DNA of 51,095 bases, from assembly GCA_016210745.1 (NCBI GenBank), contig JACQTO010000097.1:1-51095 (forward strand), in the 5' to 3' direction. Positions 1 through 51,095 of this stretch are shown here, piece after piece. The stretch comes from Betaproteobacteria bacterium (GTDB lineage: Bacteria; Pseudomonadota; Gammaproteobacteria; Burkholderiales; SG8-39). The notes under the pieces were generated by a model. It worked only from the letters and a program-made list of their open reading frames with translations. It ran no database searches and was not told the DNA's origin. The first letter of the stretch is position 1. Every line of letters begins with the position of its first letter. The position numbers and the translations under genes were made by a program.

Positions 1-1305
1 GTCCTGGCCACTTTGTTGTTCCTTTTCTCCGCTGTTGTTTTCGCCGCCGATGCCGACCTGCAGAAGGCCCAGGAGCTGATGAATCAGGGAAGGCCGCGCG
101 ACGCATTCGCGCTGCTCGATCCGCTGGAGGACGCTCGCGCGGGCGAGGTCGAATTCGACTATCTGCTCGGGATATCGGCCCTGGACAGCGGCAAACCGGA
201 TCGGGCGACGCTTGCGTTCGAGCGCGTCCTCGCGGTCAATCCGAATTTCGCCGGAGCGCGTTTGGACATGGCGCGGGCGCTGTTTCAACTGGGCGACCTC
301 CCGCGGGCAAAAACCGAATTCGAGGCAGTGCTGGGGCAGAATCCTCCCGATCAGGCCCGAACCGTGATTGCCCAGTACCTGGACGCAATCGAGAAAGCGG
401 AAAAGGCGAAAAACCGCCGCATTTCCGGCTATCTCGAATTGACGGTCGGCAAGGACGATAACGTCAACAACTCCACGAGCGTCGGTACTATCAATGTCCC
501 TGCGCTTGGAAACCTCCCGTTCACCCTCAGCCCGACCAACCTGAAGACGGGAGATAACTTCAAGACGCTCGCCGGCGGCGTGGACTTCGCCTACCAATTG
601 CGGCCGGATTTCGGCCTTTTCGCCGGAGCCGACGTGCGCGAGCGCTGGAACTTCACCCAGGACCGGTTCGATGCCGGCAACCGTGACTTGCGTGCAGGCC
701 TTGCGTTCGGTGAAGCCGCGAACTTGTTGCGCCTGAGGGCGGACACCGGCTGGGCCTACCTCGACAACAGGCTTTCGCGCAAGGCGAACGGTGTCAGCGC
801 GGATTGGCGCTATATGGTCAATCCGGCGAACCAGCTGAATGCATTCAGCGCCTATTCGCACAATCGCTTTACCGATCCCGCGGTGCAGGTCAACAGCTTC
901 AATTCCACCCTCTCGGGTGTGGGCCTGACGCACATCGTGGCCGACGGGAAAGGCGCGCTTTTCGGCAGCTATTTCTTCGGCAAAGAGCGCGATACGGATG
1001 GCCGGGCGGACGGGGCCAAAGTGCTCTACGGGTTCAGATTGGGCGGTCAGGCATCTCTGCGCGAGGATGTGGACCTGTTCGCGACCGCCTCGACGCAAAA
1101 GGGGCACTATGGCCGCGAGAACGCCACTTTTCTGACCCTGCGCAGCGACGAGCAGGACGACTTCGTAATCGGGATGAACTGGCGCTTTGCCAAAGACTGG
1201 ACGCTGCGCCCGCAGGTGCTGCAGTCCAAGAACAAATCCAATATTTCCATTTTCGAATATAAACGCACGGAGCTCTCCGCTGCCGTGCGATATGATTTTC
1301 GTTAG
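1..1305 (+). CDS. Slam-like (DUF560) TPR + outer-membrane beta-barrel protein, 5' end outside window
   Basis: The reading frame is open from the first base (V-L-A-T-L before the first possible TTG at 13), so the true start and the front of the signal peptide lie upstream. The visible part ends the signal peptide (..SAVVFAADA), then has two to three TPR-like helical repeats (about residues 20-120), then a roughly 300-residue region of alternating aromatic/polar strands typical of an outer-membrane barrel. Family hallmarks are GKDDNVN at the start of the barrel and NISIFEYKRTELSAAVRYDF at the end. This TPR-plus-barrel layout is that of surface lipoprotein assembly modulators, the translocons of type XI secretion, which move clients with barrel domains across the outer membrane. 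The gene lies about 90 nt upstream of the giant FecR protein on the same strand, so the two are probably co-transcribed. The family call is strong; the client pairing is inference. Confidence 0.8.
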   Translation, partial: VLATLLFLFSAVVFAADADLQKAQELMNQGRPRDAFALLDPLEDARAGEVEFDYLLGISALDSGKPDRATLAFERVLAVNPNFAGARLDMARALFQLGDLPRAKTEFEAVLGQNPPDQARTVIAQYLDAIEKAEKAKNRRISGYLELTVGKDDNVNNSTSVGTINVPALGNLPFTLSPTNLKTGDNFKTLAGGVDFAYQLRPDFGLFAGADVRERWNFTQDRFDAGNRDLRAGLAFGEAANLLRLRADTGWAYLDNRLSRKANGVSADWRYMVNPANQLNAFSAYSHNRFTDPAVQVNSFNSTLSGVGLTHIVADGKGALFGSYFFGKERDTDGRADGAKVLYGFRLGGQASLREDVDLFATASTQKGHYGRENATFLTLRSDEQDDFVIGMNWRFAKDWTLRPQVLQSKNKSNISIFEYKRTELSAAVRYDFR

Positions 1306-1397
1306 TAAGAGTTCTATATGCCGCTGCATATCCGGGCCACGGGGGTTAAGCGGCGGCGTGTAGGGCCTCCTTGATGCCTTCCGGTGGGAGTATTGCC

Positions 1398-4300
1398 ATG
1401 TTGCATTCGACCAGACGCCTTGCGCTGCAGGGATTCCTTGTTCTCGGCTTGACCGCGGCGGGGTGGACAGCACACGCCGCGATCGGTACGTTCCAGTTCA
1501 CCTTCGGCGACGTAAAGGTCGTCGGGACACGGGGCGAGGAGCGCGCGGCGCAGAAGGGCACTAAGCTCGACGAGGGCGAAACCGTAGTTACCGGAACTGC
1601 GGCCTCGGCGCAACTGAAGATGGTCGATGGCGGCGTTCTTGCCGTGCGTCCCGACACACAGCTCAAGTTCGACAGCTATCGCTATCCGGGCCGCGAGGAC
1701 GGTACCGAGAGAGGTTTCATGTCGCTCGTGAAGGGCGGATTCCGGACCATCACCGGCGCGATCGGCCGAGCGAACAAGGCCAACTATCGGGTAACGACGC
1801 CAACGGCGACGGTAGGCATCCGCGGCACGGACCACGAGGTGATCCATATTCCAACCCCAGCGATTGGCCAGATCGCGCTCGGGAACCCCGGAACCTACGA
1901 CAAAGTGAACGTCGGAGCGGCCTACATTCGCAACCCGGCCGGAACGATCAATATCAATCCGAATCAGGTGGGATTCGCTCCGCCGGTGCCGACCCAGGCC
2001 CCGCAATTGCTGCCGCGCGTGCCCGACTTCTTCCGGCCTACGGCCGCACCGGCGCCTAAGCAACAGCAATCGCAGCAGCAAAAGGAACAGGCGCAGCAGA
2101 AGGAGCAGGCGCAACAAAAGGAACAGGCTCCGCAGCAGCAGAAGGAACAGGCACAGCAACAGGCGCAGGCGCAACAGTCCCAACCGGAGGCCGCACCCGC
2201 GCCCGCCGCGGCACCAGCTCCAGCGGCTGCGCCCGCGCCGGAACCGATCCGGTCAGTGACGGTGATGGACAATCAGTCGCAGATGACCTCGATTGCGACG
2301 ACTTCCGCCGTTGCGGCGGCCACTCCTTCTGCAGCGCCAACGGCATTCGTGGCACAGGTGATCGCACCCACCCCGACCACGACGAGCACATCTGGGGGCA
2401 CGACATCGAGCGACACGACCAATGTTCCCATCACGTTGACCGATAGTAGCGGTTTGACCGTCAATACGACACAGCAGACAGTTACGACCAGCACCGGGGA
2501 AACGGCGAACGTCAGCCAGGGGTCGTTTGGGTTGGAGGCACAGGCCGCTGCGGATGCCGCGGCTGCATCGGCCGCCGCCCTGAATGCGCTGGTGACCAGC
2601 GCCGGCAGCGCAGTGGCGAACGACACTGTCCCCATCGCACTCAGCGCCGCCTCCCCTGTGGTCAGCTCCGCCGCTTCGGCTGTCAGCAGTGCCAGCAGCC
2701 TGACGATCAATACCGGTGCGGCTTCGACCAACGCCGCCAGCGTCGCGGCGATTGCGCAAACGGCGCAGAGCCAGGCGAACGCCGCGTTGAGCGCCTTCAA
2801 CCCCACATTTGCCGATCCTATAATCGCAGTCCCTGCAATGTCTCAATTGAGCCCGGCGGCTTCCGCGGTTCAATCGAACGCGGCCCTGGTCCAGACCGCG
2901 GCTAACGACATCGCGACGCAGGCGAACGCTCTTCCCGGCTTGCTGACATCGGCGAGTTCTGCGGCGAGCGCGATGAATGCGCAGATGACGGCGGCAAATA
3001 ACGCGCTCACGGCTCTCACCAGCCTTGGTGTCGCACAATCGGCGTCCGCGCAGAGCCTGCTCTTGGTTGCCCAGAATGCCGCGAGCGGGGCGCAGGCAGC
3101 GGCATCCGAGGTGCAGAGTCTGCAGAACGCGGGCAATTTCACCGAGGCGCAAGCGCATGTGAACATCGCCGTGCAACAACAGGCTGCTGCCGCGAACGCG
3201 CTGGCCGCCGCGCAAAAGGTGATCGAAGGGATTACCGCCGCGACCGCGGCTCAGGCGGCAGCCGGGACCCCCAGCGACACGACGGGAACGGCCTACGGGT
3301 ATGCAAATGCCGCGCAGGCTGCAGTGCAGGCGGCCTCTGCAAGCCTGCCTCAGATCGATCCCGCCTTGAGCGCGTCGGCGGCGAACCTGGTTCAGACCAA
3401 CGCGCAGATCATCGCCGACAATTACATCCAGGCCCAGTACAGCAATCCGGCGGTGGCTGCTCCGACCGGGCAGCCCGGGGTGCCCTTCGCGGGCTTCGCG
3501 CATGGCGTGCAGGCAATGAACGCGGTACCCGGCGGCGTCGAGTTTATGGGTGCGAAAGAAGAGCTGCCGATCTCGAACATTGTCTACGTCCTGGACGAGA
3601 ACAAGAACCTGGTCGAAATCAGAAGCACCGCGTACGAACGCAGCGGCTTTAACTACGACGCGCAGCTCGGGTTTCCCTCGATCAAGTTCAGCGGCGGAAC
3701 GCCGCAGGATCATTACCAGGCCGCGGACGGAACGATATATATGGGCCGCTGGCAGGGCGGCCAGGTTTCGGTAGACGACGGCGGAATCGTCTCCAACCAT
3801 GCGCTCGGAAATACCAGCGCGCATTGGCTGATCGGACACGTGCCTGGGGAGTCGTCTATCAGCACTTTCGCCGGTCCGATCAACAACGTGCAGAGGCTGA
3901 TCGGCACTTCCAATTACAGTCTGGTCGCGTCCACCAAGCCGACCGATTCGCTGGGCAATGTCGGAACCCTGAACAGCGCGTCGCTGACGGCCAATTTCAC
4001 CTCCCAGACGGTCGATGCCGGCGTGAACCTGTCCTTCCCCACGCGCGACCTGACGCTGGATGCGAAAGCGCAGAATATGGCTATCGACGGGGCAGGCTTT
4101 GTCTCGAGATCGGAAACGCTTTCTGATCCCTCGATCACTTGCGCCGGGACGGGTTGTGCGCAGTCGTACGCAGGCGAATTCCGCGGCGGTTTCACCGGCG
4201 CGGCGTCGGCGGGCGTGAGCACCGGTGCGGTGGGGACAGGCGCCGGGATGTTGTACGTGATGACGCCGTTCATAGCGAATCCCATCACCAATCAGCCCTT

Positions 4301-7094
4301 TACCGATCTCATCCAGGGTGCTGCTGTCTTCAGCACTGCCACGGCGCCGACAGCGGGCATCAACAGCAGCTTCGCCGACAATGCGAACCTGCGCCATCGG
4401 GTGGTCTACCCGATTTCGATGACAAGTTCCACGGAAACGGCATTTGCCTCGGCATCGAACTTCGATTTCACCATGCCCAACACCAATTACCTGTTCGATG
4501 CGAGCGGCAATCTCGTGCGGGTGCACGATTCCGATTACAGCATTTTCACCACCGGTGCTCAGCTGACCACCGGATCGACGCCCTCTTCGACGCAGTTCCC
4601 GACGCAATTCTCGCCATTTACCGATGCGGCGATTTCCTTCGGCCTGGGCTCGACCCCCGCCGAAAGCTACACGACCGACGGTACGGCGTTTTCCGCGATC
4701 GGATTGCGCATGGGCCGTTGGCAGGGCGGGGCTGTCAACGTCACCGATCTCTTCGACTTCAACACCGCCTACTTCGATCCGCTGGGCAATCGCAGCGCTC
4801 ACTGGGTGGTATCGCAAGTGCCAAGCGCGATACCCACCACGGGGCAATTCCAGTACACGCGTTTGCCCGGAGCGACCGCCGGAACGCCGGGCTTCGCCAC
4901 GGCGCCGACCGACGCCTACGGCAACGTCGGCGTGCTCGATGGCGCGCGGCTCGCCGTCGACTTTACCAACCAAGCTGTCAGCGCCGGTGTGCGCATGCAC
5001 ATCAACAGCGGTCCCGGTGGATCCTTGGGCGAGCAGATTCTGCGCGCGTCTGGAACCGATTTCCTGACCAGCGGCACATTCAATATCGGATCCGAGAGCG
5101 GCTTGAACGTTTCCTGCTTTGGCCTCGGTTGCGCCCCGGTGGACCCGGTTACCATGCCAGGCTATGGTGGCCGCATTGCCGGCGCGCTGTCCGGACTCAA
5201 CGCCGAAGGCGCGTTCTTCCGCTACACGTTCAATACCAACTACGCTACAGCGGCCGATGCCGCGGCTGCCGGCCGAGTGATGGACGATTACATCAATGGG
5301 ATGGTCGGATTCCAGAAAGGGGCGCAGCTGCAACCGCCGAGCCCCGGCGCCGCGGAGATCGCCACCAGCTATTTCTCTTACGACGGTCCTTCGTTGATCT
5401 TTGGAAGCAACGACGTTTTTTCGGTCAACCATTACAGCGCGGAGAGCGACGGCTTCACCGTCGACGCTTCCGGCAATTTGACTTCGGCTAAGGACGCCGA
5501 ATTTGAAGGTGACGCGCGATCGGAGTCCCTGGGCGGAACGCTCAGCCCGACGGGATTGACCACGACTACCAACGGTATTTCGTTTGGCCGATATAGCGGC
5601 AGGAACGTGAACGGTGTTGGATCAGCGCTCGAGATTAGCGGGGTCTCGGATTTCAGCGGCCCGTTCGGCAGCGCGAACTCGCAGCCTGCGCGCAACATCC
5701 TGGGCGATTACCACTGGATCAAGGGCCCCGAGCCGTGGCCGTTTTATATCTCGATGCCGATCACCGGCACGGCCACCTATACCGTGGCTGGAAATACCGC
5801 ACCGACCGATCAGAACGGAGTTGCCGGAACCCTCGATTCCGCAACGCTATTCGTCAATTTTGATCGGCAGGCGATTGACGCGAGCGTTAACGTCTGCTTC
5901 ACGGCGCCGACGACACGCACCTGGAATGCTTCGGCTTTTGGGATCCGGCTCGACGGCAGCGGCGGATTCCATGCCAGCGAGAATAACGGGCAGTTTGCGC
6001 ACAGCCGATTGGACGTAACTCTGAACGGCAGCACGGCTTTCGGCGCGATCAATGGCTCGTTGACGGGTCCCGGGCTCGACGGCGCGGTCATGTCCTACGC
6101 GTTTGGCGGCGACATTTTCAACGGCATCGCTCCTCCCACGCATGAACACGTGAATGGGGTCATCGCCTTCCAGGGTTCGCCGCAAAATACCCTGGCGCCC
6201 TACGTGCTGATGCTGTCTTCGGCTGGGATGCTGCAGGGCATCGACGCGTTCAGCGGACTTACCCCTTCGGCTGGGAATCGGGCCTTCGAGATTTCAGATC
6301 AATATCTGAGTTGGGTGGAAGGCGAGGCGCTCAACCCCTTGCGGATCAAGCGCGACAGCAAAGGCGGCATTATCGAGGCCGACTCGCGCTTCCCGGTCGT
6401 GACCTGCAACGGCCCCACCGGTGGCTGCTTCGTCAACGACATCCCAGTGCGCGTAGGGATCAATCCGGCCGGGTCCAATTCGTCTGCGACGTTCCCCTTC
6501 ATGAATCCGATCGCCAACCCGGCTACTCTCCAAGAGTTTGGTTATGATTTCGCCACGGGAATCAGTTGGGGGCGCTGGGGCGGCGGCGAGATGGCGGTTT
6601 CCGACCGGGTGAGCTTCGCGCCGCTTCCGACGCAGAACCTCGTCCCGGGCGGCCCGCATTTCATCGTCTCGACCGGTCAGTCCGGACCGACCGTATTGCC
6701 GGTTTCGGGCACGTTTTCCTATAGCTTGGTGGGCAACACCTCGCCTACCGATACCAACGGCAATATCGGCACTTTGACTTCGGCGACGTTGAACGCCAAC
6801 TTCACCGCTCAGACCGTCGATACCAGCGTCAATCTGAGCATCGCCTCGCAAGCCTGGAACGCCTCCGCTGCCGGCATGGCGATCCAGAAGGGGACTTTCT
6901 TCGAGGCCGGCAAATCGCCCAGCGGCACCGGTCCCCTCAGCGTAACCTGCAGCCCCAGTTGCGGCGCCACTTCGGGCCGACTTGTCGGGGCGTTCACGGG
7001 GCCGACCGGCCAGGGCGCGGGTATCGCCTATTCGTTGAACCAAGGCGGAACTACCGGAAGCGTCGTGTCCGGGGTGGCTGCCTTCAAGCGCTGA
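1398..7094 (+). CDS. Giant FecR-domain surface protein with four C-terminal Slam-client-like barrel modules
   Basis: I start the gene at ATG 1398, which has GGTGGGAG 7 nt upstream and opens a clean signal peptide (MLHSTRRLALQG..AHA); an in-frame ATG exists at 1371. The product is about 1898 aa. Its order is: signal peptide; FecR domain (residues ~36-150, ending TVGIRGTDHEV); a Gln-rich linker built on QQKEQA repeats (~220-265) then Pro/Ala; an Ala/Ser-rich, probably helical stalk (~380-680); and four diverged modules (~725-1898). Each module carries a GRWxGG-like strand, usually a SAHW motif, and PTDxxGNxGTL-x-SAxLxxNFxxQxVD; three of them end in GxFTG-type strands. The last module closes with GAFTGPTGQGAG and VAAFKR, which resembles the final strands of TbpB-type barrels. 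There is no lipobox, so it is predicted to be secreted or surface-bound. FecR domains in such large proteins are not sigma-factor regulators, and no fecI is present. The adhesin or ligand-binding role is inferred. Confidence 0.8.
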   Translation: MLHSTRRLALQGFLVLGLTAAGWTAHAAIGTFQFTFGDVKVVGTRGEERAAQKGTKLDEGETVVTGTAASAQLKMVDGGVLAVRPDTQLKFDSYRYPGREDGTERGFMSLVKGGFRTITGAIGRANKANYRVTTPTATVGIRGTDHEVIHIPTPAIGQIALGNPGTYDKVNVGAAYIRNPAGTININPNQVGFAPPVPTQAPQLLPRVPDFFRPTAAPAPKQQQSQQQKEQAQQKEQAQQKEQAPQQQKEQAQQQAQAQQSQPEAAPAPAAAPAPAAAPAPEPIRSVTVMDNQSQMTSIATTSAVAAATPSAAPTAFVAQVIAPTPTTTSTSGGTTSSDTTNVPITLTDSSGLTVNTTQQTVTTSTGETANVSQGSFGLEAQAAADAAAASAAALNALVTSAGSAVANDTVPIALSAASPVVSSAASAVSSASSLTINTGAASTNAASVAAIAQTAQSQANAALSAFNPTFADPIIAVPAMSQLSPAASAVQSNAALVQTAANDIATQANALPGLLTSASSAASAMNAQMTAANNALTALTSLGVAQSASAQSLLLVAQNAASGAQAAASEVQSLQNAGNFTEAQAHVNIAVQQQAAAANALAAAQKVIEGITAATAAQAAAGTPSDTTGTAYGYANAAQAAVQAASASLPQIDPALSASAANLVQTNAQIIADNYIQAQYSNPAVAAPTGQPGVPFAGFAHGVQAMNAVPGGVEFMGAKEELPISNIVYVLDENKNLVEIRSTAYERSGFNYDAQLGFPSIKFSGGTPQDHYQAADGTIYMGRWQGGQVSVDDGGIVSNHALGNTSAHWLIGHVPGESSISTFAGPINNVQRLIGTSNYSLVASTKPTDSLGNVGTLNSASLTANFTSQTVDAGVNLSFPTRDLTLDAKAQNMAIDGAGFVSRSETLSDPSITCAGTGCAQSYAGEFRGGFTGAASAGVSTGAVGTGAGMLYVMTPFIANPITNQPFTDLIQGAAVFSTATAPTAGINSSFADNANLRHRVVYPISMTSSTETAFASASNFDFTMPNTNYLFDASGNLVRVHDSDYSIFTTGAQLTTGSTPSSTQFPTQFSPFTDAAISFGLGSTPAESYTTDGTAFSAIGLRMGRWQGGAVNVTDLFDFNTAYFDPLGNRSAHWVVSQVPSAIPTTGQFQYTRLPGATAGTPGFATAPTDAYGNVGVLDGARLAVDFTNQAVSAGVRMHINSGPGGSLGEQILRASGTDFLTSGTFNIGSESGLNVSCFGLGCAPVDPVTMPGYGGRIAGALSGLNAEGAFFRYTFNTNYATAADAAAAGRVMDDYINGMVGFQKGAQLQPPSPGAAEIATSYFSYDGPSLIFGSNDVFSVNHYSAESDGFTVDASGNLTSAKDAEFEGDARSESLGGTLSPTGLTTTTNGISFGRYSGRNVNGVGSALEISGVSDFSGPFGSANSQPARNILGDYHWIKGPEPWPFYISMPITGTATYTVAGNTAPTDQNGVAGTLDSATLFVNFDRQAIDASVNVCFTAPTTRTWNASAFGIRLDGSGGFHASENNGQFAHSRLDVTLNGSTAFGAINGSLTGPGLDGAVMSYAFGGDIFNGIAPPTHEHVNGVIAFQGSPQNTLAPYVLMLSSAGMLQGIDAFSGLTPSAGNRAFEISDQYLSWVEGEALNPLRIKRDSKGGIIEADSRFPVVTCNGPTGGCFVNDIPVRVGINPAGSNSSATFPFMNPIANPATLQEFGYDFATGISWGRWGGGEMAVSDRVSFAPLPTQNLVPGGPHFIVSTGQSGPTVLPVSGTFSYSLVGNTSPTDTNGNIGTLTSATLNANFTAQTVDTSVNLSIASQAWNASAAGMAIQKGTFFEAGKSPSGTGPLSVTCSPSCGATSGRLVGAFTGPTGQGAGIAYSLNQGGTTGSVVSGVAAFKR

Positions 7095-7114
7095 AGCTTT
7101 AGCAGACCTAATCC

Positions 7115-7136
7115 AGGCGGCACAGCCGTGCCGCCT
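7115..7136. terminator. 9-bp hairpin between convergent genes
   Basis: A perfect 9-bp stem (AGGCGGCAC/GTGCCGCCT) with a 4-nt loop lies 21 nt after the stop of the FecR protein and 9 nt before the stop of the convergent LuxR gene. It has no U-tract on either strand, so it is a probable but not canonical bidirectional terminator. Confidence 0.5.
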
Positions 7137-7144
7137 GCCGGCCC

Positions 7145-7888
7145 TTAGTCCGGCGCCACCAGCCCGAGCGTAATCGCCTTGGAGACGGCGTGGTGCGTAT
7201 TGGCCGCGCCGAGCTTGCGGCGCGCATTCGCCAGGTGAAACGTGACGGTGCGCTCGGCGATCCCGAGCAGACTCCCGATAGCACCCGTGGTGCGTCCGGC
7301 CGCCGTCCAATGCAGGCAATCCCGCTCGCGGCTGCTCAGCTGCGGCGACTGCGGCGAGTACGCCTTCGCGTTTGCGCGGCGATGCTCACGCTCGAGGATG
7401 CGTCTTGCTGCTTCGTGGACAAAGCACACAAGCAGTTGGCACTCGGCCAGCGCGTCGTAAGCGTTGCGTTCGGCGACAGGTCCTGAGCGAGCGGTGCCGA
7501 AGCTGATGGCGCTCCATTCACCGCGCGGCGCATGCAGCGGGCACGTGACGCCGGTGACCAGTCCGAACTTGCGCGTATCGCGGTAGAACTGCGGATAGTC
7601 GGGCAGGAATTCGTGCCAAAGGATGGGTGTGACCGAGTTCAGCGCGCGGCGGCGAACCGGGTGGCTGCGCGCATCCAACCCTTGCTCGACACGATAGCTT
7701 CGCCAGGCCGGCGGAAATCCGTCGATGCAGATTTCAGCCTGGTCGCGTTGCAGTGGCGGAAAGCGCCCCCGGTAGACATAGTGCCGGAATCCGAGGCGTA
7801 CCCCGAATTTTTCGATTATCGCGTCCAGACCCGCAAGCGAATTCGCCGCGAGAACTTGATCAAACCAGGCCGCTTGTCCCGGATTCAT
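7145..7888 (-). CDS. LuxR-family regulator, autoinducer-binding-like domain + HTH (LuxR solo)
   Basis: The 247-aa protein has an N-terminal autoinducer-binding-like domain (~10-165) and a C-terminal LuxR helix-turn-helix (~180-245: LSSRERDCLHWTAAGRTT, then ERTVTFHLANARRKLG). In the ligand domain PPAW, PILWHEF and GVTCPLHAPRGEWSAISFG correspond to conserved positions. The usual Asp-Pro pair is replaced by HP in ARSHPVRR, and the W-to-Y spacing is 3 rather than the usual 4, so acyl-homoserine-lactone binding is uncertain. No luxI homologue is in the window. It is convergent with the FecR protein and divergent from the type I secretion genes, which makes it a candidate regulator of either. Confidence 0.85.
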   Translation of the reverse strand: MNPGQAAWFDQVLAANSLAGLDAIIEKFGVRLGFRHYVYRGRFPPLQRDQAEICIDGFPPAWRSYRVEQGLDARSHPVRRRALNSVTPILWHEFLPDYPQFYRDTRKFGLVTGVTCPLHAPRGEWSAISFGTARSGPVAERNAYDALAECQLLVCFVHEAARRILEREHRRANAKAYSPQSPQLSSRERDCLHWTAAGRTTGAIGSLLGIAERTVTFHLANARRKLGAANTHHAVSKAITLGLVAPD

Positions 7889-8173
7889 GACGCAATTCTC
7901 CCGAAGGAAGGTCTTCGCCTGCCGCTACTTTACCTTTATCGGCAACAGTTGCGGAAACTGCAGGATTCGCAGCGTTTTCCGACCAGGCTTTGACGGGGCT
8001 TGTCGCTTCCACGCACGGCCGGAGGAATACCCGGCGGAGGGGGCGCGCATTCCCAGGCACTCGATAGCCGGGCTGTAAGAACCAACAGGTATGCAGCGCG
8101 TGGAAAATGAGGAAAATGGATTCCCCGTACCGGCCGGCATTCGGGCGGCAGAGTATGGATAAAGACACTGCTC
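7889..8173. other. Divergent intergenic region, LuxR gene / type I secretion operon
   Basis: This 285-nt region must hold the promoters of the two divergent transcription units. It contains no gene I can support. A weak dyad CTG-N9-CAG occurs at 7958-7972, one base short of the lux-box spacing, and I do not call it as an operator. Confidence 0.4.
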
Positions 8174-10246
8174 GTGGAGGAAGGCTTGAGCAGACCGGCA
8201 ACCGCAATCGAACGCGACCATTTCCTCTGGATGCTGGATGCGTTGTGCCGGCTCTATCGCATCCCCTTCGACGGCGGCTTGTTGATGCAACGGTTTCCGC
8301 CGCCGCATTCGCTCGCCGGATTGTTGCGTGCGGTGCGCTCGTTGGGATTTGGCGCCGAGGCGCGGCCCGCGTCGGCTGAAGAAATCCTGGTCCTCGATCC
8401 GCCGTGCTTGATCCTTCGCGCCGCCGCCCCTGCGCTTGTAATAGGCAGGGACGGGGAGAACGTGGTGATCCTCGAACCGGCGAGTGCCGCGCCGAAATCG
8501 CTTGACGCGGCTGCGCTGGGAGCCGATGGAACCATTTGGATCGCGCAGTTTTCGTGTCACTCCGAGCCGCTCGGCGACGCCGATATGCCCGGCACCGCAG
8601 AAGACCGGTTTGGTTTCTCCTGGTTCGTCCCGGAATTGCTGCGGCACCGATCGGTATGGCGCGACGTGCTGATCGCGTCGGCTGCGATTCAACTGCTTGG
8701 ACTGGGAGTGCCGCTCCTGACGCAGGTTGTCGTCGACAAGGTCGTCGTGCACCAGACGACGAACACGCTTGTTGTGATCGGCCTGGCGCTGGCCCTCGCA
8801 GTCGTGTTTACCGCGGTCATGAGTTGGGTGAGGCAGTACTTGGTGCTGCACACGGGCAACCGCGTCGATGCCGTGCTTGGCATGCGGGCATTCGAACACC
8901 TCCTGCAGTTGCCGCCTCGATATTTCGAGCGGCGCCCGACCGGGACGCTGGTGGCGCGGCTGCAGGGAGTCGAAACGATCCGCGAATTCGTGAGCGGAGC
9001 CGCCGTCACGCTGCTTCTCGACTTGCCTTTCCTCGGCCTCTATCTGGCGGTCATGCTCTGGTACAGCTGGCAGCTAACCCTGGTTACGGTAGCGATTCTC
9101 GGCACAATCTCGATCATGAGCCTGGCCATCGTACCGCTCCTGCGCTCGCGGCTGAACCGCCAGTTTCTGCTCGGCGCGCGCAATCAGGCCTTGCTCACCG
9201 AGTATGTCGCTGCGATCGAGACGGTCAAGTCGCTGCAGATGGAGCCTCAGCTCAGGCACCGGTTCGGCGATCAGCTTGGGTCCTATCTGGGCGCGAGTTT
9301 CAGCGCTCGGCAGCTCTCGAACGGCTATAGCGTTGCGGCCAACGCGCTCGAACAGCTGCTTGCGCTGCTCGTGTTGTGCCTGGGCGCGTGGATGGTGATG
9401 CAAAACGATGGGTTCACAATCGGCATGCTGGTCGCGTTTCAAATGGTCGCCGGGCGCATGTCGCAGCCGGTATTGCGCATGGTGGGTCTGTGGCAGGAAC
9501 TGCAGCAAGCGGGGATCGCGGTGAGCCGCCTTGGCGACATCATGAATGCTCCGATTGAACCGTATTCATCGATTCCGAGCGGGGCAGGAGCGCAAATCGG
9601 AGAGATCGAGATCCAGGACTTGAGCTTTCGCTACACGGAGGACACGCCGTTTCTTTACCGCAATCTCAACGCCAGGATCCCCCCGGGCGCCTGTGTCGCG
9701 CTGATGGGTCCCTCGGGCTGCGGCAAGAGCACACTGGCGCGGCTGCTGCAGGGGTTCCATTTCCCCACCGGAGGGGCGATCCGCATCGGCGGCAGGGACA
9801 TCCGCAATCTGTCCGTGAACGAACTGCGGCGCCATTTCGGTGTGGTGCCGCAGGAGACGACGCTTTTCTCCGGCACTGTCTACGAAAACCTGGTCCGGGC
9901 CAATCCCGAGGCGTCGTTCGACGACATCGTTCAGGCGTGCCGGTTTGCCGAAATTCACCAGGTCATCGAAGGGTTGCCACAGGGCTATCAGACCCGCATC
10001 GGCGAGCACGGCAGCGGGCTTTCGGTAGGGCAGAAGCAGCGGCTCGCCATAGCTCGTGCATTGCTCCGGCGCGCGCCCGTTCTAATTTTCGACGAGGCCA
10101 CCGCGAGCGTCGATGCCGACACCGCCGAACAGCTTGCGCACACGATCAGCGCGCTGCGCGGAAAAGCCACCATCGTCTTTATCGCGCACCAGCTTCCGCT
10201 TGGCTTGGTGGTCGATGAAACCATCGTGCTCGGGGACTCTACATGA
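8174..10246 (+). CDS. Type I secretion ABC transporter (HlyB-like, degenerate C39 domain)
   Basis: The product is about 690 aa. GTG 8174 is used here; TTG 8186 sits 5 nt after GGAGG (8176-8180) and is an equally good start. The order is: an N-terminal C39-like domain (~15-130) without the catalytic Cys of bacteriocin-processing transporters, so it is of the non-proteolytic HlyB type; a six-helix ABC exporter membrane domain (~155-440); and an ATPase domain with Walker A GPSGCGKST (~512), signature LSVGQKQRLAIARALL (~615) and Walker B VLIFDEATA (~635). It should power export of an unprocessed C-terminal-signal substrate from the inner membrane through a TolC-type channel. It overlaps the HlyD gene by ATGA. 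No RTX-type substrate or TolC gene is in the window, and the neighbouring FecR protein has a Sec signal, so it is not an obvious cargo. Confidence 0.9.
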   Translation: MEEGLSRPATAIERDHFLWMLDALCRLYRIPFDGGLLMQRFPPPHSLAGLLRAVRSLGFGAEARPASAEEILVLDPPCLILRAAAPALVIGRDGENVVILEPASAAPKSLDAAALGADGTIWIAQFSCHSEPLGDADMPGTAEDRFGFSWFVPELLRHRSVWRDVLIASAAIQLLGLGVPLLTQVVVDKVVVHQTTNTLVVIGLALALAVVFTAVMSWVRQYLVLHTGNRVDAVLGMRAFEHLLQLPPRYFERRPTGTLVARLQGVETIREFVSGAAVTLLLDLPFLGLYLAVMLWYSWQLTLVTVAILGTISIMSLAIVPLLRSRLNRQFLLGARNQALLTEYVAAIETVKSLQMEPQLRHRFGDQLGSYLGASFSARQLSNGYSVAANALEQLLALLVLCLGAWMVMQNDGFTIGMLVAFQMVAGRMSQPVLRMVGLWQELQQAGIAVSRLGDIMNAPIEPYSSIPSGAGAQIGEIEIQDLSFRYTEDTPFLYRNLNARIPPGACVALMGPSGCGKSTLARLLQGFHFPTGGAIRIGGRDIRNLSVNELRRHFGVVPQETTLFSGTVYENLVRANPEASFDDIVQACRFAEIHQVIEGLPQGYQTRIGEHGSGLSVGQKQRLAIARALLRRAPVLIFDEATASVDADTAEQLAHTISALRGKATIVFIAHQLPLGLVVDETIVLGDST

Positions 10247-11580
10247 CCGAATTCTCGCCGGAGGCACTGCAACTCAGCGAGCGTCCACCGGCGCCCTTGC
10301 CGCGACTCGTGCTGCATGTGCTGCTCACGCTGCTCGCCGCGGTCTGCGCGTGGGCGTGGGTCGGCCGTTTGGACGTGATCGCGGTGGCCCAGGGAAAGAT
10401 CGTGCCGCAGAGCTACCTGCAGATCGTCCAGCCGGCAGATTCGGGGATATTGCGCGAGCTGCTCGTCGGCGAAGGGGCCCAGGTGAAAGCCGGTCAGGTG
10501 CTGGCGCGGTTCGACGCGCACATCGCCGAGGCGGATATCCGTCAGGTTCGCAACGAACTCCAGCTTCGTGCTTTGCAGCTTCGCAGAATCGACGCGGAAC
10601 TTTCCGGTGCACCGATGTCGCGAAGCGCGGACGATTCGCCGCAGCTCTACGCACAGGTGGAGACGCAGAGCCGCGCGCGACGACAGGCGCACCTCGACGC
10701 GTTGGAGGCTGAGCGCGGGATCATCACCAAGGCCGAGCAAGACCTGAAAAGTGCGCTTGAAATTGAAACTAAGCTTACCAAGACGCTGCCGATTTTCAGG
10801 CAGCAGGAGCAGGCATTCGACCAGTTGACGCGCGACGGATTTGCCGGTCGCCTGATGTTGCTCGACAAGCAGCGCGACCGCATCGATAAGGAGCAGGATC
10901 TGGCGGCACAACGGTACGCGATCGCGAGCCTCACGGCTCTGGTTGCGCAGGGCCAGAAGCGAATCGCGCAAATCCAGTCGAACTACCGCCAGGGACTTCA
11001 AAACGAGCGTGTCGAAGCACAGGCGCAATTCCATCGGCTGCAGCGGGAATGGGACAAGCACTCTCATCGCCGTGCATTGCTCGAACTCAAGGCGCCGCAG
11101 GACGGTACGGTCAAGGATTTGGCGACGCGCACCATCGGTTCGGTCGTTTCGGCAGGCACCGTGCTCATGACAGTTGTCCCGGGAAACGAACCGTTACAGG
11201 CTGAGGTTTGGATAACGAACCAGGACGCGGGGTTTGTGCTTCCCGGTCAGCCGGTCAAGCTCAAGTTCGCCGCTTACCCGTTCCAGCGGTTTGGATTGCT
11301 GAAAGGCGAACTGGTGCATTTGAGTCCGGATGCGAGCGAATTGCCCCAGGCCGCGAATTTGGAGCGCCGGCGCGGCGAACTCGAGCATGTTCTGCCGCCT
11401 ACAGGCTACAGGGCTTTGGTTTCGCTCAAGTCTGTTGCCTTGGAGGCGGACGGCAAGCAGCATCGCTTGACAGCCGGCATGCAGGTCACCGCCGAGATTC
11501 ATTTGGGTACTCGGACCGTGTTCGAGTACCTGTTCTCTCCGCTGCGCAAGATGGCTCACGAGGCGGCGCGCGAGCGCTGA
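10243..11580 (+). CDS. HlyD-family periplasmic adaptor of type I secretion
   Basis: The 445-aa membrane-fusion protein has a short cytoplasmic N-terminus, one membrane anchor (LVLHVLLTLLAAVCAWAWVG, ~25-45) and a first lipoyl half (GKIVPQSYLQIVQPADSGIL). This is followed by a long alpha-helical hairpin (~95-270), a second lipoyl half (LKAPQDGTVKDLATRTIGSV) and the C-terminal beta domain ending TAEIHLGTRTVFEYLFSPL. It links the HlyB-type transporter to an outer-membrane channel. The start codon overlaps the transporter stop by 4 nt, so the two are translationally coupled. The family call is secure; the substrate is unknown. Confidence 0.92.
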   Translation: MTEFSPEALQLSERPPAPLPRLVLHVLLTLLAAVCAWAWVGRLDVIAVAQGKIVPQSYLQIVQPADSGILRELLVGEGAQVKAGQVLARFDAHIAEADIRQVRNELQLRALQLRRIDAELSGAPMSRSADDSPQLYAQVETQSRARRQAHLDALEAERGIITKAEQDLKSALEIETKLTKTLPIFRQQEQAFDQLTRDGFAGRLMLLDKQRDRIDKEQDLAAQRYAIASLTALVAQGQKRIAQIQSNYRQGLQNERVEAQAQFHRLQREWDKHSHRRALLELKAPQDGTVKDLATRTIGSVVSAGTVLMTVVPGNEPLQAEVWITNQDAGFVLPGQPVKLKFAAYPFQRFGLLKGELVHLSPDASELPQAANLERRRGELEHVLPPTGYRALVSLKSVALEADGKQHRLTAGMQVTAEIHLGTRTVFEYLFSPLRKMAHEAARER

Positions 11581-11671
11581 TTTTCGCGCGTTTTCGGCCC
11601 GGTTTGCGCCGCTATTGCGCGCTGCCGCATTCGGCGCTGAGAATGGGCCCTCGAGCGGCATCGCCACTTTC

Positions 11672-11701
11672 TTGACACTCTTCTTTGTGCGGTGCAATAA
11701 T
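11672..11701 (+). promoter_or_regulatory. Predicted sigma-70 promoter of phaC
   Basis: TTGACA at 11672-11677 is a perfect -35 hexamer. After 18 nt comes AATAAT at 11696-11701 (5/6 to TATAAT). Transcription would begin about 50 nt before the TTG start at 11759, which supports that start over upstream in-frame codons. A TGC-N3-GCA operator-like motif overlaps the -10. Confidence 0.6.
11685..11700 (+). promoter_or_regulatory. Candidate PhaR operator in phaC promoter
   Basis: TTGTGCGGTGCAATAA contains the inverted core TGC-GGT-GCA and lies between the -35 and -10, overlapping the -10. A near-identical motif (TTGTGCGGCGCAGCAT) is in the phasin/phaR intergenic region at 15837-15852. TGC-rich sites of this shape are reported for PhaR in Paracoccus. 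The call is by motif recurrence and context only. Confidence 0.5.
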
Positions 11702-11758
11702 CCGCCAGTTTTTCCAGGCAGCCGCCGATCCGCCGCTGCCGTTCCCAGGGGAGCAGGC

Positions 11759-13474
11759 TTGTCCGCAGAACCCTCAGCCGCAGCCGACTTGTTTTCGCAG
11801 ACCGGGCAAGCCCTTGCGCGAAATTTGCTCAGCGCACTGGTCAAGGCGTCTGGCCCGAGCGCTTTCTCTGTGCCCGCGAGCGCGGGTGCGAATCCAGCCC
11901 AACTTGCTGCACTGCAAACACGCTGTGTCCAAGAACACTGGAGGCTTTGGAGTTCGATGCTTGCCGTGGATTCCGCCGGAGAATCCGTGGCGGCGCGGGT
12001 CGCACCCGCTGACCGGCGCTTTTCGGGCCGTGAGTGGCACTCGAGCCGCTATTTCGATTACTTGAGCCAGAGCTACCTCATCAACGTGCGTTTTCTGGCC
12101 GATTACATCGAGGCGCTTGAACTCGGGCCGATCGAAAAAGAACGGCTTCGTTTCGCGCTGCGCCAGGTGTCGGATGCAGTGAGTCCGGCGAACTTTGCCG
12201 CGACCAATCCCGAGGCGTTGAGGCTCGCGCTCGATTCGCAGGGGCAAAGTCTCACCGCCGGGCTCGCGAATCTGCTGCAGGATGCGCGCAAGGGGAGGAT
12301 ATCGACCACGGACGAGTCGGCGTTCGAAGTCGGCAGGAATTTGGCGATGACGCCGGGATCGGTGGTTTTCGAAAACGATCTCATGCAATTGATCCAGTAC
12401 CGGTCAGTCATCGAAAACGTCCGCAAGCGGCCGCTCCTGATCTTTCCGCCCTGCATCAACAAGTATTACATCCTCGATCTGCAGCCGGAGAACTCGTTCA
12501 TCCGCTACTGCGTCGAGCAGGGCAACACGGTGTACATGGTTTCCTGGCGCAACATCGGTGCCGAGCAGGGGCACTACACCTGGGATGACTACCTCGAGTC
12601 GGGGGTGATGAAGGCGCTCGAGATCGTGCGCGCCGTGTCCGGAATCGACCGGCTGAACGCGATCGGCTACTGCATCGGCGGCACGATGCTCGCGCCGGTG
12701 CTGGCCATTCTCCAGTCGAAGGGCGAGGACTGGGTCGAGAGCGTAACCTTTCTCACGGCGCTGCATGATTTTTCCGATGCCGGCGAAATTACACTGTTCA
12801 TCGACGAGCAGAGCGTGGCCGAGCGCGAAAAAGCGATCGGCGGGGGCGGCGTAATGCCGGGCCGCGAGCTCGATTTCGTTTTTTCGGTACTGCGCGCGGG
12901 CGATCTGGTCTGGCCGTACGTGGTCAACAACTACCTCAAGGGTAGGCAGCCCCCCGCATTCGATCTGCTCCACTGGAACGCCGATTCGACCAATCTGGCC
13001 GGCCCGATGTATTGCTTCTACGTGCGCAACATGTACCTGGAGAACAACCTGCGCATTCCGGACAAGCTCACCATGTTGGGAGTACCGATCGACCTATCCT
13101 GCGTCCGCCTCCCCACCTATGTGTTGGCCACCCGCGAGGACCATATCGTGCCCTGGAGAAGCGCCTACCGCACTACGCAGCTTCTCGGCGGCGAGATTCG
13201 GTTTGTGCTGGGTGCCAGCGGTCATGTTGCCGGGGTGGTGAATCCGGCGGCGAAGAACCGGCGCAGCTACTGGACCAATGCGCAGTTGCCGGAGGATCCC
13301 CAGGCCTGGCTTGATGACGCTCAGGAGGCCCGTGGAAGCTGGTGGTGCGACTGGAACGAGTGGCTGGCGCGATTCGACGGGGGCAAGGTCAAGGCGAAGA
13401 AACGGCTGGGTAATTCCCGTTACAAGCCAATCGAGCCCGCGCCGGGCCGGTATGTGAAGCAACGCGTCGTTTGA
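11759..13474 (+). CDS. phaC: Class I poly(3-hydroxyalkanoate) synthase PhaC
   Basis: PhaC polymerises (R)-3-hydroxyacyl-CoA into PHB on the granule surface. I use TTG 11759: AGGGGAG lies 5 nt upstream, it is downstream of the predicted promoter, and it gives about 571 aa, the usual class I length; the frame is open back to 11615. Catalytic features are the lipase-like box GYCIGG with the nucleophilic Cys at ~305, the Asp in TREDHIVPW and the His in GASGHVAGVVNP. The N-terminal region (LFSQTGQALARNL) is the variable helical domain of the class. phaB genes follow 130 nt downstream, so granule synthesis and monomer supply are together. Likely repressed by PhaR through the overlapping motif. Confidence 0.95.
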   Translation: MSAEPSAAADLFSQTGQALARNLLSALVKASGPSAFSVPASAGANPAQLAALQTRCVQEHWRLWSSMLAVDSAGESVAARVAPADRRFSGREWHSSRYFDYLSQSYLINVRFLADYIEALELGPIEKERLRFALRQVSDAVSPANFAATNPEALRLALDSQGQSLTAGLANLLQDARKGRISTTDESAFEVGRNLAMTPGSVVFENDLMQLIQYRSVIENVRKRPLLIFPPCINKYYILDLQPENSFIRYCVEQGNTVYMVSWRNIGAEQGHYTWDDYLESGVMKALEIVRAVSGIDRLNAIGYCIGGTMLAPVLAILQSKGEDWVESVTFLTALHDFSDAGEITLFIDEQSVAEREKAIGGGGVMPGRELDFVFSVLRAGDLVWPYVVNNYLKGRQPPAFDLLHWNADSTNLAGPMYCFYVRNMYLENNLRIPDKLTMLGVPIDLSCVRLPTYVLATREDHIVPWRSAYRTTQLLGGEIRFVLGASGHVAGVVNPAAKNRRSYWTNAQLPEDPQAWLDDAQEARGSWWCDWNEWLARFDGGKVKAKKRLGNSRYKPIEPAPGRYVKQRVV

Positions 13475-13607
13475 CGGGCGGCAAGGATGCTCAAGCATTG
13501 GCTAATGGATAAGGGTATGGGCGTCAGGCGTAGGTACGGCGCTCATTAGAACGTCCCGGAGCCGTGCGTAAGGGGCGACAGGGAAAATTGAAAAGGGAAC
13601 GAGCGAG

Positions 13608-14348
13608 ATGACCGATCGGGTGGCGTTTGTAACGGGCGGGATGGGCGGAATCGGGACCGCGATCTGCAAGCGGCTCGCCCTGAACGGCAGTAGGGTGGTC
13701 GCCGGGTGTATTTCGGGCTACGAGCGCAAGGACGAGTGGGTCGCGCAGATGCGCGCGGACGGCCTCGATGTCCAAGCGGCCGAAGGAAATGTGGACGACT
13801 TCGATTCCTGCTCGGAAATGTTCACTCGGATCGCGCAGGATGTGGGTCCGGTGGATATCCTGGTCAACAACGCAGGCATCACGCGCGACTCGATGTTCAA
13901 GCGGATGTCGGCCGATGACTGGTATGCCGTAATAAATACCAACCTGAACAGCGTGTTCAACGTCACCCGCCAGGTCATCGACGGCATGATGAAGCGCGGC
14001 TGGGGCAGGGTGATCAACATTTCCTCGGTCAATGCGATCAAAGGACAGGCGGGGCAGACCAACTATTCCGCTGCCAAAGCGGGAATGCATGGGTTTTCCA
14101 AGGCGCTGGCACAGGAGGTGGTAAGCAAAGGCGTCACGGTCAATACGATCTCGCCCGGATACGTCGAGACCGACATGGTGCGCAGCATTCGCACCGACAT
14201 TCTCCAGAGTATCATCGAGCAGATCCCGATGCGCCGGTTGGCGCAGCCCGCGGAGATCGCAGGCCTGGTCGCCTATCTGGCCTCCGAAGAGGCGAGCTAC
14301 ATAACCGGCGCCAACATCTCGATCAACGGCGGCCTGCATATGGGCTAG
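13608..14348 (+). CDS. phaB: Acetoacetyl-CoA reductase PhaB (copy 1)
   Basis: This 246-aa short-chain dehydrogenase makes (R)-3-hydroxybutyryl-CoA from acetoacetyl-CoA with NADPH, the monomer for PhaC. It has a glycine-rich cofactor site (VTGGMGGIGTAI), NNAG (VDILVNNAGITRD), the catalytic Ser (INISSVNAIKGQ) and Y-x3-K (NYSAAKAG), and it ends INGGLHMG as PhaB proteins do. The start has GAGCGAG just upstream. A second PhaB follows 74 nt downstream, so the pair is a tandem duplication or paired paralogues. Confidence 0.93.
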   Translation: MTDRVAFVTGGMGGIGTAICKRLALNGSRVVAGCISGYERKDEWVAQMRADGLDVQAAEGNVDDFDSCSEMFTRIAQDVGPVDILVNNAGITRDSMFKRMSADDWYAVINTNLNSVFNVTRQVIDGMMKRGWGRVINISSVNAIKGQAGQTNYSAAKAGMHGFSKALAQEVVSKGVTVNTISPGYVETDMVRSIRTDILQSIIEQIPMRRLAQPAEIAGLVAYLASEEASYITGANISINGGLHMG

Positions 14349-14422
14349 CGCCAGGGTGCGCTGGCAGAGGCGGTGCCACACGCCGCGCGGGAAGAACCAG
14401 GCAAATCGTAAGGAGAAAAGGC

Positions 14423-15181
14423 ATGATTCCAAAAGCGGACAAACCCCGAATAGCGCTGATCACAGGAGGCATGGGCGGGCTCGGCGAGACCATCAGCACC
14501 AAGATGGCCGATGCCGGCTACCGCGTCGCGGTGACCTATTCGCCCGCGAACAAGACCGCGGGCGCGTGGGCCGCGAGCATGAAGGAAAAGGGCTACACCT
14601 TTCACACCTACGCGTGCGACGTGGCCGACTACCAGTCGTGCAAGAAATGCGTGGACGAACTGAGCACCGATTTTGGTCCAGTGGACATCCTGGTCAACAA
14701 CGCCGGGATCACGCGCGACATGACTTTCAGGAAGATGACCAAGGCCGACTGGGACCTGGTATTGCGGACCAATCTCGATTCCGTGTTCAATATGACCAAG
14801 CAGGTCTGCGACAGCATGGTCGACCGCGGTTGGGGCAGGGTGATCAATGTCTCGTCGGTCAACGGTTCCAAAGGGGCGTTCGGTCAGACCAACTACGCGG
14901 CGGCCAAGGCCGGCATGCACGGGTTTACCAAGTCGCTGGCGCTGGAAGTGGCGAAAAAAGGCGTGACGGTCAACACCATTTCCCCGGGCTACATCGGCAC
15001 CAAGATGGTGACGGCAATCCCGGCGGAGATTCTGAACAGCAAGATCCTCCCCCAGATTCCGGTGGGACGCTTGGGTAAGCCCGACGAAGTCGCCGGGCTG
15101 ATCATTTACCTATGCTCGGAGGAAGCGGCCTACGTCAATGGCGCGAATATCGCCATCAACGGCGGCCAGCACATGCAGTGA
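14423..15181 (+). CDS. phaB: Acetoacetyl-CoA reductase PhaB (copy 2)
   Basis: This 252-aa paralogue of the upstream gene has the same motifs: TGGMGGLGETI, VDILVNNAGITRD, the catalytic Ser in VINVSSVNGSKG and NYAAAKAG. It has a strong Shine-Dalgarno site (AAGGAGAAAAGG). Long identical blocks (NNAGITRD, GWGRVIN, KAGMHGF, KGVTVNTISPGY) show common descent. The differences lie mostly in the N-terminal half, including the cofactor-specificity loop (VTYSPANKTA here, AGCISGYERKD in copy 1), so the two may differ in cofactor preference or expression. Both belong to the phaC transcription direction. Confidence 0.93.
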   Translation: MIPKADKPRIALITGGMGGLGETISTKMADAGYRVAVTYSPANKTAGAWAASMKEKGYTFHTYACDVADYQSCKKCVDELSTDFGPVDILVNNAGITRDMTFRKMTKADWDLVLRTNLDSVFNMTKQVCDSMVDRGWGRVINVSSVNGSKGAFGQTNYAAAKAGMHGFTKSLALEVAKKGVTVNTISPGYIGTKMVTAIPAEILNSKILPQIPVGRLGKPDEVAGLIIYLCSEEAAYVNGANIAINGGQHMQ

Positions 15182-15239
15182 TGCATCCGGCGCCCCGCTC
15201 CGAGCCGGTGACGGGGCCTAAGGCGGCTAGTCGGAATTC

Positions 15240-15770
15240 CTATTTGTCGCCGGCGCCGCGCACCATGTTCGCAGTCGCGGCCCTGATGCTGGCGTCGGAG
15301 AGTTCCTGGAACTGTATGGCCACGCGGTTCAGGTTCTCCAGCATGGCCGAGGATGCGGCCATCGATGACTTGAGCGCTTCGACGCCGATCTGCGAGCCTG
15401 GTATCGTTTTGGCCGCTGCTTCGGCGCCCTTGAGCAGGTCATCGCCGGCCTGGGCGATCTGGTTTTCGGCGAGCTTGGCAAGATGAGTCTGGGTCTGATT
15501 GACGACTTCGGCGATGGTTTGCGCGTAGCTCGCGTTGCGGACCATACTGGCCTGCGCGAGCTTGGTGCGCATGGCGGCAAGTTGATGGGGATCGTTGATC
15601 GAGAGCAGTTCGCGCGCGGTCTGCGCGTTCTGCTCCAGGGCCGATTTGGCATTCTCGATGTTGAGCTTGAGCAGCTGCTCGACCCCCGCGAGCGAGGCCT
15701 GGGCGTAGGCAACAGTGGCATCGAGGGCGGCTTTCTGCCATGCTGTTGTCGAATCGGTTGGTTCTGCCAT
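15240..15770 (-). CDS. phaP: Phasin family protein (PHB granule coat)
   Basis: The 176-aa protein begins at ATG 15770, preceded by GGAGCC. The frame is open much further upstream, but that part is antisense to phaR and is not the gene. The sequence is amphipathic and Ala/Gln-rich throughout, with the phasin pattern: N-terminal helix AYAQASLAGVEQLLKLNIENA and ARELLSINDPHQLAAMRTKL, then long helices without Cys or membrane segments. Phasins coat PHB granules and limit coalescence. It is transcribed divergently from phaR, the arrangement expected for PhaR-controlled phasin genes, and a TGC-N3-GCA motif is in its promoter region. Confidence 0.9.
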   Translation of the reverse strand: MAEPTDSTTAWQKAALDATVAYAQASLAGVEQLLKLNIENAKSALEQNAQTARELLSINDPHQLAAMRTKLAQASMVRNASYAQTIAEVVNQTQTHLAKLAENQIAQAGDDLLKGAEAAAKTIPGSQIGVEALKSSMAASSAMLENLNRVAIQFQELSDASIRAATANMVRGAGDK

Positions 15771-15836
15771 CGAAGGCTCCACGATGTCGCGACTGTCATT
15801 TCGACCATCCCGCACGGTATTGGTTGCGCGACTGGA

Positions 15837-15852
15837 ATGCTGCGCCGCACAA
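15837..15852 (-). promoter_or_regulatory. Candidate PhaR operator between phasin and phaR
   Basis: On the minus strand the sequence reads TTGTGCGGCGCAGCAT, with core TGC-GGC-GCA at 15841-15849. It matches the phaC-promoter motif at 12 of 16 positions. It lies just downstream of a minus-strand TATAAC (15864-15859), where bound PhaR would block phasin transcription, and upstream of phaR, allowing autoregulation. Confidence 0.5.
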
Positions 15853-15953
15853 CGATATGTTATAACTATGCGCCTAAGGGTCAGGATTAGTTCGACGCGA
15901 TGTCGGGATAATGGCCGCGCGCTGGCGTCGATCAATGAGATACGGGGAGAAAG

Positions 15954-16553
15954 ATGATGGCCGAAACAGGACGCCTGATTAAGAAATATCCCAATCGCCG
16001 CCTCTACGACACCAAAACGAGCGCCTATATCACGCTCGCCGATGTAAAAGCGCTGGTGCTCAGATATGAGGAATTCCAGATTGTCGACGCAAAGTCGAAC
16101 GAAGACCTGACGCGCGCGATTCTGCTGCAGATCATCCTCGAAGAAGAGGCCGGCGGCGCGCCCATGTTTTCCTCGGAAATCTTGACCCAGTTCATTCGTT
16201 TCTACGGTACGGCGATGCAGACCATGGTGGGAGCGTACTTGGAGCGCAACATCATGCTCTTCAATGAGCTGCAAAAAAAGATGAAGGAACAGTCTCAGGC
16301 GCTCTACGGCGACAATACCAAGTTGAATCAGGATTGGTGGAACCAGTTTCTGGCGTTCCAGGGTCCGGCAATGCAGGGCCTAATTTCGACCTACCTGGAC
16401 CAGAGCCGCAACATGTTCGTGCAGATGCAGGAGCAATTGCAGAGCCAGACGCGCAACTTATTCAGCGGATTTCCCTTCGCTGGCGGCCCCGGCGCGCCGG
16501 CGGGCAGCGATGGTGCCAAACAAGGCGATGCCGACGGCGAAAAGAAGACCTGA
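15954..16553 (+). CDS. phaR: Polyhydroxyalkanoate synthesis repressor PhaR
   Basis: The 199-aa PhaR has the characteristic N-terminal DNA-binding domain ([20 protein letters not shown], ~5-25, through [22 protein letters not shown]) and a following PHB-accumulation region ([20 protein letters not shown]). The C-terminus is Gln-rich and amphipathic, then Gly/Pro-rich. PhaR represses phasin and its own gene until it is titrated by nascent PHB. Two ATG codons are adjacent (15954, 15957), after a GGGGAGAAAG ribosome site. Its 3' end overlaps the rimO frame by 44 nt or less. Confidence 0.95.
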
Positions 16554-17928
16554 CCCGATCCGCGGGCGCAAACCCAAGGTAGGCCCAACGGTCGGGTTTG
16601 TCTCGCTTGGTTGCCCCAAGGCGTTGGTCGATTCCGAACGCATCTTGACGCAGTTGCGCGCCGAAGGCTACGGTCTGTCGCTTTCCTACCAGGGTGCTGA
16701 CGTGGTGATCGTCAATACCTGCGGGTTCATCGATGCTGCTGTTCAGGAGTCGCTGCAGGCCATCGGCGAAGCGCTGGAGGAAAACGGCAGGGTCATCGTC
16801 ACCGGGTGCCTCGGCGCGAAAGCCGACGTGGTGAAAAGAGCACACCCGCGAGTGCTTGCCGTCACCGGGCCGCACGCCCTCGAGGAAGTCATGGCGGCCG
16901 TGCACTCGCAGCTGCCCAGGCCGCACGACCCCTTCATCGACTTGGTGCCGCCGGCCGGGATCAAGCTTACCCCGCGGCACTACGCCTATCTGAAAATCTC
17001 CGAAGGCTGCAATCATCGCTGCACGTTCTGCATCATCCCGGCGCTGCGCGGGGACCTCGTCAGCCGGCCATCCGGAGAGGTAATGCGCGAGGCGGAGGCC
17101 CTGGTGGCATCCGGCGTGAAGGAACTCCTCATTGTTTCGCAGGACACCAGCGCCTATGGTGTCGACCTGAAATACCGAACCGGCTTCTGGGGTGGGCGAC
17201 CGTTGAAGACGCGGCTGCGCGAACTCGCAGCCGCGCTTGGAAACCTGGGCGTCTGGGTCAGGCTGCACTACGTGTACCCCTATCCGCATGTCGATGAAGT
17301 CGTCGCGTTGATGGCGGAGGGCAAGATACTTCCGTATCTGGACGTACCCTTCCAGCATTCCAGTGGGCGCATTCTCCGGCTCATGAAACGGCCGGCAAGC
17401 GCTGAAGACAATTTGGCGCGCATTCGCGCCTGGCGGTCCGTGTGCCCGGACATCACCATCCGCAGCACTTTCATCGCGGGTTTCCCGGGCGAGACGGAAG
17501 CCGAGTTCCGCGAACTGCTGGATTTTCTCGAACAGGCCCAACTCGACCGCGTCGGTTGCTTCGCCTACTCGCCGGTCGAGGGCGCGCGGGCGAACGAATT
17601 GCCCGACCCAGTGCCCTCTGCAGTGCGCGAGGAGCGCCGCGCGCGCCTGATGCAGCTTCAGGAAAAAATCAGTGCGCGGCGCCTGGCGCGCAAAGTCGGT
17701 TCGACCCTGCGCGTGTTGGTCGACGCAGTGACGCCGAAGGGCGCCATTGGGCGCTCCGCCGGCGACGCGCCGGAAATCGACGGCGTGGTCCACATCGACG
17801 GTGGCGGCAACCTGAAACCGGGTGATTTCGTCGAAGTGAAGGTGGCCCGTTCCGATACCCATGATCTTTGGGCACGGTGCGTCGCGACGCGGACGCGCAC
17901 GCGCAAGCACGTGTTGCAGGTGGAATGA
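16510..17928 (+). CDS. rimO: Ribosomal protein uS12 methylthiotransferase RimO
   Basis: RimO is a radical-SAM enzyme that methylthiolates an Asp of ribosomal protein S12. It shows the UPF0004 domain ([32 protein letters not shown], giving three cluster Cys), the radical SAM CxxxCxxC motif ([16 protein letters not shown]) and a C-terminal TRAM domain ([14 protein letters not shown] to VEVKVARS). I keep ATG 16510; ATG 16528 is an in-frame alternative nearer the family length. Either start lies inside the phaR 3' end, so translation is probably coupled to phaR. Confidence 0.95.
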
Positions 17929-18033
17929 TCTTGAACCAAGAAGAAAACAGGGGCGAAAGTCTTGTTTGCCTGGCTCCGCGATTTTCGGGGCCCTCCGTGG
18001 CGCAAGGGATTGATTTTTTACTAGGAGAATCGA

Positions 18034-19218
18034 ATGGCTCAGCGCGAAGTAGTGGTAGTGAGCGGTGTGCGCACCGCGATCGGTGATTTTGGCGGTTCGC
18101 TCAAGGATTTCCCGCCGACCAAACTCGGAGCAATCTGCGTTCGCGAGGCGGTGTCCCGCGCCGCGATCGACCCGGCGAGGTTCGGGCACGTCGTCTTCGG
18201 CAGCGTGATTCACGGCGAAGCGCGCGACATGTATCTATCGCGGGTTGCGGCGCTCGACGGCGGGTTGCCGGTCGGTACGCCGTGTTTGACGGTCAACCGA
18301 CTGTGCGGCAGCGGCCTGCAGGCCATCGTGTCGGCGACGCAGCATATTCTCCTGGGGGATTGCGATGTGGCGCTCGCCGGGGGCGCCGAAAGCATGAGCA
18401 GAGCCGCGTATTTCATGCCGGCCGCACGCTGGGGCCAGCGCATGGGCGACGCGCCGGTGATCGACGCGATGAACGCCGCGCTGCACGATCCGTTCGGGCA
18501 CGGGCATATGGGGGTCACCGCCGAGAACATCGCCGCCAAGTACGGCATTACGCGCGAAGAGCAGGATGCGTTCGCTATAGAGAGCCACCGGCGCGCCGCC
18601 AAGGCGCTCTCGGCAGGCCACTTCAAGAGCCAGATTGTCCCGGTCGAGGTAAAGACGAAGAAGGCAACGGTGAATTTCGATACCGACGAGCACGTGCGCC
18701 TCGAAGTGAAAATCGAGGACATGCAAAAGTTGAAGCCCGCGTTCAAGAAAGACGGCACGGTGACCGCCGGCAACGCCTCCGGACTCAATGACGCGGCGGC
18801 CGCAGTGGTGCTGATGGAGCGCAGCGCCGCGGAGAAGCAGGGTGTTAAGCCCATCGCGCGGCTGGTTGCCTACTCGCACGCTGCCGTGGAGCCGCAATTG
18901 ATGGGATTGGGTCCGATCCCCGCGGTGAAGCAAGTGTTCGAAAAGGCGCGTCTCAAGCCCGCCGACATGGACGTTATCGAATCCAATGAAGCCTTTGCAG
19001 TCCAGGCTATGGCCGTCACACGCGATCTCGGCCTCGACCCGGCCAAGGTCAATCCGAACGGCGGGGCCGTCGCGCTAGGCCACCCGATCGGCGCGACCGG
19101 AGCGATTGTGACGGTGAAGGCGCTCTACGAGTTGCAGCGCGCGGGCAAGCGTTACGCGCTGGTGACCATGTGCATCGGCGGCGGGCAGGGTATCGCCGCG
19201 ATATTCGAGCGCGTATAG
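18034..19218 (+). CDS. phaA: Acetyl-CoA C-acetyltransferase (beta-ketothiolase)
   Basis: The 394-aa thiolase condenses two acetyl-CoA to acetoacetyl-CoA, the first step of PHB synthesis. It carries the acyl-accepting Cys (~91) in NRLCGSGLQAIVSA, the GHPIGATGA catalytic His near residue 350, and the second Cys (~380) in CIGGGQGIAAI. TAGGAGA lies just upstream of the ATG. It is placed after rimO rather than beside phaC, but still inside the PHB block, which supports PHB use. A BktB-like substrate range or a degradative role cannot be excluded from sequence. Confidence 0.92.
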   Translation: MAQREVVVVSGVRTAIGDFGGSLKDFPPTKLGAICVREAVSRAAIDPARFGHVVFGSVIHGEARDMYLSRVAALDGGLPVGTPCLTVNRLCGSGLQAIVSATQHILLGDCDVALAGGAESMSRAAYFMPAARWGQRMGDAPVIDAMNAALHDPFGHGHMGVTAENIAAKYGITREEQDAFAIESHRRAAKALSAGHFKSQIVPVEVKTKKATVNFDTDEHVRLEVKIEDMQKLKPAFKKDGTVTAGNASGLNDAAAAVVLMERSAAEKQGVKPIARLVAYSHAAVEPQLMGLGPIPAVKQVFEKARLKPADMDVIESNEAFAVQAMAVTRDLGLDPAKVNPNGGAVALGHPIGATGAIVTVKALYELQRAGKRYALVTMCIGGGQGIAAIFERV

Positions 19219-19746
19219 CGTCCGAGGCGCGAAGCGCGCAAGAGGATGATGGGATCCGGGGCCCGCGCCTTCCGGCGCGCGCGGGTGGCGCCAACGGTGC
19301 TACGGTGCGCGGAAAGTCGGCTGAGATCAATGACGGGGGTAAAGCGGTGGGGTAAAGCCGTTGCTCCTCTCCGGTCATTGTTGTAGATTAGTAGCTAGGC
19401 AATAAATTCCCTTCTAGATCCCGCTGATCTCCTGGGGCGCGGGCATCTGGAATGGATATAAGAGCGACAATGCTCGATCCAGGAATCAGCACAGGGTCCC
19501 TCCGCAGGGCCTGCCGATGTGGCGTTGCATGGCGGGGGGGAAAGGGTCTCCTATCCCTCGCGTTCTTGCCGATGCTCGGCTTCGTGAGCGGCCATGCGCT
19601 CGCCGACACGGCGGTATTCATGTCCGAATTGTTGTTTCGATTCGTGGTACGCACGAGAAGCAATGGACTCGTCAACCGCTGTCCGCGGCACCCGCGCGTT
19701 TGCGAGACGATGAAGAAAAGGGAATCCTGCTAATCGCTAGGTCTTG
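19219..19746. other. 528-nt intergenic region without a supported gene
   Basis: A GC-rich hairpin candidate follows the thiolase stop (CCCGCGCC/GGCGCG at ~19262-19279) and could terminate the PHB unit. A 93-codon plus-strand frame at 19452-19733 includes a signal-peptide-like segment (LSLAFLPMLGFVSGHALA) but has a weak ribosome site and an arginine-rich, non-conserved-looking remainder. I do not call it a gene. No repeat shared with other gaps was seen. Confidence 0.4.
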
Positions 19747-21543
19747 ATGGAACACGGCAACCCACTGCTGGTTCAAGCGGCGATCTACTTTGCGTCGGCG
19801 GTTATCGCCGTGCTGATCGCGCAGCGCCTTGGCCTGGGTTCCGTGGCCGGCTACCTGCTCGCCGGAATCGCCATTGGACCGTGGGGTCTCAAGGTCGTGG
19901 GTAACATTCAGGACATACGCGCGTTTGCCGAACTCGGCGTGGTGTTCCTGCTGTTCGTGATTGGGCTCGAACTCGAGCCCAAGCGGCTGTGGAGCATGCG
20001 CGGGCGCCTGCTCGGCCTGGGGTTGTCGCAGGTGCTCGGTTCGATTGCGGCGCTCGCGGCCCTCGGCTGGGCGTTCGGCATCGATGCGCGGGTGGCGATC
20101 ATCGGCGCCATGGCGCTATCGCTATCATCGACTGCCTTGGCGTTGCAGCCGCTCTCCGAGCGCGGCGGGCTCTCGAGCCAGGGCGGACAGGCCACGTTCG
20201 CGGTGCTGCTGTTCCAGGATCTCGCCGTGATTCCGATGCTGGCCCTGTTGCCGCTGTTAGGGACTGCTGGCAAAACTGCGCAAGTCTCCTGGCACGATTT
20301 GGCCTATCCCGGCGTGGCGGTAGCGGCGACCTTGGTGCTCGGCCACTATCTCGCGCGCCCGATATTCAGGCACATTGCGCGCACCAAGCTGCGCGAGATC
20401 TTCACCGCATTTGCGCTTTTGCTGGTGCTCGGAATCGCGCTCGGCTACGAGGCTGCCGGGCTTTCCATGGCCCTGGGAGCGTTCCTTGCCGGGGTGCTGC
20501 TCGCCGAGTCCGAATACCGGCACGAGATCGAGGCGGCGGTTGAGCCGTTCAAGGGGCTGCTGCTCGGGCTGTTCTTCATCGCGGTGGGCATGGGAGTGGA
20601 TTTCGGCGTGCTGCTCAAGGCGCCGCTCACAGTGCTCGGCATCATCCTCGGCCTGTTCATCGGCAAGGCTGCGGTGCTTTGGATGCTCGCGCGGCTTGCC
20701 CGCATTCCCGCTTCGGAGCAGCCGCTGTTCGTACTGCTGCTTTCGCAGGGCGGCGAGTTCGCGTTCGTACTGCTCGGGGCCGGCGTGGCGGGGGCGGCGC
20801 TGGCCAACGAGACTGCGCAGGCCCTCATCCTCGCGGTCGCGCTTTCCATGCTGGCGACGCCGTTCGTGCTCGTCCTGCACGACCGGCTGCTCGACCGGTA
20901 CTTCGCCGGAAGGGCAACCCGTCGCGCCGCCGAGACGCCGCAGCCGAGCAAGGTCATCCTTGCGGGTTTGGGCCGCATAGGGCAGGTGGTGGCGCGTCTT
21001 CTCAACGCGAGCGGCTACCAGCCCACCGTGCTCGACGACGACCCCGATCATGTCGAGGAATGCCGCAAGTTCGGTTTCCGCGTGTTCTACGGCGACGCCA
21101 CGAGACTCGATCTGCTGCACGCTGCCGGCGCGGCGAGCGCGAGACTGCTGATCATCACCCTTGATGACGCTGCTGCGACCATCAAGCTCGCACGCATCGC
21201 GAAGAAGCATTTCCCGCGGCTGCGCATTGTCGCGCGCGTCCACGACATGCAGAATTTGTTCGAGCTACGCGATATCGGCGTGACGATAATGGAGCGCGAG
21301 ACCTGGCTTTCCGCACTGAAGCTCGGCGAGCGCGCGCTCGCCGAGGTGAGCGGCGACCACGAGCTGGCGGCGCGCGCAGCGGAGCGCTTCGCGGAGCACG
21401 ACCGCGAGGTGGTGGCGAAGCTCTACGACGTGCACTGCGGTGCGCCGGACTCGCTCGTGGATGTGTCGAACCAGCTGCGTGACCAGCTCGCGCGTACGCT
21501 CCAGGCCGAGGCCGTGCAGCCGCGGCTCGGTAAGTCCGACTAG
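19747..21543 (+). CDS. Kef-type monovalent cation:proton antiporter with RCK domain
   Basis: The 598-aa inner-membrane protein has an Na/H-exchanger domain of about 12 helices (~1-380) and a C-terminal RCK/TrkA-N nucleotide-binding domain (~400-515: VILAGLGRIGQVVARLLN, the GxGxxG fold, then FGDAT-like YGDATRLDLL). This is the KefB/KefC architecture: potassium efflux gated by ligands or electrophile stress. ATG 19747 is preferred to TTG 19744. No kefF/kefG ancillary gene is adjacent. After the RCK domain there is a short tail (EHDREVVAKLYD) whose role I cannot assign. Confidence 0.88.
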   Translation: MEHGNPLLVQAAIYFASAVIAVLIAQRLGLGSVAGYLLAGIAIGPWGLKVVGNIQDIRAFAELGVVFLLFVIGLELEPKRLWSMRGRLLGLGLSQVLGSIAALAALGWAFGIDARVAIIGAMALSLSSTALALQPLSERGGLSSQGGQATFAVLLFQDLAVIPMLALLPLLGTAGKTAQVSWHDLAYPGVAVAATLVLGHYLARPIFRHIARTKLREIFTAFALLLVLGIALGYEAAGLSMALGAFLAGVLLAESEYRHEIEAAVEPFKGLLLGLFFIAVGMGVDFGVLLKAPLTVLGIILGLFIGKAAVLWMLARLARIPASEQPLFVLLLSQGGEFAFVLLGAGVAGAALANETAQALILAVALSMLATPFVLVLHDRLLDRYFAGRATRRAAETPQPSKVILAGLGRIGQVVARLLNASGYQPTVLDDDPDHVEECRKFGFRVFYGDATRLDLLHAAGAASARLLIITLDDAAATIKLARIAKKHFPRLRIVARVHDMQNLFELRDIGVTIMERETWLSALKLGERALAEVSGDHELAARAAERFAEHDREVVAKLYDVHCGAPDSLVDVSNQLRDQLARTLQAEAVQPRLGKSD

Positions 21544-21669
21544 CGCGGGTACCGCGAAGCGCCGGGCCGGCTCGACGTGGCGCAACAGCGGCACGAACAG
21601 CGGAATGTTGCCGAGCGGGCCGGTAAGCAACAGCAGGATCATGACCGCCGAGACGAACGAGAGATCCAC
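21544..21669 (-). pseudogene. 5' remnant of a YhgN/MarC-family membrane protein gene
   Basis: From GTG 21669 the minus strand encodes VDLSFVSAVMILLLLTGP, then LGNIPLFVPLL and RHVEPARRFAV. This aligns with the N-terminus of the YhgN/SnatA-type MarC family (pattern SAAVLLILIMDPLGNLPIF..LKHTEPKRR). After about 40 codons the homology stops where the convergent antiporter gene ends (21543). The frame simply runs on antisense to that gene, so five of six expected helices are missing. The fragment starts 9 nt after the DMT-permease stop, as if it had been the next gene of that operon before a deletion or rearrangement. The conserved DPLGN is GPLGN here. Confidence 0.6.
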
Positions 21670-21677
21670 GATGGCTG

Positions 21678-22565
21678 CTACTTGGGCGCGTGCCTGTGTG
21701 CGCCATGCTGGCGCTTGAAGATGAAGGCGCCGCTCGCGACTATGATCGCCATGCCGAGCACCGACCAGCGGTCGGGGAGTTCGTCGAAGACCGCATAGCC
21801 CAGACCGATGACCACGACCAGTTGGGAATATACAAAGGGCGCGACTACCGGCGCCGGCGCAAATTGGTACGCCTTGATCATGATGAAGTGGCCCACGCCG
21901 GCCAGAAAGCCCATCAATACAAAAAGGCCTGCATGCATCGGCGTCTGGGGCGTGCTCCAGTAGAACGGCAGCACGAAGGCCATGATCGTTGTTCCGACCA
22001 GTGCCGGGTAAAAGAGCGTGGGCAGGGTCGGATCGACGCCGGCGAGCTTGCGCGTGAGTACCTGAAAGAGAGCGAAACAGGCTGCCGCGCCGAGCGGCAG
22101 CAATGCCGCCCAGGAGAACATCTCGCCTCCTGGTCTGATGATGACCAGAACGCCGGCGAAGCCGCACATCACGGCAAGCCAACTCAACGCATCGACGCGC
22201 TCGCGCAGCATCGGTACCGACAGGGCCGTGATGATCAATGGCGCCAGGAAGCCGATCGCTGACGCGTCGGCTATCGGCATGCGCGCAAGGGCGCTGACGA
22301 AAAACAAGCTCGCCCCCATCAGCACGATGCCGCGGAAAATCTGCACTTTCGGACGGCTGGTGCGCAACAGGCCGAGCCTCGACCGCGGCCCCAGTACGAC
22401 GAGCATCAGCAGCGTCTGGAAGGCGAAGCGCGCCCAGACGACGCCCAGCACCGGATAAGTGCTCGAGAGGTACTTGGCCGTCGTGTCGAGGAGCGCGAGG
22501 ATCGTGACGGCAACGATCATCAACAGGATGCCGCGTACGGGGTGCGCTCGGGGGGCCGCGCTCAA
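21678..22565 (-). CDS. DMT-superfamily (EamA/RhaT-like) permease
   Basis: The 295-aa protein has about ten hydrophobic helices in two EamA repeats (first from GILLMIVAVTILALLDTTAKYL, second from LLPLGAAACFALFQVLTRKLAG). It ends in a basic tail (KRQHGAHRHAPK). The start is a TTG directly after the lysS stop (TGA-TTG), implying translational coupling to lysS in the minus-strand run. The substrate is not predictable. A truncated MarC-type fragment follows immediately downstream. Confidence 0.85.
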   Translation of the reverse strand: MSAAPRAHPVRGILLMIVAVTILALLDTTAKYLSSTYPVLGVVWARFAFQTLLMLVVLGPRSRLGLLRTSRPKVQIFRGIVLMGASLFFVSALARMPIADASAIGFLAPLIITALSVPMLRERVDALSWLAVMCGFAGVLVIIRPGGEMFSWAALLPLGAAACFALFQVLTRKLAGVDPTLPTLFYPALVGTTIMAFVLPFYWSTPQTPMHAGLFVLMGFLAGVGHFIMIKAYQFAPAPVVAPFVYSQLVVVIGLGYAVFDELPDRWSVLGMAIIVASGAFIFKRQHGAHRHAPK

Positions 22566-24071
22566 TCAGGTTTCCGGGCGCAGGTGCGGAAACAGCAATA
22601 CGTCGCGAATGGAAGGGCTGTCGGTGAGCAGCATCACCAGGCGGTCGATGCCGATACCCTCGCCGGCGGTCGGCGGCAGTCCGTATTCGAGCGCTCGGAT
22701 ATAGTCGGCGTCATAGTGCATGGCCTCGGCGTCGCCGGCTTCCTTCTGTTTGGCCTGTTCCAGGAAGCGCGCGGCCTGGTCCTCGGGGTCGTTGAGCTCG
22801 GAAAAACCGTTCGCTATCTCGCGGCCGCTGATGTAGAGCTCGAAGCGGTCCGTGACCTGGGGATCGCGGTCGTTGCGCCGCGCCAGCGGCGACACTTCGG
22901 CGGGGTAGTCGACGATGAAAGTCGGCTGCACGAGGTGCTGCTCGGTGGTTTCCTCGAATAGGTGCAACTGCAGCGCGCCAAGACCCGCATTGCGGTGTTT
23001 CGACCAGTCGATTCGACGCCGCTCCAGTGTCTTGATCACTGCGTCGCGCGTGGCGAGATCGGCCTCTGCGATGTCCGGATGGTATTTGCGAATCGCCTCG
23101 CAGGCGTTGAGCCGTTCGAACGATTGTCCGAGGTCGATCACGTGTTCGCCGTATTCGACCTTGGTCGTGCCCAGTACCCGCTCGGCTATGCGGCGCAGCA
23201 GCTCCTCGGTGAAATCCATGAGGTACCGGTAGTCGCGGTAGGCCTCGTAGAACTCCATCATGGTGAATTCCGGATTGTGGCGCGTGGAGATGCCTTCGTT
23301 GCGGAAATTGCGGTTGATCTCGAACACGCGCTCCAAGCCGCCTACCACCAGGCGCTTGAGATAGAGCTCCGGCGCGATGCGCAGGTAGAGCTGCATCTCG
23401 AGCGCGTTGTGATGGGTGACGAAAGGACGCGCCGCGGCCCCGCCCGGGATCGGATGCATCATCGGCGTCTCGACCTCGAGAAACCCCCTGTCCACCATGA
23501 ACATGCGAATTTCCTGGATCACCCGGCTGCGCACCTGGAATACCCGGCGCGTGTCCTCGTTCATCATCAGGTCCACGTAACGCTGGCGGTATTTGCTTTC
23601 CTGGTCCGCGAGGCCGTGGAATTTTTCCGGCAGCGGGCGCAGCGCCTTGGCGAGCAAGCGCAATTCGGTCACGCGCACCGAGAGTTCGCCGGTCCTGGTC
23701 CGGAACAGGGTGCCGCGCGCACCCAGAATGTCGCCAACGTCGAAATGCTTGAATGCCTGGTGGACTGCCGGACCGGCGCTGTCGCTCGCGATGAAGAGCT
23801 GGATGCGGCCGCTCATGTCCTGGATGGTGGCGAAGCTCGCCTTGCCCATCACGCGCTTCAGCATCAAGCGGCCCGCGACCGAAACGCTCACCGCGCTGCG
23901 CTCGAGTTCCTCCCTGTCGGTCTGCCCATGGGCCCCGTGCAGCGTTCCGGCAAGATGCTCGCGCGCGAAATCGTTGGGAAAGGGGTTGCCGATGCGCCTG
24001 AGGTCGCCGAGCTTGGCGCGACGCTCGGCGATGATCTGATTTTCGTCCTGACGCGGGATGTCCTCGGCCAT
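22566..24071 (-). CDS. lysS: Lysyl-tRNA synthetase, class II
   Basis: LysS charges tRNA-Lys. The 501-aa protein has an N-terminal OB-fold anticodon-binding domain (~60-160: [27 protein letters not shown]). The class II catalytic core carries motif 1 ([16 protein letters not shown]), motif 2 ([20 protein letters not shown]) and motif 3 ([20 protein letters not shown]), and it ends [10 protein letters not shown]. It is the last housekeeping gene of the minus-strand rpfE-like/recJ/prfB/lysS run, and its ATG is 22 nt from a large palindrome (24094-24181) that may affect its leader. Confidence 0.97.
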
Positions 24072-24093
24072 AAATTACTCCCTAAGCCGGCAG

Positions 24094-24181
24094 AACAAAA
24101 TGGGGTCAGAGTAACATTTCATCAAAGCAATCCGAGCTGGCTTGATGCTCCTGGGAAATGTTACTCTGACCCCATTTTGTT
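24094..24181. repeat. RAYT/REP-like palindrome with 27-nt perfect arms
   Basis: Arms 24094-24120 and 24155-24181 are perfect inverted repeats containing TGGGGTCAGAGTAACATTT, with a 34-nt loop that has its own short stem (ATCAAaGC/GC-TTGAT). The GGGGTCAGAGTAA core is, from memory, widespread next to REP-associated tyrosine transposases. No transposase is present here, so this would be a non-autonomous copy. Confidence 0.75.
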
Positions 24182-24225
24182 CGTTGCCGTTATCGAGACC
24201 TAGCCAAATATATTTGAAATTTGGC

Positions 24226-24428
24226 TTCCAGTGTTGCGATGTTGCGCGGACGAAAAGGCCGTCCGCGCGGATCGCCGATTATGCGCGGATGAAAAAACCA
24301 TCCGCGCACAATCGACGATCTCATATGAAAACGCCAGGCCGTCCGAGCCGTTATCCGTAACCGGGCTTTCAGTACGGATGTTTTCTATCCGTGCTGAAAA
24401 CCCGGTTGGCGCGCGCAGCGCGCAAGGT
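24226..24428 (+). repeat. Family A multi-hairpin element, copy 1
   Basis: Four palindromes stand in a row. Hairpin 1 is GCGCGGACG/CGTCCGCGC (24245-24269). Hairpin 2 has arms of about 22 nt (24271-24292/24300-24321) with two mismatches. Hairpin 3 has 21-nt arms (24360-24380/24388-24408). The last is a GC-only palindrome at ~24410-24425. The element recurs inverted at 25922-26103. It fills the prfB-lysS gap. Confidence 0.8.
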
Positions 24429-24497
24429 CGCGGTCGGCTGCCTGACCGTCGATTTCATAGCAGGACAAATATTTGTTGAAGTGCTTCTGTTCAACAT

Positions 24498-25602
24498 CTA
24501 AACGCCCTGCTTGAGGCTCGCGCTGATGAAATCGTCGAGGTCGCCGTCGAGCACGCCTTGAGTATTGCCGATCTCCACGCCGGTCCGCAGGTCTTTGATC
24601 CGCGACTGGTCGAGCACGTAAGAGCGGATCTGATGGCCCCAGCCGATGTCGGTCTTGGAATCCTCCAGCTTCTGCTGTTCTTCCTGGCGCTTGCGCAATT
24701 CGAGCTCGTACAGGCGCGCTTTGAGCATATCCATCGCGACCGCGCGATTCCGATGCTGCGATCGATCGCTCTGGCACTGCACCACGATGTTGGTGGGCAG
24801 GTGCGTAATGCGCACCGCCGAATCGGTCTTGTTGATGTGCTGGCCGCCGGCGCCCGAAGCGCGGTAGGTGTCGATGCGAAGGTCGGCCGGATTGATTTCC
24901 ACCTGGATGCTTTCGTCGACTTCGGGGTACACGAATATGCTGGCGAACGACGTGTGGCGGCGCGCATTCGAATCGAACGGAGACTTGCGCACCAGCCGGT
25001 GCACTCCGTTCTCCGTGCGCAAATGGCCGTAGGCATAGTCGCCCGAAATCTTGAGCGTGGCGCTCTTGATCCCGGCCACCTCGCCCTCGGACTCCTCCAT
25101 GACTTCCACTTGGTAGCCCTTGCGTTCGCAATAACGGACGTACATGCGCTCCAGCATGCGCGCCCAGTCCTGCGCCTCGGTGCCGCCTGAACCGGCCTGG
25201 ATGTCCATGAAGCAGTTGGCCGGATCGAGTGGATTGGAAAACATGCGCCGGAATTCCAGGCCCGCGATAGTTCGCTCCACGCCTGCGGTGTCGCCCTCGA
25301 TCGCGACCAGCGTGGCGTCGTCGGACTCGGTACGCGCCAGCTCGAACAGCTCGGTAGCGTCGCGCAGCCGGCCGCTCACGTCCGTAAGCATGGCGACGAC
25401 ACCTTCCAACTGTTTCTTTTCCCGCCCCAGCTCCTGCGCGCGCCGACTGTCTTCCCAGATCTTCGGGTTTTCCAGTTCGCGCGCGACCTCGTTCAGGCGC
25501 GTGCGCTTCCCATCGAAGTCAAAGATACCTCCGCAGTTCTCGCTCGCGCGCGGCGAGGTCGGCGAGCGAACCGGCGATGAGGTTGATGCGTTCTGGTTCC
25601 AT
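24498..25602 (-). CDS. prfB: Peptide chain release factor 2, with programmed +1 frameshift
   Basis: RF2 terminates at UGA and UAA. Translation starts at ATG 25602 ([25 protein letters not shown]), meets an in-frame TGA at 25521-25519 after 27 codons, and must shift +1 on CTT to continue as LDFDGKRT. The coding path is therefore 25602-25522 joined to 25520-24498, about 367 aa. The body shows the SPF anticodon-like tripeptide ([13 protein letters not shown]) and GGQ ([14 protein letters not shown]), which contacts the peptidyl-transferase centre. It lies downstream of recJ and the KTSC gene. Confidence 0.96.
25518..25533 (-). promoter_or_regulatory. prfB: RF2 autoregulatory frameshift site
   Basis: On the minus strand the site reads CGGAGGTATCTTTGAC: an internal Shine-Dalgarno (CGGAGG, 25533-25528), the slippery CTT, then the in-frame stop TGA followed by C. 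This has the spacing and context of the E. coli site. Low RF2 lets the stop pause and shift, so RF2 sets its own level. Confidence 0.95.
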
Positions 25603-25692
25603 TGCAATTCCGGGGTGACTTGAGCGCACCATTATACTTGGTCGCGCCTCCATCCCGGGTTCGGACAGCCGGTCGAGGACCGGGGGCGTGGA

Positions 25693-25902
25693 CTACCGGC
25701 GCCGGCTGGGGTAGTCGTCGGCGATCTTGTCCTCGAAGAACGCGACCGGCGATGGCGCGGCCATGAACGCGCGATGCACTTCGGGGGAAACGCCGCTGTA
25801 GACGAGCAGCTTGCCGTCGTTGAATTCGACCTCGAGCTGCTGCGATTTGGCGTCATAGCCAACCGCGCGGATCTTGCTCGAGCTGATGCGTTTTCTTTCC
25901 AT
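25693..25902 (-). CDS. KTSC-domain small protein
   Basis: The 69-aa protein starts at ATG 25902, five nt after GGAGGAA. It is almost entirely a KTSC domain (SSSKIRAVGYDAKSQQLEVEF, then VYSGVSPEVHRAFMAAPSP and FFEDKIADDYP). The domain often sits at the C-terminus of LysRS-like or phage-associated proteins or stands alone, and its function is not known. Here it lies between recJ and prfB on the same strand, with a family A repeat just upstream. The frame runs on upstream through that repeat, but this is not coding. Confidence 0.8.
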   Translation of the reverse strand: MERKRISSSKIRAVGYDAKSQQLEVEFNDGKLLVYSGVSPEVHRAFMAAPSPVAFFEDKIADDYPSRRR

Positions 25903-25921
25903 GGGTTCCTCCGACAAACGG

Positions 25922-26103
25922 CTTTGCGCGCTGCGCGCGCCAACCGGGTTTCTGTACGGATAAAGAGCATCCGTACAGAAAACCCGGTTACGGTTAACAA
26001 CAAGAGCGCGCCGAGGCTTTATACGAGATCGTCGATTGCGCATGGATGGTTTCATCATCCGTGCGCAATCGACGATACGCGCGGACGGCAGTCCGCGCAA
26101 CGT
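25922..26103 (-). repeat. Family A multi-hairpin element, copy 2 (inverted)
   Basis: This is the reverse-complement relative of the 24226-24428 element. Its hairpin 3 is at 25942-25961/25969-25989, hairpin 2 has 21-nt arms (26028-26048/26056-26076) with one mismatch, and hairpin 1 is GCGCGGAC/GTCCGCGC (26079-26098). Several stem positions differ from copy 1 on both arms so that pairing is kept. It fills the gap between recJ and the KTSC gene. Confidence 0.8.
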
Positions 26104-26115
26104 CGCACCAATACG

Positions 26116-27816
26116 TCACGGTGCCTCCTGCCAGTACTCGATGACGAGTTGCAGGCTCTGCGCGCCGTTGAACTCGTTCACCGTCAACCGGTAGGCGGCG
26201 CGAACCTTGGCCGGAAGCGAATCGCGCGACTGGAAGCGCATCGCCTCGATGGTGCGCCCGGCGCGCGTCAGGCGCAACTTCAGGTGGCGCTCGCCGACGA
26301 CGCGCTGATTGACTACCTCGAACTCGTCGCAGAACAGCGGCTGCGCAAACCCCTGGCCCCAGATCTGCGACTCGAGCAGGCGCGCCATATCCAGGCTTAG
26401 GTACGCGGATTCGAGCGCGCCGTCGGTCTCGACGACGTGCTCGAGTTCCTCCGGTTCGATCAGCCCGCGCACGACTTCCTCGAACAGCGCCGAAAAGCGC
26501 TCGAAATCGCGCTCGCGCAGGCTCAAGCCGGCCGCTGCCGCGTGCCCGCCGAAGCGTGCGATCAGACCGGGTTCGCGCCTCGCGACCAAATCCAGCGCGT
26601 CGCGCAAATGCACGCCCGCAATGGAGCGTCCCGAGCCCTTCAGCTCGCCGCCCTCGCCGCGCGCGAACGCGACCACCGGCCGATGATGGCGGTCCTTGAG
26701 GCGGCCGGCGAGAATTCCGATCACGCCTTGGTGCCAGGCCGGGTCGAACAGGGCGATAGTGCAACTGTCGCGTACATCGATGGTTTCGAGCAGCGCATCT
26801 GCCTGCACCTGCATGTCCGCCTCGATGGAGCGCCGCTCCCTGTTCAGGTCGTCGAGGCGGCGTGCCAGATTCAGCGCCTTGCCGTAATCGTCGCTGACCA
26901 GGCACTCGATGCCGACGCTCATGTCCTCGAGCCTGCCGGCGGCGTTCAGCCTCGGGCCCGCCATGAAGCCGAGGTCGAAGCTGGTCGCGCGTGCGGGATC
27001 GCGGCCGGCCACGGCCAACAGGGCGCGCACGCCCGGCTGCACGCGGCCGCCGCGAATGCGCTTCAAGCCTTGCGCCACCAGCACACGGTTGTTCTGATCG
27101 AGCCGCACCACGTCGGCAACGGTGCCCAATGCAACCAGATCGAGCAGGTCAGCCAGATTCGGCTCGATGCGCTTATCGAAAGCGCCGCGCCGCCGCAACT
27201 CGGCGCGCAGTGCCAGCATCACATAGAACATGACGCCAACGCCGGCGAGGTTCTTGCTCGGGAAACCGCAGCCGCGCTGATTCGGGTTGACAATGGCCGC
27301 GGCGCGCGGCAACTCGGCTCCGGGCAGGTGATGATCGGTGATCACGACCCCGATGCCGAGGCGCTTCGCCGCATCGACGCCTTCGATGCTGGCGATGCCG
27401 TTGTCCACGGTGATGATGATGTCGGGCCGCCGCAGTGCCGCCTGAGCGACGATTTCCGGCGTCAGCCCGTAACCGAAGCGAAAACGGTCGGGGACGATGA
27501 AGCCGGCTTCGGCGCCGAACCCCTTGAGCGCGCGCAAGCCCAGGGCGCAGGCGGTTGCGCCGTCGCAGTCGTAGTCGGCGACGATCAGCAGGCGCTTTTT
27601 CGCCGCAATGGCGTCGGCCAGAAGCAGCGCGGCGCGGTCCGCACCGAGCAGGGCCTCCGGCGGTGCAAGGGCGGCGAGCGCGTCATCCAATTCGCTGCGC
27701 GCGCGGACGCCGCGCGCAGCGAATATCCTCGCCAGCACCGGATGTACGCCTTCGCGCACGAGCTGGTCGTGTGTTCTGAGCGAAACCTTGCGGTCGATGA
27801 TGCGCGGCGAGCTCAT
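26116..27816 (-). CDS. recJ: Single-stranded-DNA-specific 5'-3' exonuclease RecJ
   Basis: RecJ degrades single-stranded DNA in RecF-pathway recombination and mismatch repair. I use ATG 27816 (MSSPRIIDRKVSL), which gives the usual ~566 aa; the frame is open to 27933 but that part enters a repeat element. DHH-family motifs are VADYDCDGATAC (motif I) and VVITDHHLPGAELP (motif III). The DHHA1 region has GRSIAGVHLRDALDLV and GGHAAAAGLSL, and a C-terminal OB-type domain follows. It sits between the rpfE-like gene and prfB as in related genomes. Confidence 0.95.
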   Translation of the reverse strand: MSSPRIIDRKVSLRTHDQLVREGVHPVLARIFAARGVRARSELDDALAALAPPEALLGADRAALLLADAIAAKKRLLIVADYDCDGATACALGLRALKGFGAEAGFIVPDRFRFGYGLTPEIVAQAALRRPDIIITVDNGIASIEGVDAAKRLGIGVVITDHHLPGAELPRAAAIVNPNQRGCGFPSKNLAGVGVMFYVMLALRAELRRRGAFDKRIEPNLADLLDLVALGTVADVVRLDQNNRVLVAQGLKRIRGGRVQPGVRALLAVAGRDPARATSFDLGFMAGPRLNAAGRLEDMSVGIECLVSDDYGKALNLARRLDDLNRERRSIEADMQVQADALLETIDVRDSCTIALFDPAWHQGVIGILAGRLKDRHHRPVVAFARGEGGELKGSGRSIAGVHLRDALDLVARREPGLIARFGGHAAAAGLSLRERDFERFSALFEEVVRGLIEPEELEHVVETDGALESAYLSLDMARLLESQIWGQGFAQPLFCDEFEVVNQRVVGERHLKLRLTRAGRTIEAMRFQSRDSLPAKVRAAYRLTVNEFNGAQSLQLVIEYWQEAP

Positions 27817-27860
27817 ATTTACGTATGGAATGCCAGGATTCAGTCTCTTACGGGTGTACT

Positions 27861-27998
27861 GTTGACAAATTTTGGCGAAGATTCGGTTTCTAAATTCGTC
27901 CCCCCCTTTTCGTGCAGTTGCAGTCAACTGCACGAAAAGGGGAGATTGATAAACGGCAAGACCAGCTTCCTTGGTTCCGGCTCGTCCGGCTTAGGGCC
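27861..27998 (+). repeat. Family B hairpin element, copy 1
   Basis: The left part reads GGCGAAGATTCGGTTTCTAA, then comes an 18-bp perfect stem (27903-27920/27925-27942, loop CAGT), then a right part ending GGTTCCGGCTCGTCCGGCTT. Related copies are at 38611, 40404 (minus strand) and 51018. It lies in the rpfE-like/recJ gap, antisense to those genes. Confidence 0.8.
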
Positions 27999-28054
27999 TA
28001 GGACTTGGGTTTCAGGAAACGGCAGTCAATATTACTCGGCGCTCCCTCCAATCC

Positions 28055-29104
28055 TCAATCCTCCTTTCCAGCTGCCCAGGTAGCAAGGGGTTTCCCCCGG
28101 CGCCAGAACCGGCGCATATCGGTGTCTGCGGTCTCGACATGAAGCGTGCGTTGGGGTCCGAGCAGGTGCAGGGTGACCATCCCGATCCTGTGCTGCCGCA
28201 GCGCTCGCGCAAGCGGTGCGAACCAGTCGCGATCGATGCCGATGAACCGATCGCGCCACGCCGGCGCATCGGCGCGGCGACTCGGCTCGCGAAGCGAGTC
28301 GAGCACCAGCAACACGATGCCCGATTCGCTCTCGCGGTCGAGCCACGCGCTTGCATTTTCCGGCAGCGGCGCCGCTTGGGCGCCCGAGGCCTGCGCCAGC
28401 CCGCAGGCAAGCGGATCGTTCGCCAGCACCAGCCGGTAGGGCTTCGATTGCGGCTGCGCCGCGCGTCCCGCGCCCCAGAGCCAGAGGCTGTTTATCGCCA
28501 GTTCGCCGCGCGCTTCTCTTGCGGTGTTTACCGGGTGCTCGTGAAGCAGCATCTGCAACTCGTTTGCGACTCCCTGCCAGCGAATGGCATCGGGACCGCG
28601 GGGAAGATGCGCCGTGATCGAGCGGCCCGATACCGACGCGAGCGGCTCGGTTTCCATGTCGGGGGCAGAAGGCAATCGCAAGTACCAGCGCTCGGGATGT
28701 TGCGGCATGAGCGTGAAGCTGCCGGCGAAATGCCTGTTGACATCCCGCGCAACTATCTCGGCTTCTTCGATCTTCACGGCACACGCGTTTCCATCGACGA
28801 GCAGCAGCTCGCTGCCCTCCAGGCGCAGATGCACGGGATCGGCGCACATCCAGAAGTCCTCGCCGGGCACGATGCCCGAGGCGCGGCCATCCGCGAGCAG
28901 GCAGTAAGGGGAGGCGGGCCAGTCGCTCTGGCGCTCCACGCCAAAGCTTTCGAGCAACCAGCGCTCCGCGGCCAGGGCCGGGGAGCTCTCTCGCCTTCCC
29001 CTTGCGATCAGCGTCTCCAGGGCCTCGAGTGCGAGACCGCTCATGGCGTCGGTCGTCTCCTGGAGCGGCCAGAATGCGTCGGGAACAAGAACGTGGCAGT
29101 GCAT
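28055..29104 (-). CDS. RpfE-like protein (alkaline-phosphatase-fold, phosphoglycerate-mutase-like)
   Basis: This 349-aa protein is of the family annotated RpfE-type regulatory protein or cofactor-independent phosphoglycerate-mutase-like. It opens MHCHVLVPDAFWP and shows CLLADGRASGIVPGEDFWMCADPVHLRL, a central HPERWYLRL, SLWLWGAGR, and a C-terminal LVLDSLREPSR. The family was named from the Xanthomonas rpf cluster, where it lies beside recJ, prfB and lysS, the same neighbours as here. Its biochemical role is not established. It starts 62 nt from the divergent lolC/E gene. It is the first gene of the minus-strand run. Confidence 0.75.
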   Translation of the reverse strand: MHCHVLVPDAFWPLQETTDAMSGLALEALETLIARGRRESSPALAAERWLLESFGVERQSDWPASPYCLLADGRASGIVPGEDFWMCADPVHLRLEGSELLLVDGNACAVKIEEAEIVARDVNRHFAGSFTLMPQHPERWYLRLPSAPDMETEPLASVSGRSITAHLPRGPDAIRWQGVANELQMLLHEHPVNTAREARGELAINSLWLWGAGRAAQPQSKPYRLVLANDPLACGLAQASGAQAAPLPENASAWLDRESESGIVLLVLDSLREPSRRADAPAWRDRFIGIDRDWFAPLARALRQHRIGMVTLHLLGPQRTLHVETADTDMRRFWRRGKPLATWAAGKED

Positions 29105-29166
29105 TGCTTATCGAGTCTAGCACGGCGGCGGCACCCTTCCGTCCATGTCTGTGGCAAACTTCGCCC

Positions 29167-30408
29167 GTGCAATACGAACTCATGATCGGCCTGCGCTACA
29201 CCCGCGCCAAGCGCCGCAACCACTTCATTTCCTTCATTTCGCTCACCTCGATGCTGGGCATCGCCCTTGGCGTCGCGGCGCTGATCGTGGTGCTCTCGGT
29301 GATGAACGGCTTCCAGAAGGAACTGCGCTCGCGCATTCTCGGCGTGGCCTCCCATGTCCAGATCAGCGGCGCAGGCGATAGGCTCGCCGACTGGAAGACG
29401 GTCTCCGAAATGGCGGCTGCGCATCCGCAGGTTCAAGCGGCTGCGCCTTACGTCAATGCCCAGGCGATGCTCTCCTTTTCCTCGGTGGTGCGCGGAACGC
29501 TGGTGCGCGGAATCTTGCCCGAGCTCGAGCAGAAGGTCGCCGAGCTCGGCAATCACATGGTTGCCGGGCGGCTCGATGCGTTGAAGGCGGGCGAGTTCGG
29601 CATTGTCCTCGGCGCGGAATTGGCGCGTGCGCTTGCGGTGACGATGGGCGAGCGCGTCACCCTGATCGCGCCCCAGGGCCTGGTTACCCCCGCCGGCGTG
29701 CTGCCGCGCGTGAAGCAGTTTATCGTCATCGGCATTTTCGAAGTCGGCATGTTCGAGTACGACTCGGGCCTGGCGCTGGTGCATCTGGAGGACGCACAGC
29801 GCGTATACCAGATGGACGCGAACGTGTCCGGCGTGCGGCTCAAGCTTGCGGATCTCTTCGCCTCGCGCGAGGTGGCACGCGACTTGGTGACGCAACTGAA
29901 GGGCGATTTTTTCATCTCCGACTGGACTCGCAGCCACGCGAATTTCTTTCGCGCGGTGCAGATCGAGAAGAACGTGATGTTCATCATCCTGACGCTGATC
30001 GTTGCAGTCGCCGCGTTCAACATCGTCTCGACGCTGGTGATGATGGTCACCGACAAGATGCCCGACATCGCCATCCTGAGAACCCTCGGGGCCACCCCCG
30101 GCTCGATCATGAAGATTTTCATCATCCAGGGCGTGCTGATCGGCGTGATCGGCACTTTGATAGGCGTCGCCGGGGGCGTTGCGCTCGCGGTCAACATCGA
30201 CGTCGTAGTGCCGTTCATGGAGCGGCTGCTGCAGGTGCAGTTCCTGTCGAAGGACGTGTATTACATCAGCGAACTGCCCTCCGACCTGCAGCGGAGCGAC
30301 GTCCTGGCCATCGCCGCGATGTCCCTGGTGCTCTCGCTTGCCGCGACGCTCTATCCGAGCTGGCGCGCCTCGCAGGTATTGCCAGCCGAGGCGCTCAGAT
30401 ATGAATAA
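29167..30408 (+). CDS. lolC: Lipoprotein-releasing system permease, LolC/LolE family
   Basis: This inner-membrane permease works with LolD to extract outer-membrane lipoproteins to LolA. GTG 29167 begins VQYELMIGLRYTRAKRRNHF, the usual family N-terminus; the frame continues upstream across the divergent promoter and is not used. About 413 aa: one N-terminal helix (ISLTSMLGIALGVAALIVVLS), a large periplasmic domain, and three C-terminal helices with an FtsX-like core (ILRTLGATPGSIMKIFIIQG). Only one such permease is present, so it may work as a homodimer (LolF-type). lolD follows 9 nt downstream. Confidence 0.93.
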   Translation: MQYELMIGLRYTRAKRRNHFISFISLTSMLGIALGVAALIVVLSVMNGFQKELRSRILGVASHVQISGAGDRLADWKTVSEMAAAHPQVQAAAPYVNAQAMLSFSSVVRGTLVRGILPELEQKVAELGNHMVAGRLDALKAGEFGIVLGAELARALAVTMGERVTLIAPQGLVTPAGVLPRVKQFIVIGIFEVGMFEYDSGLALVHLEDAQRVYQMDANVSGVRLKLADLFASREVARDLVTQLKGDFFISDWTRSHANFFRAVQIEKNVMFIILTLIVAVAAFNIVSTLVMMVTDKMPDIAILRTLGATPGSIMKIFIIQGVLIGVIGTLIGVAGGVALAVNIDVVVPFMERLLQVQFLSKDVYYISELPSDLQRSDVLAIAAMSLVLSLAATLYPSWRASQVLPAEALRYE

Positions 30409-30417
30409 AAAGACCTG

Positions 30418-31101
30418 ATGTCAGATATCGTCATCTCCTGCCGGGGGCTGGAAAAAACCTACTACCAGGGCAAGGTCGCGGTTCAGGTGCTCGCCGGCGT
30501 CGAACTCGAAGTCGCGGCTGGCGAACTGATCGCCATCGTCGGCGCTTCCGGGTCCGGGAAAAGCACGCTGCTGCATTTGCTGGGCGGTCTGGACAGTCCC
30601 ACGGCGGGCGAGGTGAGCGTTTTGGGCCGCTCTATGCACGGAATTCCCGAGGCCGAGCGCAGCCGCTTGCGCAACGAGTCGCTTGGCTTTGTCTATCAGT
30701 TCCACCACCTGCTGATGGAATTCACCGCAATCGAGAACGTCGCCATGCCGCTGCGCATCCGGCGCAGCGCGCCTGCACAAGCACGCGCTGCCGCCGAGGC
30801 GATCCTCGCCGAGGTGGGCCTCGCTGCGCGTCTGGAGCACACGCCGGGCGAACTCTCCGGCGGCGAGCGCCAGCGTGCTGCCCTTGCCCGCGCGCTGGTG
30901 ACCGGGCCCGCCTGCGTGTTCGCCGACGAGCCCACCGGCAACCTCGACCGCCACACCGCCGGGGGCGTGTTCGAGCTGATGCTGGAACTCAACCGCAGCC
31001 GCGGCACGAGCTTCGTCATCGTCACCCATGAGCCCGCGCTAGCGGCGCAGGCGCATCGCGTGCTGAGATTGGAGGACGGCATATTGCATCGCGAGCGTTG
31101 A
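30418..31101 (+). CDS. lolD: Lipoprotein-releasing system ATPase LolD
   Basis: The 227-aa ABC ATPase has Walker [10 protein letters not shown] (~43), Q-loop [13 protein letters not shown], signature [15 protein letters not shown] and Walker [27 protein letters not shown] is the LolD subfamily pattern. It drives lipoprotein release with the permease encoded 9 nt upstream. The ATG lies in a short spacer, so the two are one operon. Confidence 0.95.
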
Positions 31102-31174
31102 GCGTTTCGTGCTGCATATCCGGTGAAGGCCACACGTCGGACGGACTCGGTTGCCTTGACGGCATGGACGTCCT

Positions 31175-31591
31175 CTAACGCGGAGGGACTTTGCGCTGCA
31201 CGCGCACGTCGAAGCGCTCCACGTTGACGACCACGCGCTCGTGCACGCCGTCGCCGATCAGCTCGGCTTCATCGCGCGCCTCGACGCGGAAGCTGAGGGT
31301 GCGTCCATCGATCTTCACCAGCTCGGCGCTCGCGTACACCTTCATGCCGACCGGCGTGGCGGCGATGTGGCGCACGTCGAGGTGCGTGCCGAGACTTTGA
31401 TGACCAGGCGGAAGCAGGTGCTCGGCGCAAGCGAGCGCTGCCGCCTCGATCAGGTTCAGCATCACCGGCGTGGCGAGTACGTGAATGCGGCCGCTGCCCA
31501 CGCGCGGCGCCGTGTGTTCTTCGCCGACCAGCATTTCGGTCGTGCCTTTGAGTCCGAGGTGCAGTCGCGACAAATCGATACCGGTGGCCAT
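31175..31591 (-). CDS. Hot-dog-fold thioesterase family protein (FlK-like)
   Basis: The 138-aa protein starts best at ATG 31591 (MATGIDLSRLHLGLKGTTEM). The sequence LATPVMLNLIEAAALACAEHLLPPG followed by SLGTHLDVRHIAATPVGMKV matches the fluoroacetyl-CoA-thioesterase-like hot-dog family: a helix with ATPxMxxxxExA, then the H-x-A-x-TP strand. It probably hydrolyses a small acyl-CoA. The true substrate is not visible. It is convergent with lolD. Confidence 0.8.
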   Translation of the reverse strand: MATGIDLSRLHLGLKGTTEMLVGEEHTAPRVGSGRIHVLATPVMLNLIEAAALACAEHLLPPGHQSLGTHLDVRHIAATPVGMKVYASAELVKIDGRTLSFRVEARDEAELIGDGVHERVVVNVERFDVRVQRKVPPR

Positions 31592-31647
31592 AGGCAAGAA
31601 TCAAGTCCATTTCTTGATTAGGGCGCGGGGCCTGCTTCCGCCTCCCG

Positions 31648-32196
31648 CTAATCGTGCCTCGCTTTCAGCTTTTCCGGCTGCAATATCAAGCGGTCGGTGG
31701 CGGAAATGGCCAGCGCCGAGACCAGAAAAGTCAGGTGAATCAGCACTTGCCACATGATCACGTGCTGCGACAGGTGCTCGGCGTTGATGAAGGTCTTGAG
31801 CAAATGAATCGAGGAAATGCCGATGATCGCGGTGGCGAGCTTGACCTTGAGCACCGAGGCGTTCACGTGCGAGAGCCACTCGGGCTGGTCGGGATGGCCT
31901 TCCAGATACAAGCGCGAAACGAAAGTCTCATATCCGCCCACGATCACCATGATGAGAAGATTGGCTATCATCACTACGTCGATCAGGCCGAGGACGACGA
32001 GCATGATCTCGGTCTCGTTGATCCGACCTACCTTCCAGACGATGTCGAGAAGATGCACCAGCTCCTGCCAGAACTGAAAGACGTACACGCATTGCGCCAC
32101 GATCAGGCCGAGGTAGAGCGGCAGCTGCAGCCAGCGGCTGGCGAAGATCAATGCGGGAATCGGGCGCAGTCGGGTTGACGTGTTTGGCTCGTTCAT
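31648..32196 (-). CDS. YqhA-family (UPF0114) inner-membrane protein
   Basis: This 182-aa protein has about four hydrophobic segments ([43 protein letters not shown]; a region around [19 protein letters not shown]; and [19 protein letters not shown]). The order matches the UPF0114/TIGR00645 family, including [10 protein letters not shown] and the S-HLLKTF motif. The function is unknown. ATG 32196 is chosen because the upstream extension is antisense to intergenic DNA and not conserved in appearance. Confidence 0.82.
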
Positions 32197-32458
32197 GGGC
32201 GGGAGCGAAGAAATTGGGGCGGGGCGCGATTCTAACACCGGGAATCCTGCCTCGGGGTTGCGCGCAGATCCCCTGAAAAAGGCAGAATTGTGCTGAGCCC
32301 ACGAGGTAGAGTATCGACCATGAGGATTCCGATTCGATCCCGGCGCATGGCGGTCATGGCGGGCAATTCCATCGGCGAGGGCGTGCCCGATGGGTCTGGT
32401 GTAGCGAGCCATCTACCGGCGGGCGCCGTAACGGGCCGGTGAGCTTCGGGTCGAGCGC

Positions 32459-34366
32459 ATGTTCAAGTATCTGCAATCGCGCATTCGCGCCACAGCCAGC
32501 ACGGGCCCGGGGACGCCGCCGCCCGGCCTGATCGCCTTCTACTGGCACTTCGTGCGCCAGAGCAAGGGCTGGTACGCCCTCATGTTCGTAACCAGCTTGG
32601 GAGTGGCGTTGATAGACACGGTGATCCCGGTCTTCATCGGCAAGCTGGTTTCGCTGATGGAATCCGCCGACCGCCATGCGGCCCTGGCGCAACAGTCGAC
32701 GATGTTGCTTGCAATGGTGGTGCTGATACTCGTCGTGCGCCCCTTGGCGACATTCGCCGACATCGCCATCCGCCAGAACGTCTTGATTCCCGGCGCCACC
32801 AGTCTCATTCGCTGGCAGAGCCATTGGCACGTCATCCGGCAGGACCTGACGTTCTTCCAGAACGACTTTGCCGGACGCATCGCCAACCGCGTGATGCAAA
32901 CCGCCAACGCCCTGCGCGAGAGCGTGATGTCGGCCATTCGCGCGGTCTGGTATATCGTGGTCTATGGCGTGAGCGCCCTGGCGCTGATGGCTGCCGCGGA
33001 CTGGCGACTGGGCCTGCCGACGCTGGTGTGGTTCCTCGGCTACGTGGTGTTCCTGCGTCACTTCGTGCCGCGCATGCGCGACTTGGCGAAGGCGAGCTCG
33101 GAAGTGCGTTCGCTCGTGATGGCGCGCATAGTCGACAGCTACACCAACATTCTCACCGTCAAACTGTTCGCGCGGCTCTCCGATGAAGACGCCTATGTGC
33201 GCGAAGTGATCGACGAGCACCAGGCCGCGATCGGCGCGCACATGCAACTGATCTCGCAATTCATGTTCTGGTTGTCGGCGATGAATGCGGCGCTGCTTAC
33301 CGGCACCGCGATAGTGGGCATCTGGCTCTGGGCGCAGGGCGCCGTGGGGGCGGGCGTGGTGGCCACGGCCTTGCCGCTTTCCTGGCAGATCGCCAACGTG
33401 GCCGGCTGGGTGAGCTGGGAGGTGACCGGTATCTTCGAGAACATCGGCGTAGTGCAGGAAGGCATGCAGACCATCGCTGTCCCGCACAGCGGGATCGATC
33501 GGCCCGGCGCGCGCAAGCTGGAGGTATCGCGCGGAGAAATTCGCTTCGAGGATGTGTGCTTCACCTACGGCAGGCCCGACGGGAATCCCGTCCTGGACCA
33601 CCTGAGTTTCACCATCCGGCCCGGCGAGCGTGTGGGGCTGGTGGGTCGTTCGGGCGCCGGCAAGTCGACCCTGGTGAATCTGCTGCTGCGCTTCTACGAC
33701 CTTGAGCGCGGCAGTATCCGCATCGACGGGCAGGATATCGGCGGCGTGACGCAGGAAAGCCTGCGCGCGGCGATCGGGATGGTCACGCAGGACACCTCGC
33801 TCCTGCACCGGTCGATCGCAGCCAACATCCGCTACGGCCGCCCCGGTGCGAGCGACGAACAGGTGCGCGCGGCAGCGCGCAAGGCGCATGCGCACGAGTT
33901 CGTCGTCGGCCTGCAGGACTGGAAGGGCCGCACGGGCTATCGAGCGCACGTGGGCGAGCGCGGGGTCAAACTCTCCGGCGGGCAGCGCCAGCGGGTGGCG
34001 ATTGCGCGCGTGGTCCTCAAAGATGCGCCGATCCTGGTGCTCGACGAAGCCACCTCGGCCCTGGACAGCGAAGTGGAGCTTGCCATCCAGGAACAACTGC
34101 TCGGCCTGATGGAAGGCAAGACCGTAATCGCGATCGCGCACCGTTTGTCCACCATTGCGCGCATGGATCGCCTGATCGTGCTGGACGAAGGCCGCATCGT
34201 CGAGCAGGGCTCGCACGACGAGTTGCTGCGCCTTGGCGGGCACTACGAGCGATTGTGGCGGCATCAGTCGGGCGGGTTTCTTGCCCCCGATGTGGTGGCG
34301 ACGGAAACGGCGATGGAGCCGCCCGAGGAGCCACCGCCCGAGGGGGTACGTGTCGAGCCGATTTAA
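32459..34366 (+). CDS. ABC exporter, fused permease and ATPase
   Basis: The 635-aa half-transporter has six predicted helices (~35-330: [20 protein letters not shown] onward) and an ATPase domain (~360-600) with Walker [10 protein letters not shown], signature [13 protein letters not shown] and Walker [13 protein letters not shown]. It is of the lipid- or drug-exporter type and would work as a homodimer. The substrate is unknown. The tail (~610-635) is acidic and proline-rich ([11 protein letters not shown]). It stands alone, with a 262-nt gap upstream in which I see no gene. Confidence 0.88.
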
Positions 34367-34394
34367 TGAGCGTCGTATTAACGTGTGACGCTCA
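34367..34394 (+). terminator. 8-bp hairpin directly after ABC exporter stop
   Basis: TGAGCGTC (34367-34374) pairs with GACGCTCA (34387-34394) across a 12-nt loop, starting one base after the TAA. There is no strong U-run. It is a plausible terminator or 3'-stabilising hairpin. The rest of the gap to 34653 holds no gene; an imperfect inverted repeat (GTAGGGTGG..AACGCCCTA, ~34479-34511) is present. Confidence 0.45.
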
Positions 34395-34653
34395 GAGGCC
34401 CATCCTCGGGTCCTTCTCCCGGGGGAAGAAGGAATGCTCGAGGCGTAAATGGGCCGTCACCCGTTTACGCGAAACTCGGTAGGGTGGCTTGGGGCGCAAC
34501 CAACGCCCTATCGCGCAGGTCTAACTGGCGCTGTGCACAAGAACGGGACTTGCCGGTCATCAAACTTCCTGCGCTCGAATTTGGAGGGGTGAAGCGGGTA
34601 ATCCCGGCGGGATCCGATGCCGCGTTCGTCAGTCACCCAGGAAGGAGGAACTC

Positions 34654-35037
34654 ATGTTAGCGAATGCCCCCGTAACAACGCTCTTGCCGGTTATCGACCT
34701 GAAGCGGGCTCGTGATTTCTACGAGAACAAGCTGGGCCTGAGGCCTGTCGGGCTCAAGCCCGATGGAAAATTCGTCTACGCAGGTGGAGGCGGCGCGGTC
34801 ATCGCCCTGTTTCCCAAGGAGGGCGGAACCAAAGCCGAGCACACGGCGGTCAGTTTCCAGGTCAAAGACATCGGGGCGGCTGTCAAGGCGCTGAAGACAA
34901 ACGGCGTGGTCTTCGAAGATTACGATTTCCCCGGACTGAAAACCGTAAACCACGTTTGCGTTCTGGGTGCGGAGAAAGCGGCCTGGTTCAAGGATACCGA
35001 GGGCAACTACCTTTGCATTCATGAGGACATCGCCTGA
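34654..35037 (+). CDS. VOC-family (glyoxalase/bleomycin-resistance fold) protein
   Basis: The 127-aa protein is a single vicinal-oxygen-chelate domain in two beta-alpha-beta3 halves (TLLPVIDLKRARDFYENKLGL; then HTAVSFQVKDIGAAVKALK and WFKDTEGNYLCIHE). The second-half His and terminal Glu metal positions are present, but the first-half His position reads as Leu-Pro, so metal binding may differ from glyoxalase I. The start follows a strong GGAAGGAGG site. It is 31 nt upstream of the DUF6494 gene and probably co-transcribed. Confidence 0.85.
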   Translation: MLANAPVTTLLPVIDLKRARDFYENKLGLRPVGLKPDGKFVYAGGGGAVIALFPKEGGTKAEHTAVSFQVKDIGAAVKALKTNGVVFEDYDFPGLKTVNHVCVLGAEKAAWFKDTEGNYLCIHEDIA

Positions 35038-35068
35038 TACCCGGGCGCGAGAAATAACGGAGATCGAA

Positions 35069-35275
35069 ATGAACGAAGAAACCTTCAACTTGAGCATTCG
35101 CAAATTTCTCAAGATGGTCGGCGTCAAATCGCAGCATGAAATCGAGCAGGCCGTGGCAAAGGCCATTGCCGACAGGCGCATCGCCGGCACCGAGTCCTTT
35201 CCGGTAAGGATAACGCTGGAAATCGCTGACCTGAAACTGAACGAGAAATTCGACGGCGAAATCAGATTGCAGTGA
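35069..35275 (+). CDS. DUF6494 small protein
   Basis: The 68-aa protein (MNEETFNLSIRKFLKMVGV, then SQHEIEQAVAKAIADRRIAG and ending FDGEIRLQ) matches the pattern of DUF6494, a small conserved proteobacterial family of unknown function. A ribosome site (ACGGAG) is 6 nt upstream of ATG 35069. It follows the VOC gene by 31 nt and is immediately followed by a MITE-like repeat. Confidence 0.8.
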   Translation: MNEETFNLSIRKFLKMVGVKSQHEIEQAVAKAIADRRIAGTESFPVRITLEIADLKLNEKFDGEIRLQ

Positions 35276-35276
35276 C

Positions 35277-35394
35277 CTAAGGAAGCTCTGCAAGACCTAA
35301 TTGTGTCACCCCCGCGGAGGCGGGGGCGAGTCGAACCAAGCACTTCCTGGATTCCCGCTTGCGCGGGAGTGACGTCTTCAGAGGATCCCTAAGG
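35277..35394. repeat. Family D MITE-like inverted-REP element, copy 1
   Basis: Two opposed GC hairpins (CCCCCGC/GCGGGGG at 35309-35326; TCCCGC/GCGGGA at 35353-35368) are flanked by imperfect terminal inverted repeats (~35277-35297 and ~35374-35394). The layout matches the better-preserved element at 49677-49788. It starts 2 nt after the DUF6494 stop and could act as a terminator. Confidence 0.7.
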
Positions 35395-35454
35395 CGGCAT
35401 AGCCTCGGAGAATGTTTCGCGGTACGCGCCGCTACGGCACTTGCCGATGTCGAA

Positions 35455-36000
35455 TCATCGCTTGGCTCGCCTCCTCTTGCGCCGGCGCCAGCTTAAGATG
35501 ATGTAGGCGCGCCAGCCCGACTGTACGCTCACCCAACCCAGCGCGGCAAGGGTCAGGGCGAGCGCGGCAAGACCCACCGCGAGCGGCCTGCCGAGGGACA
35601 TCATCCAGAGCGTCAACGCCTCCAGTGATTCGCCGAAGCGCGACCAATCGAATTCGGGCGTGGGTGCTATCTGGCCATCCCCGCCGGTGAGCAGCTTGCC
35701 GTATTCGTAGGCGAGCACATACAGCGGTCCGATCGTGAACGGGTTGGTATAGAGCGTGGTGAACAGCGCCACCGGCAGGTTGACGCGCAGAGGAATGGCG
35801 AGGATCGCTGCGACCAACATCTGGAACGGGCCGGGCACCAGGCCCGAGAACAATCCGATGGCGAGGCCGCCGGCAACCGAATCACGGTTCAGGTGCCACA
35901 GATTGGGATGGTGCAGGAGCGTCCCGAACCGAGCCACGTGCCGGTGCTGCCGGATCGAATCATGGCTTGGCAGATACTTCCTCAAATACTTCCGGGGCAT
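35455..36000 (-). CDS. DUF2062-family membrane protein
   Basis: The 181-aa protein shows the DUF2062 signature: a basic N-terminus, LWHLNRDSVAGGLAIGLFSGL then VPGPFQMLVAAILAIPLRVN and LYTNPFTIGPLYVLAYEYG. It has about three to four helices and a strongly basic C-terminus (RRRKRRRAKR). DUF2062 proteins occur alone or fused to glycosyltransferases, and their function is unknown. It is divergent from comEC, with 200 nt between starts. Confidence 0.88.
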   Translation of the reverse strand: MPRKYLRKYLPSHDSIRQHRHVARFGTLLHHPNLWHLNRDSVAGGLAIGLFSGLVPGPFQMLVAAILAIPLRVNLPVALFTTLYTNPFTIGPLYVLAYEYGKLLTGGDGQIAPTPEFDWSRFGESLEALTLWMMSLGRPLAVGLAALALTLAALGWVSVQSGWRAYIILSWRRRKRRRAKR

Positions 36001-36200
36001 GCGTCCGAATCGCAGTAATTGACTTGTAATCTTGTCCTGATCCTTTCACCTATTGTAGCGGGGTCGCGCTCACTCCGATCTGGATGGGCAGGACGGCTTG
36101 TGCCTGTCCGCGCTGCGCCGCACGGGCGGCTGCGTCGCTGTAGCCGAATTCGCGTGTGGGACGTTACATTCGGCATGAGAACGAATCGCCCGCGATCGCC

Positions 36201-38558
36201 GTGCGGATAGCCATCATCGCCTTCGCGCTGGGCGTATGGCTGCTGCAGCGGCAGGAGTCGCTCCCTGGCATGAGGGGGCTTATGGTCGCAGTGGCGGTAG
36301 CGATCACCGCCCTGATCGCGGCGCGATGGCTGCCTGGAAAGCCCCTGCGTATCGGACTGCTGATGTTTGCATTTGGCGCGCTGGGTCTGACACACGCCGC
36401 GATCTTCGCGCATATCAGGATGGCCGATAGCCTCGACGCGCGATGGGAAGGGCAGGATATCGTCCTGAAAGGCATTGTCGCGAGTCTGCCGCAGCCTTTC
36501 GATCTCGGCGTGCGCTTCGAGTTCGATGTCGAAGACGCCGATCCGGCCGAGGCGTCGATCCCGCGCCGGGTACTGCTCTCGTGGTACAACGGGCTCTCGC
36601 GCGAGGAGTATCAGGAGGTCATGCCGTTGCGCGCCGGCGAACGCTGGCGGCTTTCGGTTCGCCTCAAGCGCCCGCACGGCAATGCCAACCCCCATGGGTT
36701 CGACTACGAGGCTTCGCTGCTAGAGCGGGGCATTCGCGCCACCGGCAGCGTACGGCCGCGAGGAATCGCCGAACGGCTCGATGCCATGGTCCCACAGCCA
36801 TCGTACGCGATCGAACGATTGCGCGAGGCGGCGCGCGAGCGCTTCTGGGACGCATTGCCAGAGCATCGCTATGCCGGCGTGCTGACGGCGCTTGCCATCG
36901 GCGATCAGCGCTCGATCGAACCCGGCGATTGGGATGTTTTCACCCGCACCGGGGTCAATCATCTGATGAGCATCTCCGGCCTGCATGTGACTATGGTCTC
37001 GGGGCTGGCAGCGGGACTCGCGATCTTCGGCTGGCGGCGCTCCGAGCGCCTCGCATTGCGGCTGCCGGCTCAGAAAGCGGGCGCGCTGGCAGGGTTTGCC
37101 GCGGCCTTTGCCTACTGCCTGATCGCGGGCTTTGCCGTGCCGGCGCAGCGCACGCTGTACATGATCGGCGTGGTCGCACTGGCCATGTACTTGGATCGGG
37201 TGACTACGCCTTCGCGTGTTCTCGCCCTGGCGCTCGCGTTGGTGGTGCTGCTGGACCCTTGGGCGGTGTTGTCGCCCGGGTTCTGGCTATCCTTTGGCGC
37301 CGTGGCGGTGATTTTCAGTGCCGCGACCGGACGGCCGCGGCCTTCGCATTGGCTTTTGAAATGGGGCGCCCTGCAGTGGGCGGTGACCATCGCTCTCGCG
37401 CCAGCCCTCCTTGCCATGTTTCAGCAAGTGTCGCTCTCGTCGCCGCTTGCCAATGCCGTGGCCATTCCGCTGGTCAGTCTGGTGGTGACGCCGCTCGCGC
37501 TTGCAGGGGCCGCGCTGCCGCTCCCCCTGGCGCAGTGGCCGCTTGGCTTGGCGCACTGGTTGCTGGAGATGCTGATGTTCTTGCTGCGCTGGCTTGCTGC
37601 CCTCGACGCCTCGGTGTGGCGCCAGCATGCGCCGGCCGCCTGGACGCTGCCGCTTGCGTTGATCGGCGTCGCGTGGCTGCTTCTGCCGCGTGGTTTTCCG
37701 GCTCGCCCCCTGGGATTGCTGCTGCTCTCGCCGATGCTTGCCGTTGCTCCTTCGGCGCCTGAGGCAGGCGCGCTGTGGGTGACGGTCTACGACGTCGGCC
37801 AGGGCCTCGCGGTGCTGGTGCGCACGCGCAGCCACGCGCTGCTCTACGATGCCGGGCCCAGCTGGAGTCCGGAGGCCGACAGCGGCAGCCGCATCGTCGT
37901 GCCGGCGCTGCGGAGCGCCGGCATACGCGAGCTCGACGCGCTGGTCGTCTCGCACGACGATACCGATCATTCCGGAGGCGCGCTTTCGGTGCTGCGCGCC
38001 ATGCCCACGGGGCGTCTCTGGTCGTCGCTGCCGGCGTCGGATCCGATCACCCAGGGCCCCACCTATCGATTGCCCTGCATCGGGGGAAAGGCGTGGGAAT
38101 GGGACGGAGTCCGCTTTGAATTCCTGCACCCGGTTGCGGCAACGCTTGCCGATCCCGATCAAAAGGCGAACAACCTGAGTTGCGTGCTCAAGGCATCCGG
38201 CCGCGGCGGTGCGGTATTGCTCGCCGGCGATATAGAAACCAAGGCAGAGGCGCAGCTATTGGACGCCAACGGCCCCGCGGTTCGTTCCACGGTTCTCGTC
38301 GTCCCGCATCACGGCAGCAGTTCCTCGTCATCGCCGGCCTTTGTGGCCGCGGTCGCGCCGGAGCTGGCCTTGTTCGCCGCGGGCTACCGCAATCGATTCA
38401 ATCACCCGCGAGCCGATATACTCGCGCGCTACGCCGAGAGCGGTGCGCGCGTGCTGCGCACCGACCTGGGCGGCGCGATCGAAATCAGAATCGACGCCGA
38501 GGGCTGGTCGGCGATCGAATATCGCAGCCGCGAGCGGCGCTACTGGCGCAATATCTGA
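36201..38558 (+). CDS. comEC: DNA internalisation channel protein ComEC/Rec2
   Basis: ComEC forms the inner-membrane channel for single-stranded DNA in natural transformation. GTG 36201 (VRIAIIAFALGVWLLQRQE) fits the family N-terminus; GTG 36156 is an alternative. About 785 aa: N-terminal DUF4131/OB-like region (~60-200), the Competence membrane domain (~220-510, including LMSISGLHVTMVSGLAAGLA and VPAQRTLYMIGVVALAMYLD), and a C-terminal metallo-beta-lactamase-like domain (SHDDTDHSGGAL; VPHHGSSSSSSPAF; FNHPRADIL) with its metal ligands intact. No other competence gene is adjacent. Confidence 0.95.
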   Translation: MRIAIIAFALGVWLLQRQESLPGMRGLMVAVAVAITALIAARWLPGKPLRIGLLMFAFGALGLTHAAIFAHIRMADSLDARWEGQDIVLKGIVASLPQPFDLGVRFEFDVEDADPAEASIPRRVLLSWYNGLSREEYQEVMPLRAGERWRLSVRLKRPHGNANPHGFDYEASLLERGIRATGSVRPRGIAERLDAMVPQPSYAIERLREAARERFWDALPEHRYAGVLTALAIGDQRSIEPGDWDVFTRTGVNHLMSISGLHVTMVSGLAAGLAIFGWRRSERLALRLPAQKAGALAGFAAAFAYCLIAGFAVPAQRTLYMIGVVALAMYLDRVTTPSRVLALALALVVLLDPWAVLSPGFWLSFGAVAVIFSAATGRPRPSHWLLKWGALQWAVTIALAPALLAMFQQVSLSSPLANAVAIPLVSLVVTPLALAGAALPLPLAQWPLGLAHWLLEMLMFLLRWLAALDASVWRQHAPAAWTLPLALIGVAWLLLPRGFPARPLGLLLLSPMLAVAPSAPEAGALWVTVYDVGQGLAVLVRTRSHALLYDAGPSWSPEADSGSRIVVPALRSAGIRELDALVVSHDDTDHSGGALSVLRAMPTGRLWSSLPASDPITQGPTYRLPCIGGKAWEWDGVRFEFLHPVAATLADPDQKANNLSCVLKASGRGGAVLLAGDIETKAEAQLLDANGPAVRSTVLVVPHHGSSSSSSPAFVAAVAPELALFAAGYRNRFNHPRADILARYAESGARVLRTDLGGAIEIRIDAEGWSAIEYRSRERRYWRNI

Positions 38559-38610
38559 GCGAGATATACTGCGCGGCCGGGAAATAGCGCATTAGTTCAC
38601 TTGCCGTAGC

Positions 38611-38747
38611 CATTGACTCTTTCGGCGAAGAATTTGGCGTTGTATAGGTCTCGAGTTTTCGTGCAGTTGCAACTTCGCAACTGCACGAAAACACGAGATT
38701 GTAAAAGGCAAAACCAGCCTCTTTGGTTCCGGCTCGTCCGGCTTAGG
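38611..38747 (+). repeat. Family B hairpin element, copy 2
   Basis: The hairpin arms 38649-38670 and 38677-38698 pair over 22 bases with one mismatch (loop AACTTC). The left (TTCGGCGAAGAA) and right (GGTTCCGGCTCGTCCGGCTT) flanks match copy 1 at 27861. The element ends 12 nt before the ATG of the alpha/beta hydrolase. Confidence 0.8.
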
Positions 38748-38758
38748 TGGAGCGAAAC

Positions 38759-39625
38759 ATGATGAGCGAGCCTTTTCGCCGAAGAAAGGTGCAGTGCGCA
38801 ACCCCGAGCGGCCTGCATCGCATGGCCTACCTCGAATGGGGCGAGCCGAACAACCCGAACGTGCTCATCTGCGTGCATGGCCTTACGCGCTGTTCGCGCG
38901 ATTTCGACTTTCTCGCGCAGGATCTGAGTTCGCGCTACCGGGTCGTCTGCCCGGATGTTGTCGGTCGCGGCGACTCCGACTGGCTGCGCGATCCGATGGA
39001 ATACGGTCTCGGCACGTATGTGGGCGACATGGTGGCGCTGATCGCGCGGCTCGACGTCGAGTCCGTACACTGGGTGGGCACGTCGATGGGCGGACTGATC
39101 GGCATGGCCCTTGCCTCGCTTGCGCAGACTCCGATCGAGCGCCTGGTCGTGAACGACATCGGCCCCGTGCTCACCGCGGCTGCGCTCGAGCGCATCGGAA
39201 CTTATGTCGGCAATGCGCCGCCGTTTCCCAGTATCGAAGCCGCCCAGCAGTATGTGTGCGCCGTGGGCGCCACCTTCGGTCCGCACAGCGAAGCGCAGTG
39301 GCGATTTCTCACCGAGCACGTCGTGCGGCGCGGCGCCGACGGGGCTTGGCGCATGAAATACGATCCGGCCATCGCCGTGCCCTTCACCGCCGAGCAGCCG
39401 TACAAGGACATAGAGCTGTGGAGCCAGTGGGAGGCGATTCGTTGTCCGACGCTGGTGCTGCGAGGCGAGCACTCGGACTTGCTCACCCGCGAGACCGCGG
39501 CACAGATGGCCGTGCGCGGCCCGCGCGCAAAGATCGTCGAGATCGCCGGGGTAGGCCACGCGCCCACATTCCTGCACTCCGCTCAGATCGCGCTGGTGCG
39601 GGAGTTCCTTCTGGCGGGCTCCTGA
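38759..39625 (+). CDS. Alpha/beta hydrolase
   Basis: The 288-aa protein has the alpha/beta-hydrolase fold with an oxyanion region ICVHGLTRCSRDF (~45), the nucleophile elbow GTSMGG (Ser ~110), a late Asp in GEHSDLLT and a His in GVGHAPTF. ATG 38759 is preferred, with GGTGGAG just upstream; a second ATG follows at 38762. It is related to esterases and hydrolases often found near PHB and fatty-acid genes, but no substrate is indicated. Its leader is formed almost entirely by a family B element. Its stop abuts that of the convergent mtfA. Confidence 0.85.
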   Translation: MMSEPFRRRKVQCATPSGLHRMAYLEWGEPNNPNVLICVHGLTRCSRDFDFLAQDLSSRYRVVCPDVVGRGDSDWLRDPMEYGLGTYVGDMVALIARLDVESVHWVGTSMGGLIGMALASLAQTPIERLVVNDIGPVLTAAALERIGTYVGNAPPFPSIEAAQQYVCAVGATFGPHSEAQWRFLTEHVVRRGADGAWRMKYDPAIAVPFTAEQPYKDIELWSQWEAIRCPTLVLRGEHSDLLTRETAAQMAVRGPRAKIVEIAGVGHAPTFLHSAQIALVREFLLAGS

Positions 39626-40393
39626 TCAGATATCGGACGCCAGGATCCCCGCCGGGTCCTGCCGGTAGAACTGCGCCAGTTCCCGATACAACTCCGGATA
39701 TTCGCGCGAGAGTACTCCCGAGTCGGTAAAGAACTCTTCGCTCATCACCGCGAAGAATTCGGCCGGATGTTCCGAGGCGTACGGGTCGATGATCGTCGGC
39801 TCGTCAGCGTCGACTTCCGCGCAGAAGCGCTTGTAGGCGCTCTCCCATTCCAGCTCCCAGCGCGCGCTGTCCATGCCCGCCCTCGGCGGAGGAAAGGCCT
39901 CTTCATTGCCCAAGTGCATGTGGATCTTGTGCGCGAATTCGTGGATGACAACGTTGTAGCCCGTTTCGGACATGCGGGCATCCTGCCAGGACAGGATCAC
40001 CGGACCCCCGGGCCAGGCTTCCCCGGAGAGTTCGTCGCTGTAGCTATGGACGATGCCGTGCTCGTCCATCTCCTCGCCCTGGACGCGGAATTCGCCGGGA
40101 TAAACGACGATTCCCACCCAGCCTGCGTACGGTTCCAGGCCGAGGTTCAGGACCGGCAAGCAAGCCTGGATGGCGATCGACAGCCGAATTTCGTCGGTGA
40201 GCAAGAAGCCGTGTGCGCCATACATCTCTTTTTGCGCCAGGAACAGAAGCGTCAACTCGCGCAGGCGCGCGAGTTCGTCGTCGGTCAGACCGCGCAAGAA
40301 TGGAAGGCCGCGCAGCACCTGCTGCCATAGCGACTCCTCCAGACGCGCTTTCTTCAGCGTGCGCCTGCGGGACCAGTTTCCGAAAATTCCCAT
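39626..40393 (-). CDS. mtfA: MtfA-family zinc peptidase
   Basis: This 255-aa member of the MtfA family (M90 peptidase) has the zinc motif HEFAH (~150) within YNVVIHEFAHKIHMHLGN, the downstream Glu-containing segment (YASEHPAEFFAVMSEEFF) and PVILSWQDAR. In E. coli MtfA binds Mlc and affects ptsG control. No Mlc or PTS gene is visible here, so only peptidase membership is claimed. The ATG is preceded by AGAGGTGG, which lies at the end of a family B element. Confidence 0.92.
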   Translation of the reverse strand: MGIFGNWSRRRTLKKARLEESLWQQVLRGLPFLRGLTDDELARLRELTLLFLAQKEMYGAHGFLLTDEIRLSIAIQACLPVLNLGLEPYAGWVGIVVYPGEFRVQGEEMDEHGIVHSYSDELSGEAWPGGPVILSWQDARMSETGYNVVIHEFAHKIHMHLGNEEAFPPPRAGMDSARWELEWESAYKRFCAEVDADEPTIIDPYASEHPAEFFAVMSEEFFTDSGVLSREYPELYRELAQFYRQDPAGILASDI

Positions 40394-40403
40394 TCCACCT
40401 CTT

Positions 40404-40530
40404 GTTAATGCCGTATATCAATCTCCCCTTTTCGCGCAATTGCTTGCAATTGCGCGAAAAGGGGAGACGAATTTAGAAGCTAAATCTTCCCCAAATCCGT
40501 CAATAGTAAACTTGTAAGTAACTAAGTCCT
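40404..40530 (-). repeat. Family B hairpin element, copy 3
   Basis: Arms 40422-40443 and 40446-40467 form a perfect 22-nt inverted repeat of CTCCCCTTTTCGCGCAATTG type. Reading on the minus strand, the left flank (GGGGAAGATTTAGCTTCTAA) matches the other copies, and the end (ATACGGCATTAACAAG) lies next to the ribosome site of mtfA. It occupies the mtfA/relA divergent gap. Confidence 0.8.
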
Positions 40531-40661
40531 GCACCCTGATTCCTGGTTCCCTGCCCCTAGATCCTGAATCCTAGTCCCGCCGTGCCATAATGTCATTGTA
40601 GGCGGCAGGGTTAGCCTGCCGAGAGTGCAAGTTCGTCGCACCGGAATCGCCTCGCCTGCAC

Positions 40662-42872
40662 ATGGTATCCGCCAAAGCCATCGCCAATTCCAGCGGCGCG
40701 CCGGCGCCCGCCCGAATCGAAACCATTGCGGCCGGGCTTTCCGGCGAGGAGCGCCAGATCTTGGCGCGCGCGCTCGAGTTTGCGGAGCAAATTTACCAGG
40801 ATCACCTGCTTGGCACCGGAGAGCGCGCGCTCGATCACGCGCTCGGGCTCGCCGAATGCGCTAGCGGCTTGCGTCTGGATGTTTCAGCGCGCGCCGCCGG
40901 GCTGCTGTTCGCCGCGCCTTCCTACCTGGAGAAGGGGACGGACCGGCTCGAAACCGAATTCGGCGAAACAGTGGCGCGACTGGTCGCCGGTATTGCGCGC
41001 CTTAATCAAATGCGCGTGGTTACGCATGGTCTTACCGCGGGCGGCAAGAGCGCAGAGCGGCAGTCGCAGGTCGAAGTCCTGCGCAAGATGCTGCTGGCGA
41101 TGGTGGAGGACATCCGCGTTGTGCTACTGCGGCTGGCGAGCCGCACCCAAACCCTGCGCTTTCTCACCCGCGCCGACGACGCTCAGCGCCGCCTGATCGC
41201 ACAGGAGACGCTGGACATCTACGCGCCGCTGGCGAATCGGCTTGGCGTATGGCAGCTCAAGTGGGAATTGGAGGATCTGTCGTTCCGCTTCCTCGATCCC
41301 GAGACCTACAGCAACATCGCAAAAATGCTCGACGAGCGCCGCGGCGAGCGCGAGCGATTTGTCGATGAAGCGATCGACTTGCTGGGCCGTGAGCTGTCGC
41401 GAGCGGGCATCCGCGCGGCGATCAGCGGCAGGCCCAAGCACATCTACAGCATCTGGAACAAGATGCGCGGCAAGTCGCTGGAGTTCTCCGAGGTCTACGA
41501 CGTTCGCGGTGTGCGCGTGCTGGTCGATGAAATCCAGGATTGTTATACCGCCCTCGGCATCGTACACAACCTGTGGCAGCCGATCCCGAAAGAATTCGAC
41601 GATTACATCTCCCGTCCCAAGGGAAACTTCTATCGCTCGCTGCATACGGCCGTGATCGGCCCCGACGGCCGTGCGCTCGAGGTGCAGATCCGCACGCAGG
41701 AGATGCACCGCCATGCCGAGCTGGGCGTCGCAGCGCACTGGCGCTACAAGGAAGGCGGCGCAGCGCGCGCGAGAGAGGGCAAGGCCGACCCGTTCGACAC
41801 GAAGATCGCATTCCTGCGCCAAGTGCTTGCCTGGCGCGACGATGTGGTCGATTCGAGCGACTGGGTCGAGCAGTCCAAGCATGCCGCGCTGGACGATACT
41901 GTGTACGTGCTCACGCCGCAGGGCCGGGTAATCGACCTGCCGCAGGGGTCGACGCCCATCGACTTCGCCTACGCCCTGCACACCGATCTGGGACACCGCT
42001 GTCGCGGCGCCAAAGTGAACGGCGTAATGGTGCCGGTCGATACGCAGCTCGAAAACGGCCAGCGAGTGGAAATCATAGCCGCCAAGACCGGCGGCCCCAG
42101 CCGCGACTGGCTCAACCCGGCACTGGGCTACCTGAAGAGCTCGCGCGCGCGCAATAAGGTGCGGCAATGGTTCAACAACCTGGATCTTGCGCACACGATT
42201 GCCGGCGGGCGAGCCATCGTCGAGCGCGAGCTGCAGCGCGAAGGACGAACGAGCGCAAACCTCGAAGAACTGGCGCGGCAGTGCGGTTTCGAGAGCACGG
42301 AGGAATTTTTTGCCGCGGTCGGACGCGAGGAAATCGGGCCGCGCCAGATTCAGACGCTGCTGCGCGACGAGGTGCCTGTGCCGGCGCAGGTGGAGGAAGT
42401 AACCACGCACAAAGCGAAGGCCGAGCGCGGCGCAAGCGGGATTTTGATTGTCGGCGTTGACCGCCTGCTGACCCAACTCGCCAAGTGTTGCAAGCCGGCG
42501 CCGCCGGATGCAATCGTCGGTTTTGTCACCCGCGGCCGTGGCGTGTCCATCCATCGCCGGGGCTGCACCGACGCGGCATTGCTGCTCGAGCGCCATCCGG
42601 AGCGCGAAATAGCGGCCGACTGGGGCGTGCGCGCCGGCCAGATGTTCGCGGTCGACGTGGTGGTGCGGGCATCCGATCGCACGGGTCTGCTGCACGACAT
42701 CTCGGAGGTGTTCTCACGCGAGCATATCAACGTGACTGCGGCCAATACGCAGAGCAAGCAGGGAACCGCGACCATGTTCTTCACCGTCGAGGTCGACGGA
42801 CTCGAGCGGCTGAAGCAGACGCTCGCACTGGTGGCCAAGGTGCCCGGCGTGTTCGAGACGGGCAGGCGATGA
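40662..42872 (+). CDS. relA: (p)ppGpp synthetase RelA
   Basis: RelA is the ribosome-associated synthetase of the stringent response. The 736-aa protein has a pseudo-hydrolase domain (~50-190) in which the HD motif is lost (LLFAAPSYLEKG), then the synthetase domain (~245-380; KHIYSIWNKM, YDVRGVRV, RPKGNFYRSLHTAV, EVQIRTQEMH). Further on are TGS (~420-480, VYVLTPQGRVIDLPQGSTPIDFA), the Cys-rich region (AKCCKPAPPDAIVGFVTRGRGVS) and ACT (~660-735). The EFDD motif before YISRPKGN is the RelA type rather than the RxKD of SpoT, so it is synthesis-only. The CYTH-CHAD gene overlaps its stop by ATGA. Confidence 0.95.
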   Translation: MVSAKAIANSSGAPAPARIETIAAGLSGEERQILARALEFAEQIYQDHLLGTGERALDHALGLAECASGLRLDVSARAAGLLFAAPSYLEKGTDRLETEFGETVARLVAGIARLNQMRVVTHGLTAGGKSAERQSQVEVLRKMLLAMVEDIRVVLLRLASRTQTLRFLTRADDAQRRLIAQETLDIYAPLANRLGVWQLKWELEDLSFRFLDPETYSNIAKMLDERRGERERFVDEAIDLLGRELSRAGIRAAISGRPKHIYSIWNKMRGKSLEFSEVYDVRGVRVLVDEIQDCYTALGIVHNLWQPIPKEFDDYISRPKGNFYRSLHTAVIGPDGRALEVQIRTQEMHRHAELGVAAHWRYKEGGAARAREGKADPFDTKIAFLRQVLAWRDDVVDSSDWVEQSKHAALDDTVYVLTPQGRVIDLPQGSTPIDFAYALHTDLGHRCRGAKVNGVMVPVDTQLENGQRVEIIAAKTGGPSRDWLNPALGYLKSSRARNKVRQWFNNLDLAHTIAGGRAIVERELQREGRTSANLEELARQCGFESTEEFFAAVGREEIGPRQIQTLLRDEVPVPAQVEEVTTHKAKAERGASGILIVGVDRLLTQLAKCCKPAPPDAIVGFVTRGRGVSIHRRGCTDAALLLERHPEREIAADWGVRAGQMFAVDVVVRASDRTGLLHDISEVFSREHINVTAANTQSKQGTATMFFTVEVDGLERLKQTLALVAKVPGVFETGRR

Positions 42873-44380
42873 CGGAAATCGAGCTTAAACTGCTTGTTCC
42901 GGGGCGCGAACTCGGCGCGATTTTCGAACTCGATGCGGTGAAACGCCGCGCCCGCGGCGCGCCGGCGGAAAAGCGGCTGGTGAGCGTCTATTACGACACC
43001 CCTGAGGGTGACCTGCGCGCGCACCGTATCGCGCTGCGCCTGCGGCAGGATGGTGCACGGTGGGTGCAGACCCTCAAAGGCGGCGGCATCGCCTCGGCGG
43101 GGCTGCATCAGCGCGATGAATTCGAATGGCAGGTGCCCTCTCGCCGGCTCGACCTGGGCGTGCTCGCGTCGACCCGGTATGCGCAGCTGTTCGCCAAGCA
43201 GCGCATCGCCCGCGCGCTGCGGCCGGTGTTTACAACGCGTTTTTTGCGCGTCGTTCAGCCGCTTCAGTTCGACGATGGAACCACGACCGAGTTGTGTGCC
43301 GACAGCGGAACGATTCGCGCAGGACCAAAGCGCGAGCCGATCTCCGAAATCGAAATCGAGTTGGTGACCGGCGATCCGCTAAGGCTGTTCGAGCTTAGCC
43401 ATGAGCTCGAGGGCAAGATCTCATTCAGGCTGGGCCACTTGAGCAAGGCCGAGCGCGGCTATGCGCTTTTCGACGGCGAGTTGAGCCGGCCGCAAAAAGC
43501 GGGTTCGATCGTAATCGAGCGGACGGCGCCAGCGCTCGCGGCGCTGCGCAAGATCGCCACGGCGTCGCTGGCGCAGATCCAGGCGAACGAAGCGGGATTT
43601 CTGTCCGGCAGCGATCCTGAATTCCTGCATCAGATGCGCGTCGGTTTGCGCAGGCTTCGTGTGGCCCTCGGGATGCCCGACGACCCGGCATGGCGGAAGG
43701 TGCTCGAACCGCTCCGAGCCGAGTTGCGCTGGCTGTCTTCAGTGCTGGGACCGGCGCGCAATTGGGACGTGTATCTAACCGAGATCCTGCCGCCGCTCGC
43801 GCGGCATTTCGCCGGCAGCAGCGCGCTCGCAGCGTTCCGCTCGCGCTGCCGGCGGCTTCGGCGCCGCCACGTTGCGGCCGCGCGCGACGCGGTGTTCTCG
43901 TCGCGCTACACGAATTTGCTTCTCGAGCTCGGTGCGCTGCTTGCCCGAGAGTCCTGGCCGGGCGTCCCAGGGCTCGGCGCCGCGGAATTTGCGCAAGCGG
44001 TGGTCGCCCGGCGGGATCGAAAGTTGAGACGGCGCCTCGATGACCTGGCGCGCGCTGCGCCGGAGGAACGCCACCGCGCACGCATAGCAGCGAAGAAACT
44101 GCGCTACTGCGCCGAATTTTTCGCTTCGTTGTACACAAAGAGAAAGGTCAAGCGCTATGTAGACGCCCTCTCGGAGCTCCAGGATGCGCTGGGAGCGATC
44201 AATGATGCCCAGGCAGGTGCGCAAATGACCGAGCAGGCCGCCATGGGCGCCAGGACTCGAGCCGACCCGCGAATCGTAGGCATGGTTCTCGGATGGATGG
44301 CGGCCAACGATGCGCGTGCAATTGCCGCGCTCGGACGTGTATGCGGGGAATTTGCGAAGCAAAAGTCTTTTTGGGTTTGA
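42869..44380 (+). CDS. CYTH-CHAD protein, probable inorganic triphosphatase
   Basis: The 503-aa protein starts at ATG 42869, overlapping the relA stop; the frame is open upstream inside relA but is not coding there. It has an N-terminal CYTH domain (~1-200) with EIELKL and YYDTPEGDLR, LRLRQDG and the acidic strand EIEIELVTGD. A C-terminal CHAD domain (~220-500) follows, with helices rich in Arg/His (HQMRVGLRRLRVAL, RHRARIAAKKLRYCAEFF). CYTH hydrolyses tripolyphosphate in YgiF-type enzymes, and CHAD binds polyphosphate. The genetic coupling to relA and the downstream polyphosphate phosphotransferase points to polyphosphate metabolism. Confidence 0.92.
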   Translation: MTEIELKLLVPGRELGAIFELDAVKRRARGAPAEKRLVSVYYDTPEGDLRAHRIALRLRQDGARWVQTLKGGGIASAGLHQRDEFEWQVPSRRLDLGVLASTRYAQLFAKQRIARALRPVFTTRFLRVVQPLQFDDGTTTELCADSGTIRAGPKREPISEIEIELVTGDPLRLFELSHELEGKISFRLGHLSKAERGYALFDGELSRPQKAGSIVIERTAPALAALRKIATASLAQIQANEAGFLSGSDPEFLHQMRVGLRRLRVALGMPDDPAWRKVLEPLRAELRWLSSVLGPARNWDVYLTEILPPLARHFAGSSALAAFRSRCRRLRRRHVAAARDAVFSSRYTNLLLELGALLARESWPGVPGLGAAEFAQAVVARRDRKLRRRLDDLARAAPEERHRARIAAKKLRYCAEFFASLYTKRKVKRYVDALSELQDALGAINDAQAGAQMTEQAAMGARTRADPRIVGMVLGWMAANDARAIAALGRVCGEFAKQKSFWV

Positions 44381-44550
44381 GGTCGTTGAAAATGCAATGC
44401 GGTCTTGCAGAGGAGGGAAGCGACTGAAATTGGATTTTCGAGCGGTTGACTCAAGAACAGGTCCTGCGCTCAGGCTGATAAGAACCGATACCGAGGGCCT
44501 TTTACTTGCTGGCTTTATGTTTCTGTAACGGAACGAACTAGGGAGGCAAC

Positions 44551-46029
44551 ATGTTTGAATCGGCGGAACTGGGGCACAAGTTGAGCAAGGAAGAATGGAA
44601 ACAAGAAGAGCCGAAGCTGCGCGAGGCACTCTTGAACGCGCAGTTCGATCTCGGCGAGCTGAAGAAATTTCCGGTGCTGATCATCATCGGCGGCGTCGAC
44701 GGGGCCGGCAAGGGCGAAACGGTCAACGTGCTCAACGAATGGATGGACCCGAGGCATATCCACACCTATGCCTTCGGTCCGCCGACGGAAGAGGAAGCGG
44801 ACCGGCCGCCGATGTGGCGCTTTTGGCGGGCGCTGCCGCCCAAGGGCAAGATCGGCGTCTTCTTCGGCTCCTGGTATACCGAGCCGATCGTGAGCCGGGT
44901 GCTCGGGAACTCCGACGATGCTCAGTTGCAGACCGCCGTCGACGAGATATTTCGTCACGAGAAGATGCTGGTCGATGAGGGAGTGCTGCTGCTCAAGTTC
45001 TGGTTTCATCTGTCCAAGGCGCAGCAGCGTGTGCGCCTCAAGGCACTGGAGAAGGATCCCAAGACGCGCTGGCGCGTTACCGCGGAAGATTGGCGCCGGT
45101 TCAAGATCTACGACGAGTTCCGCAATGTTTCCGAGCACGTGCTGAGGGAGACCAGCACCGCGGGGGCGCCATGGATCGTCCTCGAGGGCATGGATCACCG
45201 CTATCGTTCGATTACCGCAGGCAAAATTCTCCTCGACGCGTTGAAGAAGCGCGTTGCCGAGGACAAGCGGGGGCAGGCGCGCATCGACGCACCGCCGGTG
45301 ATGCCGCAGCTCGACAACCTGAAGCTGTTGCGCAACCTGGACATGTCGCAACGCGTCGACAAGAAGCGCTACGACAAGCGCCTGGAGAAGCTCCAGGGCG
45401 AGTTGAACGTGCTCTCGCGCCACAAGAAGTTCCGCAAGCACTCGGTTATCCTGCTGTTCGAGGGCGCGGATGCCGCGGGCAAGGGTTCGGCGATCCGGCG
45501 CATTACCGCCGCATTGGATGCGCGCAAGTACCACAACGTGCCGGTGGCCGCGCCCACCGAGGAGGAGCGCGCGCAGCCGTACCTGTGGCGCTTCTGGCGC
45601 CATGTTCCGCGGCGCAACGTGGTCACGATTTTCGACCGATCATGGTACGGACGGGTTCTGGTCGAGCGCGTCGAAGGCTTCTGCTCGACGGCCGATTGGA
45701 TGCGCGCCTACTCCGAGATCAACGACTTCGAGGAACAGATGGTGCGCCACGGCACTATCCTGATCAAATTCTGGCTGCAGATCAGCAAACAGGAGCAGTT
45801 GAGGCGCTTCAAGGAGCGCCAGCGCACCACGTTCAAGCGTTTCAAGATCACCGAGGAGGATTGGCGCAACCGCAAGAAGTGGGGCGACTACGAGGCTGCC
45901 GTGTGCGATATGGTCGATCGAACCTCGACGGAGATTGCGCCCTGGACGCTGATCGAGGCCGAGGACAAGCCGTTCGCGCGGCTCAAGATCCTCAAGACTC
46001 TGGTGGACCGGTTCGAAAAGGCGTTCTGA
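44551..46029 (+). CDS. pap: Polyphosphate:AMP phosphotransferase (two-domain PPK2, class II)
   Basis: The 492-aa enzyme uses polyphosphate to phosphorylate AMP to ADP. It has two PPK2 domains. The N-terminal domain (~1-240) has Walker A-like GGVDGAGKGE but FGSWYTEP in place of the DRSWYGR motif. The C-terminal domain (~280-490) has EGADAAGKGS and FDRSWYGRVLVERVEG, the catalytic set. This division, with an inactive-looking first domain, is usual for the class. The ribosome site AGGGAGG precedes the ATG. It follows relA and the CYTH-CHAD gene in the same direction, 170 nt downstream. Confidence 0.93.
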   Translation: MFESAELGHKLSKEEWKQEEPKLREALLNAQFDLGELKKFPVLIIIGGVDGAGKGETVNVLNEWMDPRHIHTYAFGPPTEEEADRPPMWRFWRALPPKGKIGVFFGSWYTEPIVSRVLGNSDDAQLQTAVDEIFRHEKMLVDEGVLLLKFWFHLSKAQQRVRLKALEKDPKTRWRVTAEDWRRFKIYDEFRNVSEHVLRETSTAGAPWIVLEGMDHRYRSITAGKILLDALKKRVAEDKRGQARIDAPPVMPQLDNLKLLRNLDMSQRVDKKRYDKRLEKLQGELNVLSRHKKFRKHSVILLFEGADAAGKGSAIRRITAALDARKYHNVPVAAPTEEERAQPYLWRFWRHVPRRNVVTIFDRSWYGRVLVERVEGFCSTADWMRAYSEINDFEEQMVRHGTILIKFWLQISKQEQLRRFKERQRTTFKRFKITEEDWRNRKKWGDYEAAVCDMVDRTSTEIAPWTLIEAEDKPFARLKILKTLVDRFEKAF

Positions 46030-46190
46030 TATGCATCTATGCCGCGGGCGCCAGGACGCCGATTGGGGTCCACGGCATTCAGTGGAACCCCTGAATCGAT
46101 ATTGACCATCTCGACGATGGCGGCGGAACGGCGCGATAACCGGGCTCATGGTCCGCCGTCGGGGGCGAGTTGCTATAATCGCCCCGACTT

Positions 46191-46934
46191 ATGCGCATCC
46201 TTCTCAGCAACGACGATGGCTACTCCGCCCCGGGCATAGAAATTCTCGCCAGGGAGCTCTTTGACTTGGCCGAGGTTACCGTCGTTGCCCCCGAGCGCGA
46301 CCGCAGCGGCGCGTCGAACTCGCTCACGCTCGACCGGCCGCTCACGGTTCGCAAGTCGGCAAACGGGTTCATGTTCGTCAACGGCACACCGACCGACTGC
46401 GTGCACCTGGCGGTCACCGGGCTGCTCGACGAGGAGCCCGATATGATCATCTCGGGGATCAATCTTGCCGCCAACATGGGCGACGATACGATCTATTCGG
46501 GCACAGTCGCAGCGGCGACCGAGGGCTATCTGCTCGGCATCCCGTCGTTTGCGATCTCGCTGGCAGGCAAAGCGGGAGCGCATTTCGATACCGCGGCGCG
46601 CATTGCGTGCGAATTGGTAAAACGCTTTCAGTCTCGTCCACCGCGCGATCCGGTGCTGCTCAATATCAACGTGCCGGACATTCCCTATGCGCATCTCACC
46701 GGCTTCGAAGTGACGCGCCTGGGCAGGCGGCACAAGGCCGAGCCGGTCATCCGGATGAACAGCCCGCGCGGAGAGACGGTGTACTGGATCGGTCCCCCGG
46801 GCGGGGCACAGGACGCGGGGCCGGGAACCGATTTCCATGCGTTGGCGGCCAATCGTGTTTCGATCACGCCGTTGCAGATGGACCTGACCCACCAGCAGCA
46901 GATCGCGATGGTGCGGGAATGGATGGAAGGATGA
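46191..46934 (+). CDS. surE: 5'/3'-nucleotidase SurE
   Basis: The 247-aa metal-dependent survival protein and nucleotidase has the N-terminal NDDG metal site ([14 protein letters not shown]), RSGASNSLT and [19 protein letters not shown]. It dephosphorylates nucleoside 5'- and 3'-monophosphates and can act on short polyphosphate. It is the first gene of the surE-pcm-nlpD-rpoS operon; its stop overlaps the pcm start by ATGA. The preceding 161 nt hold no gene. Confidence 0.96.
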
Positions 46935-47611
46935 CTGCGCCCAGGCGGTCGGAGGCCGGTTCCGGGGCGCGCGGCATCGGCTTCACCTCGCAGCGTACGC
47001 GCGACCGCATGATAGGTCGTCTGCGCGAGAAGGGGATCGCCGATGAGGCCGTGCTTGGCGCGATGGCGCTGGTGCCGCGCCATCTGTTCGTCGAGGAGGC
47101 GCTCGCGCACCGGGCCTACGAGGATAGGGCGCTGCCGATCGGATTCGACCAGACCATCTCGCAGCCGTTCGTGGTGGCCCGAATGATCGAGGTGCTGCGC
47201 TGCGGGAAGAACCTCGGACGCGTGCTCGAGATCGGCACCGGTTGCGGCTATCAGGCAGCGGTATTGGCGCAATTGGCCCACGAGGTGTACTCGATGGAGC
47301 GCATCGCCGGAATGCTGGAAAAGGCGCGGGCCAATCTGCGGCGGATGCGCATCTCCAACTTGCGCCTGGTGCACGGCGACGGCGCGCGGGGACTGCCCGA
47401 AGCGGCGCCGTTCGATGCGGTCATTCTCGCGGCGGCCGCCGTGCATATTCCCGAGGCGCTCTTGCCTCAAATTGCCGTGGGCGGCAGAATAATCGCGCCG
47501 CTGGGAACCTCCAGCCAGACTTTGTGCCTGATCGAGAGGAAGGCCTCGGGGTACAGCGAAAAATGGCTCGAAGCCGTGCGCTTTGTTCCGCTCCGGGTCG
47601 GAAAGCAGTGA
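46931..47611 (+). CDS. pcm: Protein-L-isoaspartate O-methyltransferase
   Basis: Pcm repairs isoaspartyl damage using S-adenosylmethionine. ATG 46931 overlaps the surE stop; 226 aa. It contains [19 protein letters not shown], the substrate region [15 protein letters not shown] and the SAM-binding motif [19 protein letters not shown]. The frame open upstream is inside surE and is not coding. It is coupled to surE and followed by nlpD, the normal stationary-phase operon. Confidence 0.96.
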
Positions 47612-47619
47612 GGAGCGAC

Positions 47620-48648
47620 GTGCGATTTTTCGTCTGCCTATGTGTTGCGGCGATCGTGGCCGGTTGTGCGGTGCGGCATCCAGCGCCGGTAGTCGAGCGC
47701 GCGCCGGGGGCTGTCCAGGCGGCGAAACCCGCGGCGCGTCCTGCGCCGCCACCGGCAGCGGTGCGCGCGTCGGAGGCGCCGCCCGAGTTCTATACGGTAA
47801 AGCGCGGCGAGACGCTCTACGGCATCGCGCTCGATCACGGCCTGGAATACCGGGAAGTCGCCGAATGGAATCAGATCACTGATCCCAGCCAGATCCGTGC
47901 CGGCCAGGTGTTGCGGATGCGCGCGCCGGCGCAGGCGGCGGTGACCGAAGGTGCTGTCCAGGTCAGACCGGTGACAAGCGCGGGGAAGGTGGAATCCCGG
48001 CCCTTGGAGGGGTCGGTGCGATCCGTTCCCCCGGCGAGCGCGCTGGCGCCCGGGACTTCAGCGGCTGCTTCGGGCCCTGTGAAGACCGAGCCGCGAGCGT
48101 ACAAGCTGCCGTTCTCGGCGGAAAACGTTGCGCTCATGTCCCGTGGTGAGGCGGTTCGCTCGGAGCCAAGGCCGGAGCCGAAGTCGGAAATCAAGCCCGA
48201 GCAGAAACAGCCGGTACTGAAGCCGGAGCAGAAACCGGCGGTGCTGAAGCCGGAGCCCCAGGGTGACGACGACGAAAAAGTCGACTGGGGATGGCCCTCT
48301 AGCGGCCGTGTGCTTGCCGGGTTCTCCGATCCGGTCAACAAGGGTGTGGACGTCGGCGGCAAGATCGGCGACCCGGTGTTCGCTTCCGCATCGGGCCGAG
48401 TCGTCTACAGCGGCGCCGGCCTGCGCGGCTACGGCAAGCTGGTCATCATCAAGCACAACAAAACATTCCTTTCCGCCTACGCGCACAACCATCAGATCCT
48501 GGTCAAGGAAGGACAGCAGGTGATCAAGGGCCAGAAGATCGCGGAGATTGGCGACACCGATGCGGATACCCCCCGGCTCCATTTCGAGATTCGGCGATTG
48601 GGCAAGCCCGTGGATCCGCTCAAGTTCTTGCCGGAGCGCCCATCGTGA
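47620..48648 (+). CDS. nlpD: Lipoprotein NlpD: LysM + degenerate LytM domain
   Basis: NlpD activates the amidase AmiC for cell separation. GTG 47620 follows GAGGAG by 4 nt and gives a lipoprotein signal with lipobox VAGC ([17 protein letters not shown]); GTG 47608 is an in-frame alternative. About 342 aa: a proline/alanine-rich segment, LysM (~55-100: [19 protein letters not shown]), a KPEQKP-type repeat linker (~190-215), and an M23/LytM domain (~225-340). The zinc ligands are lost (NKGVDVGG lacks the His of HxxxD; LHFEIR keeps one His), as expected for a non-enzymatic activator. rpoS overlaps its end, and the nlpD body is the usual site of rpoS promoters. Confidence 0.93.
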
Positions 48649-49655
48649 CGAACGGGGACGTTTCCGGCGATGTCCACGGGGGCATTCCCGGGACGGCCAA
48701 CGAGAGCGAATCTGACCCTATGCTCGTGGGCGAGGCTGCTCTGGCGGAATATCGTATCGAAGCGGACGATGCCGCAGTAGCCGGTCCCGTCGAAGACGGC
48801 GAGGCAGCCGCGGTCGAGACCGAGATCCTGAGCGATTCCACTCAGGCCTATCTGCATCAAATCGGACTCAAGCCGTTGCTGACGCCGGTTGAGGAGCTGC
48901 ATATTGCCCGCCTCGTGGCCCAGGGAGACTTCGCCGCGCGGCAGAAGATGATCGAGCACAACTTGCGGTTGGTGGTGAACATCGCCAAGCAGTATTTGCA
49001 CCGCGGTCTGCCGCTCCTGGATCTGATCGAGGAGGGGAATCTCGGGTTGATGCACGCTCTGGAGAAATTCGACCCCGAGCGCGGGTTCCGATTCTCCACT
49101 TACGCCACCTGGTGGATCAGGCAAAACGTGGAGCGCGCGATCATGAATCAGTCGCGCACCATCCGCTTGCCGGTGCACGTGATCAAGGAATTGAACATCA
49201 TATTGCGCGCCCAGCGCCATCTGGCGCTGCATGCCGTGCGCGAGCCCTCGGTCGAGGACATCGCGCACCTGATCGGCCGCAGCGCTGAAGACGTGCGCCG
49301 CATTCTCAAGCACAACGAGCGCATGGCCTCCATCGATGCCCCGCTCGATATTGATCCGATGCTCTCGATTGGCGAGTCGATACCCGATGAACAGACGGCG
49401 AGTCCCGAGACGCAACTGCAAGCGCACGAGATCGAATCCCTGGTGCAAGAATGGCTCTCACAGCTCAACGATAAGCAGCGCACCGTAATCGAGCGCCGAT
49501 TCGGTCTCAACTCCCAGGAGGTGCTCACGTTGGAGCAGCTCGCCCGGCAGCTGGCGCTCACGCGCGAGAGGGTGCGCCAGATTCAGCTCGAGGCGCTGGG
49601 CGCGCTGCGGCGCACGCTGCGCCGGCGGGGGTTGTCGAAGGACGTGCTGCTGTAA
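48645..49655 (+). CDS. rpoS: RNA polymerase sigma factor RpoS
   Basis: The stationary-phase and general-stress sigma factor. GTG 48645 overlaps the nlpD stop; ATG 48720 is an alternative that would drop a non-conserved 25 residues. 336 aa: region 1.2 ([20 protein letters not shown]), region 2 ([20 protein letters not shown], then [18 protein letters not shown]), region 3 ([19 protein letters not shown]) and region 4 helix-turn-helix ([19 protein letters not shown]). It follows nlpD as in most Beta- and Gammaproteobacteria. It probably links the PHB, polyphosphate and (p)ppGpp genes in this window to stationary phase. Confidence 0.96.
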
Positions 49656-49676
49656 TAGTTCAGGATCCAGGATCTA

Positions 49677-49788
49677 GGGAAGCGCTGATTAAGTGAAGAT
49701 TTGTCAGTCCCGCGAAAGCGGGAATCTAGGAAGTTCAACCAGTTGCTGGATCCCCGCTTTCGCGGGGATGACTTAATCAGCGTTTCCC
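49677..49788. repeat. Family D MITE-like inverted-REP element, copy 2
   Basis: Terminal inverted repeats of 18 nt (49677-49694 and 49771-49788, one mismatch; GGGAAGCGCTGATTAAGT) flank two hairpins: TCCCGC/GCGGGA (49708-49723) and ATCCCCGC/GCGGGGAT (49750-49769). It sits 22 nt after rpoS and 20 nt from the convergent DUF2721 gene, so it may also terminate both. Confidence 0.8.
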
Positions 49789-49807
49789 AAAGTCCTGACC
49801 CCGAATC

Positions 49808-50254
49808 CTATTGCTGGTGCGTCGTGTGCCTGGGCGCGGTGACGGCAATGAAGATTTCGCGCAGGATCATGACGAGCGCGCCGATCAGCGCGAACATGGC
49901 AAGCACGAACAGCACGGCGACCGACCACGCGAGGTCGACGGCCAACAGCGTAGCGAGAAAGGCGAGCGAGATCGACAGGCAGACGAACAGCCCGCACAGC
50001 ACGGCAAGCGAGGTGGCGACGTAGATCGCGCGGATGCGCATAGCCAAGGCGTCGAGCTCGTCGCGCGCGACTTCGGCGGTCTCATCGGCCAGCATGGGCA
50101 GCCGGTCCTCCACGACGCGCCGGCGGTCGACGGCGCGGCCCAGGCGGTTGGTGAGCGCAGTGATGATGGTTCCCACCGCAGTCAGCAGGAACACCGGTGC
50201 CACCGCCAACTGGATGACGTGGGTGATGTCGGAGATGTGGGTTTCAATCGCCAT
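49808..50254 (-). CDS. DUF2721-family membrane protein
   Basis: The 148-aa protein has three hydrophobic segments (VAPVFLLTAVGTIITALTNRL; YVATSLAVLCGLFVCLSISLAFLA; AVLFVLAMFALIGALVMILRE). It carries the N-terminal ITHVIQLAVAPVFLL pattern and the RAVDRRRVVEDRL loop of DUF2721. Its function is unknown. It is encoded 37 nt downstream of yhhQ on the same strand, probably co-transcribed. Confidence 0.87.
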   Translation of the reverse strand: MAIETHISDITHVIQLAVAPVFLLTAVGTIITALTNRLGRAVDRRRVVEDRLPMLADETAEVARDELDALAMRIRAIYVATSLAVLCGLFVCLSISLAFLATLLAVDLAWSVAVLFVLAMFALIGALVMILREIFIAVTAPRHTTHQQ

Positions 50255-50291
50255 GTTCAGGATCCTCGCGCTCGGGAAGAACGTTGATTCC

Positions 50292-50999
50292 TCATGATCT
50301 CAGCGTGAACGGATTGAAGTCGGTGTGACGGTCGTAATAGTCCTCGCGCTCGGCGCGTTTGAGGAACGCAACGACTTTGTAAGTTATCGGCGTGAATGCG
50401 ATTTCGATGCCCACCTTGGTGAGAAACTGCGCCAGCATGATTTTCGGCAGCATTTCGTCGGGCATGAGGCCGCTGCCGTAAAACGCGAGCGGATAGAAAA
50501 GCGCGGAGTCCACTCCTTCGCCGACGATGGTCGAGCCCACGGTGCGCGTCCACAACCAGCGGCCGGCGGTCGCTATTTTCATTTTGGCCAGCGTATAGGA
50601 GTTGACGAACTCGCCGCATAGGAACGCTATCAGTGAGGCGAGCGCGACGCGCCAGGTGGAGCCGAAAGCGGTTTCATACGCGGCCTGATTGTTCCAGAAA
50701 GGTGCCGGGGGCAGTTGTACGACCACCCAGGCCATGAATGCGGCGAATGCCAGCCCGCCGAACCCGGCCCAGATGACACGGCGCGAGCGGGCATACCCGT
50801 ACACCTCGGTCAGAATATCGCCGAACACGTACGAAATCGGGAAGAACAGCACGCCGGCACCGAAAACCGCCGCGCCGAAAATCGGCAGTTCGATCTGCGC
50901 GATCTTCCCCGGACCGACCAGGTTGGAGCAGATCAGTACGGTCACGAATGCGGCCATGACGAAGTCGTAGTAGCGGTATTGCCGTGCGGGAGGGGACAT
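50292..50999 (-). CDS. yhhQ: Queuosine precursor transporter YhhQ
   Basis: The 235-aa VUT-family protein has about six helices and motifs typical of YhhQ: YYDFVMAAFVTVLICSNL, FPISYVFGDILTEVYGYARSRRVIW, GEFVNSYTLAKMKI and TVGSTIVGEGVDSALFYPLAF. It imports 7-cyano-7-deazaguanine or 7-aminomethyl-7-deazaguanine for queuosine tRNA modification. No other queuosine gene is in the window. It starts 19 nt from the window's last family B element. Confidence 0.92.
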   Translation of the reverse strand: MSPPARQYRYYDFVMAAFVTVLICSNLVGPGKIAQIELPIFGAAVFGAGVLFFPISYVFGDILTEVYGYARSRRVIWAGFGGLAFAAFMAWVVVQLPPAPFWNNQAAYETAFGSTWRVALASLIAFLCGEFVNSYTLAKMKIATAGRWLWTRTVGSTIVGEGVDSALFYPLAFYGSGLMPDEMLPKIMLAQFLTKVGIEIAFTPITYKVVAFLKRAEREDYYDRHTDFNPFTLRS

Positions 51000-51017
51000 T
51001 GGGCCTGGTGCGAGTCA

Positions 51018-51095
51018 GTGACTCAGTAAGTTACAAGTCTTAGTGTTGGCAAATTTGGCGAAGATTTGGTTTCTAAATTCGTCTCACCCTTTTCA
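51018..51095 (+). repeat. Family B hairpin element, copy 4, cut by window end
   Basis: GACTCAGTAAGTTACAAGT and the following GGCGAAGATTTGGTTTCTAA match the left part of copy 3 (reverse strand) and copy 1. The sequence stops inside the first arm of the expected hairpin (CCTTTTCA at the very end), so pairing cannot be tested here. Confidence 0.7.

What the first reader, a model, noticed from the sequence alone, without database searches (positions are those of the whole stretch)
1..7094. Slam-type (type XI) translocon next to a giant FecR-domain protein built like a multi-barrel client
Seen: a TPR plus DUF560-like barrel gene followed on the same strand by a roughly 1900-residue exported protein whose C-terminal 1170 residues are four modules of barrel-like strands. 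The last ends with GAFTGPTGQGAG and VAAFKR, echoing the closing strands of TbpB-type client barrels. Known: Slam proteins move clients bearing one or two such barrels, mostly lipoproteins such as TbpB, fHbp and HpuA, some not lipidated such as hemophilin. Inference: this is a type XI pair with a non-lipidated, four-barrel, FecR-headed client, larger than the clients I know. A periplasmic or surface FecR domain on such a client would be a new arrangement.
Basis: partly seen in the sequence, partly recalled or inferred. Interest (0 to 1): 0.75.

Follow-up and report, generated by a model that had tools for sequence, protein, structure and literature searches.

The report
Slam channel with giant FecR cargo
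Beside the gene for a Slam-like outer-membrane export channel lies a gene for a giant protein headed by a FecR domain and predicted to fold into four copies of the lobe that such channels are known to carry, so the two genes likely form a variant of a known route for putting proteins on the bacterial surface.

Summary
Gene 1 (1-1305, 5' end cut by the contig edge) is a TPR plus predicted 14-strand-barrel protein of the Slam/DUF560 (type XI, T11SS) kind. Gene 2 (1398-7094, 1,898 aa) has a signal-peptide-like start without cysteine, a FecR domain, a ~500-residue linker and four mutually homologous modules. AlphaFold2 predicts each module as handle plus eight-strand barrel (pLDDT 87); best PDB matches are TbpB, LbpB, HpuA, fHbp, NHBA and hemophilin/HphA. 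By sequence alone the barrel link is weak. A FecR ORF directly follows the Slam gene in 70 of 78 relatives' loci (67 of 72 with at least 1.5 kb downstream). Cargo varies: FecR alone, FecR plus one lobe, FecR plus 3-6 lobes; in three loci FecR and lobe array are separate genes, each with its own signal-peptide-like start. Already in print: T11SS cargo with two to three handle-barrel copies, and a FecR regulator gene inside one Slam/TbpB locus. A FecR head on the cargo, or FecR as the usual partner of a Slam branch, I found in no paper searched. Export is inferred; FecR's role (docking or retention) is a guess I favour. New variant of a known kind.

The parts
1..1305 (+). Slam-like (DUF560/SlipAM) outer-membrane protein: TPR helices then a predicted 14-strand barrel; 5' end cut by the contig edge
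1398..7094 (+). FecR-headed, four-lobed predicted T11SS cargo, 1,898 aa
1398..1478 (+). signal-peptide-like start, about 27 residues, no cysteine (read by eye, no predictor run)
1581..1841 (+). FecR domain PF04773, residues 62-148
1995..3494 (+). linker rich in Ala, Gln, Ser and Thr, about residues 200-699
3495..4346 (+). lobe 1: predicted handle plus eight-strand barrel (residues 700-983)
4383..5327 (+). lobe 2: predicted handle plus eight-strand barrel (residues 996-1310)
5343..6179 (+). lobe 3: predicted handle plus eight-strand barrel (residues 1316-1594)
6201..7091 (+). lobe 4: predicted handle plus eight-strand barrel (residues 1602-1898), at the C-terminus where T11SS cargo carries its targeting barrel
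   Evidence: position rule

Best explanation
A gene for a Slam-type (type XI) outer-membrane translocon stands directly in front of a gene for a FecR-headed protein whose four C-terminal modules are predicted to be TbpB-like handle-plus-barrel lobes, and the channel most likely carries this unlipidated giant to the cell surface. Shown by calls: gene order, domains, the four-fold repeat, and the pairing of Slam and FecR in relatives. Predicted by models: the lobe fold and the 14-strand channel. Inferred from known Slam systems: the protein crosses the inner membrane by Sec, stays unfolded in the periplasm, its last barrel is recognised by the Slam channel and the lobes fold outside. Inferred and weaker: the FecR head stays on the periplasmic side, docks the cargo on the Slam and, with the long linker, tethers the lobes in place of a lipid anchor, while the front lobes bind an unknown ligand.
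Against: No export data. The window Slam is one bit under the SlipAM cut-off. The window lobes have no Pfam TbpB_B_D hit, no cargo hit by sequence in the PDB, and the profile comparison is only suggestive (best probability 45%; 42% over 23 columns in the reverse direction; 13-16% with last lobes alone). In 12 of 78 loci Slam is followed by FecR without any lobe, which the cargo reading does not explain. Five of 72 loci with at least 1.5 kb downstream have no FecR behind the matched Slam. In Lysobacter a FecR regulator with a sigma factor sits in a Slam/TbpB locus (PMC11233812, passages), which fits a regulatory FecR.
Confidence: 0.72

Rival explanations
1. FecR is exported too and acts as a surface effector; the whole protein passes through the Slam channel and is released or held by its lobes, with nothing left in the periplasm.
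For: Known soluble T11SS cargo such as hemophilin/HphA is released (PMC8560813, passages); N-termini of known cargo are the effector part (PMC12282271 section 15); weak FecR-family resemblance to Leptospira lipoproteins LipL45 and Lsa33.
Against: FecR is more conserved than the lobes and its identities follow Slam TPRs and last lobe, not the first lobe; FecR also occurs without lobes and as a separate gene.
Confidence: 0.3
2. The Slam-like barrel and FecR form a signalling device in the manner of FecA-FecR, and the lobes only sense a ligand.
For: FecR is classically a periplasmic regulator (general knowledge); in Lysobacter sp. 3655 an RpoE-type sigma factor, a FecR regulator, a TonB-dependent transporter, a TbpB-like protein and a Slam form one gene cluster (PMC11233812, passages); a CHASE2-cyclase gene is near Slam in 9 of 78 loci (cluster, one member checked); FecR-only genes behind Slam.
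Against: Gene 2 has no Pfam hit other than FecR, so no anti-sigma or STN domain was seen; no sigma-factor gene among the five window proteins scanned; the FecR here is fused to cargo lobes in most loci and has a signal-peptide-like start. I did not survey sigma factors in the relatives' loci.
Confidence: 0.12
3. Gene 1 is a polysaccharide exporter like BcsC or PelB and the giant is an unrelated envelope protein.
For: The best PDB matches of the gene 1 model are BcsC and PelB (TM-score 0.35-0.40 by query length).
Against: SlipAM, not a BcsC barrel family, is hit; the NCBIfam BcsC match covers TPRs only, 19.3 bits against a cut-off of 858; the neighbour carries T11SS-cargo lobes. Neighbouring polysaccharide genes were not tested.
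Confidence: 0.04
4. The type I exporter genes downstream (8174-11580) export the giant.
For: HlyB- and HlyD-type genes start 1.1 kb downstream.
Against: The giant has an N-terminal signal-peptide-like start; no relative of HlyB or HlyD was found in the 78 Slam loci, whose flanks reach at most 10 kb (tblastn E<=1e-10).
Confidence: 0.03

Closest known systems
Slam1/Slam2 with TbpB, HpuA, fHbp (Neisseria; T11SS subcluster 1A)
   Same: TPR plus DUF560 barrel; neighbour with handle-plus-barrel lobes; last barrel at the C-terminus.
   Different: Known clients are mostly lipoproteins with one or two lobes and no FecR; here no lipobox, four lobes, FecR head, long linker.
Hemophilin/HphA with HsmA/HrpB (T11SS, soluble cargo)
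   Same: Signal peptidase I type cargo; predicted lobes 3 and 4 match hemophilin and HphA.
   Different: One lobe, no FecR, heme binding; no ligand known here.
Sphingomonas and Psychrobacter surface proteins (predicted T11SS cargo)
   Same: Two to three handle-barrel copies in one protein (PMC12282271 section 15).
   Different: Pro-Thr-rich N-termini, mostly predicted lipoproteins; no FecR reported.
Lysobacter sp. 3655 orf4990-4994 (sigma, FecR regulator, TonB transporter, TbpB-like protein, Slam)
   Same: FecR and Slam genes in one cluster (PMC11233812, passages).
   Different: FecR there is described as a regulator gene beside a sigma factor, separate from the cargo.
BcsC and PelB
   Same: TPR helices leading into an outer-membrane barrel.
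   Different: No matching barrel family by sequence; different neighbour.

Membership tests
T11SS / Slam (DUF560) outer-membrane protein | N-terminal TPRs | tested here: met
   TPR_16 3.9e-15 and others; helices 2-137 in the model
T11SS / Slam (DUF560) outer-membrane protein | SlipAM (PF04575) profile | tested here: inconclusive
   Window protein 21.1 bits, cut-off 22; own-genome search also under the cut-off; 31 of 40 relatives at E<=0.001, best 4.9e-15
T11SS / Slam (DUF560) outer-membrane protein | 14-strand outer-membrane barrel (strand number of Slam recalled) | tested here: met
   14 long strands, residues 139-433, pLDDT 92.5; closure of the barrel not computed
T11SS / Slam (DUF560) outer-membrane protein | moves a cargo across the outer membrane | not testable with these tools
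   needs an experiment
T11SS cargo | C-terminal eight-strand barrel preceded by a handle/pedestal | tested here: met
   AlphaFold2 model and structure matches; strands counted from the DSSP list, the broken fifth strand counted once in each lobe
T11SS cargo | Sec signal peptide, lipidated or not | tested here: inconclusive
   signal-peptide-like start read by eye, no cysteine before residue 915; no predictor available
T11SS cargo | gene next to a T11SS gene | tested here: met
   window order; FecR ORF behind Slam in 70 of 78 loci, 49 with lobes behind Slam
T11SS cargo | translocation depends on the Slam protein | not testable with these tools
   needs an experiment
Pfam TbpB_B_D (PF01298) | profile hit in the window protein | tested here: not met
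   no hit in the whole protein at E<=1 nor in the four lobes at E<=10; hits in relatives lie in an extra barrel before the last lobe
FecA-FecR-FecI regulation | anti-sigma/STN domains on FecR and a sigma-factor neighbour | tested here: not met
   only PF04773 in gene 2, no sigma factor among five window proteins scanned; relatives not surveyed for sigma factors
BcsC/PelB exporters | barrel family by sequence | tested here: not met
   no BcsC/PelB barrel family among Pfam hits; NCBIfam BcsC matches TPRs only, far below cut-off
BcsC/PelB exporters | polysaccharide synthesis genes nearby | not tested
   neighbour clusters were not annotated for this

The most novel reading that the evidence does not exclude
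FecR is a dedicated, separable part of a betaproteobacterial branch of type XI secretion: a domain that folds in the periplasm, docks the cargo on the Slam TPRs and corks the channel, so that a chain of three to six lobes hangs from its own translocon by its linker without any lipid anchor; split operons show that the cork and the chain can be two proteins.
Probability: 0.3. Interest if true: 0.78.

Novelty: new variant of a known kind. Interest (0 to 1): 0.6.

Why it matters
The T11SS papers I read cover cargo of animal-associated (cluster 1) and marine (cluster 3) bacteria (PMC12282271). This pairing would give a cargo rule for an environmental branch whose loci carry names such as Gallionella, Sideroxydans, Ferrigenium and Burkholderiales, shows the handle-barrel lobe used as a repeat of up to six, and offers a testable answer to how cargo without a lipid anchor may be held at the surface. 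The split operons separate head and lobes naturally, so the role of FecR can be tested directly.

Tried and rejected
Without result: PDB sequence search with the four-module profile (best E 0.05, a flagellar hook protein, judged chance); promoter/terminator scan of 1250-1420 (one terminator-like site on the minus strand, nothing useful); PDB sequence search with the Slam alignment (49 hits, TPR proteins as far as the names tell).

Dropped arguments: PF01298 hits in relatives first looked like proof that the window lobes are TbpB_B_D by sequence; mapping put all six in an extra barrel between lobes. Shared contig lengths of Slam and cargo hits were not used, because for 12672 the Slam locus L004 shows no cargo. 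G056's 999-aa open frame looked like a Slam-cargo fusion; it is a long open frame in front of an ordinary start. G034 looked like cargo without Slam; its cargo ORF begins 67 bp from the contig end. My lipobox pattern flagged 10 of 121 homologues; several of those cysteines lie in the hydrophobic stretch before a later possible cleavage site, but without a predictor lipidation of some relatives is not excluded. My first wording that no paper links FecR with a Slam locus was wrong: one search shows one (Lysobacter), and I raised the signalling rival and lowered the novel reading slightly for it. VIA-align re-scores Foldseek's list only, and its note says model residues 613-951 (most of lobe 3) are barely tested by the rows shown; lobe 3 rests on a few rows (6om5, 5t5f, and longer TbpB alignments).

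Full report
Observation. The window is one whole contig of a genome held in 270 contigs. Gene 1 (1-1305) is open at the left edge and encodes TPRs followed by a barrel region. Gene 2 starts best at the ATG at 1398 and ends at 7094. It has a signal-peptide-like start without cysteine, a FecR domain (residues 62-148), a linker of about 500 residues rich in Ala, Gln, Ser and Thr and four modules homologous to each other. Downstream lie a LuxR-type regulator (7145-7888, minus strand) and a type I exporter pair (8174-11580).

Gene 1 is Slam-like. The SlipAM match spans the barrel at 21.1 bits, under the cut-off of 22. Of 40 aligned relatives (chosen from the 120 listed of 1,077 hits), 31 match SlipAM at E<=0.001, the best at 4.9e-15, and 10 match the Slam TPR model. 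The AlphaFold2 model (pLDDT 92.5, pTM 0.69) has TPR helices and 14 long strands. Its best PDB matches are BcsC and PelB, with TM-scores of 0.35-0.40 by query length; no Slam is named among the 50 rows shown.

By sequence the link is weak. The window protein and its four lobes have no PF01298 hit. A profile of the four lobes finds no cargo in the PDB. A profile-profile comparison with TbpB_B_D barrels of other genomes gives at best 45% probability, P 2.2e-4, over 106 columns in the right register; the reverse direction aligns 23 columns (42%), and last lobes alone 22 columns (13-16%). Six of six relatives scanned, chosen because the listings showed PF01298, carry a barrel over that cut-off; in each it lies in an extra stretch just before the last lobe, and five of the six also have a FecR hit. 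One of them, P0314, is named 'transferrin-binding protein-like solute binding protein' by NCBI (listing).

Pairing. A scan of one genome per species with the Slam alignment found 118 relatives; the best 80 were kept, giving 78 loci. A FecR ORF lies directly downstream of the matched Slam on the same strand in 70 of 78: in 49 loci lobes are found behind Slam, in 21 I detect FecR but no lobe, 4 of these cut by the contig end. Of the 8 misses, 3 have under 500 bp downstream (L002, L009, L075); L004, L010, L045 and L066 show no FecR ORF in the sequence held; L020 is the first of two tandem Slam genes, the second of which is followed by FecR. With at least 1.5 kb downstream it is 67 of 72. From the other side, 76 of the 77 FecR ORFs found in these loci lie directly behind a Slam ORF; the other follows a FecR cargo. 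My FecR profile was built from the cargo heads, so unrelated FecR genes may have been missed and this last figure is biased upward.

Within the window's taxonomic family, Slam is in 38 of 98 genomes (E<=1e-30) and the lobe in 21 of 98 (E<=1e-10), both in 20; Fisher p 1.6e-9, not corrected for kinship. The one genome with lobes only, G034, has its cargo ORF beginning 67 bp from a contig end. I fetched 38 of the 47 Slam places: a FecR ORF follows directly in 31; 4 misses are cut by the contig end within 300 bp (L101, L110, L127, L136) and 3 are real in the sequence held (L102, L105, L135). The two surveys share contigs (for example L004 and L102, L010 and L105, L005 and L100 by length and position), so they are not independent.

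Forms. (a) FecR plus one lobe, about 450-700 aa, in more distant members (for example L113, L115, L116, L120, L124, L137). L065, L069, L077 and L078 have a lobe-like C-terminus by eye that my profile did not score. (b) FecR plus several lobes: among the 208 proteins, 65, 115, 22 and 6 have 3, 4, 5 and 6 lobes; 186 of 208 have a FecR hit, and many of the other 22 look like fragments. Among 85 four-lobe proteins, lobes 1, 3 and 4 find their best match in the same position of other proteins in 7,003 of 7,140, 6,191 of 7,046 and 6,984 of 7,140 comparisons, lobe 2 in 4,338 of 7,116, so the array is old. (c) FecR alone, frames of 226-325 aa, in 12 of 78 loci titled Gallionella (8) or Nitrosomonadales (4). 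(d) Split: in L038, L044 and L062 a short FecR gene is followed by an overlapping second gene with its own signal-peptide-like start; lobes were scored behind it in L044 and L062, while the L038 contig ends first. Database proteins P0238, P0240 and P0260 begin as these three do; P0206 and P0230 are further ones. The second protein begins with a stretch that looks like the end of the FecR region, so FecR itself may be split between two exported chains; this is my reading, no profile confirmed it.

What FecR may do. In 39 loci with complete fused cargo of at least two lobes, mean pairwise identity is 0.73 for Slam TPRs (33 loci), 0.58 for FecR, 0.47 for the Slam barrel (33 loci), 0.45 for the last lobe and 0.30 for the first. 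FecR identities follow the Slam TPRs (rho 0.57), the last lobe (0.59) and the Slam barrel (0.48), not the first lobe (0.08). There is no control gene in that comparison, and first lobes of arrays of different length are not strictly orthologous. Slam1 was reported to need unfolded TbpB and the chaperone Skp (PMC9090332, passages). A FecR domain that folds in the periplasm would then be left behind and hold the chain in the channel. I favour this step, at about 0.3; that FecR goes out with the lobes is about as likely.

Literature. In PMC12282271 (outline, passages and section 15) and PMC8406197 (passages) the word FecR does not occur in the main text. FecR with DUF560 gave no paper, 'FecR domain' with 'surface lipoprotein assembly modifier' none. 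A search for two of six FecR/Slam terms listed 25 of 26 papers; two of those hold FecR and a Slam term. One of them, PMC11233812 (passages), reports in Lysobacter a cluster of sigma factor, FecR regulator, TonB transporter, TbpB-like protein and Slam; the other, PMC12075148, I saw in the listing only. So FecR near a Slam is in print as a regulator gene; a FecR head on the cargo, or FecR as the usual partner of a Slam branch, I found in none of these. The library holds open-licence papers only. Two to three handle-barrel copies are described for Sphingomonas and Psychrobacter.

Verdict. A T11SS-type pair whose predicted cargo has four lobes and a FecR head, in a branch where FecR is the usual partner of Slam. 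New variant of a known kind; export and the role of FecR remain to be tested.

Noticed in passing
L038 5030-6652, L044 9092-14324, L062 3837-7290: Split operons: Slam, short FecR gene, then a lobe-array gene (in L038 only its start is held) with its own signal-peptide-like start that begins with what looks like the end of the FecR region.
   Followed up: partly
L028 8299-9843, L034 4437-5987, L041 8289-9818; cluster in 8 of 78 loci: A lipoprotein-like gene with an IgGFc_binding domain (PF17517, 3 of 3 scanned) sits mostly directly upstream of Slam in loci with FecR and no lobe; a possible other cargo.
   Followed up: partly
L044 5465-7696 and 8 further loci: A CHASE2 plus guanylate cyclase gene (one member checked) lies near Slam-FecR in 9 of 78 loci.
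   Followed up: partly
L020, L043, L049: Tandem Slam genes, with FecR behind both in L043 and L049 and behind the second in L020.
   Followed up: no
L073 11275-16246: One Slam followed by two FecR cargo ORFs in a row.
   Followed up: no
L042, L069: The pair appears in MAG contigs titled Desulfobacterales and Bordetella parapertussis; the titles may be wrong or the pair may have moved.
   Followed up: no
window 4140-4160, 5115-5132, 6405-6428, 6948-6962: Cys pairs four to seven residues apart (residues 915/920, 1240/1245, 1670/1677, 1851/1855); the pairs of lobes 1, 2 and the last barrel sit in one barrel loop of lobes 1, 2 and 4, the pair at 1670/1677 in the handle of lobe 4; possible disulphides or a binding site.
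   Followed up: no
window 7145-11580: A LuxR-type autoinducer-binding regulator and a HlyB/HlyD-type exporter pair stand next to the cargo in the window only; HlyB and HlyD relatives were not found in the 78 loci.
   Followed up: partly
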